64,000 bases of DNA from Bacteroidota bacterium (lineage in GTDB: Bacteria > Bacteroidota > Ignavibacteria > Kryptoniales > JAKASW01), in contig JAKAGT010000004.1 of assembly GCA_021825585.1 (NCBI GenBank), positions 124,001 through 188,000 of the forward strand, read 5' to 3'. Shown here piece after piece: positions 1-64,000 of this stretch; within the stretch, counting starts at the first letter, position 1, and each line of letters starts with the position of its first letter. A program made the position numbers and the translations under genes. The notes under the pieces are model-generated. The model was given only the letters and a program-made list of their open reading frames with translations, did not search any database and was not told the origin of the DNA.

Positions 1-44
1 GTGCCCCGCCTGTAACCAGAGCTATTTTGCCCTCGAGAACCACT

Positions 45-686
45 CTACTTCCCTCCTCCTTTTCCCGAACTCTCCTGCCCGGGATTCGTTGAACCTGACT
101 TACCGTCTTCAGGGAAATACTTTCTGTAGTACTCGAGTATCTCTTTATACTTCGCGGAGCCAAGTGCGTGCTCGAACTCTATCGAGCATGTCTCGACCAT
201 TTTCTTCTCGCTTCCGCGGGAGGCAGTGCAGCACGACGATTCTCCTGAACAGAAATCGTCGTACATAAATACGCCGTCGACCTTGACGATCGGAAAGAGG
301 ATGCAGTAAAACGGCTTCAGCGAGAACCGCGGCATTCCTTCTTCCTTTTCGGTAACTTGAACGGCACACTTACCATCCTTCCGCAGAAAGACGCACTTAT
401 TGTTATAAGCCTCTGTGCTGACGCATTTGCCGGACGGAAAATCTGGATCTTGCTCTTCCGTATTGTCGAACCACCTCTCCCTGTCCTTGATCTGGGTCTC
501 GTCCAGATGCTTCTCGATCAGGTGCCCGTGGGCAAGTATGCGGTCCCGCTCGGACGGATCCAGGTACACGCCGTGGCGGCAGCAAAGCGACGTGCATGTG
601 TTGGGACCGTCCTTTTCTTCGAAGCCGTTCGTGAAAATCGTCGGGTCGAATTTCAGGCCGGATATTTCAATCTCATGGTCGCTCAT
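45..686 (-). CDS. DUF3109 family cysteine-rich protein
   Basis: A 213-aa protein with many cysteines, including CTSLCC near residue 31, two Cys around residues 88-110, a CILFP element near 128 and CSGESSCC near 146. The pattern and length fit the DUF3109 family, related to YkgJ-type metal-chelating proteins, whose function is not established. The Cys spacing suggests a bound metal or Fe-S cluster, which is inference. The Lys/Gly-rich tail looks disordered. Its ATG overlaps the fabD stop codon in an ATGA arrangement, so it is probably translationally coupled as the last gene of the fatty-acid run. No signal peptide is visible, so it is likely cytoplasmic. Confidence 0.8.
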   Translation of the reverse strand: MSDHEIEISGLKFDPTIFTNGFEEKDGPNTCTSLCCRHGVYLDPSERDRILAHGHLIEKHLDETQIKDRERWFDNTEEQDPDFPSGKCVSTEAYNNKCVFLRKDGKCAVQVTEKEEGMPRFSLKPFYCILFPIVKVDGVFMYDDFCSGESSCCTASRGSEKKMVETCSIEFEHALGSAKYKEILEYYRKYFPEDGKSGSTNPGQESSGKGGGK

Positions 687-1654
687 TTCAGAAGCGTGCT
701 CCCGTCGTTGACTTTGTCGATTCCCTCGATTTCGCCGGCCTGCACGGTACGTTTTACGAGGCCTTGTAAGACTTTTCCCGGGCCGATCTCAACAAACCGA
801 TTTATGCCGCCTTCGGACATGTTCGAAACAGTTTCCTGCCATCTCACAGGGTTCGTCAGCTGGCGGACCAGTGCGTCCTTTATCTCCTCCGCCGAACTGA
901 CCGGCTTCGCCGTGACGTTTGCGTAGACAGGCACTCTTGCGTCATGAATCGGGGCCGAATCTATCGCCTTCTTAAGCTCCTCCCTTGCCGCCTCCATCAG
1001 CGGAGAATGGAATGCCCCGCTCACAACGAGCTCCTTCACTATTTTGGCGCCGCGCGTCCTGGCGAGTTCCATCGCTCTGTGAACGGCGTCGACATCGCCG
1101 GAAATAACGGTCTGGCCGGGTGAATTGTAATTTGCCGGCTGCACCACTCCTTCTCCCGACGACTCCCTGCAAACCTCTTCCAGCACATTCGCTTCGAGTC
1201 CGACGACAGCGGACATGGTTCCCGGGCGAGCGTCGCCGGCGTTCTGCATCAGTCTGCCTCGCAGGCCGACGAGCATCAGTGTGTGCTCGAAGTCCAGTGC
1301 TCCCGCTGCAAACAGGGCGGAATATTCGCCGAGCGAATGTCCGGCTGCAGCATTAAACTCCTTCTTCTCAAGCGATGTGAACGCGACCGCACTGTGCAGG
1401 AATATCGCTGGCTGCGTCACGGCTGTCTGGCGGAGATCTTCTTCCGGTCCTTCGAAACAGACCTTTGAGATGTCGAAGCCGAGAATCTCGTTTGCGCGAT
1501 GATACATCCGCTTCACCCGGTCGCTGTTCTCGTACCAGTCCTTTCCCATCCCGACATATTGCGAACCCTGTCCGGGGAAAATGAACGCGGTCCTGACGGA
1601 GGAGCTGCTCTCTGCGCTAATCGGTTTCAATCCTGACAGTTCTCCATCCCCCAC
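683..1654 (-). CDS. fabD: Malonyl-CoA:ACP transacylase (FabD)
   Basis: This enzyme transfers malonyl groups from CoA to acyl carrier protein for type II fatty acid synthesis in the cytoplasm. Visible motifs are FPGQGSQ (about residues 26-32), the nucleophile elbow GHSLGEYSA (Ser about 107) and AFHSPLM, which carries the catalytic His near residue 214. The 323-aa length is slightly long because about 20 residues precede the usual start of the fold. No better start codon lies inside that extension, so the first ATG is kept, although it overlaps the 3' end of fabH by 28 bases. Neighbours are fabH upstream and the DUF3109 gene downstream. Confidence 0.95.
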   Translation of the reverse strand: MGDGELSGLKPISAESSSSVRTAFIFPGQGSQYVGMGKDWYENSDRVKRMYHRANEILGFDISKVCFEGPEEDLRQTAVTQPAIFLHSAVAFTSLEKKEFNAAAGHSLGEYSALFAAGALDFEHTLMLVGLRGRLMQNAGDARPGTMSAVVGLEANVLEEVCRESSGEGVVQPANYNSPGQTVISGDVDAVHRAMELARTRGAKIVKELVVSGAFHSPLMEAAREELKKAIDSAPIHDARVPVYANVTAKPVSSAEEIKDALVRQLTNPVRWQETVSNMSEGGINRFVEIGPGKVLQGLVKRTVQAGEIEGIDKVNDGSTLLK

Positions 1655-2631
1655 TTAATGTAAATCGCGCCCCAGGTATAGCCGGCACCGAACGCCGACA
1701 GTACAAGGTTCTGTCCTTTCTTCAGCTGCCCGTTCTGGTAGTATTCTGAGAGGCAAAGGGGTATCGTAGCCGCCGTTGTGTTGCCGTATCGGTCGATATT
1801 CAGCATGACCTTGGAGCTGTCCAATTCCATCCGGTTCGCGGTCGCGTCGATGATTCGCTTGTTAGCCTGGTGCGGAACAAGCCAGTCGACGTCGTTGCTG
1901 GTGAGGTTGTTCTTTTTCATAATTTCGTACGACACATCTGCCATCCCGACTACCGCAACCTTGAAGACTGCCTTACCGTCCTGGTAGAGGTAATGCATCT
2001 TCTTTTCGACGGTCTCATGAGAGGCAGGGTTGAGACTTCCGCCGCCGAGCATGTTCAGGTACTGGCCGCCGGATCCGTCGCAGTGCAGTATATAATCGAC
2101 TATTCCATACTCCTTGCTTTCACTCGGCTCGAGAAGGAGGGCGGCGCCTGCATCGCCAAACAGGATGCAGTTGGCGCGGTCGGTGTAATCGGTAATCGAA
2201 GTCATCTTGTCCGCACCGACGACGATAACCTTCTTATACGCTCCTGTTTGAACGAACTGCGCGCCGGTTACCAGGGCGAACACAAATCCTGAGCAGGCCG
2301 CGGAGAGGTCGAACCCCCACGCGTTCTTCGCCCCAATTTTTTCCTGTATCACGCAAGCAGTAGCAGGAAAGAACATGTCAGGCGTAACCGTCGCCACAAT
2401 AATCAGGTCTATTTCTTCGGCCGACATCTTCTTCTTCTTGAGGAGGTCTTTTATGGCGCCCGCCGCGAGGTCGCTTGTCGCACCATCCCTCAGTATCCGT
2501 CGTTCACGGATTCCCGTCCTCGTCCGGATCCATTCATCTGTCGTATCGACCATCTTTTCGAGGTCAGCGTTGGTCAACTTCTCTTCGGGCACATAATGAC
2601 CTACGCCGGTTATCACTGCGCGTTTTGGCAT
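1627..2631 (-). CDS. fabH: 3-oxoacyl-ACP synthase III (FabH)
   Basis: The condensing enzyme that starts fatty acid synthesis by joining an acyl-CoA primer to malonyl-ACP. The 334-aa protein shows the full catalytic triad: Cys in AACSGF (about residue 113), His in VPHQAN (about 253) and Asn in YGNTTAATIP (about 284). It begins with MPKRAVITGVGHYVP, normal for the family. Three bases separate it from plsX upstream and its end overlaps the fabD start, which indicates one transcript. Substrate preference (acetyl or branched primer) cannot be read from the sequence. Confidence 0.96.
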   Translation of the reverse strand: MPKRAVITGVGHYVPEEKLTNADLEKMVDTTDEWIRTRTGIRERRILRDGATSDLAAGAIKDLLKKKKMSAEEIDLIIVATVTPDMFFPATACVIQEKIGAKNAWGFDLSAACSGFVFALVTGAQFVQTGAYKKVIVVGADKMTSITDYTDRANCILFGDAGAALLLEPSESKEYGIVDYILHCDGSGGQYLNMLGGGSLNPASHETVEKKMHYLYQDGKAVFKVAVVGMADVSYEIMKKNNLTSNDVDWLVPHQANKRIIDATANRMELDSSKVMLNIDRYGNTTAATIPLCLSEYYQNGQLKKGQNLVLSAFGAGYTWGAIYIKWGMENCQD

Positions 2632-2634
2632 TTG

Positions 2635-3669
2635 CTAAGCCTTTCCCTGAGATGCCCCGAGTTGTCGGGACGATTCAAATTTCGTGATTGAGTTCTCTAT
2701 CAGCTGGCTGATCTTGTGCTGCACCATCTCTTCCGCACGAAGTACCATATTCTCGACTGCCCAAGCTGTCGAGCCGCCGTGGCCGATAATCGATATGCCA
2801 TTAACACCGAGGAGGGGCGCCCCGCCCTGAGCCTCGTAGCTGAATCCCTTCAACACCTTCCTGAGAGTCTTCCCCATCAAACCAGCCCAGACCGTCCTGA
2901 ACAAATTCCCGCTCGCGTATCCCCTGATCCTTGACCTCAATACCGGCAGGACACTTTCGGCAAATTTCAGGACAATGTTTCCGACAAAACCGTCCGCGAG
3001 CACCACGTCCGCCTTACCCATCAAAATATCTCTTCCCTCGATATTGCCGATGAAGTTCAATCCGCTCTTCTCGAGAAGCGGATAGGCAGCCTGGGCAAGC
3101 TCATTTCCCTTTGAGCTTTCTTCGCCGATATTCAGCAGGCCTACGGTAGGATTATGCTTTTTTAGGATTTCACTCGCATAAATAGCGCCCATTATGCCGA
3201 ATTCGACGATGTGCTGAGGTCTGCAATCGGAGTTGGCGCCGGAGTCGATAAGAAGACAGGCATCATTTATAGTAGGAATCGGCGTCCCGACCGCCGGACG
3301 GCCAACGCCCTTGACCCTCCCGAGTATAAGAGTGGATGCTGCCATAAATGCGCCCGTGTTGCCCGCGCTGATGAACGCATCCACCTTTCCCTCCTTGTGG
3401 AGGTTCATCCCGACTACGATAGAGGAGTCCCGCTTCTGTTTGAGAGCCACATTCGGAGTTTCGTGCATCTCGATCACTTCGCGGGCATCGACAACGGAGA
3501 AATTCATCCCCGGAGTGGAGTGGATGGATAGTTCCTTCTCGATTTCTTCCTTCCGACCGACGAGAACGAGCTCGAAGCGATTCCCTGACGCTTTCAGAGC
3601 CCGCATTCCACCTTCGACGATCCTGAGCGGTGCTTCGTCCCCACCCATAGCATCTAATGCAATTCGCAT
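2635..3669 (-). CDS. plsX: Phosphate acyltransferase (PlsX)
   Basis: Makes acyl-phosphate from acyl-ACP, feeding PlsY in phospholipid synthesis. The 344-aa length is normal. The N-terminal MRIALDAMGGDEAP signature is present, as are the family blocks SAGNTGAFMA and ADGFVGN. It lies between rpmF and fabH in the order yceD-rpmF-plsX-fabH-fabD, which is conserved across many bacteria and supports the assignment. It is expected to be a soluble, peripherally membrane-associated enzyme. Confidence 0.95.
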   Translation of the reverse strand: MRIALDAMGGDEAPLRIVEGGMRALKASGNRFELVLVGRKEEIEKELSIHSTPGMNFSVVDAREVIEMHETPNVALKQKRDSSIVVGMNLHKEGKVDAFISAGNTGAFMAASTLILGRVKGVGRPAVGTPIPTINDACLLIDSGANSDCRPQHIVEFGIMGAIYASEILKKHNPTVGLLNIGEESSKGNELAQAAYPLLEKSGLNFIGNIEGRDILMGKADVVLADGFVGNIVLKFAESVLPVLRSRIRGYASGNLFRTVWAGLMGKTLRKVLKGFSYEAQGGAPLLGVNGISIIGHGGSTAWAVENMVLRAEEMVQHKISQLIENSITKFESSRQLGASQGKA

Positions 3670-3756
3670 TCTTATATCAGTTTCTGGTGTCGATTAACCC
3701 TGGCCGGGATCTTCTTGAAAAACAATTCACGAACAAAGCGTGCTTCTGCCGCTGAA

Positions 3757-3939
3757 CTAAGCGCTCTTGGGAATGAACGCAACTCTTCCGGCGTAATATC
3801 CACAGTTGGGACAAGCGCGGTGAGGGAGTTTAGGTTCATGGCAATGCGGACATTCTGATACAGTTGGAGCGGTAGCTTTGTAGTGCGTGCGCCTCTTTGC
3901 TCCCCTTGACTTTGAATGTCTTCTTTTCGGATTTGGCAT
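3757..3939 (-). CDS. rpmF: 50S ribosomal protein L32
   Basis: A 60-aa basic protein starting MPNPKRRHSKSR, the standard L32 N-terminus. The zinc-ribbon Cys pairs are intact (CPHC at about 30-33 and CPNC at about 43-46), so this is the zinc-binding (C+) form of L32 and not the zinc-independent paralogue. It is sandwiched between yceD and plsX as in many bacteria, coupling ribosome and lipid synthesis genes in one transcript. Confidence 0.96.
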   Translation of the reverse strand: MPNPKRRHSKSRGAKRRTHYKATAPTVSECPHCHEPKLPHRACPNCGYYAGRVAFIPKSA

Positions 3940-3974
3940 ATCTGCTCCTTTCCCGAAGTGGTACTTCGGGCAAT

Positions 3975-4481
3975 CTAATTTTTACTCAAAATTCTTTTCG
4001 GCTTTATTTCGATTATCTCGGAATCGGTCTCTTCTTTCGGACAATTACACGATGCGTGGTTTAAATTCTCACCGCATTTGCCGCAGAGACCTGCACAATC
4101 TTCTTTGCACAGCAGCTTCAACGGGATTGCCAGAAGGACGTACTCTTTCACATCCTCATCGATGTTAATCACGTTCGTGCTCATCTTCAGGACTGTTATT
4201 TCGTCCCTGTCAACCTCGCCTGCATCACTTTCATCATAAACGTATGCCATTCTGTAGTCGAGGCTGAACCTGCGATCAAAATTGTCGAGACAACGATCGC
4301 ATACGAATTTGCCGGAAGTTTCTATGTGTCCGGTCAAAAAAAGCTGTCTGCGCCGCTTTTCCAGCTTGACCTGAACGGAGACCGCATTTGAAAAACGCTC
4401 ATCCAGCCCAATTTCGGAGGAGGGTTCATCGAATTGGTAGTCGTGAATTCCTTCCGAGAGGTTCGAAATATTTATCTTCAA
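3975..4481 (-). CDS. yceD: YceD/DUF177 family protein
   Basis: A 168-aa DUF177 protein, the family encoded next to rpmF and linked in the literature to 23S rRNA maturation or accumulation. Visible features are a CDRCLD pair near residue 72 and a C-terminal Cys cluster (CKEDCAGLCGKCG, then CNC) typical of the family. It is the first gene of the minus-strand yceD-rpmF-plsX-fabH-fabD run, so the operon promoter should lie in the gap above 4481. I could not identify a convincing promoter there. Confidence 0.88.
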   Translation of the reverse strand: MKINISNLSEGIHDYQFDEPSSEIGLDERFSNAVSVQVKLEKRRRQLFLTGHIETSGKFVCDRCLDNFDRRFSLDYRMAYVYDESDAGEVDRDEITVLKMSTNVINIDEDVKEYVLLAIPLKLLCKEDCAGLCGKCGENLNHASCNCPKEETDSEIIEIKPKRILSKN

Positions 4482-4877
4482 TCGAATTTCTCACATAATA
4501 TTTCAGAACGACGTGCGTTTTCGCACTCGAGAAAAGCATGTAAATATAACCAGCCAGAGGAAGTTAAGCAAGAAAGCGAAGCAACACGACACACGCGACA
4601 TGGCCGGTGGTGTCTCAGTTTGCCCGCAGGTGGCTCAGATTGAATTGATTTCCCGGGAGGTTTTTCGTGGAGAAAATATCACCGGTTAGCCGGTTTGACT
4701 ACCTGAGTTTTATCGGGTAAGATATAGGGGTTGGGGAATTGGTGCTTTTGATAGCTTTCTTTGCTGATCTTTATTGATTTCTCCGAGAGGGCTTTAAGTT
4801 CCTTATTTTTTCTTCGGTAAGGGAAGAGGGTGTAGATATGCTTTCAATTAAGTATGTGGTTCTATTCTTTGGCATAT

Positions 4878-4907
4878 AAAAAATCCCCCAGGTCGTAACC
4901 TGGGGGG
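4878..4907 (-). terminator. Rho-independent terminator
   Basis: On the minus strand an 8-bp stem (CCCCCAGG with CCTGGGGG, 6-nt loop) is followed by a run of T. It lies about 300 bases downstream of the Amidase_2 gene on the same strand and before yceD, so it would insulate the fatty-acid operon from the envelope gene run. The rest of the 4482-5017 gap holds no ORF I would support. Confidence 0.75.
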
Positions 4908-5017
4908 CTACAAGCGGTGTAGTGCCTGTATGGATGAATATCTGATAATAGTATATCGGTATTTCCCCGATTTTGTCAAGCGAAAAGTTGACTAAATCAA
5001 CCGCCCAAAAGGGGTTC

Positions 5018-5158
5018 TTAAGCAGCTAATCTTTCTTCTGTGTTCCAATTCAAAAACTCTTCCCAGCTCAACAGATGCTTGCAGACATTGGCCTGCATTG
5101 CTGGAGTAACTCTGAATTCCAACAAGGAAGTACTCATCGTAAACGGCGGCGCCTTGCC
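5018..5158 (-). pseudogene. Transposase C-terminal remnant (probable)
   Basis: Translating the minus strand in the frame that ends at the TAA at 5018 gives a short open tail containing RVTPAMQAN followed by LLSWEEFLNW. The TPAMQA ... SWEE(F/L)L pattern resembles the extreme C-terminus of DDE/integrase-core transposases. The frame is closed by a stop just upstream and no longer transposase body is present, so this is at best a decayed fragment. No terminal inverted repeats were found. The ORF-track entry 4992-5204 covers the same bases in a different frame and is not a gene in my view. Confidence 0.4.
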
Positions 5159-5204
5159 TCACATCCAGGGCGGGTTCCCGGCAATCGGGGCGAAGCTCCA
5201 CCAC

Positions 5205-6665
5205 TCACGACCGGGAAGTGTCAGACGGAACCGTCATAAACTCGAACTTGTATGGCAGGGAAATCGGCTTCAAGTTCGTACTTTTCGCGGTAGCACTCAG
5301 TGTCACTGTAAACTCTGTCGAAGGCGGCAAAGCAGTCTCCGGGTGAAACACCAGTTGTGTATACGTGGGATTGAATGTAATCCTGCCTGGAACACGTGGT
5401 GAGATTCCAAATGCTTCTGAAGTGGATGCAGGCTCCATAGGCTTGCTGAAGTCAATCGTAATAACGGAATCAGCTGACGCACCGTCGCCGACAGGAGTCG
5501 AACCTGTGACGACCGCCCGTGTCGTATCGAAGGAGTGGATCAGGTCGAAATAGTGATGCCAGTTCCAGTATGGGCCTGGATCCGTGTGTGTGTTGCAATG
5601 AGCGTAATCGGTACCGACATACTGCGTATATAGCGAGAACGGTATCAGATTGAACCAGGGATAGGTCCACGCATTGTGGCCGAAAATGTGCAGTGAATCT
5701 TCCGGGATGTCGTACTTTTCACACAGTTTGGCCGTCAGTCGTGCCGACGACTCGTACTCGGTCTCGGTAAAAAAGGACGGCGCGGAAGCGTATCCCTCGT
5801 GCTCTATATTCAGCGTTATCGGGTTCCAGCATACGACCGCCCATGCCTTGTCTTTGTCGTGGACGCACTGATCGATATAGCCGTCCTGGCTTCGTATGAT
5901 ATATTGGGCACTCGCTTCGTCCCTGCGATTTTCAAACAGCGAGACGGCGTAATCGAACTGTTCTTCGGTGTCGTGTATTATCACGAAGACAATCGGGGCA
6001 CCGCGTCGGGAACTGTAGTTCGGACTTCCGACCCAAACAGGAACCGGAGGATTTCCCCCCATTCCGAAGCCGGTTGCCTTCACGGATTCCGGGAAATTAT
6101 CCAGGTTGATTGCTTCTGCCGGTATCACGATCCCATCTTCGTTGATTCCCATCTGCAGCTCTTCTAGCGTGTGATATGCAAAGTCCGTCGCTATCTCCGG
6201 CTGTGGAATTCCGCTGTACCGGGCGATCACTGCAGCCCATGACGTAAGGTCACCGGTCACGACCAACGAATCTCTGTTCGCCTGATTCCTCAATTCAGAG
6301 AGATAGGCAGCGCCGCCTCTTATGTCCTGGTAAGGATTAGCCAGCAGCGAATCCACAGGGAGGCTGATGAGTTCTGCCGCGCTGTCGAGGGAAAATGAAA
6401 AGCGGTTGTCGTTGCGGAGCCCCATTACGCCCCGCCCGGGAACCTGTGTCCAATGCGTCTCGATGTAACCTATTCCCTCCAGGATTGGGAGCGGGACGTT
6501 GAATTCCCGCGATGCGGATTGGAAGTATTTCGTCATTTCGTCCGGCGTTTGTCCGAACGCTCTGACGGAGAAGGCAATTAGTGCAAGCAGCAGAACTTTC
6601 TTCAATTTCTTACCCGGTTCTTTCGTTAGCGTGAAGAAACACCCCGATTCCCTGGAAGCACCCAT
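5205..6665 (-). CDS. Secreted N-acetylmuramoyl-L-alanine amidase (Amidase_2) with Big_5 domain
   Basis: A 486-aa exported peptidoglycan hydrolase. A hydrophobic export segment (VLLLALIAFSV, about residues 24-35) is followed by a lysozyme/transglycosylase-like helical region (about 40-160). Then comes an Amidase_2 domain (about 215-370) with the expected zinc-ligand motifs VIIHDT, GHNAW and CNTHTDPGPYWNW, and a Big_5 (SbsA Ig-like) domain at about 385-480. The annotated ATG leaves a charged 20-residue leader before the signal sequence. A TTG at about 6605 (LKKVLLLAL) would give a cleaner signal peptide but lacks a strong ribosome-binding site. The likely role is cleavage of the MurNAc-L-Ala bond in the envelope or in prey/debris murein. 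Confidence 0.85.
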   Translation of the reverse strand: MGASRESGCFFTLTKEPGKKLKKVLLLALIAFSVRAFGQTPDEMTKYFQSASREFNVPLPILEGIGYIETHWTQVPGRGVMGLRNDNRFSFSLDSAAELISLPVDSLLANPYQDIRGGAAYLSELRNQANRDSLVVTGDLTSWAAVIARYSGIPQPEIATDFAYHTLEELQMGINEDGIVIPAEAINLDNFPESVKATGFGMGGNPPVPVWVGSPNYSSRRGAPIVFVIIHDTEEQFDYAVSLFENRRDEASAQYIIRSQDGYIDQCVHDKDKAWAVVCWNPITLNIEHEGYASAPSFFTETEYESSARLTAKLCEKYDIPEDSLHIFGHNAWTYPWFNLIPFSLYTQYVGTDYAHCNTHTDPGPYWNWHHYFDLIHSFDTTRAVVTGSTPVGDGASADSVITIDFSKPMEPASTSEAFGISPRVPGRITFNPTYTQLVFHPETALPPSTEFTVTLSATAKSTNLKPISLPYKFEFMTVPSDTSRS

Positions 6666-6874
6666 CCGGATTTGCCTATCCGAGATTTCGGAGCCATGAA
6701 GTCGTCCGATCCCGGTTGAATCACAAGAAACGTTCGGCCTTTTGCAGCCTGGTACAGTCCCTGGAACTTCGCATTTCGTTCACTCTATTTTTGCATTACA
6801 CAGTTATTGGTCTGCAGTTATAATAGAGCGGCCGGTCGCCCAGCCGCCCCGCTTCGCCATAAAATATTCTTAAT

Positions 6875-8392
6875 TCAGAAGCAGCCCGGGCCTGATTGCT
6901 TCATAGTCTCCGCCGACGGCAGCTCCTTGATATCCATGTTGTAATTCCACTGGTTGAAATAGAGATTCGCTTTGTCTGTCTCCATTTCACCTCTCTGGAA
7001 ATCCACGTTGTCAGATCGGAAAAATTTCTTGGGAGGAGTGAGTTCCTGGTTGTTATCCGAGTTTGCCGACATGCGGTACTGATCGAGTCCGCCGAAATAG
7101 AAGGTGCGCACCTCCTTCCGCTGTGTCTCCGTGAGGCTGGTCATATACCTCATCGCCAGTATTCCCATATACGGATCGACGGGTACCCAGCCGTACGGAC
7201 GGACGTATATTTCCGTCCAGTCGTGGATGTCCTGATTGCCCGGGAAGAAGTACCAGCCAGATTGCCACCGGGCCGGGATGCCGTTGTACCGGCAGAGCGT
7301 GATGAAGAGCATCGCCTCCTGCCCGCAGTCCCCGTACCGATGCGTCAGGCAGTAGTTGCTGATGTTGATTATCGTCGAGTACTCCCGCGCAAAGCTGTAC
7401 ATTATGTTTCGGGAAATCCAATCGTATATCTTCCTCGCTTTGATGACGGGGTTGGTTTCCCTGCCGACAATCTCTCTCGATAGCTTCTTTATCTTGCTCG
7501 TAAAGACGATGTTCGGTCCCTGTTTCGTGTATTCCCTGTAGATCCACTCTGATGTATCGTAAGGCTGCACCTTGGCCGGATCGAGGTTGAAATGCACGGC
7601 GCGGGTCTCGTAAGTATAGTTTATCATGAATTTTGCGCCGCCGTCGTCATTGGCGGCTTGTTCCATGAACACCGAACGTATGGGGCTCTCCGGCGGAGCG
7701 ACTTCGAGCGGCTTGCTCGATGAGGAGACAAGCTTGAAAGCGGTTTGATAGGGGAAGCCGTGCGGGATCGGAAGCCACGCCTTTATCATTTCACCGGGCA
7801 CAGCGGCTCCCGGCTTTGCCGTCAACTCCATCTTCACCTCGAACTCCTTCGGCAGCACGTAAGGCGTGCCGAGGCTGTCGGCGGCCTTATCGATAGATCG
7901 GCAGCTGCTTAGAAAGGCTTCGTATCTTTTCTGCTCATCGACGGGCGGGATCCTTCGCATGGCAATTTCGGGGTAGCGGAAGAACAGATTGCTCCGGCTC
8001 GTGTTTACGAATCGAAGCGTATCATCTATCATGCGTGAATCGAACCTCCCCTCGCGAAACCATTTCTTGAATTCCTTCCGCGTTACCCCCTTTATGCCTC
8101 GCTCAAGCTGGGCGTAAAGCTGATCGGCTGTCAGGGAGTAGTCGATTCCGATTCGCCTCATCCGTTCGATCTGAAAAAGCATCTTCTCTCTTTCAGCGCT
8201 GGAAATCTTGCCGGAGTCTTCATAGAGCGCCTTCTCCAGGATAGCGGTGGCCCTGGTGAACTCCCCCTCTTTCTCGAGCTTCGTCGCTTCGGAGCAGGCT
8301 TTGCTCTGTGCTACCGCGTCGCTGCCAGCGGAAACCAGCGTAGCGGCGATGAAGAATGAAAAGAAGGCAATCGCGGTAAACAATACTCGCAT
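6875..8392 (-). CDS. Exported transglutaminase-like protein
   Basis: A 505-aa protein with an N-terminal signal peptide (MRVLFTAIAFFSFF ... AQS). The C-terminal half carries a transglutaminase-like (papain-fold) domain with an apparent catalytic triad: Cys in YGDCGQE, His in IHDWTEIY and Asp in VPVDPYMG. The N-terminal half is helical and charged and I do not recognise it. Such domains act as proteases or amide-modifying enzymes, and the substrate is unknown. An AGAGGTGAG ribosome-binding site precedes the ATG. It lies in the same orientation as two murein amidases, so a cell-wall or extracellular-peptide role is plausible. Confidence 0.82.
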   Translation of the reverse strand: MRVLFTAIAFFSFFIAATLVSAGSDAVAQSKACSEATKLEKEGEFTRATAILEKALYEDSGKISSAEREKMLFQIERMRRIGIDYSLTADQLYAQLERGIKGVTRKEFKKWFREGRFDSRMIDDTLRFVNTSRSNLFFRYPEIAMRRIPPVDEQKRYEAFLSSCRSIDKAADSLGTPYVLPKEFEVKMELTAKPGAAVPGEMIKAWLPIPHGFPYQTAFKLVSSSSKPLEVAPPESPIRSVFMEQAANDDGGAKFMINYTYETRAVHFNLDPAKVQPYDTSEWIYREYTKQGPNIVFTSKIKKLSREIVGRETNPVIKARKIYDWISRNIMYSFAREYSTIINISNYCLTHRYGDCGQEAMLFITLCRYNGIPARWQSGWYFFPGNQDIHDWTEIYVRPYGWVPVDPYMGILAMRYMTSLTETQRKEVRTFYFGGLDQYRMSANSDNNQELTPPKKFFRSDNVDFQRGEMETDKANLYFNQWNYNMDIKELPSAETMKQSGPGCF

Positions 8393-8483
8393 CTCTCACC
8401 TCTGCGTTTCTTGAAAGAAATCTGAGACCGGTCTTGGGTGCATCGAAGTTCTCGACGCATATCGAATATAATATAAGAGACGT

Positions 8484-10469
8484 TTATTTCATTACTACCA
8501 TCTTGTTTGTGGCCGTGAAGTCGCCGGCTATCAGTTTATAGAAATAAACTCCGCTGGGCAGCCTTCCGGCACCTCCACCGGCGGAGTTTGCACCTTCGAT
8601 GGAGAATGTGACGGTGTAGTATCCGGGACTCTGGCGCTGGTTGACCAGTGTCGCCACTTCCCTGCCGAGTATATCGTAGACTTTCAAGGTGACGTTGCTG
8701 ACTGCCGGCAGCTGATAGCTGATAATTGTCGTGGGATTGAACGGATTCGGATAATTCTGCATCAACGAAAAATCAGCCGGCACAGTCGCATCCTTCCCGG
8801 CTATCCCGGTCGCACTTCCTTCTGTGCGGAAGTTCAGCACAAATGCATCTCCGGCGGTGCTGTCCTTATTCCCGTCGAGGAATACACCGTCTGCGGAGGC
8901 GGCAGTCCCTTCGAACCGAAGGACGAAATCCGTACCATATGGAAGTTTCGATTTCGGAGTGAAGGTGACGGTCGTGTTGTTGGTGGTGAACGACAGCGTT
9001 CCATCAATCGGAGGTGTTATGGAGAAAGAGGCGCGCACGGATGCGGTATCCATCGGTTTAGAAAACCGAGCGCCTATTACGCCTGACGCCGAATACGAAG
9101 TGTCATTGTTGGAGGGTTTCGCAAAAACGACGTACGGCGCGATCGCAGCTTCGGTAGTGAAGGAAAGCATGAACGGATCGCCCCCGGTGCTGTCGCCGTT
9201 TCCATCGATGAAAAAGCCGGTCACAGATTCAGCCGAACCGGCTATAGTTACATTATAAGTCGTCAGATGGTCAAAATGGGTCGACGGCGTAAAGGACATT
9301 GTCCTGAAGTTGTCTTTCCAGGCAATCGATCCGCTTACCGGCGGGAGGATTGAGAAAGCGCTTTCCACCGATGCAGTATCCATCGTCTTGGTGAAGGAAA
9401 TATTGATTGAAGAAATTGCGTTCACTTTCTGCGCGTTGCGTACCGGAGAAGTGGACGCGACGACAGGCGGCAGCAGCGACTCCAGGACATGGTCCACAAA
9501 CTTCACCTCGCCCTTCGCCACCACCACGTCTACCGTATCGCTTGAATACCCCACAGTCTCATAGACTATCTTGTGACTTCCGGAGGCGAGCGAGTCAAAC
9601 AGGTAGTAGCCGTTATTGTAGTTGTCGCCGGAAAACACCCTGTTTTCCGGAAGAAGGACGACTTTCGTTGCGTTTACCGGTTTCCCGTTGTCGCTGTTCG
9701 TCTGGATCCCCGCAACGATGGCGAACGTGTCCAGCGGCACGCCATAATACTGGAGAAAGGCGTTCAGGATTCCGTATGCTTCCATCTTCCGGTACGAATT
9801 GTTCATCAGCCGGCGGGTCTCGGGATAGTAATCGTGGAACGAGCCTTCGGAAAGCTCGCCGGGCATCGACAACCCGCGGAGAACACCGAGGTTGAAACCG
9901 CCGTTTGGACCGCCGTAGAACGTGTAGTCGAGATACACTCCCGGTTTTCCGCTGATGTTGCCGCCTGAAGACTGCGTCCTGTCTTTTGCCCTGATATTGC
10001 TGTATATGAGCGATGACATGTCGATCGCCGCGGGAGAGGCCGCCTGCCTTGTAGCAATGTCTTCCTTGATCAAAACCATCGTGTAATTGGTCGATGTGTT
10101 ATTGCCGCCGGTCGCGTTGCTGTGAATTGAATGAAACCAGTCGACGTTGTTTTGGTTCGCCAGTGTCCAGCGTGCCGTCAGGCTCGGCTCATCGGCGTCG
10201 TTCGGATAGTCGTTGGTGTAGCGCGTCAGAATGACTGTTGCTCCGTGAGATTCCAGCATCGTTTTCAGGAGCAGCGCTTTCTGGAAATTGCTCTCAGATT
10301 CCCAGAAATCAGTTCCCGGATCGGGAACAACATGCCTATCGGTGACTTCACTGTGCCCGCCGTGACCGGGGTCGATGCAGAACTTCAGACCCGAAAGATC
10401 GCTTCGCTGGGCAAAGCCCGGCGCATATGCCAGCAGAATGACCGTCGAAATCAATAGGAGGCGTCTCAT
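8484..10469 (-). CDS. Amidase_3 family N-acetylmuramoyl-L-alanine amidase with Big_5 repeats and T9SS sorting domain
   Basis: About 661 aa. After a signal peptide, an Amidase_3 domain (about residues 30-245) shows zinc ligands in DPGHGGH, SESN and SIHSNA, with a further acidic GELSEGSFH. A carboxypeptidase-regulatory-like beta domain (about 255-340), two Big_5 domains (about 342-550) and a T9SS type A sorting domain (last about 85 residues) follow. It should cleave peptide stems from murein outside the cell. The GTG at 10472 is an alternative start, but the ATG at 10469 is preferred; it overlaps the stop of the upstream propeller gene. The sorting domain holds a 10-12-residue Gly-rich insertion after YTVTFS that coincides with a micropalindrome at 8574-8585. 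Confidence 0.88.
   Translation of the reverse strand: MRRLLLISTVILLAYAPGFAQRSDLSGLKFCIDPGHGGHSEVTDRHVVPDPGTDFWESESNFQKALLLKTMLESHGATVILTRYTNDYPNDADEPSLTARWTLANQNNVDWFHSIHSNATGGNNTSTNYTMVLIKEDIATRQAASPAAIDMSSLIYSNIRAKDRTQSSGGNISGKPGVYLDYTFYGGPNGGFNLGVLRGLSMPGELSEGSFHDYYPETRRLMNNSYRKMEAYGILNAFLQYYGVPLDTFAIVAGIQTNSDNGKPVNATKVVLLPENRVFSGDNYNNGYYLFDSLASGSHKIVYETVGYSSDTVDVVVAKGEVKFVDHVLESLLPPVVASTSPVRNAQKVNAISSINISFTKTMDTASVESAFSILPPVSGSIAWKDNFRTMSFTPSTHFDHLTTYNVTIAGSAESVTGFFIDGNGDSTGGDPFMLSFTTEAAIAPYVVFAKPSNNDTSYSASGVIGARFSKPMDTASVRASFSITPPIDGTLSFTTNNTTVTFTPKSKLPYGTDFVLRFEGTAASADGVFLDGNKDSTAGDAFVLNFRTEGSATGIAGKDATVPADFSLMQNYPNPFNPTTIISYQLPAVSNVTLKVYDILGREVATLVNQRQSPGYYTVTFSIEGANSAGGGAGRLPSGVYFYKLIAGDFTATNKMVVMK
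8574..8585. repeat. Micropalindrome inside a T9SS sorting domain
   Basis: The plus strand reads TCCACCGGCGGA, two 6-nt arms with one wobble pair and no loop. It lies exactly where this sorting domain has extra residues compared with the other sorting domains in the window. It resembles the TCCRCC-NNN-GGNGGA elements at 29430-29459 and 49120-49134. Confidence 0.5.
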
Positions 10470-11383
10470 CACTTGCCCTCCTCAGAATAGGTAATCACGT
10501 AGATGTCACCGCTCAACGAACTGCAAACTATCTTATTCTCAACAGGCGAACATGAGGGAAAAAGCTCTATGACATCGTCGGTATTGGTCAGCCGAACCGT
10601 CCTGGCTCCGTCGGCCGACACGCAGTAGATTTCCGAGCTGAGGATCGTATGGCCGTCATCCCTGTCGTCGGTGTACACGATCCATTTCCCGTCGCGAGCC
10701 CAGACCGGGTTGTCTTTCCTTCCGAGCGTCTCGATCACGTTTCCATCAAGATCCGAGATGAATGCGCCGCGGTCCATATCATAAGCTAAAATCTTCGTAC
10801 CGTCGGGTGAGAGCGACGGCCAGATGTAGCTGCCGTTCCCGAGCGGATCGAGAGTAACCTCCCTTCCATCCTTCAATATGACGATCTTCGTGTTCACGAT
10901 TCCCAGCAGCGTTACACCCGCCGATAAATCTGACGACACCGACTTAGTGACCTTGCCGTTCTTCATATAGACTACGGATGAATGGAGAAACGCCGGGAGT
11001 GACACGCTTTCGCCTCTTTCGAGGACTTTAGCAACGCCGGAGGAGAGATCCTGTGTAACCAGTTCCTGCGTGCGCATCGGAGATGCTTCATTCAGCGTCC
11101 GCCGGTAAGAAATCGTTTTCCCGTCACTCGAAATCGCGAAACCGAAACCCGACCTCGGGGCATCGGTTATTTTGCGGACCGATTTCCCCGCAACGCTGTA
11201 GTCCCAGATACCGTTGAAGCCTGCGGTCGTGAAATAAATATGCGCGCCGTCCGGCGAAAACACCGGCTGACTCCATTCCAGATTGTCACCCAAGGGCAAC
11301 TTCTCAACAGCAACAGGATGCATTTGCCCGAAAAGTGGTACTGCAAAAATTAAACTGCTCAACAAGATGAAGAGACTTTTCAT
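10469..11383 (-). CDS. TolB-like/PD40 beta-propeller protein
   Basis: A 304-aa protein with a signal peptide (MKSLFILLSSLIFAVPLFG). It has at least four PD40/WD40-like blades of the form FSPDGAHIYFTT, ISSDGKTISYRR, LSPDGTKILAYD and WARDGKWIVYTD. The fold is that of the TolB C-terminal propeller, but there is no TolB N-terminal domain, so this is not TolB itself. It is probably a periplasmic or surface propeller that binds peptide or glycan. Its stop codon overlaps the start of the Amidase_3 gene, which indicates translational coupling and suggests the two act together. Confidence 0.8.
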   Translation of the reverse strand: MKSLFILLSSLIFAVPLFGQMHPVAVEKLPLGDNLEWSQPVFSPDGAHIYFTTAGFNGIWDYSVAGKSVRKITDAPRSGFGFAISSDGKTISYRRTLNEASPMRTQELVTQDLSSGVAKVLERGESVSLPAFLHSSVVYMKNGKVTKSVSSDLSAGVTLLGIVNTKIVILKDGREVTLDPLGNGSYIWPSLSPDGTKILAYDMDRGAFISDLDGNVIETLGRKDNPVWARDGKWIVYTDDRDDGHTILSSEIYCVSADGARTVRLTNTDDVIELFPSCSPVENKIVCSSLSGDIYVITYSEEGK

Positions 11384-11590
11384 TCTTTAATCCTCCGCAT
11401 ACAGCCCTGATTTTTAAATTGCAATCTGATGAAAACATTTGCTGCGCTTAATCCTGCCGGTCCGGGCAGAACAACCGCCCCTTCATGCACGACTTTCAAA
11501 TAAAACAGACAGGTTTGTTCCTGTATCTCTGCACGCGACGCCCGCAGCAAAACGGGAACCTTCGCGCCATGCCCCACACACGAGCATCGG

Positions 11591-11654
11591 AATCCGATCC
11601 GCGGGGTTAAGCTGGATCCCGGCCCTCAACAGGATTTCGAGCCGGGATCGGATT
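11591..11654. other. Intergenic mutually exclusive hairpins
   Basis: The 338-base gap between the GHL10 gene and the propeller gene holds no ORF. It contains a 3' arm (GCCGGGATCGGATT, plus strand) that can pair either with GATCCCGGC at 11615-11623 or with AATCCGATCC at 11591-11600. Read on the minus strand it lies about 70 bases after the GHL10 stop. It could be a processing or termination structure, although no T-run follows. The rest of the gap shows nothing I recognise. Confidence 0.4.
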
Positions 11655-11722
11655 TATTACTCATTGCTGCCAGATCGACACTCCTGTCAAAGAGCTGCCG
11701 GACTTTCCTTGAACCGGCAAAG

Positions 11723-14098
11723 TCATTTCAACATCAACATTTTCCTGGTCGCAACGTGAGTTCCTGCATCCAGCCTGTAAAAATAGACTCCGGTCGGAAG
11801 TCTGCTTGCATCGAACGTGACATTGTGCATTCCGGGACTCTGATGGCCGTTGACCAGCGTCGCGACCTCTCTCCCGAGAATATCATAAACCTTCAGCGTA
11901 ACAAAGCTCGATTCCGAAAGCTGGTAGCTTATCTCCGTAGTCGGATTGAACGGATTTGGATAGTTCTGCATCAGACTGAACTGGGTCGGCGTTCCGCTGC
12001 TCAAAGCCACCCACGTCGGCACCTCAGTCCTGAACTTCCACGCGTTCGACCACAGACTGAAACCGTATTCATTCCCGGCGCTTATCCTCCAGCTGTAGAT
12101 GGTATTGCCGGCGAGCGAATCTGAAACCGTGAAGGAGGTATCCGGAGGATTCACCTGGTTCGAAGTAATCGCCGTATCAAGGACCATCGAACTGAAACCG
12201 ACTCCTTTAGTCAGTTGCAGTCTGTATTTAGTTGTGGTCCCGCTTGGATGCCATGAAAATTGTGGAAGCAATGTCACTCCGGTCTTGAGACTGTCGGGCC
12301 CTGCAAGCACCGGTGCAACCGGAAATGCAGTGGTGAACGACCATTCATCCGAGAACGTGCTCGTCCCGCCCGCATTCGAAGCGGAGACCTTCCAAAAGTA
12401 TTTCTGCTGGCCGCTCATCCCCGTCGTCACGAAGTCTGTGTCGGCAACCCCCGTTTGATTCACCAGCAAGTTGGAGCTGAATGTTGAATCAGTTGAAACC
12501 TGCAGGTTGTAGGATGCGGTAACCGGCGAGCGCTTCCACTGCAGGACGGTCGTATCGCGTCCGTATATGAAACTGTTGGATGGATATGCCAGCAATGGGA
12601 CCGATGGATGGTAGACGGCGATGAGGCTCCCCATCTGGCTTTCGTTCCAATTCCGGTCCAGCGCAGTCGCCGCGTAATAATAGGGGCCGCTTCCGGAAGG
12701 GACGGGGAGATTGACGCTTGCTGTATCATACACCGACACTATCCCCTGCGGGCCATTCACATCCTGCACAGAGAGGGTCGGATGGTCGAACCTGTAGACG
12801 ACGTAGCGGACCGCGGTATCGGTTCCGATGACGGCAGGAGAATCCCATGAGAGCGCCGCCGTCCCCGTCCTCGTTTCAGCGTACTGCACATTCGTCGGAG
12901 CGTTTGGCGGGACGGTGCCCTTCCAGGCCATTGACGGTACCAAAGCCGGATAACGATAGTAGTATTGTTTGAGCGAATCCGCGAAACTGCCAAAATTGCC
13001 GGTAAGACTGTTAGTACTGAAGTAGATGCTTCCAGCCACATTCCCATTTGCCCTGTCCTGCCGTATATGCCTCTCCATTTCGCCGCTGGCCCAGGCCGTA
13101 ATCCGGTAAGCCGCCTGCCCCACATACAGGTCCCTGCCGTTTGCTGCAATGGAGTCTGCCCACCAGGGCATCAGCTTGGCATAATCCTGTCCGCCGCCAT
13201 TCGGCCAGTACAACTGCGGCGCGAGGTAATCGACAGTCCGCTGATGGAGCCACGCCATGGCGTCGGCATAAAGAGTGCCGTAAGCATCCAGACCACTTAT
13301 CCCGGACGGGTAACCGGGTCTCCAGATTCCGAACGGCGATATGCCGAATTTCACCCAGGGCTTCACCGCCTCTATGCTGTCGTGGACCTCTTTCACGAAC
13401 AGGTTGACGTTGTCGCGCCGCCAGTCTCCGATGTTCGTGAATCCGCGGTTGTACATTCTGAAAGTCGCAGTGTCCTGAGTGGTTATTCCTTCGTATGGAT
13501 AGAAGTAGTCGTCGAAATGTATGCCGTCAACATCGTATCTCCTGACGATGTCCATGATGACCGAAGTTATATAGTCACGAACAGCGGGTATTCCAGGGTT
13601 CAAAATTTTGAGACTGCCGAATGTGAGAATCCAATCAGGATGCCTGACGCTCACGTGTGTCGAGTCCAGAGTGTAATTCCCGACTTTCATCACCGCACGA
13701 TACGGATTTATCCAGGCGTGCAGCTCCATTCCCCGCGCGTGTGCCTGCTGGATCGCAAACTGAAGCGGGTCATAGTAAGGCGACGGCGGCTGACCCTGCT
13801 TCCCGGTCAGCCAATAGGACCACGGCTCGAAGCTCGACTGATAAAGAGCATCGCACTCAGGTCTGATCTGAAAAAAGGCCGCGTTTATACCCATCGCCTT
13901 AAGCTGGTCGAATATTGAAATCAACTGCGCTTGCTGTTGCGCGACTGGCATTCCCGGCTGTGACGGCCAGTCGATATTTGCAACGGTGGCAATCCATGCC
14001 CCGCGGAATTCGCGCTTCGGCGCGTCGGTAGTCTGTGCCGCAGAAACCCCGATGCCGAATAAGACTGAAGTAACTAAAACTATGGCATACGACTTCAT
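11723..14098 (-). CDS. GHL10-type glycoside hydrolase with FN3-like domains and T9SS sorting domain
   Basis: A 791-aa secreted protein. A signal peptide is followed by a TIM-barrel domain (about residues 28-330) typical of the GHL10/DUF187 family (EFRGAWIATVANIDWPS, GINAAFFQIRP, ELHAWINPYR, DGIHFDDYFYPY). Three beta-sandwich/FN3-like modules (about 395-690) and a T9SS type A sorting domain follow. GHL10 relatives are often linked to murein- or glycan-acting enzymes, but the substrate here is unknown. The ATG has a GAGGG ribosome-binding site 7 bases upstream. The surrounding genes are also exported hydrolases. Confidence 0.87.
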   Translation of the reverse strand: MKSYAIVLVTSVLFGIGVSAAQTTDAPKREFRGAWIATVANIDWPSQPGMPVAQQQAQLISIFDQLKAMGINAAFFQIRPECDALYQSSFEPWSYWLTGKQGQPPSPYYDPLQFAIQQAHARGMELHAWINPYRAVMKVGNYTLDSTHVSVRHPDWILTFGSLKILNPGIPAVRDYITSVIMDIVRRYDVDGIHFDDYFYPYEGITTQDTATFRMYNRGFTNIGDWRRDNVNLFVKEVHDSIEAVKPWVKFGISPFGIWRPGYPSGISGLDAYGTLYADAMAWLHQRTVDYLAPQLYWPNGGGQDYAKLMPWWADSIAANGRDLYVGQAAYRITAWASGEMERHIRQDRANGNVAGSIYFSTNSLTGNFGSFADSLKQYYYRYPALVPSMAWKGTVPPNAPTNVQYAETRTGTAALSWDSPAVIGTDTAVRYVVYRFDHPTLSVQDVNGPQGIVSVYDTASVNLPVPSGSGPYYYAATALDRNWNESQMGSLIAVYHPSVPLLAYPSNSFIYGRDTTVLQWKRSPVTASYNLQVSTDSTFSSNLLVNQTGVADTDFVTTGMSGQQKYFWKVSASNAGGTSTFSDEWSFTTAFPVAPVLAGPDSLKTGVTLLPQFSWHPSGTTTKYRLQLTKGVGFSSMVLDTAITSNQVNPPDTSFTVSDSLAGNTIYSWRISAGNEYGFSLWSNAWKFRTEVPTWVALSSGTPTQFSLMQNYPNPFNPTTEISYQLSESSFVTLKVYDILGREVATLVNGHQSPGMHNVTFDASRLPTGVYFYRLDAGTHVATRKMLMLK

Positions 14099-14246
14099 CT
14101 GTTATCCCTCTGACTTTTTGCGAATATGGTGAAGCAAGGTGCTGCGGAAGGTTTGACTGACGAACGGGCATCCCCTGATTGGCTGCCCGCCCGTATTATG
14201 AATAAGTTACGAAAATATTCCGGTCATATGCCAGAGGAGGCAATGT

Positions 14247-14296
14247 GCGACTCACCCCAGCACAACCTGCGACTCACCTTTAAGGTGAGTCGCAGG
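14247..14296. repeat. Perfect long palindrome with an extra half-site
   Basis: At 14266-14296 two perfect 15-nt arms (CCTGCGACTCACCTT and its complement) are separated by a single base. The core TGCGACTCACC occurs a third time as a direct copy at 14247-14257. The element lies between the stop of the delta-60 gene and the start of the GHL10 gene. It could be a terminator-type hairpin (no T-run on either side) or a binding site for a dimeric regulator. Confidence 0.6.
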
Positions 14297-14310
14297 TCAA
14301 TCAAATGTCG

Positions 14311-15948
14311 TTATTTAAGAAGCACCATCTTCTTTGTCATCGACGTGCCTTTGGAGCGGACCGTGTAAAAGTATATGCCGCTCGGCAGGTCGCTCGCGTT
14401 GAAAGTCACGGAATGAGTCCCCGCCGCCTGACGTTCATTTACCAATGTTGCTACTTCTCTGCCAAGTATATCGTAAATCTTAAGTGTCACGAAGCCGTTG
14501 GCTGACAGCTGATAGCTAATAGCTGTTGATGGATTGAACGGGTTTGGATAATTCTGATAGAGTGCATAGGTCTTCTGAACATCGGCGGTTGCTGAGACAG
14601 CATTCAAGGCGCTTCCCGAACTCCCTGTGTACCTCACTACAGCGAACCCGTAAAGGTCGTAGAAGTTATTATATAATGATGCGCCTGCAGCGACTATTTT
14701 ACCGTCGCTTTGTATGGCTACCGAGTAAGCTTTATCATCCCCAAGACCTGCTACTGCGGTAGTAACTATTCCATCTGTGCCGAAAGTTTTGTCTAAGCTT
14801 CCATCCGTATCGTAGCGCGCCAGAGCAAACAAATACTGCTGTGATGTGTTTTCAGAATGCCCGGCGGCAACAATCTTTCCGTCGCTCTGGATTGCTATTG
14901 AATGGATATCATCGTCCGAAGATCCTACTGCAGTAGCAACAACCCCCTTTGTACCGAAGGAATTGTCCAATGTACCGTTAGAATTATAACGGGCCAATGT
15001 AAATTCATACTGGCTATTCAGGTAGGACGTTCCTGCCGTAACAATCTTTCCGTCGCTTTGCAGCGCAACCGAATTGTCGTAATCCTCACCGCTAATAGAA
15101 GTGATAACAATTCCATTTGTACCGAAAGTGTTATCCAGGCTACCGTCGGAATTATAACGGGCCAGCGCAAAACCGCCGTATGAATACCCGGAGACAATAA
15201 TCTTGCCGTCGCTCTGAACAGCTAACGAATGTATCTCATCTTCTTCGGGTGAATTAGCGCTTGGAAGCGCAGCGGTTGTTACAATTCCCTTCGTGCCGAA
15301 AGTGTTGTCCAAGCTTCCATCGACGTTGTAGCGAGCTAAAGCAAAAACATAGGTGTCCCCGTTGGATAGAGATCCTTTGTACGAATATCCTGCTGCAATA
15401 ATTTTCCCGTCTTTTTGAATTACCGTCGAAAATATTTCATCATCAGATGAGCCTATTGCGGTAGTTACGATTCCGTTTGTGCCGAACGTGCTGTCCAGGC
15501 TGCCGTTGGTATTGTATCGTATCAAGGTGAAGACACGCTGACTGCCGGCACTCCCGGTTGAAGAATAGCCGGCGGCAATTATCTTTCCATCGGATTGAAT
15601 TGCCGAAGAAAAAGCTCTCGAATCCGTATTTGAACCTCCGATTCCAGTCGTTACTGTGCCGTTAGTTCCGAAGGTACTGTCCAAAGTTCCATTTGCGACA
15701 AAGCGGGCAAGAGCGAAAGTATATTCATTGCTGTATGGAGAATAGGCAAATCCGGCCGCAATAATTTTTCCATCACCTTGTATGACCACGGAATTAGCTT
15801 CATCATTCCCGGAGGAGCCTATATATATTACAACTCCACCGCTGCCTGCAAAAGTGGTATCAAGTTGTCCATCCTGTGCATAGACAACGCGGGACAACAG
15901 GCATGAAAGAGTCCCAACTAAATAACAGATCGCTATTTTGCTTCTCAT
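14311..15948 (-). CDS. Delta-60 repeat protein with T9SS sorting domain
   Basis: A 545-aa secreted protein. After a signal peptide it consists of about eight or nine repeats of the delta-60 type (LDxTFGTNGIV ... AIQSDGKIIAAG), each about 50-55 residues and predicted to form a beta-propeller-like surface protein. A T9SS type A sorting domain occupies the last 80 or so residues. Function is unknown; adhesion or carbohydrate binding is possible. An AGAGGTG ribosome-binding site precedes the ATG. The internal repetitiveness makes this gene a likely site for assembly error or repeat-number variation. Confidence 0.88.
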   Translation of the reverse strand: MRSKIAICYLVGTLSCLLSRVVYAQDGQLDTTFAGSGGVVIYIGSSGNDEANSVVIQGDGKIIAAGFAYSPYSNEYTFALARFVANGTLDSTFGTNGTVTTGIGGSNTDSRAFSSAIQSDGKIIAAGYSSTGSAGSQRVFTLIRYNTNGSLDSTFGTNGIVTTAIGSSDDEIFSTVIQKDGKIIAAGYSYKGSLSNGDTYVFALARYNVDGSLDNTFGTKGIVTTAALPSANSPEEDEIHSLAVQSDGKIIVSGYSYGGFALARYNSDGSLDNTFGTNGIVITSISGEDYDNSVALQSDGKIVTAGTSYLNSQYEFTLARYNSNGTLDNSFGTKGVVATAVGSSDDDIHSIAIQSDGKIVAAGHSENTSQQYLFALARYDTDGSLDKTFGTDGIVTTAVAGLGDDKAYSVAIQSDGKIVAAGASLYNNFYDLYGFAVVRYTGSSGSALNAVSATADVQKTYALYQNYPNPFNPSTAISYQLSANGFVTLKIYDILGREVATLVNERQAAGTHSVTFNASDLPSGIYFYTVRSKGTSMTKKMVLLK

Positions 15949-16019
15949 GGTAACACCTCTTTTGTCTTATATAATCCACCTTGAGTGGCTTATATCGTGC
16001 ATTAAGATGAATAGAGCAT

Positions 16020-16112
16020 TCACCCCGGTATCTTGAGCCTCAACTGGTCCGGACGCGGGTCGAGTAGATCTACCGCCTTTCGAAGAACTATTCGGACAAT
16101 CGAAGTGAGCAT
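16020..16112 (-). CDS. Putative 30-aa small ORF
   Basis: A 30-codon ORF in the same-strand gap between the 780-aa TIM-barrel gene and the delta-60 gene. It is preceded by an unusually good ribosome-binding site (AGGAGGT, 7 bases before ATG). The peptide starts MLTSIVRIVLRKAVDLL and could form an amphipathic helix. It may be a leader peptide or a real microprotein. Support is limited to the strong ribosome-binding site and its position; no family is recognised. Confidence 0.3.
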   Translation of the reverse strand: MLTSIVRIVLRKAVDLLDPRPDQLRLKIPG

Positions 16113-16148
16113 CACTGTACCTCCTCATTTTGGCGGGATGGTTTGAGA

Positions 16149-18476
16149 CTATTTAATAACCATTAACTTCTTCACATCACTGAAATTCCCGGCAGTTATT
16201 CTATAAAAATATGCTCCGCTGGGCAAATTGCCCGCATTGAATTCCACTGAATGAGTGCCGGCAGTCTGACGTTCGTTCACCAAAGTCGCCACTTCTCTTC
16301 CAAGGATATCGTACACTTTTAGTGTCACTTGGCTGAGGGCAGACAACTGATAGCTGATGACTGTAGTAGGATTGAACGGATTAGGATAGTTTTGAGACAG
16401 GCCAAAAGAGACTGGTTGAGATGGCCTTTCGGCAATACCTGTAATTTCTCCGTTGACTTGTATGTCGTCGACATATATGGCTCCTCCGGTGAGCAAAGCC
16501 GAGGAAAGACGTTTCACCGCAAACCCGCTCAATGTGCTTGTAGCGGTATCAGACGCTGCCCGCCACATACCTACGAACTTCCAGCCGTACCAGTCTATCG
16601 TGTCGACAGGGACGACTTTCTGCGGCGCAGAGCCGAACACATAGTCAAGCTGATTACCGCTGTCGTCTCCAAACACCCACATCCCAAGAGAATACGAGCC
16701 GCTTACGTCAAATCCCTGAGTGTTCTCAGCTTCACAGATAGCATTGGCATTCGTAGTGTCGAAGGCATACTGAAGACCGCCTGCGTAGTTTCCATCGTAT
16801 TTCTTAGTAGTTTCAAAAGAGAAACTCGTCGAAGCGGTATCAACTCCAATTGTACCCTGGCCAACCGGAGCGAGAGTCCACAGGTTTGAAGGCGACTCAA
16901 AACCTTCTACTATTGAGCCGCCCGAAGCTTCCACGGTGTCAATCTTGAAAGTAGTGGAATACGTCGTCTTCGATTGGTTGCCGTAATAGTCGGTTACACC
17001 CGGAGAAACGGAGGCGGTGTATTTCATTCCGGGCGTAAGGGCAAGCGCCGAACGAAAAGCCGCGAGGGTCAGGTTGTTCGAAGTAACCTGGAACATATCT
17101 CTGGCAAGAGTGATTTTTTTTCCGGTCGAGTCGACGAATGAGAGATGTGATACGACCGAGTTATAATTGACCGGTTTATTAATTATAAACTCGAAGTACG
17201 TATGGGCAACTGAGGTGCCTCCGTTGCTCGGCGAAACAGCCAAGAGTATCGGCGGCAGAGTATCGATGGGAACGGTCGTAAATTCATAAGAAAAAGGCGT
17301 GTCGAAATGTATTCCAAGCAAGGTCGCGGCGGAAGTGTCTATCGTTATCGTGTACTTCGTAGACCAACCGAGGAGTGTATCGGGAGAGAAGGTCCACTCT
17401 GTAAAGTCCGGGTTCATTGTAAGCTTCCCGTTTACCTGCGGACTTACCTTGAAAGCCCCAAAGACGCTTGCCGCGTCCATCGGTGTATTGAAACTGACTT
17501 TGATGCTGTCGTACGCCGGCACATTTGCGATCGCCGATGGCATTGAGATTGAGGCCTGGGGGGTCGGCGGAGGGCCGTTCACCCAACTGGCGGCGTAATC
17601 GCTCCAGTTCATCGATGACATGCCATCGTAGTCCCAAAGGCTCACGCCGACATAACTGACGCTTTGGCACAGGCTGCAGAATTGTTGGATGTCGCCGTAG
17701 TGCATCTGGTAACTGGTCTCGCCCTGACTCTGACTGTTTTCACAACCGATCGGCACAATTGGTTTGATCGCGCTGAGGTAGCCCTGATTTATCCATATCT
17801 GTTCCCATGACTCGAAATCATTTTTCATCGCGTTGAATTCCTGTGACACGGTTGTCGGTCTCAACGCCCAGTAAGCCTGGGGCATGTTGGCATCACAGCT
17901 GCTGAGGAACGTGGTCCAAGGCATCGGTTGACCTGTGACCCTGGCAAACGATGTGAGTGCAACGAAGCTGTTTGGATGAACCGTTCTGACGGCGCTCAAA
18001 TATTGAGCCGCGACTGCGGTCATGCCGGACGCTTCAAACTCCGCTTCTGCATCGATAATGAATCCATCTATGCCGGGTATGTCGAGTATCCCGTTTGTAA
18101 CATCGGCCTCAGTTGCCAGGGTACCGGTACCACTCCACATGCTCTTGCCATATACATACTGCCAGCCGTAAACTTTTATTCCGTTGTTGTGAAAGGTGTC
18201 TATTACGCTTGCAAACCCGCCATACTGCGAAGCCCAGGAATAAAGATTTTCGCCGGGTCTGTCCCAGGGACTGTTGCTGTCTCCCAATTTCACTGCGACC
18301 CAGGTAACACCCGCCGACTTCAGCCTGGAAATAACCGTATCTAAGTTTCCGTTTTCTTCCGTCCAGATTTGCCAAATCCACATGCCTTTGCCAGTAGTAG
18401 GTATCGCCGCATAAGCTGAAAGGGTTTGGAATAGTAGGAAGGATAGAAGCAAACTAAATGTTCGTAGCGATCGCAT
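16149..18476 (-). CDS. Secreted TIM-barrel (glycosidase-like) protein with Big_5 and T9SS sorting domains
   Basis: About 775 aa from the ATG at 18476, which has AGAGG six bases upstream; the GTG at 18491 is the track start. A signal peptide is followed by a barrel-like domain (about residues 30-310; GKGMWIWQIW, GVTWVAVKLGD, DGFIIDAEAEFE, MPQAYWALRP). This resembles GH-like or glycosidase-homologue proteins without matching a family I can name. Two Big_5 domains (about 310-515), a carbohydrate-binding-like beta-sandwich (about 525-690) and a T9SS type A sorting domain follow. The FIIDAEAEFE strand supplies possible catalytic acids. Activity is unproven. Confidence 0.82.
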   Translation of the reverse strand: MRSLRTFSLLLSFLLFQTLSAYAAIPTTGKGMWIWQIWTEENGNLDTVISRLKSAGVTWVAVKLGDSNSPWDRPGENLYSWASQYGGFASVIDTFHNNGIKVYGWQYVYGKSMWSGTGTLATEADVTNGILDIPGIDGFIIDAEAEFEASGMTAVAAQYLSAVRTVHPNSFVALTSFARVTGQPMPWTTFLSSCDANMPQAYWALRPTTVSQEFNAMKNDFESWEQIWINQGYLSAIKPIVPIGCENSQSQGETSYQMHYGDIQQFCSLCQSVSYVGVSLWDYDGMSSMNWSDYAASWVNGPPPTPQASISMPSAIANVPAYDSIKVSFNTPMDAASVFGAFKVSPQVNGKLTMNPDFTEWTFSPDTLLGWSTKYTITIDTSAATLLGIHFDTPFSYEFTTVPIDTLPPILLAVSPSNGGTSVAHTYFEFIINKPVNYNSVVSHLSFVDSTGKKITLARDMFQVTSNNLTLAAFRSALALTPGMKYTASVSPGVTDYYGNQSKTTYSTTFKIDTVEASGGSIVEGFESPSNLWTLAPVGQGTIGVDTASTSFSFETTKKYDGNYAGGLQYAFDTTNANAICEAENTQGFDVSGSYSLGMWVFGDDSGNQLDYVFGSAPQKVVPVDTIDWYGWKFVGMWRAASDTATSTLSGFAVKRLSSALLTGGAIYVDDIQVNGEITGIAERPSQPVSFGLSQNYPNPFNPTTVISYQLSALSQVTLKVYDILGREVATLVNERQTAGTHSVEFNAGNLPSGAYFYRITAGNFSDVKKLMVIK

Positions 18477-18505
18477 TTCAAACCTCTTCACGTTTTCGCA
18501 AGAGC

Positions 18506-19165
18506 CTATTTCGTTACAGAAAAGGACCTGAGTATCTCGTTGAAACTCCTGACATAGCTGTTTGTTGTGTCGTGCAACGCGCCTATCAATCTGGCCCTTA
18601 TCTGTTCCTCCGGGATCGGGCTGCCGTTTACGATCTCTCCGGGCTTCGGAGTGAAAAAATCATGCTCGAGCGATACTACGTAGTATTGCCCGTTGTGCAG
18701 AGCATAGCAATTGATGACGGTTTCCCACTGGCCCATTCCTGCGTAGACTGCCCAGTAATCCCGCGCAAACTCAAGCCCGTTGACATTAACTGAATCTCCC
18801 TGCACGCGATCCGACGCGGTCACCGCACTGCTCCCTTGTTCGAAGTAGTATCGCCCACCATAGGTACCAGGGAGATAAACAAACGGCTGTTGAGCGACAA
18901 AGATATGCACCCTGCTCCCATTGCTCGTCTGGTCTGCCGAAGAAGGCAGATTTATCACAAACTCACCCGTGCTGCGTTGAACCAACGTCCCCTGATATTG
19001 AACCTTAAACCCATAAGCCTGATCCGAATACACGTTGAAACGCACACTGCCGGACTCTTTGTTCTGTCCGGACGGAGATTCGGTTCCTTCGGATGCCACC
19101 GCCGCCGTTTCGGACAACAATACGATCATGCTGCCCGCAACGCATAGAAGTCTGGTCCACTTCAT
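18506..19165 (-). CDS. Exported protein of unknown function
   Basis: A 219-aa protein with a signal peptide (MKWTRLLCVAGSMIVLL). The mature part starts with a YSDQAYGFKVQY block, a pattern seen in PsbP/DUF1795-like proteins where a Y-x-N/D-x-x-x-GF motif opens the fold. I would not assign the family from this alone. It lacks a sorting domain, so it is probably periplasmic. It lies 30 bases upstream of the TIM-barrel gene on the same strand and is likely co-transcribed with it. Confidence 0.7.
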   Translation of the reverse strand: MKWTRLLCVAGSMIVLLSETAAVASEGTESPSGQNKESGSVRFNVYSDQAYGFKVQYQGTLVQRSTGEFVINLPSSADQTSNGSRVHIFVAQQPFVYLPGTYGGRYYFEQGSSAVTASDRVQGDSVNVNGLEFARDYWAVYAGMGQWETVINCYALHNGQYYVVSLEHDFFTPKPGEIVNGSPIPEEQIRARLIGALHDTTNSYVRSFNEILRSFSVTK

Positions 19166-19264
19166 TGGTCTTGCCTCAGTCTTTCGTTTTGCTTCATTGA
19201 AAATTTCATCCCATCACCCCCGTGATAACCGCAATCTTCCAAGCTGCGTAAAAGACTCCTTTGT

Positions 19265-19291
19265 CCCCCTCTCTAATTCGTAGAGAGGGGG
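19265..19291. terminator. Strong hairpin downstream of the beta-helix-like gene
   Basis: An 11-bp perfect stem (CCCCCTCTCTA with its complement) with a 5-nt loop lies about 20 bases after the stop of the 19313-21004 gene. No clear T-run follows on the minus strand, so it could be a Rho-independent terminator with a poor tail or a 3'-end stabiliser. Confidence 0.5.
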
Positions 19292-19312
19292 AAACCCAAG
19301 GAGGTAGTAAAA

Positions 19313-21004
19313 TTACTTCATCAAGATCATTTTCTTGGTCATCGTAAGTCCATCGGGCATTGTCATAGAATAGAAGTAGACACCGGAAGCAAATCTACTG
19401 GCGTTGAACGTAACAGAGTGCTGTCCTGCAGCTTCGACGCCGTTTACAAGCGTGGCAACTTCTTCTCCGAGAACATCATATACTATGATGGAAACCTTTC
19501 CCATCTCTTTCAAGGAATAATCTATCCTCGTCGTCGGGTTGAACGGATTAGGATAGTTCTGTGACAAAGAATAGCTAGACGGCACTTGCTGCACGGTCGG
19601 GGTCTTGACAGCGGTCAGCTCAAATTTCGACAACTGACTCGGGAACCAGTTAAGATCACCCAAAGCGAGACCATCGGTGCCTGCGCTTTGAAGAGATGTG
19701 TTGGAGTAGGCCAGACTATAGGTAAGCGGCCAAACCGGAGGGTAAGGTCCATTTTCTCCGGCAGCGATGTTACTTGGAGGAATGTACCACCACAAATACG
19801 TTCCCAGGCCACCTGTACGGGTGAGATATACGTAATTGAGCAAGGTGTCTATCTGACTCAACGCAGAGGATGGGAACCCTGGATCAACACTATCGTTACC
19901 GGCTGCGTTGAAATGAGGCCACATCGTCTTGTCATTGAACATGGTATAAGTTCGGCTATTCATCCAGTTTGGAGGCGTTAAATGATTCGCTGCTGAAGCC
20001 GTATCGTTCACATTAGTCCAGAAAGTCGTAATAGCGCTCGGCCAAAAGTATGCGTTGTTCTCCACATTGATATGCCTGTCTGACTCAGTCAGGTGATAAT
20101 CGGCGCCGACATTCGACAGCGTATCAAAACTGATTGTCGAGGAAGGCAGGCCGTCCCAATCGAACCATCCACCCTGTATCTCAATTTGCCGCTGACCCTC
20201 TGCAAGCGCACCGTAGAAGATATTGTCCTTGATGTCGCCATTGATAAGCTGCGGCAGGAAGAACGGATTCACGGCAGTCAAAAATACGGTGTTATGCTCA
20301 AAGCGAGTGTATTGATTATAGTAAGTTTCGACGAGCGCATAGGAATTATTACAAAAAAGTGTATTATTGACCATCCATATCGTATCCGATGTAGTGCTGC
20401 CTTCCTGCGCCATCGCCTGTCCCAGGAACCACCCCGTATGGCTCATGTTGTTTTGAAAAATGCAGTTCGTTATAAAGTAGCTATTCCGTTTGCCACCACC
20501 GCTAACAGCCTGATACCACCATCCATCAAACACACAACTGTCGGTTCTGAAGACGGCATCGCTGTCACCTGAAACGTTAAGGCAAATTGACCCTGCAAGC
20601 TGCTCATCTGGCCGGACACCCGACATATAAAGACGTTTGAGGGTAACATTGCCGTGGGTGACATTAATGAAATGATTCGGCGACGAGCCGTCAGAAAGGA
20701 TGGCGGGGACGATCTCTGGCGGGGTATTGTTTCCGCTGGCCGGGGGTGCAACAATCGTCAAGTTATAGTTCGCGTTGATCGCTCCGGTGAAATAATAAAG
20801 TGAGTCGTCATACAACTTGTAGACGGCATTGGGATGCGCTCTCTGACCATTAGTCAAAGTATCACCCTGGATAAAGTTGTTAACATTGCCTACCGGTGTT
20901 GCGTTGACGTAGATAGTGTCAGCTGTCTGAGCAAAGGACTGAATCGGCTCAGTGAAAAGAGCTACCATTGCACCTAAGAACAGCAACGTAAAAATCTTTC
21001 TCAT
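19313..21004 (-). CDS. Beta-helix-like secreted protein with T9SS sorting domain (copy A)
   Basis: About 563 aa from the ATG at 21004, chosen because AAGGAG lies 7 bases upstream and a clean signal peptide (MRKIFTLLFLGAMVALF) follows. The track start at 21061 adds 19 residues with no such support. The body has successive short strands of the type FINVTHGNVTLKRLYMSG and SYFITNCIFQNN, suggesting a right-handed parallel beta-helix (pectate-lyase-like). A T9SS type A sorting domain ends it. The protein at 36169-37920 is a full-length paralogue, and each follows a paralogous TonB-dependent receptor. This suggests a surface protein that works with that receptor, perhaps on a polysaccharide. Confidence 0.82.
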   Translation of the reverse strand: MRKIFTLLFLGAMVALFTEPIQSFAQTADTIYVNATPVGNVNNFIQGDTLTNGQRAHPNAVYKLYDDSLYYFTGAINANYNLTIVAPPASGNNTPPEIVPAILSDGSSPNHFINVTHGNVTLKRLYMSGVRPDEQLAGSICLNVSGDSDAVFRTDSCVFDGWWYQAVSGGGKRNSYFITNCIFQNNMSHTGWFLGQAMAQEGSTTSDTIWMVNNTLFCNNSYALVETYYNQYTRFEHNTVFLTAVNPFFLPQLINGDIKDNIFYGALAEGQRQIEIQGGWFDWDGLPSSTISFDTLSNVGADYHLTESDRHINVENNAYFWPSAITTFWTNVNDTASAANHLTPPNWMNSRTYTMFNDKTMWPHFNAAGNDSVDPGFPSSALSQIDTLLNYVYLTRTGGLGTYLWWYIPPSNIAAGENGPYPPVWPLTYSLAYSNTSLQSAGTDGLALGDLNWFPSQLSKFELTAVKTPTVQQVPSSYSLSQNYPNPFNPTTRIDYSLKEMGKVSIIVYDVLGEEVATLVNGVEAAGQHSVTFNASRFASGVYFYSMTMPDGLTMTKKMILMK

Positions 21005-21139
21005 ACGAGTTCTCCTTAAGGTTTGATTTCTTGTTACGTGCAACTCAAACTTGTTTTCCATCCCACGGATCTTCTTGGGCTGGTACTATTCCTACCAATT
21101 AGCTTATTCGCGGTCCTCAATCACCTCCTTGTCGCTCTC

Positions 21140-21181
21140 GATGGAAGAACCCGGCATGCTTTAACAGCCGGTTCTTCCATC
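21140..21181. other. Intercistronic hairpin between receptor and beta-helix gene
   Basis: A 15-bp stem with one bulged base (GATGGAAGAACC arm and its complement) encloses an 11-nt loop. It lies in the 272-base spacer between the TonB-dependent receptor and the downstream beta-helix-like gene, both on the minus strand. No T-run follows, so an mRNA processing or stability element that sets differential expression of the pair is as likely as a terminator. Confidence 0.5.
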
Positions 21182-21276
21182 CTCATCCAGAGGGATAACC
21201 TTATCTTCAATCTTGTGGATCCACAAAGACGCCGCTACCTTCCTCCGGTTTTCTTTTTATTGCTCCGAAATCACAA

Positions 21277-24180
21277 TTATAACGTCCAACGCAGTCCCAG
21301 GTCGGCGGCTGTGCCGTAATCCTGCTCACTCGAGGGGAAACTGGATCCCTGGTTTATGCTGATATCGTTCTCTCCGTTCAGGTTCGTGATATCAAAGTAT
21401 ACCTGCAGTGCCGACCACGGAAGGTCCTGCTTTGCCGACAGATCCCACCGCACGTAGTTGGCCGTGTTAGCCCGGAGCTCTGGCCAGAAACTCTCCCCTG
21501 TGAAGACGTTCGACTGGTAGATCATTGAGACGCGAATCGAAAAGCCTTGATAGTCATATCCGAGTGCAAGATTTGCGATGTCGTTGGGTTGATCGATTAG
21601 CCGGTCAGTGTAAAATGTGTCGGACTCAGTCTTTTGGAATTTAGGGAAGTAAACTGTTTTCAAAGTTGCCAGGGGATATTTAGCACTTGAGAAAATATGA
21701 GTATAGTTCGCGGACAAAACCAATCCAGAGAGGGGGCCAGGCAAATACCAGAAGTGAGTTTGCCAATCAAGCTCTACACCATAATCATTAACCGGATAAG
21801 GGTTATTAATGTAAGTGTAGATCGGTTCACCCACTGTACTACTGGGGATTCCCGGATAGTTCGACGCGTTGATCACATACCTCGAAACCGGAAATATCAG
21901 ATTCTTGATGTGTTTCAGGAAACCGTCCACAGAGAAAAGTCCTATCGTGTTGTCATACGCCGATAAAACCACATCATAGTTCGCTGATTGACCGGGCTTC
22001 AGCGCGTAGTTGTTCCACGTAACAGACCCGATCCCAACGTCGATCCATGGCACTATTGCCCTATAACTGGGATAGGCGAGTGTGTTGGTATAAGCTAAGT
22101 GCACTTGGAACCATGACAAAGGTTTGTATATCAAATGCACCATTGGAAGCCAGTAACCATGGGATTCATCCATGGTCGTGTCGTGAAAGACATAACTGTA
22201 TCGCGATGTGGAAGTCTCAATCCCCCGCGGAGCAGTGTAAGAAGTTTGCAAATTCTGATACCGGACGCCGGGCAAAAACGTGAAGGTCGGGCCAATGTTT
22301 AGCGTATACATGGCGTAACCAGCACTCTCGTATTCGTTTCCGGAATAGTTGTACGTGTTTGATGCCCAGCTATTATGCGCCCAGGCTTCGAGAGTTCCAT
22401 ATTTTTGTGCTATGTTCAACACCTGCCATATCATGCCCATATTTGTCGGCGCCCCCATGGTATACTGTCCTCCAAGGAACTTCCCGTACTTGAAGTTTGG
22501 ATCCTCAAAGACCGAGAGCGGAAGATTCTGTGAACCCGTAGAATTGATGTTGTACGGAGATTGCGCCATCCACGGGTATGCGTTGATGATAGCCTGGCGC
22601 ACGTTCTGCCCGCTCGATAGATTAAGAACACCATCGCCTTGATTGTAGTCATAGGACCTGATCGTATACGTGTACATCCCTCCGAACTTCAGCGCACTCG
22701 TAACCTGATCCGAGAAATTGATATGCGATAGAAAATCCACTGAACCCGTGAATTCCCTGTCCCTCGAAAAGTTATTGTAATTCGTGAGAGTATAAAGATA
22801 CGCTTGAGACAGATTATTCTGCGTCAAACCCGGTATCTGCTCTGGATTTAAACTTTGATCGTTTGCTATTCCCACCGTCTCCTGAAGGAAACTCACCGAC
22901 AGGTCGTTGGGATCATGACTCTCCGAATACGAGTGTGAAAGTTTTGCATCCACACTGATAAATGGAAAAGATTTTTGAACCTCAAGAAGGTTCGTGATCA
23001 CGTTCAGGTAGTTTCGTGATTGTGTGGTCCCATAGGAATGACTATCACTGGAGACGCCATAACTCTCCCCGCGGTTCATGTTTTTCGTATCGCTTGTGCT
23101 GACAAAATTCATGAAATCTATTTTCCCCTCAGGCATCCGGTAATCCATCACAACGGTTGCGCCGTAGCGCTGTCTGTTGCTTAACACGTCATTAAGATTC
23201 ATCGCACTGAGAAGTACAGGATTTACCTGGTTGAGCTTAGGACCATTCAAGTAGTAAGATGCGCCAAATGCGTTCGATGTAAGGTCCACTCTCTCGGCAG
23301 TCGCCTCAGCGAAAACACCGAAGCGATCCGATAGAAACCGTTGTTCACCACTGGCGACAAATTTGTAATTGTTATATGTGTTATCCAGGTTGTCGTATCC
23401 ACCCTGACCAGTCAAATTGACCTTTAGCTTCCCGTTTGTGTTTTGCGCTTCTCTCAAACTGAAATTTACTACCCCTCCAATCACAGCAGCGTCCATGTCC
23501 GGCGTGATCGCCTTGGTAACCTGAATCCCTCCGAGCATACTCGATGATATCATGCTCAGGTTCGTCCCACGGTCACCTGCATCTGTGGCCGGGATCTGCA
23601 CTCCATCGATCAGTACCTCGTTGTACTGCGGTGCAAGCCCGCGTATCACGACAAATGCGGCCTCTCCTCCTTGTCTAACAAGAGAGATACCCGGAAGTCT
23701 TCCCACCGATTCCGCAGCGTTTGCATCCGGCAGTTCCCGAATCTTCGCGGCAGATACCACATTCTCTATCTTGTTCGAAGAAAGCTGCTGATTGATAGCG
23801 CTATTCTGACCCTCAGCCTGTGCGGTAACCACGACAGTCTTGCCCTGAATACCTACAGCCTTTAATTTGAAGTCCTCTGTCAGGCTCTCACCCTCCTTGA
23901 CATGAATGACTTTTTCTTCCGGCTCGTAACCAATATAGGCAGCACGAATAGTATAAGTGCCGGCAGGCACGTTCTGGATCACGTACCTACCATTAATATC
24001 CGTTGATGCTCCCAAGCTGGTACCCTTGAGCATTACATTGCCTCCGGGAAGCGGATCGCCGGTCTGGGCATCTCTCACGTGCCCTTGAATACTTGAAGCT
24101 GCTGCCAAGACGTTAGTGCTCACCAAGGTAACAACCGCTGCTACGAAAATAGCGAGACCATAAACGAATTTTTTGTGCAT
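21277..24180 (-). CDS. TonB-dependent receptor (copy A)
   Basis: About 967 aa from the ATG at 24180, which has GGGAG six bases upstream; the track start at 24198 is a TTG. A signal peptide is followed by a carboxypeptidase-regulatory-like domain (about residues 30-110; GDPLPGGNVMLKGTSLGAST), then a plug domain (about 130-240; ELPDANAAESVGRLPGISLV, VVIRGLAPQYNEVLIDG) and a 22-strand-type barrel ending in an aromatic-rich strand (LGLRWTL). The plug resembles TonB_Xanth_Caul-type receptors that take up carbohydrates. No SusD partner is present. It imports an unknown substrate across the outer membrane. Paralogous to 32961-35966. Confidence 0.92.
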   Translation of the reverse strand: MHKKFVYGLAIFVAAVVTLVSTNVLAAASSIQGHVRDAQTGDPLPGGNVMLKGTSLGASTDINGRYVIQNVPAGTYTIRAAYIGYEPEEKVIHVKEGESLTEDFKLKAVGIQGKTVVVTAQAEGQNSAINQQLSSNKIENVVSAAKIRELPDANAAESVGRLPGISLVRQGGEAAFVVIRGLAPQYNEVLIDGVQIPATDAGDRGTNLSMISSSMLGGIQVTKAITPDMDAAVIGGVVNFSLREAQNTNGKLKVNLTGQGGYDNLDNTYNNYKFVASGEQRFLSDRFGVFAEATAERVDLTSNAFGASYYLNGPKLNQVNPVLLSAMNLNDVLSNRQRYGATVVMDYRMPEGKIDFMNFVSTSDTKNMNRGESYGVSSDSHSYGTTQSRNYLNVITNLLEVQKSFPFISVDAKLSHSYSESHDPNDLSVSFLQETVGIANDQSLNPEQIPGLTQNNLSQAYLYTLTNYNNFSRDREFTGSVDFLSHINFSDQVTSALKFGGMYTYTIRSYDYNQGDGVLNLSSGQNVRQAIINAYPWMAQSPYNINSTGSQNLPLSVFEDPNFKYGKFLGGQYTMGAPTNMGMIWQVLNIAQKYGTLEAWAHNSWASNTYNYSGNEYESAGYAMYTLNIGPTFTFLPGVRYQNLQTSYTAPRGIETSTSRYSYVFHDTTMDESHGYWLPMVHLIYKPLSWFQVHLAYTNTLAYPSYRAIVPWIDVGIGSVTWNNYALKPGQSANYDVVLSAYDNTIGLFSVDGFLKHIKNLIFPVSRYVINASNYPGIPSSTVGEPIYTYINNPYPVNDYGVELDWQTHFWYLPGPLSGLVLSANYTHIFSSAKYPLATLKTVYFPKFQKTESDTFYTDRLIDQPNDIANLALGYDYQGFSIRVSMIYQSNVFTGESFWPELRANTANYVRWDLSAKQDLPWSALQVYFDITNLNGENDISINQGSSFPSSEQDYGTAADLGLRWTL

Positions 24181-24442
24181 CTTGTTCTCCCTTGTCAATT
24201 AATTCCTACAAAAAAATCCCTGCATTGTTTACGTGCTGCGTGGTGTATCCAATATTTGATCCCAATCTTATCTTAAGACTCAAGAGTGCCAACAAGCTTG
24301 GTGTGAAATGGATTTGATTCAGAAGGGTAAAAACCGTAATCAATGTGCTCTTTGCAACTCCTACTTTTCCGAAAAGTAATATTTCGATTATTTCTGATTA
24401 TGTCAAGATGTCACGGCTCTTTTTTTTCAGATTAATTGCTGC

Positions 24443-24562
24443 GATTCATCGTAACCCCTCACTTATGGTTTCTCGCTAAGCGAACCGCTCGTCAACATTT
24501 CTTTGCGTTCTTGGCGCCTTTGCGAGAGAAATAACCCTTTCAGTGAGGCATTACGATTCATC
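24443..24562. repeat. MITE/REP-like imperfect palindrome in the divergent spacer
   Basis: The 671-base spacer between divergent receptors holds a palindromic block of about 120 bp. Its outer arms (ATTCATCGTAACCCCTCACT on the left, the complement of AGTGAGGCATTACGATTCAT on the right) match at about 17 of 22 positions. An inner pair, TTTCTCGC and GCGAGAGAAA, flanks GCG-rich text. It contains no ORF, and the track ORF 24596-24817 is not supported. It looks like a mobile palindromic repeat. The rest of the spacer holds only the promoter listed separately. Confidence 0.5.
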
Positions 24563-24801
24563 CCGACGGACGCTTGACATCAAGAAGAGAAAGAGTTAAT
24601 ATCTTGTGTCAGCGTGGTGGACCAATCTCAAATGTTTTCCGCACGCGTCGGACGATAAAGTTGTGTAAAGGAGGTTTGCGGTATTCGCGGCCTGAAAGAG
24701 ACTTTGCCGATCCTGTTTGTCTTTTCTGCTTGAAGTCGTGCAAGTTTTAATTCTCCTGTAAGCAGACTTACCGCAATTCCTCACCTTTTTGACAGACGTC
24801 T

Positions 24802-24831
24802 TTGTCATTTCGTGCAAATGAAATCTATACG
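24802..24831 (+). promoter_or_regulatory. Predicted promoter for the 24852 receptor operon
   Basis: TTGTCA and TATACG are separated by 18 bases, ending 20 bases before the ATG. The whole leader from CTTTGTC to CCTACAAAGG is about 80 percent identical, without gaps, to the leader of the receptor at 32961. That conservation between two receptor genes is the main support. Confidence 0.5.
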
Positions 24832-24851
24832 CCTACAAAGGAGGAAGTTGC

Positions 24852-27800
24852 ATGAGAAATACTTGGTACAGGGGTCACAATTCCTTTTGGCTAACCTCAG
24901 CGATACTCGTCTTTCTTATTTCGGATGCAGCTCTTGCCGCAAATGGAAAAATTGCCGGCAGGGTGGTCGATTCTAAGTCCGGGGAGGGTATCGTCGGGGC
25001 CACCGTTATTGTCGACTCCCAGTGGATCGCCGGGAAGCCGGTCAGACTCAGCGTGCCGCTTGGCGCTATGTCTGACGCCAACGGCTATTACACAATTTTG
25101 AACATCCACCCGGGTACGTACAACGTAACCGCAAGGATGCTCGGATATGCATCGATGGTTCAGAAAGAGGTGACCGTCGAGGCCGAACGGACCATCACCG
25201 TTAACTTCTCGCTCGAACAGGGTGCCATCCAAATGAGGGGTGTTGAAGTGGTCTACCGGGCAAATATCATCAGGCCCGACATCGCCGGCACCCAGGAGAT
25301 CGTTCACACACAAAGGGTAGAGGAAGCCCCGATGACCAGAGTAGATGAATTCATCGGCAAACTCGCGGGCGTCGAACTGGTCGATAACAGCCAGGGACAC
25401 GGTCTAAGCATCCGTGGCGGAGCCATCAGGGAAACCGATGTATCCTTGGATGGAATCTCGCTTCAGGACCCGCGTTCAGAAAATTCTTACCTTTCGTTCA
25501 ATTCCACGACAATACAAGAACTACAGGTGATGACCGGAGGATTTCAGGCAAAATATGGCGGAATTCAGTCCGGACTCGTTAATGCCGTAACGAAGGACGG
25601 AAGCCGCCAGAGGTACTCGCTTGCGGTAACTGCCAATATGACAGCCGGCGGGCAGCAGAAATTCTTCGGCCAGAATCCGTGGAGCTCCAACTCGGTAATC
25701 TACCAGATCTTCGCCGGAAAGTATGCCATGCGGGGGATACGGACGCATGCGGACAGCATGGCGGTCCCATCGGAGTTCTGGGGGTTCAAGGGATGGGCTA
25801 ACGGGGTCAAGCAGGGGAGCGTGTACCGATACATGACGGGCCAGTATACCGCACCATACATCCAGTTTCCGGCCGGCTTCACAGCGGCAACGCAGCTCGA
25901 CTCGACACAGCGAATGGAAATCTGGAAGCTCCGCCATCCGACGAGCGCCGTGGCGACCAAACCGGATTATTACTTCGAAGGGAGCTTGACCGGCCCCGTT
26001 CCCGGCGAGAACCTTCCCCTGTTGGGATGGTATCTCGGCAGAACCACGTTCCTCCTCGGATACAAGTATGAGAATACACAGTTTGCTTATCCGATTGGTC
26101 CAAGGGACAACTACATCGACTGGAACACACAGCTCAAACTGACGACGGACCTGACATCCGCCGACAAGCTTACCGTTGAGGGGCTCTATGCATATGTCAA
26201 CACGCTGAATACCGGTATCGGCAGCACATACGGCGGTTCGCTCCAGGAAGGTTCGTCCAGCTTCGGATTCCTTACCAACACGCAGAGTTCGATAGAGCAG
26301 CAGGCCCGTCTCATCGGCGGAGGAAGCTTCCAGCAGATATATGATATAAGCCGGATGCAATTTTATGACCAGCGTTTCGTCATCAGCGGCGCGAAGTATA
26401 CCCACACCATATCTCCGAATGCATACTTCACTCTAGACGCTCACTTCCAGTATAACGACCATAACCTGCAGCCGTATTCGCTGGATACGAGCAAGACCAG
26501 CGCATGGTGGTACATGGTCGGCGACAAGGTCTACGACACGCCGCAGCCGGGGGCAATAAAGATTCTGAAAGTCCCTTCAGGCGGAACTCCGAACGGTTCG
26601 ACAAATTATATCCCGGACGAACTCAGCATGTTCAATCTATCGGGCGGACCACAGCGCATCGATTCTTCCTTCAGCTGGTTCGGCCAACTGAACGGCAACC
26701 TCGTCTGGCAGGTCGACAGGCACAACCAGCTCGAAGCGGGATTCTCGGCCGAGTTGACGAGGCTTTTCGACTATGCGGGAACATGGTATCAGGTAAAACT
26801 GTCGTACACACCGGATCTCTGGCAATATTACGATGTTATGCCCATCACGGGTGGCGCCTACATACAGGATAAGCTTGAGTTCCAGGGAATCATCGCTAAC
26901 CTCGGTGTGAGACTTGACTACTGGAACCCGCGCAGAAACGCTTTTGCCGTCTCGAACCCGCCTGATCCGGCTTACACCTCGTTCTACAACGACGTATACG
27001 CAAACCTGCCGGGCGGATTCGGTTCCTATCAGACGTGGGCACTTTACAGGAGCATGCTGGGAAATCCTCCGGGATGGCCGTCCACTCCCAACAAGGTTCA
27101 AATGCCGATCTCGCCCCGCCTGTCGGTCTCATTCCCGGTGACCGAGAGCAGCAAGATGTACTTCAACTACGGACATTTCTATCAGCGTCCCGCTTTCCCG
27201 TTTGTTTACGATCTGGCTATGTACCCCGCCGCCGCTACCATACCTTCACCAGACCTTTCGATGGGAAAGACGGTCTCTTACGAATTCGGATTCGAGCAGA
27301 CGATAATGGATGAATACCTGGCGACCGTCTCGTTCTACTATAAGAACCAGACTAACCAGCCCCTGCCCATAACCTACGTTGATTATTACCACCAGAACCA
27401 GGTGACGATGTACGTACCGGCGGGATACGACGACATCGACGGAGTTGAATTTCGTTTGGAGAAGACGATGGGACGCTTCGTTACGTTCTGGGCAAACTAC
27501 GATTATATGATGTCGGGCTCCGGGCAGAACGGCCTGCGTTACATTTACCAGAACCAGCTGGAAGCAGCCAACGCAATGCGCTCCGCCAACATCACGACAA
27601 TCATTCCCACGCCGAGGGCGCATGTCGACCTCAATTTCCACACTCCCATGGATCTCGGTCCGAGCGGACTGGGAGTGAGCCCGCTGGGAGGCTGGAACCT
27701 CGACTTCCTGTTCGACTGGCAGGCAGGCGGTAAGATGCTCTTCAACCCGCAGGAACCGGACATCAAGAAACAGGAATGGCTCAGCGTCGTCGATTACACG

Positions 27801-28100
27801 AACCTCGACATCAGGTTGTCGAAGATGTTCACCGTCAGCAAGACGAATTTCGAGCTCGTACTTACGGTGCAGAATGCATTGAACGAAAAACGGCTCTACA
27901 CCGACAACATGACGCCGAACCAACTGACTTCATATGAGAATTCACTTCACCTCCCCTGGAATTCCGGCGCTATGAAGGGGAATGATAAGTGGGGAGACAT
28001 ACCGTCGTCGAAGAAGCCTTACATAGACGTCGGCTGGTGGCAGGCCCCCATATTCTTCGACCCGCGCAGGATACTGCTGGGCATTCGGTTCAACCTGTGA
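24852..28100 (+). CDS. TonB-dependent receptor heading the GH18 run
   Basis: A 1082-aa outer-membrane receptor. A signal peptide (to about residue 29) is followed by a carboxypeptidase-regulatory-like domain (about 30-130; GKIAGRVVDSKSGEGIVGAT), a plug (about 155-260; GVELVDNSQGHGLSIRGG, DGISLQDPRS) and a large barrel ending in LLGIRFNL. AAAGGAGG lies 7 bases before the ATG. It differs from copies A and B in plug sequence and belongs to another subfamily. The GH18 chitinase gene starts 8 bases after its stop, so uptake of chitin or peptidoglycan oligosaccharides is a reasonable but unproven guess. No SusD-like gene is present. Confidence 0.93.
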   Translation: MRNTWYRGHNSFWLTSAILVFLISDAALAANGKIAGRVVDSKSGEGIVGATVIVDSQWIAGKPVRLSVPLGAMSDANGYYTILNIHPGTYNVTARMLGYASMVQKEVTVEAERTITVNFSLEQGAIQMRGVEVVYRANIIRPDIAGTQEIVHTQRVEEAPMTRVDEFIGKLAGVELVDNSQGHGLSIRGGAIRETDVSLDGISLQDPRSENSYLSFNSTTIQELQVMTGGFQAKYGGIQSGLVNAVTKDGSRQRYSLAVTANMTAGGQQKFFGQNPWSSNSVIYQIFAGKYAMRGIRTHADSMAVPSEFWGFKGWANGVKQGSVYRYMTGQYTAPYIQFPAGFTAATQLDSTQRMEIWKLRHPTSAVATKPDYYFEGSLTGPVPGENLPLLGWYLGRTTFLLGYKYENTQFAYPIGPRDNYIDWNTQLKLTTDLTSADKLTVEGLYAYVNTLNTGIGSTYGGSLQEGSSSFGFLTNTQSSIEQQARLIGGGSFQQIYDISRMQFYDQRFVISGAKYTHTISPNAYFTLDAHFQYNDHNLQPYSLDTSKTSAWWYMVGDKVYDTPQPGAIKILKVPSGGTPNGSTNYIPDELSMFNLSGGPQRIDSSFSWFGQLNGNLVWQVDRHNQLEAGFSAELTRLFDYAGTWYQVKLSYTPDLWQYYDVMPITGGAYIQDKLEFQGIIANLGVRLDYWNPRRNAFAVSNPPDPAYTSFYNDVYANLPGGFGSYQTWALYRSMLGNPPGWPSTPNKVQMPISPRLSVSFPVTESSKMYFNYGHFYQRPAFPFVYDLAMYPAAATIPSPDLSMGKTVSYEFGFEQTIMDEYLATVSFYYKNQTNQPLPITYVDYYHQNQVTMYVPAGYDDIDGVEFRLEKTMGRFVTFWANYDYMMSGSGQNGLRYIYQNQLEAANAMRSANITTIIPTPRAHVDLNFHTPMDLGPSGLGVSPLGGWNLDFLFDWQAGGKMLFNPQEPDIKKQEWLSVVDYTNLDIRLSKMFTVSKTNFELVLTVQNALNEKRLYTDNMTPNQLTSYENSLHLPWNSGAMKGNDKWGDIPSSKKPYIDVGWWQAPIFFDPRRILLGIRFNL

Positions 28101-28108
28101 GGGAGCGC

Positions 28109-29536
28109 GTGAGCATAAATCATTCTTCAAGAATAAAGCAATTGCAGAAAGGAAAGGCGTTTCTCAGCCTCATCCTGGCAGTCGCTGCTTTCGTCATGCC
28201 TTCGTATTCAGCACTCGCGGCGGGAAGGACGGTCGTGGGATACTACTACTTCTGGGACAGGCAGAGCTTCCCGTACTCCGAGATTGAGTACTCTAAGTTG
28301 AACTGCATAGCATACGCGTTCGTGATACCAAATTCCGACGGCACCATCACTACCGAGCAAGGCGCATCGTGGAATGACTTTCTTTATCCACAGCTGATTG
28401 CGACAGCACACAACGACTACGTCAAGGTTGTCATATCGGTGGGCGGATATAATTCGGTGGCGACTGCGAACTTCAGTCTTCTGTGCAAGAGCGCGACGAC
28501 ACGGGCTAACTTCGCCAGGACCATGAAGGACTTCTGCCTTCAGAATGGTTTCGACGGAGTGGACATAGACTGGGAGTACCCGGGCTCAGGCGACCGGGCA
28601 AACTTTGTCGCGATGATACAGGCTTTGAGAGACTCGCTTAACTCCACAGGCAAGCAGCTCTCACTAAGCATCACGACACCTGGTTATGTCGGGAGCGGAT
28701 ACGATATAAACAGCCTCTATCCTCTCCTCGACTGGGTCGGCGTGATGACTTACGACTATCATGGCTCGTGGACTAACAACTCCGGCCCCATCTCACCGCT
28801 TTACCCCGGCGACGCCGAGGGCTCAGTCAGCACCTCCATTTCTCAATTCCTTCAGTCCACTTCTGTCCCGCCCTCAAAGCTTTTCATGGGGCTTGCGTTC
28901 TATGGATATGACTTCCAGTCAAAAGGGTTATATCAACCGCGAACAGGCTCGGCGCCGTCCATCCCGTTCAGAGCAGCGATAGATTCGGAAAAGGCAGGCT
29001 GGACGTACCATTGGGACGATGTTTCGAAGACCCCGTACCTTACGGATGCATCGAACACTCACGTGATTCCTTTCGACGATACCGTTTCGATCAGGTATAA
29101 ATGCGATTACTTGAAGAGCAAGGGCCTCGGAGGTGTGATCATCTGGGAGATCAGTCAGGATGACCTCGGAAGCTCGCAGCCGCTGCTCGAGACGACGTGG
29201 GGCATTCTCAATCCGGAAGAGGCTGTAGCATACCCGGGCAACCACGCGGTTCCGACTTACAGTTCGCTGCTGCAGAATTATCCCAACCCGTTCAACCCTT
29301 CGACAACGATCAGCTATCGGCTTTCAGCCGTCAGCAGGGTGACGCTCAGGGTCTATGACGTCCTGGGACAAGAGGTTGCTACGCTCGTTGATGGCCGTCA
29401 AGGCGCGGGAAATCACTCTGTGACCTTCTCCGCCAAAGGCGGATCCACCTATGGAGGAAACGCGAGCGGCGTCTATGTCAGCGTACTTTCGGTGAACGGA
29501 AAATTCTTTACACAGAAAATGCTTTATCTCAAATAA
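28109..29536 (+). CDS. GH18 family chitinase-like glycosidase with T9SS sorting domain
   Basis: About 475 aa from a GTG at 28109, chosen because the track start at 27989 lies inside the receptor gene in another frame. A GAGGGAG element precedes the GTG, and a signal peptide follows (FLSLILAVAAFVMPSYSALA). The GH18 catalytic motif is intact (FDGVDIDWEYPG, with the acid Glu), along with GYYYFWDRQ, ISVGGYNS and MTYDYHGSW. Relatives hydrolyse chitin or N-acetylglucosamine-containing glycans. A T9SS type A sorting domain ends the protein, but it carries an insertion (KGGSTYGGN) after HSVTFSA encoded by two micropalindromes, and the last strands are atypical (SGVYVSVLSV). Secretion through the T9SS is expected unless the insertion breaks it. 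Confidence 0.9.
   Translation: MSINHSSRIKQLQKGKAFLSLILAVAAFVMPSYSALAAGRTVVGYYYFWDRQSFPYSEIEYSKLNCIAYAFVIPNSDGTITTEQGASWNDFLYPQLIATAHNDYVKVVISVGGYNSVATANFSLLCKSATTRANFARTMKDFCLQNGFDGVDIDWEYPGSGDRANFVAMIQALRDSLNSTGKQLSLSITTPGYVGSGYDINSLYPLLDWVGVMTYDYHGSWTNNSGPISPLYPGDAEGSVSTSISQFLQSTSVPPSKLFMGLAFYGYDFQSKGLYQPRTGSAPSIPFRAAIDSEKAGWTYHWDDVSKTPYLTDASNTHVIPFDDTVSIRYKCDYLKSKGLGGVIIWEISQDDLGSSQPLLETTWGILNPEEAVAYPGNHAVPTYSSLLQNYPNPFNPSTTISYRLSAVSRVTLRVYDVLGQEVATLVDGRQGAGNHSVTFSAKGGSTYGGNASGVYVSVLSVNGKFFTQKMLYLK
29430..29459. repeat. Two tandem micropalindromes in the GH18 sorting domain
   Basis: TCCGCCAAAGGCGGA (perfect 6-nt arms, 3-nt loop) is followed directly by TCCACCTATGGAGGA (one mismatch). Together they encode the extra KGGSTYGG residues not found at this point in the other sorting domains. 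They keep the frame because each is 15 nt long. Confidence 0.65.
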
Positions 29537-29629
29537 TATTTTATTGGCCGAACTTAAACCGGCTTTCGGCAGACTCGTCCGAAGAACTCCTTCGGAAATG
29601 ATCCAATCGAGAAAAAGGAGCAAAAAAAG

Positions 29630-31744
29630 ATGTGGAATTGTAAAATAGGATCGCGGATCCTTACCATCATTGCAGTCGTGGCGCTTTACCAGGCCACCGC
29701 AATGAGTCAGGAGAATCCGTCAGCACCACCTCTGATTATCGACGTGAACTCGATAAACTGGACCTTGAGCAAGACCAGGGGCGACGGCGGAATGGTAAAC
29801 GAATACAGCTGGAATTTCGCTACGTTCGGACCCGATTTTGACTTTTACTGGCCGGCAGACCAGTACCTCTCGAACATGCTTTATCAAATCTTCAGCCCGA
29901 TCATGCTGTCGGATTCCGGGATCGTGGACACGTTGGGCGTGAGGCACCCGAAGTTTGCGGAACCGTCACAGCCGATAAGTCAGCCGGCCACCGATTGGAC
30001 GTGGGAGCGCAGGCGCTATCGTCCGCCGAACGTTACGGTCGACGGTGTCCAACTCAATCCGCCTTACCAATGGCAGGTGGACCCCAAACTGCCCGCGGAC
30101 GAAGTTGCCGAGTTCGATGACCTCATACCGGCTTACGGAATGCGTGCTCATGTAACTGTTTATGCCTTCAGTAATCCTGATCTTTCCAATGTCGCTATCT
30201 GGAAAGTCACCTTGAAATTCACCGGGGAAGTCGCTTTGCCGAAGACTCACGTTACGACACGATTACCCGATCAGACAATATCCATGTGGTGGCCGTTCTC
30301 GATCAGTTTCGGACCTACTATGGGCGGGTACGAGGAAGTCTACGGCGGCTACCCCGTGGAGAGCGAAAATGTCCTCGACGACTGGTACCAGATACCTAAC
30401 AAGTACGTAACCGACGATGCGAGAAAAGACCTGCTGGCAGCTTACTATTGGTGTTATTACAACTCGACACTCGTAGGCACCCCAACTTTTCCAAACGGGT
30501 CACAGGACGCCAGCGGAAACCCGGACAGGACGACGGGCCACCTTTATTCTCCGCAGGTGCCTGGTTATGCGCTCTTGTACGCGCCGGTGTCTGTCCAGAA
30601 TAACTCGGACGACCCCAATCAACCCTACTCTATGATGCACGCTTCGATCGCCAATAACCTCTGGCAGACCGGACAGGATTTCAGGAACGTCTATGTCGGC
30701 ACTGAAAGCAACGATAAATTCCCGCCGGATCCGATAACGATGGGAATCGGCATCCAAAAAGGTCCGATGCGTTTCGTTACGGCCGGACCCTACAGCATGA
30801 CCAAGAACTCCGCCGCCGGACGCTATGATTCCGTGACTTTCGTTTACGCCATAGGTGCGGGCACGGTTCCCTACGAAGTAGCCGACAGCGTGGGGAAAGC
30901 ATGGTTCAGCGGAAAAATCACTGATGCAGCCAAGGACAGCATCATTCTCGCAGGTGGGAAGGACTCCCTCGCAAATTCATTGGATCGCGCTTACTGGGCA
31001 TGGGATCAAATCAGCCACGGCAGGCCGGTACCTGCGGCACCTGCTCCGCCGGACGTCAACGTCACGAGCGGTCCAGACAGGATCACCGTCAACTGGTCGT
31101 ATCCCGACCCCTCATACTTCAACAATGCCGTGACCGGCGTTGATGACTGGTATGCTTGGCGCGTCTACCGCAAGACGGGCGCTTATTACGTCGACGACCC
31201 GTTGGACAACAAGAGTGGCGCGCAATGGCAGCTGGTCTATCAAACCACAGATAGAAACGTGACAACTTATATAGATACGAACGTCGTCAGGGGAGTCAAC
31301 TACTATTACGCGGTCACAGCTGTCGACAACGGATCACAAAACAACGGCATCGACCCCGGCACTAAAATGGAAAGTTCGCGCTATGCCACGCGTACGACAG
31401 TAGCGGCATCCTCTTACAAACCGGGCCTGAGCGTTTCCGGCCAGGTAAGAGTGGTACCGAATCCCGCGACCGTTGCAGCCGGTGCCCTCGCATATGCAGG
31501 AACACCGGACAAGCTCCTGTTTGTCAATTTGCCCGTCAGCTGCACCCTCTCGATCTACACCGAAACGGGCGACAAGGTCAGAACATGGCAGCACTACGGT
31601 ACGGCCGACGACACATGGGATCAGAGGACTTCGGGCAACCAGTATGTTGCAAGCGGTATTTACATCCTCGCGGTCACGAACTCAAAGGGATTGAACGGCC
31701 AGAGTCTGCCGGATCAGTTCGTAAAATTCGTGCTCGTCAGGTAA
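29630..31744 (+). CDS. Large secreted protein with FN3 domain and variant C-terminal sorting-like domain
   Basis: A 704-aa exported protein with a signal peptide and AAGGAG before the ATG. The N-terminal 440 residues are beta-rich and unrecognised (WTLSKTRGDGGMVNEYSWNF). An FN3-like module follows (about 460-590; PDRITVNWSYP ... YYYAVTAVDNG), then a C-terminal domain (about 600-704) with VRVVPNP, LSIYTETGDKVRTW and SGIYILAVTN. This C-terminus is related to, but distinct from, the T9SS type A domain and is shared with the protein at 61074-63614. Its place between a receptor/GH18 pair and PorV suggests a surface complex. Confidence 0.8.
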   Translation: MWNCKIGSRILTIIAVVALYQATAMSQENPSAPPLIIDVNSINWTLSKTRGDGGMVNEYSWNFATFGPDFDFYWPADQYLSNMLYQIFSPIMLSDSGIVDTLGVRHPKFAEPSQPISQPATDWTWERRRYRPPNVTVDGVQLNPPYQWQVDPKLPADEVAEFDDLIPAYGMRAHVTVYAFSNPDLSNVAIWKVTLKFTGEVALPKTHVTTRLPDQTISMWWPFSISFGPTMGGYEEVYGGYPVESENVLDDWYQIPNKYVTDDARKDLLAAYYWCYYNSTLVGTPTFPNGSQDASGNPDRTTGHLYSPQVPGYALLYAPVSVQNNSDDPNQPYSMMHASIANNLWQTGQDFRNVYVGTESNDKFPPDPITMGIGIQKGPMRFVTAGPYSMTKNSAAGRYDSVTFVYAIGAGTVPYEVADSVGKAWFSGKITDAAKDSIILAGGKDSLANSLDRAYWAWDQISHGRPVPAAPAPPDVNVTSGPDRITVNWSYPDPSYFNNAVTGVDDWYAWRVYRKTGAYYVDDPLDNKSGAQWQLVYQTTDRNVTTYIDTNVVRGVNYYYAVTAVDNGSQNNGIDPGTKMESSRYATRTTVAASSYKPGLSVSGQVRVVPNPATVAAGALAYAGTPDKLLFVNLPVSCTLSIYTETGDKVRTWQHYGTADDTWDQRTSGNQYVASGIYILAVTNSKGLNGQSLPDQFVKFVLVR

Positions 31745-31763
31745 GGCAGATGACAGGAATCCA

Positions 31764-32807
31764 ATGGGAGACAAAGAGATGAGCAAATATACTTATTATC
31801 TGGCAGCAATCGTGTTATCGGTGTTTTTCGTGAGTCAGAGTTCAAACGCACAGGTAGAGCAGGCACAGGTCGGCTTCAGGTTCCTTGAAAACCCGGTCTC
31901 GGCAGAGGCGATGGGAAAAGCAGGCAGCGGCGTCGCAACTCTGACGAACTCCAATGCTATCTTCTGGAATCCCGCCGGTATCGGCTGGATCGAGAAGTCG
32001 GTCGACCTGAACGTCAACTATACCGTCGGGATTGCAAGCATAAACTACCTCGCCCCATCGATCGCCGTCAAGCTCGGCGATTTTGGCGTACTGGATTTTG
32101 ACGGCATAATCATGAACTACGGCGACTTCTACGGCACTCGCGTCGCAAATAATTCCTCGGGATATATCGAGACAGGAACTTTCAGCCCGCAGGCATTTGC
32201 GATCGGTGTCGGATTTTCGCAGAAAGTCAGCGATCATTTCTCGTACGGCGTGCATTTCAAATACGCTTATCAGAATCTTGGAGACGCCTGGGTCAGCACT
32301 TCCGGAACCGATCTGACCGATCCAACATTGCAAATCGGAACAATTAAGTACTCACGATTGGAGCCCGCCTTCGACGTGGGGGCCCTTTATGACTTCCTCT
32401 TTCACGGCATCCGCTTCGGTGCCTCGCTGCAGAACGTGTCGAGGCAAATCACGTACGAGCAGCAGTCGTTCCTCATGCCGTTTTCAGTTAACTTCGGCCT
32501 CACTGTCGAACCAATTTCATTCGTGACCGGCAACGAGACGTCCCTTTCCCGTTCCCTAGTAATCAGCGTCGAGTCTACACACCCGAGGGATTTCAACGAG
32601 AGTGTACACTTCGGAGCCGAATACGACTACGCGAATATCCTAGCCCTCCGGGCAGGCTACATGACAGGGATGGACCAGCGCGGATTTACAGCGGGTCTCG
32701 GTGTCTCGGAGGAGCTGGCTGGTTCGACACTTCGGGTCGATTACGCTTATGAGCCGTTCGGCGTATTCGGCGCAGTCCACTATATCTCGTTAGGCGTCGC
32801 GTATTGA
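31764..32807 (+). CDS. PorV/PorQ family outer-membrane protein
   Basis: A 347-aa beta-barrel protein. After a signal peptide (MSKYTYYLAAIVLSVFFVSQ) comes the family hallmark at the mature N-terminus (FLENPVSAEAMGKAGSGVAT ... NAIFWNPAGIGW). PorV-type proteins are outer-membrane parts of the type IX secretion system and shuttle sorting-domain proteins to the attachment complex; other family members have unclear roles. It lies 20 bases after the FN3 protein, in the same run as a T9SS-exported GH18 enzyme. The ATG at 31779 is an alternative start that gives a tidier signal peptide. It may be a dedicated rather than general PorV copy, since no other T9SS gene is in the window. Confidence 0.85.
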   Translation: MGDKEMSKYTYYLAAIVLSVFFVSQSSNAQVEQAQVGFRFLENPVSAEAMGKAGSGVATLTNSNAIFWNPAGIGWIEKSVDLNVNYTVGIASINYLAPSIAVKLGDFGVLDFDGIIMNYGDFYGTRVANNSSGYIETGTFSPQAFAIGVGFSQKVSDHFSYGVHFKYAYQNLGDAWVSTSGTDLTDPTLQIGTIKYSRLEPAFDVGALYDFLFHGIRFGASLQNVSRQITYEQQSFLMPFSVNFGLTVEPISFVTGNETSLSRSLVISVESTHPRDFNESVHFGAEYDYANILALRAGYMTGMDQRGFTAGLGVSEELAGSTLRVDYAYEPFGVFGAVHYISLGVAY

Positions 32808-32879
32808 ATTTATTGTATCTATGTGAACGAGAGAACCAAAGCAATGGTAATAGTAAATGATTCGTCCTTTCGTTGGATG

Positions 32880-32902
32880 TGGCGGTGCGATAAACGCCGC
32901 CA
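32880..32902 (+). terminator. Hairpin ending the receptor-GH18-PorV run
   Basis: An 8-bp stem (TGGCGGTG with CGCCGCCA, one G-T pair) and a 7-nt loop are followed by T-rich sequence. It lies 73 bases after the PorV stop and just before the predicted promoter of the next receptor. The T-rich tail overlaps the -35 region, so terminator and promoter are compressed together. Confidence 0.55.
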
Positions 32903-32910
32903 TACCATCT

Positions 32911-32940
32911 TTGTCTTTTTGTGTACATCAATTTCATACA
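32911..32940 (+). promoter_or_regulatory. Predicted promoter for the 32961 receptor
   Basis: TTGTCT and CATACA are separated by 18 bases, ending 20 bases before the ATG, in the same geometry as the element at 24802-24831. The stretch through CCTACAAAGGGAG is conserved between the two leaders. Confidence 0.45.
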
Positions 32941-32960
32941 CCTACAAAGGGAGTAGAGAC

Positions 32961-35900
32961 ATGTCTGTTTCCAAGAGCAAGCTAATCGCCTTGTTGTGCC
33001 CCCCATTGCCACCAGAGAAGGCTAAGATGCTCAGAAGGGTTTCTCCTTTTCTAAGCATGGTGGTTCTTATCGCAGTATTGTTCATGAACACTGCCGTTTT
33101 GGTCGCTGCTACCTCCAATATTGTGGGATACGTAAAGGACGCCCAAACAGGTGACGCTCTTCCGGGTGCCAATGTACTTCTTGTGGGAACTAGCCTTGGA
33201 GCATCGACGGACATAAACGGCAAGTACACAGTTCAGAATGTACCGCCGGGATCGTACACTATTCGTGCTACGTACATTGGCTACAAACCACTGGAGGTTA
33301 CTATTCGAGTCAAAGAGAATGTGAACCTCGAGCAGAACTTCAAGCTCGAAGCAGTTGGTGTACAGGGTCAAGCCGTCGTGGTCACCGCGCAGGCAAGTGG
33401 TCAAAACTCAGCCATAAACCAGCAGATCTCATCGAACAGGATTACGAACGTGGTTTCCGCGGCGAGGATTCAGGAGCTTCCCGATGCGAACGCCGCCGAA
33501 TCTGTAGGGAGACTACCAGGAATTTCACTCCTCAGAAGCGGAGGTGAGGCAGACCAAGTGGTTATCCGAGGACTTGCCCCCCAGTACAATGAAATTGAAA
33601 TAAACGGTGTGCAAATGGCTTCGTCCAATCCCAATAATCGAAGTGCTGACCTAAGTATGATATCATCAGATATGCTCGAGGGGATCCAGGTTACGAAGAC
33701 CGTAACACCTGACATGGATGCCAACGTCATCGGAGGAGTGGTAAACTTCGAATTGCGAGAGGCAAAGGTGGAACAGCCCGGAGTACCAAGACTTAATTTT
33801 CTCGCACAGGGAGCCTACAACGGTCTGCCGGATGCATATAACAAGTTCAACAACTACAAATACGTGGGAACCGCTGAAGACAGATTCTTTGGCAGTCGGC
33901 TGGGCGTCCTTGCACAGGCATCTTTGGAGAGGAGGAATCTCTCCGACAATGAACTTGGGGCTGCCTATAGCCCAAGCGGCAACAGCCTGATTGATTACCT
34001 CACCAGAAGCATAAACATAGATGACATAGGCAGGGACAGACAACGGGGAAATGCGGTTGTTACACTAGACTACAAATTGCCGCAAGGGAAGATCTATCTT
34101 TCCAATTTCCTCAGCAGCAGCGTTACGCAATCAGAAGACCGTGAGCAGTTTTATAATGTAAATAGTGGTACAAACACCCAGAGCTTTGTGTCTAAATATA
34201 CAAAGAGCACGTTGAATGCCATTACAAACATGCTTGTCTATGAGCAGCAAGCATCGATTTTTCATATGAAGGTGACTCTTTCTCATTCATACTCCGAGAC
34301 GAAAGATCCTAATGACTGGTCGGTCAGCTTCATAAACTCTTCTGCGGGGCTTGGACAGTTTGGTTTCGCGGCTAACCTGAATCCACAGAACGTTGTGAAG
34401 GCAGCCAACAACGATATATCTAACACTCTCTTACATACTGTATCAACAAACTACAGTTTCACACGCGAGCGAGATTTAGCGGCGGCTGTAGATTTCGATG
34501 TGCACGTAAATTTCTCGGATATGATTGCCTCTATTATAAAGTTCGGCGGAAAGTTTCAGCATCAGACAAGGTCGTATGATTTAAATGTTATTGATGGAGA
34601 GCCTTTTGGTTATGCAAGCGGGGGAGCAATCATAGGCCAGTTGACACCTGTCTTCCCATGGTTCAAGACGAAGCCTGGAGACAATCTGAATGTCCTGATG
34701 ACGCCTTTTCTGGATCCGAATTTTAGCTACGGGACGTTCCTTGGTGGAGCCTACTCGATGATTTACCCCCTGAATTATTCTCATTTACAATCCATGGTGG
34801 ATTATATGATAGCCCATCAACTTCCCAGAAACATTACTTTTAATTATGACATTGGCGGGTCAACAGCAAATGACTATTCGGGAAAGGAAGACATAAGTGC
34901 TGCCTATGGGATGGCAACTGTCAATGTCGGGCCTTCGCTTACCATAATTTCGGGTGTTCGATACCAACAACTCAAGACAGTCTACATAGCCGCCCAGGGA
35001 TTAATGGGACCCACATCATATGCTGCTTATGATAATCAGCTGGACACGGTTACAGCATACCATCCGTACTGGCTGCCTGATGTGCTTCTACGCTTTAAGC
35101 CGCTGGATTGGTTTGATATCCGGCTTGCTTATACAAACACGATATCGTACCCGTCTTATTCTGCTTTGGCACCAATAATCATCGTGGCGCAGTCTGCCGG
35201 TACGTTGAAATGGAACGGTTTTAAACTGGACCCCATAAGGTCAACAAATTACGACGCATATTTTTCTCTCTACGGCAACACCATTGGGTTGTTCACTGCA
35301 GGTGCGTTCCTGAAACAAATTACGAATCTGATATATCAATATACTTTTACACCTGCTACGCCAGCGCTGTTGGAACAGTATTACCCTGCATGGGTAACCA
35401 ATAAAGTGCCCCTATCCGGTATCTCCGTGACTGAATATGTAAATAATCCATACAGGGTCAACAATTATGGGATGGAGCTTGATTGGCAGACCCATTTCTG
35501 GTATCTGCCCGGACCTTTGACAGGATTAGTGATGAACGTGAACTACACCCATATTTTTTCAAAAGCACAGTATCCGTTCCAATATGTAAACACCAAGGTT
35601 CGCCCGACCAAATACATTGATTCAACCTATTACGCTCCACTCCTTTACCAACCCGACGATATTGTCAATGTCACTATTGGGTATGACTATGAGGGATTCT
35701 CAATCCGTGTGTCTTCGATATACTCGGCTAAGATTTTCACAGGCCCTACCCAGTGGCCACAGTTGCGAGCCTACACTGCCGCATACAATCGATGGGATAT
35801 TGCTGTGAAACAAGATCTGCCGTTGCGAGGGCTTCAGCTATTTGGCAGTTGGAATAATCTCAACGGTGCCAATGATGTCAGCGTGATTGCGGCTCCGACA

Positions 35901-35966
35901 GGCGTGCCAACACAGGAACAGAGTTATGATTACGTAATAGAATTGGGACTTCGCTATCAATTGTAA
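32961..35966 (+). CDS. TonB-dependent receptor (copy B)
   Basis: About 1001 aa from the ATG at 32961, chosen because GGGAG lies 7 bases upstream. The 46 residues added by the track start (32823) are non-export-like and read through the terminator/promoter region. An N-terminal hydrophobic segment (LSMVVLIAVLFMNTAV) is followed by a carboxypeptidase-regulatory-like domain, a plug (ELPDANAAESVGRLPGISLL, VVIRGLAPQYNEIEING) and a barrel ending in LGLRYQL. The regulatory-like domain and plug are clearly paralogous to copy A, and the barrels share blocks such as DWQTHFWYLPGPL. It is followed on the same strand by the copy B beta-helix protein. Substrate unknown. Confidence 0.92.
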   Translation: MSVSKSKLIALLCPPLPPEKAKMLRRVSPFLSMVVLIAVLFMNTAVLVAATSNIVGYVKDAQTGDALPGANVLLVGTSLGASTDINGKYTVQNVPPGSYTIRATYIGYKPLEVTIRVKENVNLEQNFKLEAVGVQGQAVVVTAQASGQNSAINQQISSNRITNVVSAARIQELPDANAAESVGRLPGISLLRSGGEADQVVIRGLAPQYNEIEINGVQMASSNPNNRSADLSMISSDMLEGIQVTKTVTPDMDANVIGGVVNFELREAKVEQPGVPRLNFLAQGAYNGLPDAYNKFNNYKYVGTAEDRFFGSRLGVLAQASLERRNLSDNELGAAYSPSGNSLIDYLTRSINIDDIGRDRQRGNAVVTLDYKLPQGKIYLSNFLSSSVTQSEDREQFYNVNSGTNTQSFVSKYTKSTLNAITNMLVYEQQASIFHMKVTLSHSYSETKDPNDWSVSFINSSAGLGQFGFAANLNPQNVVKAANNDISNTLLHTVSTNYSFTRERDLAAAVDFDVHVNFSDMIASIIKFGGKFQHQTRSYDLNVIDGEPFGYASGGAIIGQLTPVFPWFKTKPGDNLNVLMTPFLDPNFSYGTFLGGAYSMIYPLNYSHLQSMVDYMIAHQLPRNITFNYDIGGSTANDYSGKEDISAAYGMATVNVGPSLTIISGVRYQQLKTVYIAAQGLMGPTSYAAYDNQLDTVTAYHPYWLPDVLLRFKPLDWFDIRLAYTNTISYPSYSALAPIIIVAQSAGTLKWNGFKLDPIRSTNYDAYFSLYGNTIGLFTAGAFLKQITNLIYQYTFTPATPALLEQYYPAWVTNKVPLSGISVTEYVNNPYRVNNYGMELDWQTHFWYLPGPLTGLVMNVNYTHIFSKAQYPFQYVNTKVRPTKYIDSTYYAPLLYQPDDIVNVTIGYDYEGFSIRVSSIYSAKIFTGPTQWPQLRAYTAAYNRWDIAVKQDLPLRGLQLFGSWNNLNGANDVSVIAAPTGVPTQEQSYDYVIELGLRYQL

Positions 35967-36168
35967 GTGTTTCTCCGCTAACCAAAACCATGGTCATGGA
36001 CTTGCTAAATCGCAATAAGCATAAACTCAGGTCGGTGCTTCAATATGAAGGGAGGTGTCGCAGAGGCTCAAATGAGATCAGTTCTGAGAGGTTAAGCCAT
36101 TTTCAAAGCAAAGGACAAATGGAAATGGGAAATCAGGATAATCCTAATCAATCAAAAGGAGAGGTAAG

Positions 36169-37920
36169 ATGAAACGATTTATCTACGGAATGCTTTTCGT
36201 TGTGGTGGTGGCTTTCATAGCACCGCACAGATCGGTTGCTGCGCCTGGCGATACGCTTGTTGTTTATGCGACACCGATCGATGTTACGCTTGACAGTGTC
36301 GTTAACCACGACCAGGCCACCGCACACCACCACGTGTACGTGCTCGCATCAACGGACACACCATACACTTTCAACGCCAGCGTAGTGGTTAATGATAATG
36401 TGACATTCCTCGGCGTGCTAGGATCAGGCGGAAGACCGCCTTGTATCCAACCCAACGTTCTGCAGGATGGTTCAATTCCCGGTCATCTGTTTACATTCAC
36501 CAAGTCCGGTTCGGTTGTGAGAATTGAAAATCTATATCTTGTCGGAATTTCGGTCGATAATTCCGTCAATTGGGGTGACGGGCAGGGAATTACTGTGACA
36601 GCGGATAGTGTCAAATGTCATATCAATAACGTTGTCTTCGAACAATGGAGTCAATTCGGCATAAGTTATTCAGGGAAGTGGGACAGTTTCTGGATTACGA
36701 ATTGCAAATTCAGAAACTTTGTGACTATGGCCAGTGACTACATCGGAGAAGCATTTAGAAACAGGAATGATCTTGGTGCCTTTCCTACCGACACCCTCGT
36801 TATGAAGTATAACACGTTCTTGGCATTGAATTGCTACGTGGCCGCCCCCGTCACAACTGCGGCTTTGAACTATTGGGATTTTGAACACAACACGATTGTG
36901 GGCATCTACAAGAATCCGTTCTTTGCCATGAATGCGACGAACTGGATATGCGACCACAACATTTTCTATGCTGCATACGCAGGCGGAATGGCAAACGGTG
37001 AGTATCCTTGGTGGGATCGTATATGGTCGCCGGGCGTTGGTGCTGTTATAGATCTTGATACCCTCAGCAAACCCAATGCGGCTGCCTTCGGCGTCGATAC
37101 AACACAGGCAACTTGGTCGGCGACTGCAGAGGCAAAGAGAACTATCGAGGTAAATGACAACATTTACTTCATGCCGAAATCCATAACCGATTTTGTTACG
37201 GCATGGGACGATACAGCGCACGGCCTTGACAGCATTTACACATGCGGCTGGATGAACAACATAACAACAAATATGTTTACGAATCATACTCGTTGGCCGG
37301 GTCTCCATGATGTTGGTAACAAAGTAGATGTTGATCCAGGATATGGTCCCGGAATTGCGGCTATGATAGGAGCACCGGGAACGACAGTTCCAGCCGGAGA
37401 TGGCATTGGGCTCCTACCGTACTTGACAGAATCGAGGACACACAGCGACGTTACGACTCATTTGTGGGGGTACATGCAGGCGGCGCCTGACTACTCGAGC
37501 GGTAACTGGAACCCAATATGGCCGCTTCCGGAACAAACTTCAGGTGATCTGAAATATTCCGCCGCATTGACAGCAACTGATGGGAAGCCATATGGTGATC
37601 CCTACTGGTTTACCCTTACACCAACCGGAGTCAAGTTGCTGCCAGTGTCTGTACCGTCGAAGTTTGACTTGAGCAACAACTATCCGAACCCGTTCAACCC
37701 CTCGACGGATATAAAGGTCAGCTTGAAACAGGCCGGCGTGATGAGTCTGAAGGTTTATAACGTACTCGGTGAGCTGGTAAAGGTGGTGGATCAGGGCTAC
37801 AAGCCAGCAGGCGAATATACGTACAATGTCAACATGGATAATTTCGCGAGTGGAGTTTATTTCTATACACTCCAGCAAGGAGCCAATTTCATGACAAAGA
37901 AAATGATTCTTCTCAAATAG
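36169..37920 (+). CDS. Beta-helix-like secreted protein with T9SS sorting domain (copy B)
   Basis: A 583-aa paralogue of the 19313-21004 product. A signal peptide is followed by a repeated-strand body (VRIENLYLVGISVDN, FWITNCKFRNF, YWDFEHNTIVGIYKNPFF) that suggests a parallel beta-helix, then a sorting domain (NNYPNPFNPSTDIKVSL ... FASGVYFYTLQQG ... KKMILLK). AAAAGGAGAGG precedes the ATG. The two copies share the layout of a conserved ENNAYFWP/NDNIYFMP block near residue 330. It is partnered with receptor copy B, 200 bases upstream. The 35967-36168 spacer shows nothing recognisable apart from the ribosome-binding site. Confidence 0.82.
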   Translation: MKRFIYGMLFVVVVAFIAPHRSVAAPGDTLVVYATPIDVTLDSVVNHDQATAHHHVYVLASTDTPYTFNASVVVNDNVTFLGVLGSGGRPPCIQPNVLQDGSIPGHLFTFTKSGSVVRIENLYLVGISVDNSVNWGDGQGITVTADSVKCHINNVVFEQWSQFGISYSGKWDSFWITNCKFRNFVTMASDYIGEAFRNRNDLGAFPTDTLVMKYNTFLALNCYVAAPVTTAALNYWDFEHNTIVGIYKNPFFAMNATNWICDHNIFYAAYAGGMANGEYPWWDRIWSPGVGAVIDLDTLSKPNAAAFGVDTTQATWSATAEAKRTIEVNDNIYFMPKSITDFVTAWDDTAHGLDSIYTCGWMNNITTNMFTNHTRWPGLHDVGNKVDVDPGYGPGIAAMIGAPGTTVPAGDGIGLLPYLTESRTHSDVTTHLWGYMQAAPDYSSGNWNPIWPLPEQTSGDLKYSAALTATDGKPYGDPYWFTLTPTGVKLLPVSVPSKFDLSNNYPNPFNPSTDIKVSLKQAGVMSLKVYNVLGELVKVVDQGYKPAGEYTYNVNMDNFASGVYFYTLQQGANFMTKKMILLK

Positions 37921-37950
37921 TGATGACAAATGTTGTGTTAATTAGCAACC

Positions 37951-38024
37951 GTAGGGCGACTTGCCGTGTCGCCCTACAAGAAAAAGGCATCAAGAGATGC
38001 GGTGACACCGCAAGTGCCTTTGCA
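37951..38024 (+). other. Paired intergenic hairpins after the beta-helix gene
   Basis: A perfect 10-bp hairpin (GTAGGGCGAC with its complement, 7-nt loop) is followed within about 10 bases by a second structure. In that structure AAAGGCA and TGCCTTT enclose a GCGGT-GAC-ACCGC hairpin. No T-run follows either. This is the likely 3' end region of the copy B transcript. Confidence 0.45.
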
Positions 38025-38074
38025 TCATCTTACTGTATTTTGATACAAACACCCTAAATTAAAAAGGACACGTG

Positions 38075-39034
38075 ATGGCAATCTCAATTACACCGATATC
38101 TAATCGCGACATAGAAGGCGTATTAGAATTATGGGATAAGGTACTGCCTCTAGATGCAGTAACCCTTGATACTCTGGAAGCTCGCGTTCTCCTCGATGAA
38201 AATTTCGACGAGAATACTTTCCTCGTAGCAAGAGAGAACGACCGCATCGTGGGATTCGTCGTGGGAACGTACGCCCGAAGGGTCCCTCTCGGCGACCATG
38301 ATCCAAGGGGCGACAGATGCTGGATCACAGCCTTCGGCGTGGATCCGGAACATCAGAAAAAAGGACTGGCCACGCAAATGCTTACTTCCCTCCTTGAGAA
38401 ATTCAAGGCGTTGGGAAAGAAAGAGTGCTACATCGCAACATACGCTCCAGGTTACTTTGTCCCCGGCATAGATATAAAAGAATATCCGGACGCGATCGCC
38501 CTGCTGAAGAAAAGCGGCTTCGAGGAGACCTACAGGCCGCTGAGCATGGATACGCAGCTCCCGCTCTTCAAGGTAACGCCTGAAGCCGAGAAGAAAGAAC
38601 AACAGCTTCACGAGAGCGGAATCGTGATCAGGCCCTATACGAGGGACGATCTTCTATCGTTTCTGAAATTCCTCGAGGCCAACATGCCCGCCGACTGGAT
38701 GCGAGTTTCCCGTGCAAACCTGAGAGACCTGACCCGCGGCATTTTCCAGCCCGACCAGATTTTCCTGGCCGTCTCGGAAGGCTCGGGCGGAGGCGAAGTG
38801 ATCGGCTATTGCCAGTTCGAAGGCGCGCACTTCGGACCTTTCGGAGTCGCCGATAAGTACCAGGGCAAAGGCATCGGCACCGTTCTCCTCGGGCGCACGC
38901 TGGAACGCATGCGGGCGAAAGGACACCACAATGCCTTTGTCCTGTGGACGGACGATACGGCCGCGAAAGTCTACTCGAAATTCGGGTTCAAAGAGACAAG
39001 ACGCTTCGCAGTATTGAGAAAGTCAATTTCATAG
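38075..39034 (+). CDS. Tandem-domain GNAT N-acetyltransferase (copy 1)
   Basis: About 319 aa from the ATG at 38075 (AAGGA six bases upstream); the GTG at 38072 is the track start. It contains two GNAT domains, each with the acetyl-CoA loop: DPEHQKKGLATQM (about residue 90) and DKYQGKGIGTVLL (about 265). A conserved block, YFVPGIDIKEYPDA, follows domain 1. It is paralogous along its whole length to the product at 41058-42035. GNAT proteins acetylate amines. The neighbouring deacetylase, membrane acetyltransferase and NamZ muramidase suggest an amino-sugar substrate, which is inference. Confidence 0.88.
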   Translation: MAISITPISNRDIEGVLELWDKVLPLDAVTLDTLEARVLLDENFDENTFLVARENDRIVGFVVGTYARRVPLGDHDPRGDRCWITAFGVDPEHQKKGLATQMLTSLLEKFKALGKKECYIATYAPGYFVPGIDIKEYPDAIALLKKSGFEETYRPLSMDTQLPLFKVTPEAEKKEQQLHESGIVIRPYTRDDLLSFLKFLEANMPADWMRVSRANLRDLTRGIFQPDQIFLAVSEGSGGGEVIGYCQFEGAHFGPFGVADKYQGKGIGTVLLGRTLERMRAKGHHNAFVLWTDDTAAKVYSKFGFKETRRFAVLRKSIS

Positions 39035-39068
39035 CTAACCAACAAAAGTCAATAGAAAGGGACACGTT

Positions 39069-40223
39069 ATGGGCACTACAGAGGTTGAGGCTGCCCCCTC
39101 CTCCGCTGGCGTTGGTTCCGGGACCGGACGACTAATCTCGCTGGATGTCTTCCGTGGGATTACAATTGCAGGAATGATACTGGTCAACAACCAGGGCGAC
39201 TGGTCGCATGTCTATCCGGCGTTGGCCCATGCCCCGTGGAACGGGTGGACACCCACCGATCTGGTTTTTCCATTCTTCCTGTTCATCATGGGTGCTGCAA
39301 TGCCTTTCTCCTTTGCTAAACGAATTGCACGCGGCGAGAAGAAGAGCAGGCTGATGAGACACGTCATTACCCGGGCATTCATTCTCATCGCGCTCGGAAT
39401 GCTCCTGTCGGGCATCCCGAACTTCGACTATTCGCACAGGCTCATACTGAATGTTCTCCAGCGAATCGGCGTCATCTACTTCATATCCGGTGCGCTCTAC
39501 CTGTTTACAGGTGTTGTCGCCCAGGCGGCCGTTGCCGTAATCGGAATTGTACTCTACTGGATTCTGATGCTCGTCGTCCCTGTGCCCGGATACGGAGCGG
39601 GAGTACTGACTCCAATCGGAAACATGTGGTGGTACGTCGACAAGGTCCTCCTGCAGGGATGGCACTACCACGCCGAAGGAATCCTGAGCCTGATACCGTC
39701 TGTCTCGACCGTGTTCCTGGGAGTACTGACCGGACACTACCTGAGATCGAGCCGCAGCGGACTGGAGAAAGTTTCCGGCATGATGGTGTTCGGAAGTTTC
39801 GGCCTGGTGATTGGCGCTATCATGGCGGTCTGGTTTCCGATCAACAAACTCCTCTGGAGCAGCTCCTATGTCGTATTCACGGCGGGATTTGCACTCGAGA
39901 TGCTTGGCGTGTGCTACTGGCTGATCGACATCAAGGGATTCAAGTCCTGGACGCAGCCGTTCCTGGTGTTCGGATCAAACGCCATTACCTCCTTCTTCCT
40001 TTCCACTTTCGCGGCCCTCGTGATGGATCTGGTCGGAGTGTCCGTCATTTCGGCGGGTGGTGCGGTTGTCAGGGAAAGCCTGAAAGACTACATATATAAC
40101 ACAATCTTCTCGCCGCTCGCGAGCAGTTATAACGCCTCCACGCTTTTTTCAATAGTCTATGTTCTCATTTGGTACGGGGTGATGTATGTCTTTTACAAAC
40201 GCAAAATATTCATCAAAATCTGA
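39069..40223 (+). CDS. HGSNAT/DUF5009-like membrane acetyltransferase
   Basis: A 384-aa integral membrane protein with about ten predicted helices. The N-terminal signature RLISLDVFRGITIAGMILVN followed by TDLVFPFFLFIMGAAMPFSF is that of the heparan-alpha-glucosaminide N-acetyltransferase-like family (COG4299/DUF5009). These proteins are thought to move acetyl groups across the membrane onto glucosamine-type sugars. A ribosome-binding site (GAAAGGGA) precedes the ATG at 39069. It lies between a tandem GNAT and a PIG-L deacetylase, consistent with handling of N-acetylation state on periplasmic amino sugars. Confidence 0.88.
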   Translation: MGTTEVEAAPSSAGVGSGTGRLISLDVFRGITIAGMILVNNQGDWSHVYPALAHAPWNGWTPTDLVFPFFLFIMGAAMPFSFAKRIARGEKKSRLMRHVITRAFILIALGMLLSGIPNFDYSHRLILNVLQRIGVIYFISGALYLFTGVVAQAAVAVIGIVLYWILMLVVPVPGYGAGVLTPIGNMWWYVDKVLLQGWHYHAEGILSLIPSVSTVFLGVLTGHYLRSSRSGLEKVSGMMVFGSFGLVIGAIMAVWFPINKLLWSSSYVVFTAGFALEMLGVCYWLIDIKGFKSWTQPFLVFGSNAITSFFLSTFAALVMDLVGVSVISAGGAVVRESLKDYIYNTIFSPLASSYNASTLFSIVYVLIWYGVMYVFYKRKIFIKI

Positions 40224-40224
40224 C

Positions 40225-41058
40225 ATGAAAAAGGAAATCTATTCATATGTCTTCGTATTCATACTCTTGCTTGTTCCGTTCAATTTGCTCCTCGCAAAAA
40301 CGAACCATGAAAGGAAAGGTGACAAGATGAACGAGCCCAGGAAAACAATCCTTGCGATAGGCGCCCACGCCGGCGACATGGAAATCTCTTGCGGGGCCGT
40401 ACTGGCGAAGCAGGCCAAGCTTGGCTACCGGATCGTGTTTCTCCACCTGACGCTCGGCGAGGGAGGCAACCCGCGCATGTCCGCCAAAGAATACGGCGAA
40501 CAAAAGAGGCGCGAAGCGATGGAAGTCGACAGCCTTCTCGGCGGTGAGGCAATCTTCGGGCCCTACAAGGACGGCGAGCTTCCGAACGACCAGACAGCTA
40601 GGCGATATGTCGCCAACGTCATCAGGACGGTGAAGCCCACGATAATAATCACACATTGGAAGAACAGCATCCATCCGGATCATGCAAACACGTTCGCGAT
40701 AACTTCCGATGCAGTCCTGCTGGCAAGCCTCCCCTCCGTCGAAACCGTCACTCCCTATTCCCCGAAAGAGGAGTCCGCGTGGCGGGGCGTCAGAAGGATC
40801 TTATATGCGGAGAACTGGGAAGATGCGGAAGGGTTCAAGCCATACATATATGTAGACGTGACCGACGCCTACGAGACATGGGAAAAGGCGGTCGCCAGGT
40901 ACGAATTCATCGGCGGCAAGATATCGAGCTTCCCGTACCTGAACTACTATAAAGCCCTGGCGGTCGTCAGGGGAGCGGAAAGCGGCTACAAATACGCGGT
41001 TGCATTCGACATCGACAACTTCGAGAAAAAAATCAGATGGGAGTCATTGGAGCCTTGA
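40225..41058 (+). CDS. PIG-L family deacetylase
   Basis: About 277 aa from the ATG at 40225, one base after the previous stop. A hydrophobic N-terminal segment (YVFVFILLLVPFNLLLA) suggests export or anchoring. The ATG at 40327 (MNEPRKTILAIGAHAGD), with AAAGGTG upstream, would give a cytoplasmic form. The PIG-L/LmbE zinc motif appears as GAHAGDMEI (the family usually has AHPDDxE) together with SIHPDHANT. The substitution of Gly for one Asp is a variation to note. The family removes acetyl groups from GlcNAc-containing molecules. Confidence 0.87.
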   Translation: MKKEIYSYVFVFILLLVPFNLLLAKTNHERKGDKMNEPRKTILAIGAHAGDMEISCGAVLAKQAKLGYRIVFLHLTLGEGGNPRMSAKEYGEQKRREAMEVDSLLGGEAIFGPYKDGELPNDQTARRYVANVIRTVKPTIIITHWKNSIHPDHANTFAITSDAVLLASLPSVETVTPYSPKEESAWRGVRRILYAENWEDAEGFKPYIYVDVTDAYETWEKAVARYEFIGGKISSFPYLNYYKALAVVRGAESGYKYAVAFDIDNFEKKIRWESLEP

Positions 41059-42035
41059 TGACATCATCCGTTTCAGCGAAAGGAGAGAAGCCGATTAAGA
41101 CCACTGCCATAGAAATCCGTCCTTACCTCGGCGACGACGAAAAATGCGTCGTGACTCTTTGGAACAAATGCCTGACGAGAGATCCGATAACGACTGAGAC
41201 TTTCAGGCGTAAGGTGCTGCTCGATGAGAATTTCGATCCCAACGGCTGCTCCGTCGCCGTCACAGGGGATGAAGTTGTCGGTTTCTCCCTCGCAATCAGA
41301 CGCCGGTATCCTTACTACGGCGTGGGATTGGAACAGGGCACTGGTTGGATCACCGCCTTCTTCGTACGTCCGGATTTCAGAGGAAAAGGAATCGGTACCG
41401 GCCTCATCGAATCCTCCGAAGGTTTCCTGAAAGGGTGCGGTGTGAAAGAGGTGTATGTATCGTCCTACACGCCGAATTACTTTGTCCCGGGAGTAGACAT
41501 CGATGCTTACGCCGAGGCATACGGACTCCTGAAGGAGCTAGGGTATAAGAAACACGAACGGGCCTACAGCATGGGACGGTCGCTCCTCGATTTCGATTTC
41601 TCGTCGGACGCGGAAACCCTCTTCAGCTCGCTGGAGGTTCGCGGCATCGAGATAAGGACCTTCGAGCCGAAGTACATAACCGGACTTCTGGAGTTCCTCA
41701 GCAAGAACTATCCCGGCGACCTCCTCCGTGTCGCACTGGAGCAGCTGAGAGAAAATCCCAGTACCGACCAGATTGCAGTTGCCGTCAGGAACGAACGGAT
41801 CGTGGGCTTCAGCCATTACGAGGATGAACACTTCGGCCCGTTTGCAATCGATCCGGAACTGACGGGAATGGGAATCGGCACCGGCTTGTACTTCAAGACC
41901 GCACTTCAAATGAAAGAGAAAGGCAAAAGGAATCTCTGGCTGGCCTGGACGTCGGGACACGCGAAAGATTTCTACTACCGCCGCGGCCTCAGGGTGACGA
42001 GAAGACACGAAGTAATGAAAAAGAATTTGAAGTGA
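41058..42035 (+). CDS. Tandem-domain GNAT N-acetyltransferase (copy 2)
   Basis: About 325 aa from the ATG at 41058, which overlaps the PIG-L stop as TGATG and has GGAG five bases upstream; the track start is 41037. Two GNAT domains carry the acetyl-CoA loops DFRGKGIGTGLI and ELTGMGIGTGLY, and the block YFVPGVDIDAYAEA is shared with copy 1. The tight overlap shows co-translation with the deacetylase. Two paralogous tandem-GNAT genes bracketing a membrane acetyltransferase and a deacetylase make a distinctive cassette. Confidence 0.88.
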   Translation: MTSSVSAKGEKPIKTTAIEIRPYLGDDEKCVVTLWNKCLTRDPITTETFRRKVLLDENFDPNGCSVAVTGDEVVGFSLAIRRRYPYYGVGLEQGTGWITAFFVRPDFRGKGIGTGLIESSEGFLKGCGVKEVYVSSYTPNYFVPGVDIDAYAEAYGLLKELGYKKHERAYSMGRSLLDFDFSSDAETLFSSLEVRGIEIRTFEPKYITGLLEFLSKNYPGDLLRVALEQLRENPSTDQIAVAVRNERIVGFSHYEDEHFGPFAIDPELTGMGIGTGLYFKTALQMKEKGKRNLWLAWTSGHAKDFYYRRGLRVTRRHEVMKKNLK

Positions 42036-42078
42036 CTGCCATCTCACCAAAAAGAAGAAAACGAATGGAAAACAGAAT

Positions 42079-43599
42079 ATGAACTTCCACCTGATTGACT
42101 GGATTATCCTGATCTTATATCTCACAGGCACGGTATATTTGGGATTGAGGGCCAAAAAGTACGTTGAAAACATGGAGGGTTATTACGTTGCCGGACGGAA
42201 AGTCAGGGTTGCACTCGGCTCAGCTACTCTGATTGCCACGGAGATCGGGGTCGTGACCTTCATGTACTTCGGGCAGCTCGGTTTTCTTACGGGCTACTCA
42301 TGCTTCGTCCTCGGCTTCATCGGGTTCCTGGCCTACATGTTCATCGGCAAGACGGGTTTTATAGTTCAGGGATTGAGACGGCTCAGGGTAATCACGATTC
42401 CGGAGTTTTATGAATTGCGTTACAACAAGTCCGTCAGATGGCTTGGCGGAGTTATGCTTTTCCTCGGAGGCGTTCTGAATATGGGGATATTCCTTCGGTT
42501 TGACGGGATTTTCCTCACACAAACAATCGGACTGGGCGATCAGGCGAGGGCTGCGGTCATGGTAATAATGCTCGTCATCGTCGTCAGCTACACGGTCCTC
42601 GGAGGGATGTTTTCTGTCGTCATTACAGACTTCGTTCAGTTCGTAATATTGACGCTGGGAATGCTGATTTCAACGGTATTCATTTTAGCGCGAGTTAGTC
42701 TCCACACGATCACGGCTACAGTCGCGACTCAGCTGGGCACTCAAGGGACGAATCCGATAACCAATCCGCAATTCGGATGGACGTTCATAATCTGGATGCT
42801 GATAGCGAGTGTTGCCCTCTCGGCTCTCAATCAGCCTGCCGCCTCCAAATCGTTCGCGTCCGAGAGCCCGGAGGTCGGGCGGAAAGTATTCCTGTACACC
42901 GGCCTCACGCTGGCGGGACGTTACATGATTCCCATGATGTGGGGTGTAGCAGCACTCGCTGTCTTCGGTCCTCATGCAAGCTCGCTTGAGGCGATGCCAA
43001 AATTGCTGGGGACAACCGTCCCTACGGGCCTGCTTGGACTGATGGTTGCAGGAATGCTCGCGGCATCGATGTCGACATACAGCGCGTACCTGCTGGCATG
43101 GAGCACAGTCGCAACAAGAGACGTAATTGCTCCGCTGGTAAAATCACCGCTGTCGGAGAAACAGAACATGACCTTGACGAGGGTCATCGCGACGCTAATA
43201 GGAATTTTCATGCTCGTGTTCGGCTTGTTCTACCAGATACCATCGACAGCGTTCCAGTACCTCGCAATAACCGGCGCGATGTATGCCGCCGGCGCATTCG
43301 CCTGTGTAGTCGCGGGGCTTTACTGGAAAAAGGCCAACACCGTGGGAGCCTACTACGGCCTCGCGCTCGGAGCCGTGGCACCGGTGGTTTTCCTCATCCT
43401 TTCCCTCTTTAAGAACAGCATTCCGAAGAGTCTGCTTTTCCTCGTCGATGTGAACGTTTCAGGATTCCTTAGTTTCGTCCTGGCAGCCGCCGGCATGGTT
43501 ATCGGTTCGCTTGTGACTCAAAAGACTCACCCGCCCGTGGTGGTTACAGTACCGCCTGACAAAGGACAATTGGAAGGAGGATTACATGTCGGCAATTAA
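42079..43599 (+). CDS. Sodium:solute symporter family transporter
   Basis: A 506-aa membrane protein with 13-14 predicted helices and SSS-family features: LIDWIILILYLTGTVYLGLRAK at the start, YYVAGRKV, a helix 2 region GSATLIATEIG and GVLNMGIFLRFDGIF. It would import a small solute with sodium. Related SSS carriers occur near murein-sugar salvage genes in other Bacteroidota, and here it is followed by a GH51-like enzyme and NamZ. Its last 14 bases overlap a 57-aa membrane-protein gene. Confidence 0.9.
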   Translation: MNFHLIDWIILILYLTGTVYLGLRAKKYVENMEGYYVAGRKVRVALGSATLIATEIGVVTFMYFGQLGFLTGYSCFVLGFIGFLAYMFIGKTGFIVQGLRRLRVITIPEFYELRYNKSVRWLGGVMLFLGGVLNMGIFLRFDGIFLTQTIGLGDQARAAVMVIMLVIVVSYTVLGGMFSVVITDFVQFVILTLGMLISTVFILARVSLHTITATVATQLGTQGTNPITNPQFGWTFIIWMLIASVALSALNQPAASKSFASESPEVGRKVFLYTGLTLAGRYMIPMMWGVAALAVFGPHASSLEAMPKLLGTTVPTGLLGLMVAGMLAASMSTYSAYLLAWSTVATRDVIAPLVKSPLSEKQNMTLTRVIATLIGIFMLVFGLFYQIPSTAFQYLAITGAMYAAGAFACVVAGLYWKKANTVGAYYGLALGAVAPVVFLILSLFKNSIPKSLLFLVDVNVSGFLSFVLAAAGMVIGSLVTQKTHPPVVVTVPPDKGQLEGGLHVGN

Positions 43600-43759
43600 C
43601 ATATTCTGGCTGACCCTTTACGGAATTTCAACGCTCCTTTTCTTCTCGGTAGCATCGTTTATCACCTACTTCGGAATACAGGACATGAAAGATCTCCTCT
43701 CGAAGTCAAACAAGAGAGACAACAAGGGGAAGAGTCAACCGAATTCCAACTCAAACTGA
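43586..43759 (+). CDS. 57-aa single-pass membrane protein, symporter partner
   Basis: Too short for the ORF track. ATG at 43586, preceded by GGAAGGAGG five bases upstream, a very good ribosome-binding site. The peptide has one hydrophobic helix (about residues 5-28; ISTLLFFSVASF) followed by a Lys/Asn/Ser-rich cytoplasmic-type tail (FGIQDMKDLLSKSNKRD). It overlaps the symporter stop by 14 bases. Small accessory proteins next to SSS-family transporters are known, and this fits that pattern. A role in stability or gating is inference. Confidence 0.75.
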   Translation: MSAINIFWLTLYGISTLLFFSVASFITYFGIQDMKDLLSKSNKRDNKGKSQPNSNSN

Positions 43760-43777
43760 CTTGCGGAGAAAGGCTCG

Positions 43778-45562
43778 ATGAAAAAATTCGCACTTATGGT
43801 CTTCCTGATGACTGCCGTTTCTCTGACGGCGGCCGTTTCATATTCTCAGTCTGTAACAGTGAAGGTAGACGCGGCGAAACACATTTCGAAAATTAACCCC
43901 TACCTATACGGGCTCAACGTCGCGAGATGGGACGAAGACCTATTCCCGGGTCCCGCTAAAGACATGCTCCTCGATTGCGACCGGGACGCCATAAGAAAAG
44001 TAATAGCCGGCGGTTTCACGGTCTTGAAATACCCGGGCGGCAACGATGCAGATCACTATATCTGGAACAGCCCGGACAACAGCGCCGGCGACATGAACAC
44101 AGATGAATATGCCGCACTGCTTAATGCGGTCGGCGCGCAGGGGTTCATTACCATAAACTTCAACGAGTCTCCCGAGCTTGCCGCGGAATGGGTCAGGTAC
44201 TGCAACAAGGAAAAAGGATATGACATAAAATACTGGGAGGTCGGCGATGAACAGTGGGGAGTTTGGGCCCGCGGCCATACCACTCCCGAAAAGTATGCTG
44301 CCCGGTTCATAGAATTCGTGAAGGCAATGAAGGCTGTCGATCCCACGATCAAGATCGCGGCGAATGTCAACCCGACAGATAACATCGACGGCTGGACCTG
44401 CCGCGTGATGAAGGCTGCCGGCAGCTATATCGACATGGTTACATTCTCCTACTATCCCTTCTCCAACAGGGAGGAGAACGCAGACTCGCTCCTTGCAAGC
44501 ACTCCCAAATACCGCCACGCCTACGAGACCATCCGTCACGCACTGGAAGAGACATTGCCGAAGGCAAAGGCCGATTCGATGTGGATAATAGACGTCGGTT
44601 ACAACTCGATCTCCGGCCGCCCGGGACCGATCACGATATCTATGGCAAACGCACTATGGGTTGCGGACATGGTCGGAACAATGGCGGAAATGGGTGAACA
44701 GATGTCGTGTTACTGGGCACTTCATAACTCATATCCACCGGGAGGCGGCGACTACGGCCTGCTCACCGAAGACGGGAAGAATACGCCCCGTCTGAACTAC
44801 TACGTCTTCCCGATTTACACCCGCCTCTTCGGACGCGAGGTCGTGCAGTCTTCTTCGCCCGATCCATCTCTATCCGCCTACGCGAGCACGTTCGGAGACG
44901 ATACACTCTCGGTTATCCTCATCAACAAGGACAAACGCAATACAAAACGGGTGTCGTTGAAACTTAGCGGATTTGAGCCCGAGGGGTCAGCAAGCGCATG
45001 GCTGTTCAATACTCGGCACAAGCTCGACCGAATCACAGACTGCAAGATAGAAGGAGAGTCGTTGGATGAACAGGTCCCCCCATACTCGATAGTGGTACTG
45101 CAGCTCCTCAGGAAGGGCGTCGTGCTTCCTCCAAAGAACCTGGCACTCCACGCCAGGGCAACCGCATCGACCAGTGCAAAGAACGGTCCGGACTTCGGTC
45201 CTTCAAGCGCGGTGGACGGAATACCATACACCCGGTGGTCGTCGGCCGCGCTTTGGGGAATGAAGAAGGGACTGGACAAGCAGTGGTTCCGGATCGATCT
45301 CGGAAAGTCCCGGGAATTCGACAAGATAGTCATCCGTTGGGCAATGGGGTTCGGAATAGACTTCAAGCTGCTTGCATCGCGCGACGGGAAAAAATGGGAA
45401 ACGCTGTTTCACGAAAGCGACGGTCACGGCGGAGTTGAGAATATAGATTTCAAGCCTGTTAAGGCCAGGTTCATCAAACTCGTCGGATCCAGGGGTTCAT
45501 ACGCAATATCGAGTTACTCTATATATGAATTCCAGATATTTAATTCGCAAAACCGCCAATAA
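43778..45562 (+). CDS. GH51-like secreted protein with F5/8 type C domain
   Basis: A 594-aa protein with a signal peptide (MKKFALMVFLMTAVSLTAAVSYS). A clan GH-A barrel (about residues 30-350) and beta-domain resemble alpha-L-arabinofuranosidase-type proteins: INPYLYGLNVARWDEDLF, LKYPGGNDADHY and YWEVGDEQWG holding the expected acid/base Glu. In the region where relatives show a TEYNS-type nucleophile motif, this protein has DVGYNSISGRPGP, so the usual nucleophile Glu is apparently Gly. A discoidin (F5/8 type C) carbohydrate-binding domain fills about 450-590. No T9SS domain is present. It may bind, or hydrolyse by another residue, a sugar handled by the neighbouring symporter. Confidence 0.78.
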   Translation: MKKFALMVFLMTAVSLTAAVSYSQSVTVKVDAAKHISKINPYLYGLNVARWDEDLFPGPAKDMLLDCDRDAIRKVIAGGFTVLKYPGGNDADHYIWNSPDNSAGDMNTDEYAALLNAVGAQGFITINFNESPELAAEWVRYCNKEKGYDIKYWEVGDEQWGVWARGHTTPEKYAARFIEFVKAMKAVDPTIKIAANVNPTDNIDGWTCRVMKAAGSYIDMVTFSYYPFSNREENADSLLASTPKYRHAYETIRHALEETLPKAKADSMWIIDVGYNSISGRPGPITISMANALWVADMVGTMAEMGEQMSCYWALHNSYPPGGGDYGLLTEDGKNTPRLNYYVFPIYTRLFGREVVQSSSPDPSLSAYASTFGDDTLSVILINKDKRNTKRVSLKLSGFEPEGSASAWLFNTRHKLDRITDCKIEGESLDEQVPPYSIVVLQLLRKGVVLPPKNLALHARATASTSAKNGPDFGPSSAVDGIPYTRWSSAALWGMKKGLDKQWFRIDLGKSREFDKIVIRWAMGFGIDFKLLASRDGKKWETLFHESDGHGGVENIDFKPVKARFIKLVGSRGSYAISSYSIYEFQIFNSQNRQ

Positions 45563-45579
45563 TCACAAACACATCTTAT

Positions 45580-46821
45580 ATGACAAATGAATTGACAGAA
45601 AAGAAACCGGCACCGGCCCCATTTGCCGGTTCGATCCCGTCCTCCAGGGGGACAGTAAAACTCGGGTGCGAGAGACTGCTCGAATCGGAGGCCCCGGTCC
45701 TCAGGGGAAAGCGCGTCGGAATGATTACCAACCATACAGGAGTGATGCCGAGCGGACAGCATATTGTAGATGCATTCCGGGCCAATGCGGACATTAAGAT
45801 CGGCGCGCTATTCTCGCCCGAACACGGCTTCAGAGGAGACGCTCCCGCTGGAAAGCATGTCGGCCATGGAATCGATGCCGAGACCGGAATAACCGTGTAC
45901 TCGCTCTACGGCGAGCACAGGAAACCGGAGAAGTCAATGCTCGAGGACATCGACGTTCTGGTATACGACATACAGGATGTCGGAGCCCGCTTTTATACCT
46001 ACATCAGCACAATGACACTTGCCATGGAGGAGGCGGCCGAGAATGGGATTCAATTCGTGGTTCTCGACCGGCCCATGGTACTTTCGGGCGATTTGATCGA
46101 CGGCCCCGTGCTCAGGGACGATCTTCGCTCATTCATCGGAATGCTCCCCATTCCGGTGGCATACGGCCTTACGCCCGGCGAACTTGCCGGCCTGGTTCAA
46201 CGCGACTACCTGACTCCACGGGGACTGTCGGTCGAGCTTCATGTCGTCAAGCTCGGAAACTATTCCCGTTCGATGTGGTATGATGAGACCGGGCTCCCGT
46301 GGGTCCTCCCTTCGCCGAACATCCCGACAATAGAAACGGCTTCAGTGTATCCTGGCACCGCGCTGATCGAAGGGACAAACCTTAGCGAAGGCCGGGGCAC
46401 CCCCTTCCCGTTCCAGAATATCGGAGCGCCGTTCATCGACAAGAATGAACTTTCCGGCTTCCTCAACGGACTCGAGTTGCCCGGCGTCACGTTCGAACCG
46501 CTGGACTTCACACCGAAGGACGCCAGCACCGTGTCTAACCCGAAATTCAAGGGGCAGCTGTGCCACGGCGTCAACATCCGGGTCAACGACCGGAATAAGA
46601 TCAAGCCGGTCGAAGTTGGAATAGCGCTCGTTTGCGCGATCCGGAAACTCTACCCGTATTACCTCATGTTCAGAGCGGACGGGGCCTTCGACAGGCTGGT
46701 GGGCAACCGAAACATCTCAAGGTTCATTTCGGACGGGGCCGACTACAAAGAGATAGTGTCCTCCTGGCAGACTGAGCTTCGCGAGTTTGAAGAATCGAGG
46801 AGAGAATTCTTCCTTTACTAG
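45580..46821 (+). CDS. namZ: NamZ-type exo-beta-N-acetylmuramidase (DUF1343)
   Basis: A 413-aa DUF1343 protein: GKRVGMITNHTGVMPSGQH, ALFSPEHGFRGDAPAGKHV, DIDVLVYDIQDVGARFYTYI and EGTNLSEGRGTPFPF are family hallmarks. The family includes NamZ (GH171), which removes MurNAc from murein chain ends. No signal peptide is visible from this start, unlike exported relatives, so the true N-terminus may be longer or the enzyme may be intracellular. It is the last gene of the plus-strand salvage island and gives the strongest clue to its substrate, N-acetylmuramic acid. Confidence 0.9.
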   Translation: MTNELTEKKPAPAPFAGSIPSSRGTVKLGCERLLESEAPVLRGKRVGMITNHTGVMPSGQHIVDAFRANADIKIGALFSPEHGFRGDAPAGKHVGHGIDAETGITVYSLYGEHRKPEKSMLEDIDVLVYDIQDVGARFYTYISTMTLAMEEAAENGIQFVVLDRPMVLSGDLIDGPVLRDDLRSFIGMLPIPVAYGLTPGELAGLVQRDYLTPRGLSVELHVVKLGNYSRSMWYDETGLPWVLPSPNIPTIETASVYPGTALIEGTNLSEGRGTPFPFQNIGAPFIDKNELSGFLNGLELPGVTFEPLDFTPKDASTVSNPKFKGQLCHGVNIRVNDRNKIKPVEVGIALVCAIRKLYPYYLMFRADGAFDRLVGNRNISRFISDGADYKEIVSSWQTELREFEESRREFFLY

Positions 46822-46853
46822 ACGGCTCTACGATACAGTCTCTACCTGAGAAG

Positions 46854-46884
46854 CGGCTGGTGTGGCAACGCACCAGCCGTTTTT
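46854..46884 (+). terminator. Rho-independent terminator of the salvage island
   Basis: A perfect 9-bp stem (CGGCTGGTG with CACCAGCCG) and an 8-nt loop are followed immediately by TTTTT, 33 bases after the namZ stop. It closes the plus-strand run that begins at 38075. Confidence 0.9.
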
Positions 46885-47015
46885 CTATCATGGTTGAAGG
46901 TATAGCCGAAGGTAATTTTCTCCAGCGGTTTTTCGACGCTGAAGGCTGCCCGCTTCATCAGTTATGAGAACTCATCCATAAGTGTTCGCTGTTTCTTCCG
47001 AGACCTCAGCGAGAA

Positions 47016-47306
47016 TCATTCGGACGGCTTCTTGATGAGTTTCGTCAGTAACTCCAGTATGGTAGTCAAATTGTCGAACGACCTCTTTAGTCTGTCGCCT
47101 ATGATTTCCGGTGACGGCTTGTCTGCAAATATTGCTTCGATTGTTTCTTGCATAAGATCGGTTGCCTCGTGGATATCTTTCTCGATCTCTCTGACTTCGT
47201 CAGGCGTCCGGCACCCGGGCTCCATGTCCTGCAATCTGGAAATAAAGATGCTTTGATCCGCCAGAACTCTCTCGAGCGCTTGGACGATTTCTTCTTCCTC
47301 GATCAT
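47016..47306 (-). CDS. Small helical protein of unknown function
   Basis: A 96-aa, charge-rich, mostly alpha-helical protein (MIEEEEIVQALERVL ... LTKLIKKPSE) with no recognised family and no export signal. An AGAGG element lies 9 bases before the ATG. It sits at the edge of the repeat-rich stretch, with the opposite strand sense to the salvage island. The even use of Leu/Ile heptad-like positions suggests helix pairing. Codon composition looks normal, so I accept it as a probable gene. Confidence 0.55.
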   Translation of the reverse strand: MIEEEEIVQALERVLADQSIFISRLQDMEPGCRTPDEVREIEKDIHEATDLMQETIEAIFADKPSPEIIGDRLKRSFDNLTTILELLTKLIKKPSE

Positions 47307-47385
47307 GAGTTATAGCCTCTTTTCACCCACCGATGGATCAGTTCCGGTTTGCACGAGGCTCCGGGGTTTACCCCGCAGGGCAGGC

Positions 47386-47590
47386 TTATTTTCCTTCCAC
47401 CACCTTTATCTCCTCCTCCGTCAACCCACATACAACTCATACACCGCTTGGTCTATTTGCCGCTCGAGCGACTCGCACTCCCGCTCAAGGCGGCTCGTCT
47501 CCGCTTCCGTTCTGGCCTTGCTCAACTCCTCCTTCGCCGCAAGCATGCGGTCGACAAGCGCGACAATGCGGTCGTGGGGTTTATGCTTTT
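47386..47590 (-). pseudogene. Restriction-modification C-terminal fragment, frameshifted (copy 1)
   Basis: The minus strand encodes a tail typical of class I SAM-dependent DNA methyltransferase/type IIG restriction enzymes (PHDRIVALVDRMLAAKEELS ... ERQIDQAVYELY, then GLTEEEIKVVEGK). The last block is in a different frame: two extra bases after ELY shift the reading to an early stop in the track ORF. Only the last 60 or so residues of a protein that should exceed 500 exist. The N-terminal side ends at the palindromic array, so the track ORF 47421-47702 is repeat sequence fused to this fragment. Confidence 0.7.
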
Positions 47591-47597
47591 CGTTTCT

Positions 47598-48629
47598 GTC
47601 ATGCCGAACTCGTTTCGGCATCTGTCCTGCCCAGCGTTTAGACCCCGAAATGAATTCGGGGCGACACGTCCGGGGGTAATATCTGAGAATTCCATGTTTC
47701 ATGATTCTCGTCCTACATAGTCATGTCGAATCCCATTAACGTCATGCCGAACTCGTTTCGGCATCTGTCCTGCCCAGCGTTTAGACCCCGAAATGAATTC
47801 GGGGTGACGGAGCCGGGGGTAATATCTGAGAATACCATGTTTCATGATTCTCGTCCTACATAGTCATGTCGAATCCCATTAACGTCATGCCGAACTCATT
47901 TCGGCATCTGGTCCCTGGCAAATGAGGATGCCATCCGTTAAATCCTTCATCTCAGGATTCAGCGCTTTTATAAGGTTAATCTTCCAGTCCCGATGCCAAT
48001 TCTTCAATTGTTTCTCTCGCATAATGGCATCTTTTATTGATGGGAGTTCTTCGTAGTAAACCAAATCTTTAAGCCTGTATCGTTGAGTAAAGCCCGGTAT
48101 TTTACCTTCACGGTGTTCCATGACTCTTCGCACGAGATCATTAGTGACACCGATGTAAAATGTGGTACGTTTAATGTTGCTCATGATATAAACATAACCG
48201 CGTTTCATGATTTACGTCCTAATCGTCTCGATTCGCCCTAACGTCATGCCGAACTCGTTTCGGCATCTGTCCTGCCCAGCGTTTAGACCCCGAAATGAAT
48301 TCGGGGTGACGGGGCCGGAGGGGTAATATCTGAGAATACCATGTTTCATGATTCTCGTCCTACATAGTCATGTCGAATCCCATTAACGTCATGCCGAACT
48401 CGTTTCGGCATCTGTCCTGCCCAGCGTTTAGACCCCGAAATGAATTCGGGGTGACGGAGCCGGGGGTAATATCTGAGAATACCATGTTTCATGATTCTCG
48501 TCCTACATAGTCATGTCGAATCCCATTAACGTCATGCCGAACTCGTTTCGGCATCTGTCCTGCCCAGCATTTAGACCCCGAAATGAATTCGGGGTGACGG
48601 GTCCGGGGGTAATATCTGAGAATACCATT
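47598..48629. repeat. 143-bp tandem array of paired palindromes
   Basis: Six units start at 47598, 47741, 47884, 48243, 48388 and 48531. Five carry a 68-bp core from GTCATGCCGAACTCG to TTCGGGG(T/C)GAC with two hairpins: ATGCCGAA/TTCGGCAT and CCCCGAA/TTCGGGG. A 75-bp spacer completes a period of 143-145 bp. Unit 3 keeps only the first hairpin and is stretched to 359 bp by a GIY-YIG gene. Spacer bases TCATGATTCTCGTCCTA match the leader and start codon of that gene. The core resembles dispersed palindromic elements common in Bacteroidota and other genomes. Confidence 0.9.
47885..48208 (-). CDS. Single-domain GIY-YIG endonuclease-like protein
   Basis: A 107-aa protein with the GIY-YIG fold signature in its usual reduced form: GYVYIMSN ... 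TFYIGVTNDLVRRVMEHREG, then YYEELPSIKDAIMREKQLKNW with the family Glu. Small stand-alone GIY-YIG proteins (UvrC-N-like, UPF0213-like) are presumed nucleases of mostly unknown role. Its last residues (DAEMSSA) and stop codon are encoded by the first palindrome of array unit 3, so the gene and repeat are physically one element. Its leader and first codons (ATG AAA) are shared with every array spacer. Confidence 0.85.
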   Translation of the reverse strand: MKRGYVYIMSNIKRTTFYIGVTNDLVRRVMEHREGKIPGFTQRYRLKDLVYYEELPSIKDAIMREKQLKNWHRDWKINLIKALNPEMKDLTDGILICQGPDAEMSSA

Positions 48630-48650
48630 CTTCAATCCGACAAATCATGG

Positions 48651-48979
48651 TCAGACGTTTTCCACCACTTTTTGAGCCAAAGGCTCATCAGCCTGAGGCT
48701 GAATCTCCTCCTCCCCGCCTACACTTCGTTTCGGCGGGCAGGCGTCAACCTCCCGCCTTTGGCGGGATAAACTTCAAGCCCATACACTGCCTGGTCTATT
48801 TGCCGGTCGAGCGTCTCGCACTCCCGCTCAAGGCGGCTCGTCTCCGCTTCAGTCTTGGCTTTGCTCAACTCTTCCTTGGCCCAAAGCATGCGTTCGACAA
48901 GATTAACGATGGGGTCGTGGGGTTCGTTTCCTTTGAAGTCTTCTACCAGCTTCCTGACTGTCTTGAATGCTTGTTCCAC
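48651..48979 (-). pseudogene. Restriction-modification C-terminal fragment broken by palindromes (copy 2)
   Basis: A second copy of the same methyltransferase/restriction tail (PHDPIVNLVERMLWAKEELS ... DRQIDQAVYGLEVY). Aligned to copy 1 at the DNA level, it continues AGGTTGACG, GAGGAGGAGAT and AAAGTGGTGGAA, but these blocks are separated by inserted palindromes (CCCGCC-3-GGCGGG; CCCGCC-13-GGCGGG; CAGCCT-1-AGGCTG plus TGAGCC-3-GGCTCA). The reading frame is destroyed after VYGLEVY. Only the extreme C-terminus of the original gene exists here. Confidence 0.7.
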
Positions 48980-49134
48980 GGAATACCCAGGTTAATGATT
49001 GTCTGAAATTATCGACGGAGAGGCGGAAATGCAAGGATCCGGTGGCCAAAGGCCATCCGTTAAAACGGACGGCTGCCAGGAGCGCGAAACCCCGAGGGGT
49101 TTTCTGTTCTTCCCAAGCCTCCGCCTCTGGCGGA
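48673..49134. repeat. Cluster of micropalindromes (GCC-NNN-GGC type and others)
   Basis: Short, mostly perfect hairpins of 13-17 nt: TGAGCCAAAGGCTCA (48673), CAGCCTGAGGCTG (48689), CCCGCC...GGCGGG (48714-48738), TCCCGCCTTTGGCGGGA (48751), TGGCCAAAGGCCA (49043), TCCGTTAAAACGGA (49056), AAACCCCGAGGGGTTT (49087) and TCCGCCTCTGGCGGA (49120). Several share a GCC-AAA-GGC core with different flanking arms. Confidence 0.8.
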
Positions 49135-49175
49135 TAACGGGCTATTCCTATCCGCGGAGAGAAAGAGCTATCCGG

Positions 49176-49410
49176 AGCAACCTTTTTCGATCTCCGAGTC
49201 AGGACAGGCCCATTCCAAGTGAGCTTTTTCTCTCTCTGAGTGAGGACGAGCTCGTTCCAAGTGAGCTTTTTCTCTCTCTGAGTGAGAAAAAGGTAGTCTT
49301 GACTGAGTTCTTTCTCTGTTCGAGTGAGAAAGAGGTCGTTCAAAGGGAGCTCATTCTCACCTGAAGCGAGAAAAAGGTGCCCCGGAGTGAGCTTTTTCTA
49401 ATCGGGAGGA
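49176..49410. repeat. 42-bp tandem repeat
   Basis: Five full units and one partial unit start at 49176, 49218, 49260, 49302, 49344 and 49386, of the type AGTGAGCTTTTTCTCTCTCTG followed by AGTGAG(A/G)A. Each has CTTTTTCTC and GAGAAAAAG arms able to pair within or between units. ORFs on both strands (48903-49343, 48999-49364) are only the repeat read through and have no other support. The remaining 49411-49589 gap shows nothing recognisable. Confidence 0.85.
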
Positions 49411-49589
49411 CATTGTGGCGGCCATTTGAGGCGGAACCGCCTTCTCAGCCGTAGATCTCCCCGGGAATCGCTGTCTCAGGTCATGGTATACTGCGTCGGC
49501 GCCCGGAACGTTTCGCTTGGCAGTATCGCAGACCGTGTTGTTGGAATAAAAGGAATAATTAATCGCGGAGGGAAAGACCGCCTTAGGTA

Positions 49590-49874
49590 TTACGCGTCAG
49601 GTTTCTTCGGAAGCTTGATCTTCAGATGCCCTTTCGCGTCCGCATCGTCTCCCAGGTCGAGTCGGCTGAGAATCTCAGTTACGCGCGAACCTTGCATTTC
49701 AACTTCGTAGTTCCTGTACAATACTATCGTTTTCTTGAGCGAGTCGTAGTAAGCCGCGCAGTCGGGACACTGCGCAAGATGTTCCTTGAGCTTCTTGCAT
49801 GTCGGAGACTCGAGATCGAGATCTATCTTCTCGCAAATCTCGAACAAATATTTCTTATGCTCGGCGGCTTTCAT
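49590..49874 (-). CDS. Putative anti-sigma factor with zinc finger (zf-HC2 type)
   Basis: A 94-aa protein with an H-x3-C-x2-C motif (EHLAQCPDCAAYYDSL, about residues 31-46) preceded by Cys residues, as in ZAS/zf-HC2 anti-sigma factors. It lacks a transmembrane segment, so it would be a soluble, possibly redox- or zinc-responsive regulator. Its ATG overlaps the stop of the sigma-factor gene by four bases (ATGA). That tight coupling with an ECF sigma factor is the best evidence for its role. Confidence 0.78.
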   Translation of the reverse strand: MKAAEHKKYLFEICEKIDLDLESPTCKKLKEHLAQCPDCAAYYDSLKKTIVLYRNYEVEMQGSRVTEILSRLDLGDDADAKGHLKIKLPKKPDA

Positions 49875-50440
49875 TTGGAAAAATATGGATTTAGTTCCTC
49901 TCTCAAGAACAATCTTGCTCTATGGAGTCGGGATTTGACCGCAGGGGCCGACAAATTAAGCGTTTTTCCGACTTCTTCGGTCGATAGGCCTTCCACGTCT
50001 CGCATCACAAATACGATGCGATAATCGAGAGGAAGTTTCTGAATCGCCCTGTCCAGAACATCTTTAAGCTCTTTGTTCAGAACGACATCCTGAGGAGTCT
50101 CTCCCCAGTGCGGGATCTGGAGCTCATCGGTCCCTTTGAAGAGATCCGCCTCTTCGATCGATACCACCGGCTCATGCGATTTCTTCCGGTGCATCATGAG
50201 GCAGTTGTTGGTCACGATGCGGTACAGCCAGGTTGAAAACTTGGAATTGCCCGAGAAGGAGTTCAATCCCCGGTAAGCATTTATGAAAGTCTCCTGGAGA
50301 ACCTCTTCGGCCTTGTTCTTATCCCGGCAGATTTTGAAGGAGAAGCTGTAGACCAGCTGCTCGTATTTCTTTACGAGCTGGCCGAAGGCTTTCTTGTCAC
50401 CGGCTTTCGAGGCGGCTATGAGTTTTGTGTCTTCTTCCAA
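49871..50440 (-). CDS. ECF-family RNA polymerase sigma factor
   Basis: A 189-aa sigma-70 family protein. Region 2 is clear (QLVKKYEQLVYSFSFKIC, AEEVLQETFINAYRGL, FSTWLYRIVTNNCLMMHRKK) and region 4 carries the helix-turn-helix (LPLDYRIVFVMRDVEGLSTEE ... SAPAVKSRLHRARLFLRE). It would direct transcription of a stress or envelope regulon under control of the coupled anti-sigma factor. The regulon cannot be told from this window. The gene starts just beyond the inverted repeat that flanks the folD fusion. Confidence 0.93.
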   Translation of the reverse strand: MEEDTKLIAASKAGDKKAFGQLVKKYEQLVYSFSFKICRDKNKAEEVLQETFINAYRGLNSFSGNSKFSTWLYRIVTNNCLMMHRKKSHEPVVSIEEADLFKGTDELQIPHWGETPQDVVLNKELKDVLDRAIQKLPLDYRIVFVMRDVEGLSTEEVGKTLNLSAPAVKSRLHRARLFLREELNPYFSK

Positions 50441-50449
50441 GCAGAAAAT

Positions 50450-50930
50450 CCTAAATTCTGAGCCCTAAACTCTAAAGAAATTCGAACTCACATTCAAAGC
50501 GCGTGGAAATTGGCAAAACCTCTTACTTTCCTCCCGATTTTGTGATTATCGCCCCCAGGATCTTCATCAACTCAGTGGCTTCTTGTATAAGGGCACTTCG
50601 CTCTTCTTCCTGGGCTGGATTGCATTTTATCAGCCTCAACCAGTAGCGAGTCTCTTTTGCTTCCTTACGGGAAATTTTAGCCCGCATGAAGTAATCTTTT
50701 CTGCTTAGTGATTCGTTCGCCTCAATGTAATTTGCACCGACAGAACCCGATGACCTTACGAGCTGTTTTATGATTTCACTGTCAACGATATCCTTGGGTA
50801 CGTCGTTGACAAAGTCGATGACGCGTTTTGAAAAAGACTCTGTCCTTTCCTCCAAATCATACTTCTTCGCGTTTTGGATTTCAGGCTTTGGGGTTTGTTT
50901 AGAGTTTAGAGTTTCGTATTTAGAATTTAT
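50450..50930. mobile_element. Candidate four-helix-bundle (S23/IVS) cassette with inverted ends
   Basis: The segment encoding the C-terminal four-helix-bundle domain of the FolD fusion is flanked by similar sequences in opposite orientation. These are CCTAAATTCTGAGCCCTAAA-CTCTAAAG on the left (50450) and, on the right, the complement of AAATTCTAAATACGAAACTC-TAAACTC (50894-50930). S23-type four-helix-bundle genes are known as rRNA intervening sequences and as stand-alone genes with scattered distribution. The inverted ends suggest movement, though no target duplication was identified. Confidence 0.4.
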
Positions 50931-51806
50931 TTCCCCGGCCTTTTTCTCCGCAGCCATTAGAGTGTTCCGCATCAGCATTGATATCGTCATCGCTCCGACT
51001 CCGCCGGGGACCGGCGTTATCCATCCCGCAACTTCCTTGGCCGCCTCGAAATCGACGTCGCCGACAAGACCGCCGTCCGTCCGGTTGATCCCCACGTCCA
51101 GCACGGCGGCGCCCGGCTTGATGAATTCCTTCTTGATGAACAGCGGCTTGCCTATTACCGCGACCAGAATATCAGCCTCTCTGCAAACCGCGGCAAGATT
51201 TGCCGTCCGGGAATGAGCGATAGTGACAGTAGCGTTCTTGGAAAGCAGGAGCATAGCCGTCGGTTTCCCGCCGAGGTTCGAACGGCCCACCACGACCGCC
51301 CTTTTCCCGGTAACTTCGATCCCATATTTATCGAGGAGCACCATCATGCCGTACGGAGTACACGGGAGGAGAAGACGCTTCTCCATTATCTCGTCCCACG
51401 CCTTCGCGGCGCTGAAGAGACCGATGTTGAACGGATGAAGTCCGTCCACATCCTTCGACGGGTGAATCGCCTCGATGATTCTGTACTCGCTTATCTGTTT
51501 CGGAAGCGGCATTTGCACAAGTATGCCGTGAATTCTGTCGTCCTGGTTGAACTCGTCTATTTTCGCAAGGACTTTCTCCTCAGAAGTGTCTTCGGGCATC
51601 TTCTCCGTCAACGAGTAGAAGCCGAGCGATTCGCATGCCTTCGCCTTGTTCTTTACGTAAACCTGCGAGGCGGGGTTGTCGCCGACCAGTATGAACGCGA
51701 GACCGGGTGTTATCCCGTGCTCCCGATTCAACTTCTCGGTAAGAACCTTTACTTCTTCCTTTATTTCCTGCGATACGGCTTTGCCGTCTATGATTGTTGC
51801 TGTCAT
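50523..51806 (-). CDS. folD: FolD fused to a four-helix-bundle (S23/IVS) domain
   Basis: A 427-aa protein. Residues 1 to about 293 are FolD, which interconverts methylene-, methenyl- and formyl-tetrahydrofolate: YVKNKAKACE with the catalytic Lys, GILVQMPLP, KDVDGLHPFNIG, VVGRSNLGGKP and PGGVGAMTISMLMRNT. FolD normally ends near here. A low-complexity linker (SKYETLNSKQTPKP) then joins in frame to a four-helix-bundle protein of the 23S rRNA IVS family (YDLEERTESFSKRVIDFV, QLVRSSGSVGANYIEANES, SRKEAKETRYWLRLIKC). The bundle domain has no obvious start of its own. This looks like an insertion at the folD 3' end that became a fusion. Confidence 0.9.
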   Translation of the reverse strand: MTATIIDGKAVSQEIKEEVKVLTEKLNREHGITPGLAFILVGDNPASQVYVKNKAKACESLGFYSLTEKMPEDTSEEKVLAKIDEFNQDDRIHGILVQMPLPKQISEYRIIEAIHPSKDVDGLHPFNIGLFSAAKAWDEIMEKRLLLPCTPYGMMVLLDKYGIEVTGKRAVVVGRSNLGGKPTAMLLLSKNATVTIAHSRTANLAAVCREADILVAVIGKPLFIKKEFIKPGAAVLDVGINRTDGGLVGDVDFEAAKEVAGWITPVPGGVGAMTISMLMRNTLMAAEKKAGEINSKYETLNSKQTPKPEIQNAKKYDLEERTESFSKRVIDFVNDVPKDIVDSEIIKQLVRSSGSVGANYIEANESLSRKDYFMRAKISRKEAKETRYWLRLIKCNPAQEEERSALIQEATELMKILGAIITKSGGK

Positions 51807-51816
51807 GACTTTAATA

Positions 51817-51915
51817 AATCCTAAGTTCTAAATACCAAATGTTTTCAGGTCGACTTTCTTCTGCTTTGATCTTTGAACATTAGAATTCATTTAGAGTTTA
51901 TGATTTCGAATTTAG
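51817..51915. repeat. Second copy of the cassette-end repeat, between folD and ymdB
   Basis: Contains CCTAAGTTCTAAATACC and, about 60 bases on, TTAGAATTCATTTAGAG with a further AATTTAGAGTTT. These are the same word family as the ends of the four-helix-bundle cassette but with no gene between them. The last codons of ymdB (TLNSKS) lie inside it, mirroring the YETLNSKQ linker in FolD. Confidence 0.5.
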
Positions 51916-52713
51916 AGTTTGCTCGAATGGTGGATAAAGAATTCTTTCCACGCTCACTGCCTTACCCGTCGATCTGTCAACCGATATCACAAGCGCGGCG
52001 AACTTAGCTTCGCCCTCGGCTGCCTCGTAACGCGACGGCGTAGCGTATACGAACCTCCTCATTGCATTTTCTTTCTTCATCCCGATAACCGAGTCGTAAG
52101 GCCCGGTCATCCCGACGTCGGTGATGTATGCTGTCCCGCCCGGCAAGATCCTCTCATCGGCAGTCTGAACATGAGAATGCGTCCCGATGACTGCGGTCAC
52201 TTTCCCGTCGAGGTACCATCCCATCGCCACTTTCTCGGCGGTAGCTTCGGCATGCATATCGACGATTACGATGTTGGTCTCGGTTTTGATCTTCTCGATC
52301 GCCCAATCCGAAGTTCGAAACGGGCAATCGATGGGGTACATGAACGTTCGTCCCTGCAGATTCAGCACCCCGACCTTTCCTTTCTGGCTGAGATCGTATA
52401 CGACGTAGCCGGACCCGTAGGAGCCCTTCGGAAAATTCAGCGGGCGCAGGAGGTTCTTTTCCTGCATCATATACTCGTGTATCTGAAACTTGTCCCAGAT
52501 ATGGTTGCCGCTCGTGATTACGTTAACACCCGCGCCGAAGAACTTCTGCGCAATCTTGTCGGTTATCCCCTTGCCGTCGGCGGCATTCTCGCCGTTGGCG
52601 ATAACGAAGTCGATCTTGTGCTTCTCGACAAAACTCCTCAGAAAACTAGTAACCATCCCGATCCCCGGGGTCCCAACTATATCGCCAACAAAAAGAACGT
52701 TCAGAGTATCCAG
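51898..52713 (-). CDS. ymdB: YmdB/TIGR00282-type metallophosphoesterase, CTG start proposed
   Basis: The track ORF starts at an ATG (52656) that leaves out the first metal-binding motif. Reading upstream in frame gives NVLFVGDIVGTPGIG, the canonical N-terminus of this family, and then an in-frame stop. No ATG, GTG or TTG lies between. A CTG at 52713 with AAGGA about 8 bases upstream is the best start, giving about 271 aa. Other motifs are intact: NGENAADGKG, SGNHIWDK, VDMHAEATAEK and GTHSHVQTAD. Relatives are phosphodiesterases active on cyclic nucleotides. The C-terminal TLNSKS derives from a repeat. Confidence 0.87.
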   Translation of the reverse strand: MDTLNVLFVGDIVGTPGIGMVTSFLRSFVEKHKIDFVIANGENAADGKGITDKIAQKFFGAGVNVITSGNHIWDKFQIHEYMMQEKNLLRPLNFPKGSYGSGYVVYDLSQKGKVGVLNLQGRTFMYPIDCPFRTSDWAIEKIKTETNIVIVDMHAEATAEKVAMGWYLDGKVTAVIGTHSHVQTADERILPGGTAYITDVGMTGPYDSVIGMKKENAMRRFVYATPSRYEAAEGEAKFAALVISVDRSTGKAVSVERILYPPFEQTLNSKS

Positions 52714-52947
52714 CGTTTTTCCTTTTTAAAAATATAACCCTGTATCGCAAAAAATAGAAGAGATTCGTGAAACTCTGCACATTACGTGGCAATTTATCCG
52801 AAGGCATGTTCCTATTTGCCACCCCGAACACTTTTTCCCTCCTCGTTAGGTGCCTAAATAGCCCGTTTTGGTGGTACGATTCCGGCATAGCCGTTGACAA
52901 TAAGAGGAAAGTATGAGCCAGTTTCTATATATAAGGGAGAGATTTCA

Positions 52948-55341
52948 ATGGAACGCTATCTGACATTAATACCGCTGCTTGCGGCAATCGTGAGCATCGT
53001 GTATTATGGTCTTTCAAATAGAAAAGAGAGCTACATTCGGCCAGCGCGATCGTTCTTTCTTATCAACGTGTATTCGATTGTAATCCTATACGCGTACTTT
53101 CTTTACCTGATCTTATCGCATCAATATCAGTACACATACGTCTGGAGCTACAGCGCAAATAATCTTTCGATCCCCCTCCTCTTCTCGACTTCGTACGCCG
53201 GTCAGGAAGGGAGTTTCTTTCTGTGGGTCTTCTACAGCGCAATCATCAGCATATTCCTGCTGAGGTATTCGAGAAAGCACGGATATGAGTCGATCGTCAT
53301 CCCGATCATTCTTCTGTTCGAAGTTTTCGTACTTGTGATACTGACGCTGAAGAGCCCGTTCTCAAAGGTATGGGAGTCCTTCGCCAACGTTCCCGTGGGA
53401 ACGATGCCGCAAGACGGCAGGGGCCTGAACCCGCTGCTCCAGAATTTCTGGATCGTGATACATCCGCCCATCCTATTCCTCGGATTCGCAACGGCGATCG
53501 TCCCGTTTGCATACGCGACAGCGGGCCTGATCAAGAAAGACTACGGCAACTGGACCGGCTATTTGCAGCCGTGGCTGGTATTGAACGTCCTCACGCTGGG
53601 GGCGGGCATCATCATCGGCGGCTACTGGGCATACATAACACTCGGATGGGGCGGTTTCTGGGGATGGGATCCCGTCGAGAACTCGTCCCTCATACCATGG
53701 CTGTTCGCTGCCTCTGCGCTCCACACCATCCTGGTGACGCGTCGCACGAAAGGTTACCTTAAAACAAGTTTTGTATTAACGATAATCAGTTTCCTCCTCG
53801 TACTCTACAGCACTTTCCTGACGCGCAGCGGAGTGCTTGGAGACACCTCGGTCCATGCTTTCGTGGATCCGGGAAGAAGTGAGTATGTGATTCTCTTGGT
53901 GCTCATCGGAACATTCTTATTACTGGGATTCATCCCCTTTTTCAGGAACAGAGCTTCAATCCCGAGCGTGGGGGTAGGCCACAATTTGCTGTCACGAGAG
54001 AACGCGTTGTTCGTAGGCGCAGCTTCCCTCTCTGTGCTGTCGCTCTTCGTCCTCGTAGGAACCTCCTCTCCCATAATCACTGGACTGCTCCAGGGAAAAC
54101 CAACTGCGGTTGACTCCTCATACTATGTGACAACAAGCCTCCCGCTCGGGTTCCTTATTATTGCACTAATCGGCCTGGCCCAGCTCGTTTGGTGGGACAA
54201 GTCCCGCTCATCTGTATCTACAGATATGCGGGATGGCGCAAGGCGCCCATCGGACAAGAAGGTTTTCAGAAAAAACCTAACGTTGCCTGTTGCCGCGGCA
54301 CTCTTAACGGCCATCGTGGCCTTACTTCTTTCAGTCAGGGATGTTTGGGCGATCATCATTATGAGCACCGCTGCATTTGCGTTCGTTGCGCATTCTGCCG
54401 CGATGCTCAGAATTGTCAAGGGAAATCCGAAGTTCATCGGTGGACCGATTTCCCATGCCGGGCTGGCATTGATGTTCATCGGCATCGTAGCCTCGACCGC
54501 GCTCGAATCAAAGACCACCGTGCAGCTCCCCCAGGGAACGCCGGTAAAGGTCGGCGGACACGAGCTGACGTATACCGGCAAGTCACAGGTCGATGGCAAG
54601 GATGCCTACGTCGTAAAAATGCAGGACGGTTCCGCCACTACTACGCTGAAACCGATAATGTACTACAGCGACTACAACCAGGGGACCATGCGTGAACCCG
54701 ACATAAAAAGTTATCCTGGTTACGACCTCTATTTGAGCCCGATGGCGTTCGACAACGGCACGAGCATGGGCATGTCGGGAAACAACGTCGATGTGGTTAC
54801 TCTCCAAAAGGGAAAACCGACGAAGCTGTCGGACGGCACGGAACTCACTCTCCTTAATTTCAGCATGAACCAATCGGATCACAGCGCGATGGAACAGGGC
54901 GGAAGCTTCTCGGTTGCATCGGTGATCGACGCATCGAACAACGGGAAAACAATCCAGGTCGCGCCTGCCCTGACCTTTGCGGCGGGCAAGCAGACTGCAG
55001 TTCCGGCCGAAGCCTTCGGCCACATGCTGATTATAATGGATATGAACGTAGGGATGGGCGACGCCAAGACGGTACCGAGCGTCAGGCTGGTAGTCCATTC
55101 GGCCGGTGCGGCACGACAGGCCGCGGTTTTACCCGTTCTTACGGCAGAAATCGATATAAAACCTCTCATAGGGTTGTTATGGGTCGGCACGATCGTCCTT
55201 TTCATCGGACTTATCATATCAATTTATCGACGGTTCTCTGAAGGAAGTGCGTCCGGCAAACCGTCCCCGGTAAAACTAAAGGAAGAACCTCGCGGCGCGG
55301 CAGTTAATGAAAAGACCGAGGTGGAGAATGTCCAAGGTTGA
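52948..55341 (+). CDS. ccmF: Cytochrome c biogenesis protein CcmF
   Basis: About 797 aa from the ATG at 52948, which has GGGAG 8 bases upstream; the track start at 52894 adds 18 unsupported residues. It is a membrane protein with more than ten helices and the haem-handling WWD motif WGGFWGWDPVENSSLIPWL. IHPPILFLGFA and FLTRSGVLGDTSVHAFVDPG carry conserved His residues. CcmF, with CcmH, attaches haem to apocytochrome c in the periplasm. The C-terminal third (about 520-740) forms a soluble domain. No other ccm genes are visible nearby, so they must be elsewhere. Confidence 0.92.
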   Translation: MERYLTLIPLLAAIVSIVYYGLSNRKESYIRPARSFFLINVYSIVILYAYFLYLILSHQYQYTYVWSYSANNLSIPLLFSTSYAGQEGSFFLWVFYSAIISIFLLRYSRKHGYESIVIPIILLFEVFVLVILTLKSPFSKVWESFANVPVGTMPQDGRGLNPLLQNFWIVIHPPILFLGFATAIVPFAYATAGLIKKDYGNWTGYLQPWLVLNVLTLGAGIIIGGYWAYITLGWGGFWGWDPVENSSLIPWLFAASALHTILVTRRTKGYLKTSFVLTIISFLLVLYSTFLTRSGVLGDTSVHAFVDPGRSEYVILLVLIGTFLLLGFIPFFRNRASIPSVGVGHNLLSRENALFVGAASLSVLSLFVLVGTSSPIITGLLQGKPTAVDSSYYVTTSLPLGFLIIALIGLAQLVWWDKSRSSVSTDMRDGARRPSDKKVFRKNLTLPVAAALLTAIVALLLSVRDVWAIIIMSTAAFAFVAHSAAMLRIVKGNPKFIGGPISHAGLALMFIGIVASTALESKTTVQLPQGTPVKVGGHELTYTGKSQVDGKDAYVVKMQDGSATTTLKPIMYYSDYNQGTMREPDIKSYPGYDLYLSPMAFDNGTSMGMSGNNVDVVTLQKGKPTKLSDGTELTLLNFSMNQSDHSAMEQGGSFSVASVIDASNNGKTIQVAPALTFAAGKQTAVPAEAFGHMLIIMDMNVGMGDAKTVPSVRLVVHSAGAARQAAVLPVLTAEIDIKPLIGLLWVGTIVLFIGLIISIYRRFSEGSASGKPSPVKLKEEPRGAAVNEKTEVENVQG

Positions 55342-55657
55342 TTTTCAATACATCGACAACATCAGATCGAACGTTTGCAGGCTGTGTTCGAAGAGCGACG
55401 AGAACGGGAAGTGCACGGCTACTCCCGGAACGGAATGCGTCCTCGAACTGTATCTCCCGCAAGTTTCGAAGGCCCTAGTCTCCGCTCACGGCGGAAATGT
55501 CGACGAATACCTCGCGTCGTTGAGAACAGAAGTCTGCACTGTTTGCAAAGAGAAAGGTGAGTCTGGTTACTGTTATGTCGGCGACAGCTTCGGCTGTCCC
55601 CTAGAAACCTTTTTCAGAACAGTTGCCGACGCGGCGGTGAAACTCGACGCGGCTTGA
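55328..55657 (+). CDS. Duplicated four-Cys-motif protein coupled to ccmF
   Basis: About 109 aa from the ATG at 55328 (AGGTGG just upstream); the track start is 55307. It contains two parallel motifs, VCRLCSKSDENGKC ... C (about residues 17-36) and VCTVCKEKGESGYC ... C (about 66-87). Each has a CxxC followed by two further Cys, suggesting two metal or Fe-S sites formed by internal duplication. No signal peptide is visible. It overlaps the ccmF stop by 14 bases, so it is co-translated with it. I do not recognise a named family. A link to haem or thiol handling is inferred only from position. Confidence 0.75.
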   Translation: MSKVDFQYIDNIRSNVCRLCSKSDENGKCTATPGTECVLELYLPQVSKALVSAHGGNVDEYLASLRTEVCTVCKEKGESGYCYVGDSFGCPLETFFRTVADAAVKLDAA

Positions 55658-55725
55658 CGCCTGTCTTCATAGGGATTATAAATGATTACGATTCTTCGAA
55701 AAGAGCTCGATTCCTCCTCCCTGAG

Positions 55726-55878
55726 GGCCGATCTTGATCCAATTAGTTTGAAGATCGGCCTCCCGGACACTCAGTTCGGGAAATCGATTGCTCCTCCTCA
55801 ACGCGGCCTGGCCTCCTCTCCCAAAGGGATCCCGACAGAAATCAACATGAGTTCTGTCGGGGCGGGCCGCGTTTTTTT
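55726..55878 (+). terminator. Multi-hairpin structured 3' region ending in a T-run
   Basis: The 384-base gap after the ccmF operon holds three or four hairpins: GGCCGATCTT/AAGATCGGCC (55726-55760), TCCCG/CGGGA (55761-55781), and CGCGGCC/GGCCGCG (55802-55871) enclosing CCCGACAGAA/TTCTGTCGGG. TTTTTTT follows directly. The last is a good Rho-independent terminator. The earlier ones are more structure than a terminator needs. The track ORF 55682-56014 spans all of it and is not supported. Confidence 0.65.
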
Positions 55879-56041
55879 ATCCTACCCGCCGATAAAACAA
55901 CCCGTCTTCCCGGCAGGACGGAACGAAAAGGCTATACGCACTTTTGCCAGGTCAACACGTTATCTGTTGAAGCCACCGTGCTTTTTTCTATCAATCTCTC
56001 TTTCCCCGTGGTGAGGGTCGATTCTGCAGAATCAGTCCGCG

Positions 56042-56548
56042 CTACGATTCACGAATCCCGACTTCGACTTCCGTGATGTCAAATACTCTTTTCAGTTCCT
56101 TCGGATCTATCTCGACAAGGAACCCTCGCTTCCCGCCGTTGACATAAATCTTCGGAAGATCGAAAATGGTTTTCTCGGCAAAGACCGGCAGCTTCTTTCT
56201 CGTGCCGAAGGGACTCGTGCCGCCGAACTGATACCCCGTGTGCCGTTGCGCGACATCGGCAGTGCATAGTTCGACATGCTTCACACCGACCAGTCTCGCG
56301 AGATTCTTGGCCGATACTTCCAAATCACCGTGCATCAAGACCAGGAGCGGCGTGCGGTCTTCGGTCTCCATAACTATTGTTTTTATGACCGCATGTTCAG
56401 GCACACCCAGCGACTGAGCAGAGACTCTGGTACCGCCGTGCTCCACGTAATCATAAAGGTGGGGCGCAAACTCGACCTTCTTTTCTCTAAGCTCCCTGAC
56501 TGCCGTAGTAATCGGATAGTTTTCACGCATTCTGTTTTCCATGTTCAA
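56042..56548 (-). CDS. ybaK: YbaK/EbsC-type Cys-tRNA(Pro) deacylase
   Basis: A 168-aa protein of the YbaK/aminoacyl-tRNA deacylase family: ALRELREKK-like start (VRELREKKVEFAPHLYDYVEHGG), SLGVPEHAVIKTIVM, KNLARLVGVKHVEL and GYQFGGTSPFGTRKKLPVF with the family GxxSPFG loop. It hydrolyses mischarged Cys-tRNA(Pro) or related aminoacyl-tRNAs in the cytoplasm. The exact substrate class cannot be fixed from sequence alone. Two nearby ATGs (M1 and M3) are possible starts. It is a single-gene unit, opposite to the ccmF operon. Confidence 0.88.
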   Translation of the reverse strand: MNMENRMRENYPITTAVRELREKKVEFAPHLYDYVEHGGTRVSAQSLGVPEHAVIKTIVMETEDRTPLLVLMHGDLEVSAKNLARLVGVKHVELCTADVAQRHTGYQFGGTSPFGTRKKLPVFAEKTIFDLPKIYVNGGKRGFLVEIDPKELKRVFDITEVEVGIRES

Positions 56549-56614
56549 CGGTCAAATTGTAACCTTCGGGGCGACACGTGGTTCATCGCGCACAGAGCAC
56601 GGCGCCCTGACATC

Positions 56615-57004
56615 TCATTCTGGAATCCGGTCCTTCGCACGAGATGTGCCACGCTTAGCACCATGCGCGCTGTGTTTCTTTCCTTTGGAATTTCCTCCGG
56701 CACTATACTCCGCCAAGTCTATCTTATCGTTTACGAAGACTATCCCCTCCTTTTCCAGAAGGCGTCTCTGACTTTCGTGTGCGCCCGTATGTCTGCGAAG
56801 CGAAACCATCCCCTTCGCATTTATGATCCTGTGCCAGGGTACATCGGAGTTCGGAGGTAAATTATGAAGCGCGTAGCCGACCAGCCTGGCGTGTCCCCTC
56901 AAGTCGCAGAGTCTGGCAATTTGTCCGTAGGTCGCAACGCGCCCCTTACGGACTCCCTTCACCGCTTTCCATATACGGAAGTATAAATCGGGGTAATTCT
57001 TCAT
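56615..57004 (-). CDS. Alkyltransferase-like (ATL) protein, MGMT fold without the active Cys
   Basis: A 129-aa protein with the DNA-binding MGMT domain (YFRIWKAVKGVRKGRVATYG, ARLVGYALHNLPPNSDVPWHR). The active-site PCHR of O6-alkylguanine methyltransferases is PWHR here. Trp for Cys is the defining change of ATL proteins, which bind alkylated guanine and hand it to nucleotide excision repair instead of removing the alkyl group. The C-terminal 25 residues (GGNSKGKKHSAHGAKRG) are a basic tail that could help DNA binding. Confidence 0.92.
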   Translation of the reverse strand: MKNYPDLYFRIWKAVKGVRKGRVATYGQIARLCDLRGHARLVGYALHNLPPNSDVPWHRIINAKGMVSLRRHTGAHESQRRLLEKEGIVFVNDKIDLAEYSAGGNSKGKKHSAHGAKRGTSRAKDRIPE

Positions 57005-57205
57005 CTAAATAAATTTGAAACATAAGATGGAAAAATCAAAAGGAATTGAGTCGACGACCCAAACTTAAACCGAAGATTGCCCTTCACCCGGGAGGAAAAC
57101 ACCGTGGGTTGTCAGGCTAAGTTAGAGAGAACACATACGGGGATTCACGCCCCCCGGCTCGCATGACTCCCGGCCGGGTCCCTGGAAGCTATTTGTGGCG
57201 CCTAA

Positions 57206-57553
57206 TCAGTCGTCCACACCCACCGGGGTGAACATCTCCGCGTCTGCGAGGGAGGAGACTATGTAGTTTGCGAGGACACCGATCCTCCACTTCTCCCTGT
57301 CGTCCTCGGCGACGGTTTCCACAGACTGGTTGTCCTTGTATACGGCGACGCAATCGCCGAGTTCACCCTCCGCGACAAATGTATAGTCCTGTTGTCCGAT
57401 CTTGGCGATCATAGAATAAAGAGTGGAATGCACTTCCGCCATCTCGAGCATGCGCGCCTCCATCTCTTCTTCCTCATATGCACGGAAAGTAACCCGGTAC
57501 TCTCCTTCTCCGATCGATACGATGTTTTGAACTACGCCTAAGTAATTGTCCAC
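57206..57553 (-). CDS. Small protein of unknown function
   Basis: About 115 aa from a GTG at 57553, chosen because AAAGGAG lies 8 bases upstream, inside the first codons of the track ORF (start 57577). The sequence is acidic and mixed alpha/beta (VDNYLGVVQNIVSIGEGEYRV ... EMFTPVGVDD) with no export signal and no family I recognise. The 57005-57205 gap upstream of the ATL gene shows only G/C-rich text without a clear stem. Confidence 0.6.
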   Translation of the reverse strand: MDNYLGVVQNIVSIGEGEYRVTFRAYEEEEMEARMLEMAEVHSTLYSMIAKIGQQDYTFVAEGELGDCVAVYKDNQSVETVAEDDREKWRIGVLANYIVSSLADAEMFTPVGVDD

Positions 57554-57782
57554 GTTCTTATCTCCTTTCATTCTCACGTTTGCGACTCATATATAACCGT
57601 TACCAGTGGCACAGTTCCTATCATTGCATGATATTAATTCGATTCTGGTCCTTTTAATCCTTTTTTCGGACTTTCAGTTGCGCTCTTGAAGTTCATGCGA
57701 TTTTTGGCGTAATTAACACATTCTGGACACCCCGTCAAAAATATTCCCCTAAAACAACCAGAGAGACTAAGGACGCCTAACA

Positions 57783-59294
57783 ATGTTCAAGGATCACCCT
57801 AAAGGATTGTATGTGCTCTTCTTTACAGAAATGTGGGAGCGCTTCGGTTTCTATACCGTTCTTTCGATTTTCGTGCTTTACCTCGCACAGAACTTCCATT
57901 GGAGTGAGGCCACTATCGGAAATATATACGGCTTGTTTCTCGCCGCCGTGTTCTTCCTGCCGCTGTTCGGCGGCTGGATCGCAGACAACATACTCGGATA
58001 CGGTCGGACCATCCTCCTTGGGGCGTTCACGTCCGCAGTGGGCTATACTCTTCTGGCAATCCCGACCAAGTCGCCGGTGCTCCTCTTCACCTCACTCATA
58101 GTAATCTCGATGGGGAACGGCCTCTTCAAGGCAAACACGTATGTGATCGTCGGAAATCTATATCCGGAGGCGAGCGGTTCGCTCAAGGATGCAGCGTTCA
58201 ACATATTTTATATGGGGATAAACCTCGGCGCGTTTCTGGCTCCCCTCGCCGCCTCGTCGATAAAAGACTTCATGATGAGCGAATACCATATGTCCCTTGT
58301 CCATGCCTATAACGCCGCCTTCGGCGCCTCCGCTGTGGGAATGCTGATTGCAATTACAATCTTCACTTCCTTCAGGAAGTACTACAAGATGGCGGACTAC
58401 AGGAGCAAGGACCGGACAAAGGGAGAAGGCGACGCGAAGCCCCTGACGAAGGCCGAGGAAAAAGAGAGGATAACTTCGCTTCTGATAATCTTCGCGGTCG
58501 TGATTTTTTTCTGGATGGCGTACTATCAAAACGGCTATACCCTCACGTTCTTCGCGAAGAACTATACGATGGCAGCTGTAGACAGGTTTACATATTTGCT
58601 TTTCGATCCGCTGTCGCTTATCTCGGTACTTACGCTGCTTCTCGGACTTTCGGCAGTGATAAGGAAAGCGTCTACGCAGAAATCCAGGATGACCGGCGGC
58701 CTCTTCTCGCTCGCGGCTCTCACAGTGATGATTTACAAAGTCGGCAGTTTCGCTCCCGCTAACCCGATCTCGCCGGAAAGTTTTCAGGCGTTTAATCCGC
58801 TTTTCATCATATTCCTGACCCCTATCGTGGTTGCGATGTTCGGATACATGAACAGAAAGAAAACCGAGCCGTCCTCACCGGAAAAGATGGGATTGGGAAT
58901 GGTAGCCGAATCTCTTTCGTTCATCATTATGATTTTTGCCGCAATCGGTCTTCCTGCAATTGCAATAGCATCAACTTCACTCTACTCGCACGTTACTCCG
59001 TACTGGCTCATCTCGTCGTACTTCATGATTACCGTCGCGGAGCTGCTTCTGAGTCCGATGGGGCTGTCATTCGTATCGAAGGTCGCTCCCGAAAGGATGA
59101 AAGGAGCGATGATGGGAGCATGGTTTGCCGCACAGGCAATAGGAAGCTACCTGTCGGGGTTTGTCGGAAGGTTCTACGCTGAGTGGCAGCTCTGGCAGTT
59201 CTTCCTTCTCTTCGTTTGCACATCACTTGTCGGAGGAGCGGTGATTTTCATGTTCATGAAAAGATTGAAGAAGGTCAGCGCCGCCGTCTCGTAA
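57783..59294 (+). CDS. POT family proton-dependent oligopeptide transporter
   Basis: A 503-aa membrane protein of the peptide:H+ symporter (POT/PTR2) family. The proton-coupling ExxER motif is present as EMWERFGFYTVLS near residue 16. FGGWIADNILGYGRTILLG and the PTR2 signature region FNIFYMGINLGAFLAPL are also visible. About 14 helices are predicted. It imports di- and tripeptides, which fits a cell that exports peptidases and murein amidases. It stands alone, and the 57578-57782 upstream region is long enough for its own promoter, but I found no clear motif. Confidence 0.93.
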   Translation: MFKDHPKGLYVLFFTEMWERFGFYTVLSIFVLYLAQNFHWSEATIGNIYGLFLAAVFFLPLFGGWIADNILGYGRTILLGAFTSAVGYTLLAIPTKSPVLLFTSLIVISMGNGLFKANTYVIVGNLYPEASGSLKDAAFNIFYMGINLGAFLAPLAASSIKDFMMSEYHMSLVHAYNAAFGASAVGMLIAITIFTSFRKYYKMADYRSKDRTKGEGDAKPLTKAEEKERITSLLIIFAVVIFFWMAYYQNGYTLTFFAKNYTMAAVDRFTYLLFDPLSLISVLTLLLGLSAVIRKASTQKSRMTGGLFSLAALTVMIYKVGSFAPANPISPESFQAFNPLFIIFLTPIVVAMFGYMNRKKTEPSSPEKMGLGMVAESLSFIIMIFAAIGLPAIAIASTSLYSHVTPYWLISSYFMITVAELLLSPMGLSFVSKVAPERMKGAMMGAWFAAQAIGSYLSGFVGRFYAEWQLWQFFLLFVCTSLVGGAVIFMFMKRLKKVSAAVS

Positions 59295-59525
59295 TCAAAC
59301 GGCGGATTCTGAGAGATACAACAAAAGGGGACCACGAAACGTGATGCTCGTTCTTGATAACCGCGATGACGTTCCGACGTGAGCCAATTTATCATTAAGA
59401 CATTCGGTGCGCTTGTGGTCCTCGTTTTCACCATGTAGTCTCAGATTGCCGCTACAACAGGATCGGCGTGATTACCCAACAGGTACTCCCCCATTGGGAT
59501 CTCCCCTACTCCTGTTCGGGGATGA

Positions 59526-59634
59526 GCCTGGAAACGTGGACGAAAAGTCTGTTTGGTGAAAATTCGTCTTCGAGTTTTGCAGATATTCAAGCGTCCCATC
59601 TTCAACATGGGGGTTCTCGTCCACGTCTCTAGGC
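59526..59634. repeat. Inverted repeat in the gap after the peptide transporter
   Basis: GCCTGGAAACGTGGACGA at 59526 and its near-complement at 59617-59634 match at 15 of 18 positions and enclose about 73 bases. The 373-base gap 59295-59667 between convergent genes has no ORF I support. The element may be a bidirectional terminator-like structure or a small mobile palindrome. Confidence 0.45.
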
Positions 59635-59667
59635 CCGTTTTGCACGCTCTCAGTGGTTACACATAGG

Positions 59668-60903
59668 CTACTCTATGCCGTAATATGGTGCACCCTCTTT
59701 TCTCACGACAAACTGCAGGAGTTGGCCCGACAAGGTGGATGCATAGAGATTGGCCCCGATCCATGCGAACGATCTGCACGGGGAATTCAAGGCACCTGTT
59801 GCAACAAACAACGAGTAAGGTCTTCCAATAATTCCTCCCGGATGTACAACAATCAAGTAGTCGGATGAGTCCGTACCGACGTACATGTCGCCGCTGGCCG
59901 AAAATGTGATTGCATAAATGTTACTTCCGCCCGAGGGATCGCTCGACAGGTCGAAGTACGGCTCCGGGGTTCCGAGGGAATCGTTTATGATCGGGGCTCT
60001 TAGAACTTGCATCGGGGAAGTACTCGTGACGCTCGCAGCAATATAGAGGCTGCCGTTGAAATAGCGAAGCGCTTTTACGCTTGAGGTAAACGGAAAACTC
60101 TTAAAATTCCCATTGGGATCGAGCATGAAAATTTTCCCGCCGGTTCCACCGATCCACAGATTGTGTGAGGGGTCGAAATCCAGGTCAACAAATCCACCGG
60201 AGGTGGCGGATTTCCATAATTGAGGGGTGCCGCCGCCCGGGGCAACTCTGTATATTGCCCTGTTTCCTCTTACAGCGTAGAGGTACCCGCCGGGACCGAA
60301 CTTCAGAGCGTTCCATCCCACCAATCCGGTAGTCGGACCGGCGTAGCTGGTGTTGCTGGTCGGTGCCATTTTGAAGATTCCCCTGTCGACGTTGCCCGAC
60401 GACATCGCAGCATACAACTCGAAATCCGCACTTCCACTGACCCCGTATGCCGCCTGGTTCGCGGCAAACCCTCCGTATTCGGAGACCGTGTTGATCAATT
60501 TATACGCCGTCGTGCCATACTGCAGTGCTCCGTGGACTGTCACTTGCACATAGATAGTGTCGCCATAAAGTGCCGGCGCTTGTACGGATAATCTGGTCGG
60601 GGTCACGCTGAAAACCGTGCCGCGGAAAACCGTATTGTTTGGAACTCCCGGTTTAACAAAAAACACCAATACGCTATCGGGGCTGGAGGAGAAGTTCTTG
60701 CCGTAGATCGTCACGGTATCGATACCTGCGAGCGCACTCCCGGAAGGTGAGAGACTGTCCACGACAGGGTCCGAGAGATACTTCTGCGCCGGATCGTACA
60801 GGCTTGGAGTCGTCGCCGGCTTGCAGCCTACAATGTTCAACGTGATACTCGCCAGCGCCGCGATCGTGGACAACAACATTATCTGTTCAACAATCCTTTT
60901 CAT
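59668..60903 (-). CDS. Lipoprotein with IPT/TIG domain and beta-propeller
   Basis: About 411 aa from the ATG at 60903 (AAGGAA 7 bases upstream); the track start at 60951 lacks this support. A lipoprotein signal (LASITLNIVGC) ends in a lipobox Cys. An IPT/TIG Ig-like domain follows (about 45-130; PVVDSLSPSGSALAGIDTVT), then an NHL/SMP30-like six-bladed propeller (GPGGYLYAVRGNRAIYRVAPG, DLDFDPSHNLWIGGTGG, ITFSASGDMYVGT). It is probably surface-exposed. It is the last gene of a receptor, FN3 protein, lipoprotein run and may take the place of a SusD-like partner, which is inference. Confidence 0.82.
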   Translation of the reverse strand: MKRIVEQIMLLSTIAALASITLNIVGCKPATTPSLYDPAQKYLSDPVVDSLSPSGSALAGIDTVTIYGKNFSSSPDSVLVFFVKPGVPNNTVFRGTVFSVTPTRLSVQAPALYGDTIYVQVTVHGALQYGTTAYKLINTVSEYGGFAANQAAYGVSGSADFELYAAMSSGNVDRGIFKMAPTSNTSYAGPTTGLVGWNALKFGPGGYLYAVRGNRAIYRVAPGGGTPQLWKSATSGGFVDLDFDPSHNLWIGGTGGKIFMLDPNGNFKSFPFTSSVKALRYFNGSLYIAASVTSTSPMQVLRAPIINDSLGTPEPYFDLSSDPSGGSNIYAITFSASGDMYVGTDSSDYLIVVHPGGIIGRPYSLFVATGALNSPCRSFAWIGANLYASTLSGQLLQFVVRKEGAPYYGIE

Positions 60904-61073
60904 GTTGATTTCCTTGTCTCCATTATTGTTGTACCTTTCCCGCTCCGACATTAGATAAATTTGATGATGCGGGATGCCGCATAAAGCGGCACTTTTTCTG
61001 CTCGTGTGCCATAAGGCTCACTGTGGTCATTATTGTTCTACCATCTTTTCCTATTCATGTGCTGTAAGGCTCC

Positions 61074-63614
61074 TTATCTGATGATTACACATTTCTGAAA
61101 CCCTGTGTCGCCCTTTCGGTACTCTACTACTCCGGTGTTAGGGTCGGTAAAGTCCTGTGTCACCGTGAAATGGACGATATATATTCCACTCACCACGACC
61201 TGGCCAGATGAAGTGTTTGACAGCCAGGTTTCATCACCGCTCCCGTTATCATGGACGATCGTGTTGATCAGGAAGCCGCTTTCCGTGTAGATCCTGATGA
61301 TACAGTGACCGGGAATATTGAGGAACATGATCTTGTCAGGTTCGCCGGGGAACTGCAAGTCTGCCGACTTGATGTTATACGGGTTAGGAACTATCCGAAT
61401 GGCGTCGATCCACTTCCTGGTGGAGTACTTTGAGACAACTGAATCAGGGAGATCGATTCTGTTTCCGTTCAGAGTAATCTCAACTTCATGCGCAGATTTC
61501 GCGTTGGCAATTTTCACCGCGTACCACACCTGGCCTATTGTTTTGAGATATGTAGGGTCGAGCTTGAACGAAAAAGAGCCGGAGCCGTTCGCAAGTCGGA
61601 TAGGCAATTGCCCGAGTGGAGGCGTAAATACGTTCTGGTTTCCGTTCGTGTCCGTGGCAGTGATACTGAACTCGACTATGCCTGGGGCTCCATTTGGATA
61701 GCTCGGGTCAAGCTGAAACCGAACTACATTTGCAGTGTCAATTACCCCCAGGGGGAGTTCGGCGGTAGCGCTCGGAGGGAGCGGCCCCGCGGGTCTCCTC
61801 AAGTAAGCGGCTATATTGGTCTTTGTATAGAACCTGCTGCTTAGCAGGGGACCGGTCGGGTTTGCCACGCCGGAGGTGTTATTGCTGCCGTCGTTGAAAG
61901 AGCAAATGTAGTAGTAGTATGAAAATCCTCTCCGTGCAGTTACGTCGTTGTATTCCTTAGTTCCCGGAGGAACCGTCGCTATCAGATCGAAAGTTGTATC
62001 GGGGGTGCCCACCGCACGGAAGAGCTTGTATCCCGCAAATCCGGGAGTCCCCTCCGACGGACTCGGATCCCAGGTGAGCGAAATGCGGTCGCCGCCTGAA
62101 GCCACGCTGAACATCGGCGGCGGCTGCGGGGGTTGAGGAATATTATACCCGAGTTCATAGTCCCTAACGGCTCGGCTGAAAGTTTCCATGATTGAGTCAG
62201 CGCCGGTCAGAACCCATGTGTCTTTGTAGACATTGAAGTCCGTTGTGGTGGCTCCATCCGGCAATGTGAATGGCCCCTTGTCACTTGGATTCTTGAATGC
62301 AGCCCACCATCTTCTGCCGATTTGCCAGCATGCATCCCGGCTTAGACCGTTAACACCTTCCGCGATTACTATGACCACGCTGTCCCCGGGGTTTATGTCC
62401 CAAGGCCCGTATGCCATCCATAGGCCCGTGCCGCCGCCGTCGTTGTGTACTTTCCACGGGTCAACCAGCGCCGGCGGATTGTAATGCTTCTCATAGAATC
62501 GCTCCGATGGACTACCCAGTCCTTTGTACGGGATTCCACTCAGCATCGCATAACAGTCTGCCTGCTGGGGAGCGGTAGATGGTGTCAGTGTCCCGAGGCC
62601 CGGATACGTGTCTCCAGCATGCCAGCCGAGAACGGCCGGCTGGTTGACGTCGTCAGTCCTGTCCGCAGTGGACTTGTCAACATGAAGTGTAACTATCCCG
62701 CAGAATTGTGGCGAGCATAGTCTTCCTGTTCCTGTGCCTGTGAATCCGCCGTCAGGCGAACCGATATTGTCGTACGGGTTCTCGGCCCTCTGTCCGGTCC
62801 ACTCGAAACCGGCGCGAAGCCATTGGGGAATTCCACTCGCTTCAGTCAGGCTTGAAACTTCACCGGCGTGCTGAGCATAATTCTCTCCACGCCGCGAGGT
62901 CCAGCTATGCTTTCCATATTCCTGATCGTAGCCCATCTTGTCCGCCCCTTCGCGGCAGACGCTGTAGCGGTTCATGAAACCGAACCTGAATCCCCTGACC
63001 GGAGCGTTCAGTACTTTCTGATTAGTGCCGTTCACATAACCGGTGTTCTTGAATGTGTACTCAAGTATGAAGTAGTTATCGTGGTACTGCTGACTGAACG
63101 CGAGCACCTTTCTTGTCATCGTAATGCCCATAGTCGTGTTGACGACGTTTGTGACAACGCGGTCGGCCACCTGGTTTGGGTCCACGGCGTCGACGTCTCC
63201 CGTATAAGGAGCACTTACGTCAATGCCATCCACATAGACAGTTGGGTTGGCAAATTTAGCTGTCTCCTTCAACTCGGTCGGGAAGACATTGGTCAGCGCG
63301 TAGCCTGAATTAATGGGGACACAGTAGTTGGCCCACTGATTCCCGGAAGCGTCCGTGAAGTTCTGGCAGCCTATCCACGTTCGCTCTATGACCGCGTTAT
63401 CCTGCAGCAGATAGTCAGAGGGCCAGGTCAGGCCTTCGTAGTAAACATTGTTCCATGCTCTCTCCGACCCGATAGAGGTGAACTTGCTTTGAAGTGAGCC
63501 GACACGGATGTATCGCGTTTCCGTTCCGGTAAGTTGCGCCATCACTGGTTGCACGGCCGAAAAAGACAAAACCGCGGCAGCAAGAGCGAGCAGGTATTTT
63601 TGCAAACGAAACAT
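61074..63614 (-). CDS. Large secreted FN3 protein with variant C-terminal sorting-like domain
   Basis: About 846 aa from the ATG at 63614 (GGGAG 7 bases upstream; track start 63635). A signal peptide is followed by an unrecognised beta-rich region of about 520 residues (IRVGSLQSKFTSIGSERAWN), an FN3 module (about 530-620; DRISLTWDPSPSEGTPGF ... SYYYYICSFNDG) and a C-terminal domain with IRIVPNPYNI, DKIMFLNIPGHCIIRIYTES and SGIYIVHFTV. The last domain is shared with the 29630-31744 protein. Both follow or lie near a TonB-dependent receptor, so this is a recurring receptor partner. Confidence 0.82.
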   Translation of the reverse strand: MFRLQKYLLALAAAVLSFSAVQPVMAQLTGTETRYIRVGSLQSKFTSIGSERAWNNVYYEGLTWPSDYLLQDNAVIERTWIGCQNFTDASGNQWANYCVPINSGYALTNVFPTELKETAKFANPTVYVDGIDVSAPYTGDVDAVDPNQVADRVVTNVVNTTMGITMTRKVLAFSQQYHDNYFILEYTFKNTGYVNGTNQKVLNAPVRGFRFGFMNRYSVCREGADKMGYDQEYGKHSWTSRRGENYAQHAGEVSSLTEASGIPQWLRAGFEWTGQRAENPYDNIGSPDGGFTGTGTGRLCSPQFCGIVTLHVDKSTADRTDDVNQPAVLGWHAGDTYPGLGTLTPSTAPQQADCYAMLSGIPYKGLGSPSERFYEKHYNPPALVDPWKVHNDGGGTGLWMAYGPWDINPGDSVVIVIAEGVNGLSRDACWQIGRRWWAAFKNPSDKGPFTLPDGATTTDFNVYKDTWVLTGADSIMETFSRAVRDYELGYNIPQPPQPPPMFSVASGGDRISLTWDPSPSEGTPGFAGYKLFRAVGTPDTTFDLIATVPPGTKEYNDVTARRGFSYYYYICSFNDGSNNTSGVANPTGPLLSSRFYTKTNIAAYLRRPAGPLPPSATAELPLGVIDTANVVRFQLDPSYPNGAPGIVEFSITATDTNGNQNVFTPPLGQLPIRLANGSGSFSFKLDPTYLKTIGQVWYAVKIANAKSAHEVEITLNGNRIDLPDSVVSKYSTRKWIDAIRIVPNPYNIKSADLQFPGEPDKIMFLNIPGHCIIRIYTESGFLINTIVHDNGSGDETWLSNTSSGQVVVSGIYIVHFTVTQDFTDPNTGVVEYRKGDTGFQKCVIIR

Positions 63615-63649
63615 CTTATTTCTCCCTTTTGTCATCGCAAAGATTGAAC

Positions 63650-64000
63650 TCAGAAATTGAATCTGACGCCGATGCTGTAATAGCGGGGATTAAGAAACGC
63701 CATCGACATATTGTTCGGCATGTTGATATACGATTTCGTTTCTATTCTCCTGTTGTTAGCGGCCGTAATTGCCGGATCATTGTTCGGGTTCAGCTGGAGG
63801 GGATCATACGCGACTCCGAGAGGGCGGTAATCGCCAATCCTGTCGTTTCCTTTCTGGATTCCGGTTTCGAACGGGAAGCGGAGCGATGCCAGATAATCCT
63901 GGTAATCATACGAGTCTACGAAGCCTGCAGAACTGAGGTATTTGAAATTGAACACGTTCGTGATGTCAAGATAGACCTGCAGATTCAATCCGGAGCCCAG
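63650..64000 (-). CDS. TonB-dependent receptor, C-terminal part (runs off the window)
   Basis: The visible 117 or so codons encode the end of an outer-membrane barrel: LNLQVYLDITNVFNFKYLS, GDYRPLGVAYDPLQL and a last strand ending YYSIGVRFNF with the terminal Phe typical of barrel assembly. The frame is open to the window edge, so the track start at 63988 is an internal Met. It heads the minus-strand run with the FN3 protein (36 bases downstream) and the IPT lipoprotein. Its C-terminus resembles the end of the 24852-28100 receptor (LLGIRFNL) more than copies A and B. Confidence 0.85.
   Translation of the reverse strand: MGSGLNLQVYLDITNVFNFKYLSSAGFVDSYDYQDYLASLRFPFETGIQKGNDRIGDYRPLGVAYDPLQLNPNNDPAITAANNRRIETKSYINMPNNMSMAFLNPRYYSIGVRFNF

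What the first reader, a model, noticed from the sequence alone, without database searches (positions are those of the whole stretch)
48651..48790. Three or more micropalindromes inserted into one copy of a duplicated gene tail
Seen: two copies of a restriction-modification C-terminus are in the window. Aligned DNA blocks (AGGTTGACG, GAGGAGGAGAT, AAAGTGGTGGAA) are adjacent in copy 1 but separated in copy 2 by exact short palindromes (CCCGCC-AAA-GGCGGG, CCCGCC-13-GGCGGG, CAGCCT/AGGCTG plus TGAGCC/GGCTCA). This before/after comparison argues that the palindromes arrived as insertions and were not there originally. Elements of 13-30 nt that insert repeatedly are unusual; Rickettsia palindromic elements are a loose parallel but much longer.
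Basis: seen in the sequence. Interest (0 to 1): 0.7.

Follow-up and report, generated by a model that had tools for sequence, protein, structure and literature searches.

The report
Thirty-base double-hairpin insertions across uncultured bacteria
The tiny palindromes in the second copy of this gene tail really are insertions: the main one belongs to a family of 30-base, two-hairpin DNA elements that has spread in many uncultured bacterial phyla, landing precisely and sometimes in frame in genes and in copies of tRNA genes, which makes it one of the smallest candidate mobile elements.

Summary
Copy 2 of the Eco57I/TaqI-type RM tail carries three palindromic inserts at sites that are clean in copy 1 and in at least nine other tails of the genus. 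The most informative insert is exactly 30 nt (48673-48702): two abutting 15-nt hairpins, TNN-GCC-WNA-GGC-N'N'A|TNN-GCC-TNW-GGC-N'N'A. This doublet is a dispersed family. The genus/class sample had 40 hits against 9 for the reversed control. Empty-site paralogues and orthologues (RM tails, tRNA copies, DUF5131, GH31, CcmF) show precise insertion, 30 or 60 nt, often in frame, with no target-site duplication, at TTY^RAW. About 6% lie in partial tRNA copies, always in the T- or D-loop. Small GIY-YIG genes cluster with these copies, as in this window, where GIY-YIG sits between the two tails; Y1 transposases in general do not. Best reading: mobile double-hairpin micro-elements, working like REPIN or Nostoc SDR elements but distinct from them. 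The mobilising enzyme is unproven.

The parts
48673..48702 (.). 30-nt double-hairpin element (two 15-nt units: TGAGCC-AAA-GGCTCA and TCAGCC-TGA-GGCTGA)
   Evidence: Exact 30-nt insertion against copy 1 and against other tails; family member by pattern
48714..48742 (.). 29-nt palindromic insert CCCGCC-13-GGCGGG+CAGG (minus strand CCTGCCCGCCGAAACGAAGTGTAGGCGGG)
   Evidence: Precise insertion TTGACG^GAGGAG; the same element at the same site in G003 tail L064b and in another context in L101
48751..48767 (.). Palindromic insert TCCCGCC-TTT-GGCGGGA, probably the core of a longer AGTTTATCCCGCC-NNN-GGCGGG(A) element
   Evidence: Same insert in tails of G011, G003 and G000:C60, and in an unrelated context at G000:C43
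48660..48925 (-). Copy 2 of the RM (Eco57I / TaqI_C type) C-terminal tail, carrying the inserts
   Evidence: Alignment; family identified on the intact homologue L332
47387..47581 (-). Copy 1 of the same tail, palindrome-free, with a 2-nt frameshift
47885..48208 (-). Small GIY-YIG nuclease ORF between the two tail copies
   Evidence: PF01541, E 1.3e-16
47598..48634 (.). Four copies of a ~143-nt-spaced repeat with two larger REP-like palindromes (ATGCCGAACTCGTTTCGGCAT / ACCCCGAAATGAATTCGGGGT) around the GIY-YIG ORF
29429..29443 (.). Single 15-nt unit TCCGCCAAAGGCGGA, in frame (SAKGG) in the C-terminal sorting-tail region of a GH18 gene (27989-29536 +)
   Evidence: insertion there is inferred, not tested against orthologues
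49120..49134 (.). Single 15-nt unit TCCGCCTCTGGCGGA just beyond copy 2

Best explanation
The inserts are members of dispersed hairpin micro-elements. The main one is a fixed-length 30-bp element made of two abutting, inverted 15-nt hairpins (fixed GCC-WNA-GGC / GCC-TNW-GGC cores, variable but always complementary arms) that is copied as a unit into new sites. Shown: precise insertion of 30 nt (or 60 nt for a four-unit array) without target-site duplication; a preferred TTY^RAW site; tolerance in frame inside proteins; preference for partial tRNA copies at T-loop C56^R57 or in the D-loop; genome-specific amplified variants. Inferred: it moves as a folded single strand (two-hairpin 'clover') joined into a nick or break, perhaps at hairpin or tRNA loops. 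The arms stay perfectly paired because hairpin-templated (quasi-palindrome) repair rewrites one arm from the other. The enzyme acts in trans and is not identified; small GIY-YIG nucleases, which lie with the tRNA and RM-tail duplications, are the leading candidates for making the breaks and duplications in which the elements are found.
For: Ungapped empty-site paralogues in the same locus for L109, L053, L074, L131, L192, L121, L064 and the window; overall 21 of 183 doublets against 4 of 366 control positions. In-frame inserts: DUF5131 10 aa against 79 homologues, GH31 20 aa = 60 nt and CcmF ~11 aa against genus orthologues, RM tails. Arms complementary in both halves in 118 of 120 doublets, and in all 17 doublets of a phylum-wide sample of 297 genomes. 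Halves vary independently, so two hairpins are kept, not one long stem. Head-to-head order: 32 of 33 doublets found with a symmetric pattern fit WNA-then-TNW and none is reversed. Flank consensus TTY|RAW. 10 of 157 junctions in tRNA-like copies against 1 of 1559 controls. Genome-specific amplification: 19 of 20 identical 24-mers in G083, 12 of 15 in G069. Of 8 GIY-YIG genes found in 155 doublet loci, 7 lie within 500 bp of a doublet (16.7% of bases do), the eighth being the window's own at 515 bp.
Against: No transposition was observed, no intermediate was seen, and no enzyme is linked to most copies. Six of 30 doublet-bearing (incomplete) genomes lack any detected Y1 transposase, and only about 5% of doublet loci hold a GIY-YIG gene. 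In G069 and part of G083 some flanking sequence is shared between copies, so part of the amplification there may involve longer units. The insert sites of window copy 2 are shared with G003 tails, so that copy may be inherited rather than newly inserted.
Confidence: 0.75

Rival explanations
1. REPIN-type elements mobilised by a Y1 (HUH) REP-associated tyrosine transposase (RAYT) or an IS200-like TnpA.
For: Inverted hairpin doublets are what REPINs are (PMC3116915). Y1_Tnp is present in 12 of 13 genus genomes and 24 of 30 doublet genomes. One Y1 gene (L316, G005) is surrounded by four AATCCGCCTCTGGCGGATT units. IS200-like copies L311 and L323 have a CCACTGCC-WWW-GGCAGTGG hairpin with the same core.
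Against: No unit lies within 1.5 kb of any of 30 Y1 genes from doublet-bearing genomes. No GTAG/CGTC tag in the flanks. Six doublet genomes have no detectable Y1_Tnp, though the MAGs are incomplete.
Confidence: 0.25
2. GIY-YIG homing-type nucleases drive the system: they cut anchor genes (tRNA loops, RM tails), cause segmental duplication as SegB does, and the hairpin inserts sit at, and destroy, the cut site in the duplicated copy.
For: 13 of 30 GIY-YIG loci lie within 500 bp of a tRNA against 1 of 39 Y1 loci and 10 of 190 random positions. L439 has a GIY-YIG gene flanked on both sides by a doublet plus the same tRNA fragment. L438, L441, L428, L131, L192, L163, L113 and L146 show tRNA copies with hairpins next to GIY-YIG; the window has the same layout with RM tails. 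Phage T6 SegB (GIY-YIG) causes segmental amplification of tRNA genes (PMC13096335).
Against: Most doublets (about 95%) have no GIY-YIG gene nearby; cleavage at the insertion sites is untested; units near GIY-YIG genes are only moderately enriched (3 of 30 loci). Tandem tRNA copies without a detected GIY-YIG gene also carry doublets (L074, L108, L109).
Confidence: 0.3
3. Ordinary selected hairpins: transcription terminators, mRNA stabilisers or protein linkers that arose in place.
For: Stable hairpins, often intergenic or at gene ends.
Against: No U-run; fixed 30-nt length; inside conserved proteins and tRNA copies; the same core in many phyla with zero reversed-pattern control hits in 297 genomes.
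Confidence: 0.05
4. Local replication errors (template switching) created the palindromes afresh at each site.
For: Palindromes are hot spots for templated errors (general knowledge); the arms look templated.
Against: The same 30-nt design and core recurs at unrelated sites and in unrelated phyla; identical copies within genomes.
Confidence: 0.05
5. Copy 1 lost the palindromes by precise deletion.
For: Copy 1 has a frameshift, so it too has changed.
Against: At least nine other genus tails lack the inserts and keep the VYELYGLTEEEIK-type reading.
Confidence: 0.03

Closest known systems
Small dispersed repeats SDR1-8 of Nostoc (Elhai et al. 2008; known here from memory and from papers that cite it)
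   Same: 20-30 nt, hairpin structure kept by compensatory changes, nested copies and copies inside tandem word repeats, inferred mobility
   Different: Reported as confined to a cyanobacterial subgroup; here one 30-nt double-hairpin design spans many phyla of uncultured bacteria, with in-frame and tRNA-loop insertions. Sequence relation to the SDRs was not tested.
REPIN / BIME with RAYT (PMC3116915)
   Same: Inverted doublet of short hairpins as the dispersed unit; 'clover' fold
   Different: No spacer (REPIN doublets there are spaced 71-110 bp), no GTAG/CGTC tag, not limited to extragenic DNA, no general link to Y1 transposases
Double-hairpin elements of Allomyces and repetitive hairpin elements of sponge mitochondria (PMC2800124)
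   Same: Two adjacent GC-rich hairpins, mobile-looking, in intergenic and coding DNA (from memory and a search abstract)
   Different: Organellar; sequence unrelated as far as known (not tested)
Rickettsia palindromic elements
   Same: Palindromic, in-frame insertions within coding genes
   Different: About 100-150 nt (from memory) against 30 nt; different phylum; no fixed 15-nt modular units
SegB-type GIY-YIG free-standing homing endonucleases (PMC13096335)
   Same: GIY-YIG gene beside tRNA genes with duplicated tRNA segments
   Different: Phage-borne in the paper; no hairpin inserts described in the parts that were read (abstract and the tRNA-association section)

Membership tests
REPIN/REP | Two short hairpins in inverted orientation forming one dispersed unit | tested here: met
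   Loops fit WNA-then-TNW in 32 of 33 doublets, none reversed; halves vary independently
REPIN/REP | GTAG or CGTC tag next to the hairpin | tested here: not met
   Flank consensus is TTY|RAW
REPIN/REP | Extragenic location | tested here: not met
   In-frame copies in DUF5131, GH31, CcmF and RM tails
REPIN/REP | Cognate RAYT flanked by the same repeats | tested here: inconclusive
   0 of 30 Y1 loci in doublet genomes; one positive locus, L316
MITE | Target-site duplication | tested here: not met
   Ungapped empty sites, no duplicated bases
Rickettsia palindromic element | Length ~100-150 nt, in-frame palindrome in genes | tested here: not met
   30-nt unit; the in-frame part is met, the length is not
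Nostoc SDR | Short hairpin with compensatory changes and evidence of insertion | tested here: met
Nostoc SDR | Sequence of one of the eight described SDR families | not tested
   SDR sequences were not at hand
Intrinsic terminator | GC hairpin followed by a U-run | tested here: not met
   The 3' flank is R-A-W, with no T-run, in the 120 aligned copies

The most novel reading that the evidence does not exclude
A homing-like system spanning many uncultured phyla in which small GIY-YIG nucleases cut conserved loops of tRNA genes and other anchor genes, causing segmental duplication, while 30-nt double-hairpin elements insert exactly at the cut site in the duplicated copy, both immunising it and spreading by the same breaks: a nuclease-guided mobile element made of two hairpins only.
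Probability: 0.22. Interest if true: 0.9.

Novelty: new variant of a known kind. Interest (0 to 1): 0.72.

Why it matters
If right, 30 bp is enough for a mobile element, and the same design occurs in Patescibacteria, Ignavibacteria, Omnitrophota and others, where no such family was found described in the open papers searched. It gives a clean case (fixed core, covarying arms, exact empty sites, a defined target) for the open question of how REP-like and SDR-like hairpins move, and points to GIY-YIG nucleases and tRNA loops as a testable link. Practically, it explains recurrent short in-frame peptides such as SAKGG-SASGG or QPxADxPLAQ in predicted proteins of these groups.

Tried and rejected
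The exact pattern CCCGCCNNNGGCGGG as the family signature: only 6 in the genome. GCCWNWGGC without the arm condition: no excess over the reversed pattern (236 against 478). ARAGORN on flank-joined copies: 0 of 158 read as whole tRNAs, because the tRNA-like targets are partial copies; alignment to neighbouring intact tRNAs found them. Insertion into the loops of flanking inverted repeats as a general rule: only a weak excess (stems of at least 6 bp: 7 against 2.5 expected). One long hairpin as the conserved fold: rejected, since loops and arms of the two halves are uncorrelated. Palindromes near GIY-YIG genes in general: above random positions but not above Y1 loci. Rfam: no credible family in the region. 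Sequence-string and keyword searches of open papers found no description. One doublet sequence has no match in the plasmid and phage collections. Script slip: searches (random control; random control, which was corrected there) handled loci numbered below L100 differently; in 43, 54, 55 and 56 those loci were skipped, and the counts of 55 and 56 were redone.

Full report
WHAT IS THERE. Two copies of an RM C-terminal tail lie on the minus strand at 47387-47581 and 48660-48925. The intact homologue in the same genome (L332, 1047-aa frame) is an Eco57I methylase with a TaqI-like specificity domain. Aligned, copy 2 differs from copy 1 by three palindromic inserts: TATCCCGCCAAAGGCGGGA, a 29-nt CCTGCCCGCC-GAAACGAAGTGTA-GGCGGG, and a 30-nt TCAGCCTCAGGCTGA+TGAGCCTTTGGCTCA. 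Both copies are broken genes; copy 1 has a 2-nt frameshift. Between them lie ~143-nt repeats with two larger REP-like palindromes and a small GIY-YIG ORF.

DIRECTION. In a genus-wide search for the tail, most copies read VYELYGLTEEEIKVVEG or close to it with no palindrome. Only G000:C60, G011:C35, two tails of G003:C41 and window copy 2 carry the first insert; window copy 2 and one G003 tail carry the 29-nt insert; window copy 2 and the other G003 tail carry a 30-nt doublet, each kind at the same site. The palindrome-free form is therefore most simply ancestral. The window inserts may be partly inherited with the tail rather than newly acquired.

THE UNIT. The genome-wide excess is confined to hairpins GCC-WNW-GGC with complementary outer arms. 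Their most regular form is a 30-nt doublet, TNNGCCWNAGGCN'N'A|TNNGCCTNWGGCN'N'A. The doublet pattern gave 5 hits in the own genome (0 control), 40 against 9 in 61 relatives, and 17 against 0 in 297 phylum genomes, where all 17 have fully complementary arms. Of 120 doublets, 118 have both arm pairs perfect where the search pattern alone would give about 1 in 16. Loops and arms of the two halves are uncorrelated, so the kept structure is two separate hairpins. Loop types are head-to-head (WNA then TNW) in 32 of 33, with none in the reverse order.

IT INSERTS. Joining the flanks and searching the rest of the same locus gave empty-site paralogues for 21 of 183 doublets (4 of 366 control positions), many aligned without a gap across the junction: exactly 30 nt and no target-site duplication. 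Against orthologues, DUF5131 of G049 has a 10-aa insert absent from 79 homologues. GH31 of G003 has a 20-aa insert made of a four-unit, 60-nt array, and CcmF of G005 has a ~11-aa insert covering a doublet. Flanks prefer TTY|RAW and are enriched in short direct repeats, that is, word-repeat intergenic DNA. Single genomes hold up to 20 doublets, with genome-specific dominant variants (19 of 20 identical in G083, 12 of 15 in G069), although some of those copies share flanking sequence.

tRNA COPIES AND GIY-YIG. Ten of 157 doublets interrupt partial tRNA copies that lie next to an intact tRNA (control 1 of 1559; Fisher 3e-10). The T-loop cases fall between C56 and R57, the others in the D-arm/D-loop. 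Small GIY-YIG genes in doublet-bearing genomes lie beside tRNAs far more often than Y1 genes or random positions (13 of 30; 1 of 39; 10 of 190). Of 8 GIY-YIG genes found in 155 doublet loci, 7 are within 405 bp of a doublet and the window's own is at 515 bp, against 16.7% of bases within 500 bp (binomial 2e-5). Locus L439 shows [doublet + tRNA fragment] - GIY-YIG - [doublet + the same fragment]; L438, L441 and L428 show an intact tRNA, GIY-YIG and a hairpin-bearing tRNA copy. The window repeats this plan with an RM tail in place of the tRNA. Phage SegB, a GIY-YIG homing endonuclease, is associated with tRNA genes and causes segmental amplification of them (PMC13096335), so nuclease-driven duplication is a reasonable source of the copies.

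HOW IT WORKS (graded). Shown: precise, size-fixed insertion, target preference, covariation, spread. Probable: dissemination as a folded single strand by an enzyme in trans. Possible: GIY-YIG breaks as the entry point (about 0.3), or a Y1/RAYT enzyme (about 0.25; one suggestive locus, L316, but no unit near 30 Y1 genes). Arm covariation is most simply explained by hairpin-templated correction; this is inference.

KNOWN KINDS. The elements work like REPINs and Nostoc SDRs but fail REPIN features (tag, extragenic location, general RAYT link) and the MITE feature of target-site duplication. Sequence identity to SDR families was not tested. No paper found in the open library contains these sequences in a relevant context or describes the family. 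The held library lacks most subscription papers, so novelty is provisional.

Noticed in passing
window 50523-51806 (-): FolD with an in-frame C-terminal 23S_rRNA_IVP four-helix domain (PF02882+PF00763+PF05635): an unusual fusion or in-frame insertion.
   Followed up: no
G000:C44, G000:C60, G010:C40, G003:C41 (L347, L344/L348, L343, L064/L341): RM gene 3' tails repeat about every 1 kb, each followed by a different small ORF: looks like a cassette array anchored on the RM gene end.
   Followed up: partly
L316 (G005:C16): Y1 transposase gene surrounded by four AATCCGCCTCTGGCGGATT units and several other palindromes: a RAYT/REP-like locus with the same hairpin core.
   Followed up: partly
L146 around 1500-1700: tRNA-Asn copy whose anticodon arm is replaced by TCCGCC-CAA-GGCGGA and whose T-loop holds a doublet, next to an intact tRNA-Asn and a GIY-YIG gene.
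   Followed up: partly
L426 (G049:C11): GIY-YIG gene flanked on both sides by the same tRNA-Leu 3' end (GGTTCGAGTCCCCCCTTCGGCACA), without the GCC-type doublet.
   Followed up: no
L126, L141, L445 (G083): Doublets nested inside a larger CCCGCC...GGCGGG palindrome, resembling the nested insertions reported for SDRs.
   Followed up: no
window 49178-49387: 42-nt tandem repeat (about 4-5 copies) with CTTTTTCTCTCTCTGAGTGAG words, just beyond RM tail copy 2.
   Followed up: no
L311, L323: IS200-like TnpA loci with a hairpin CCACTGCC-TTA/AAA-GGCAGTGG sharing the GCC-WNW-GGC core.
   Followed up: no
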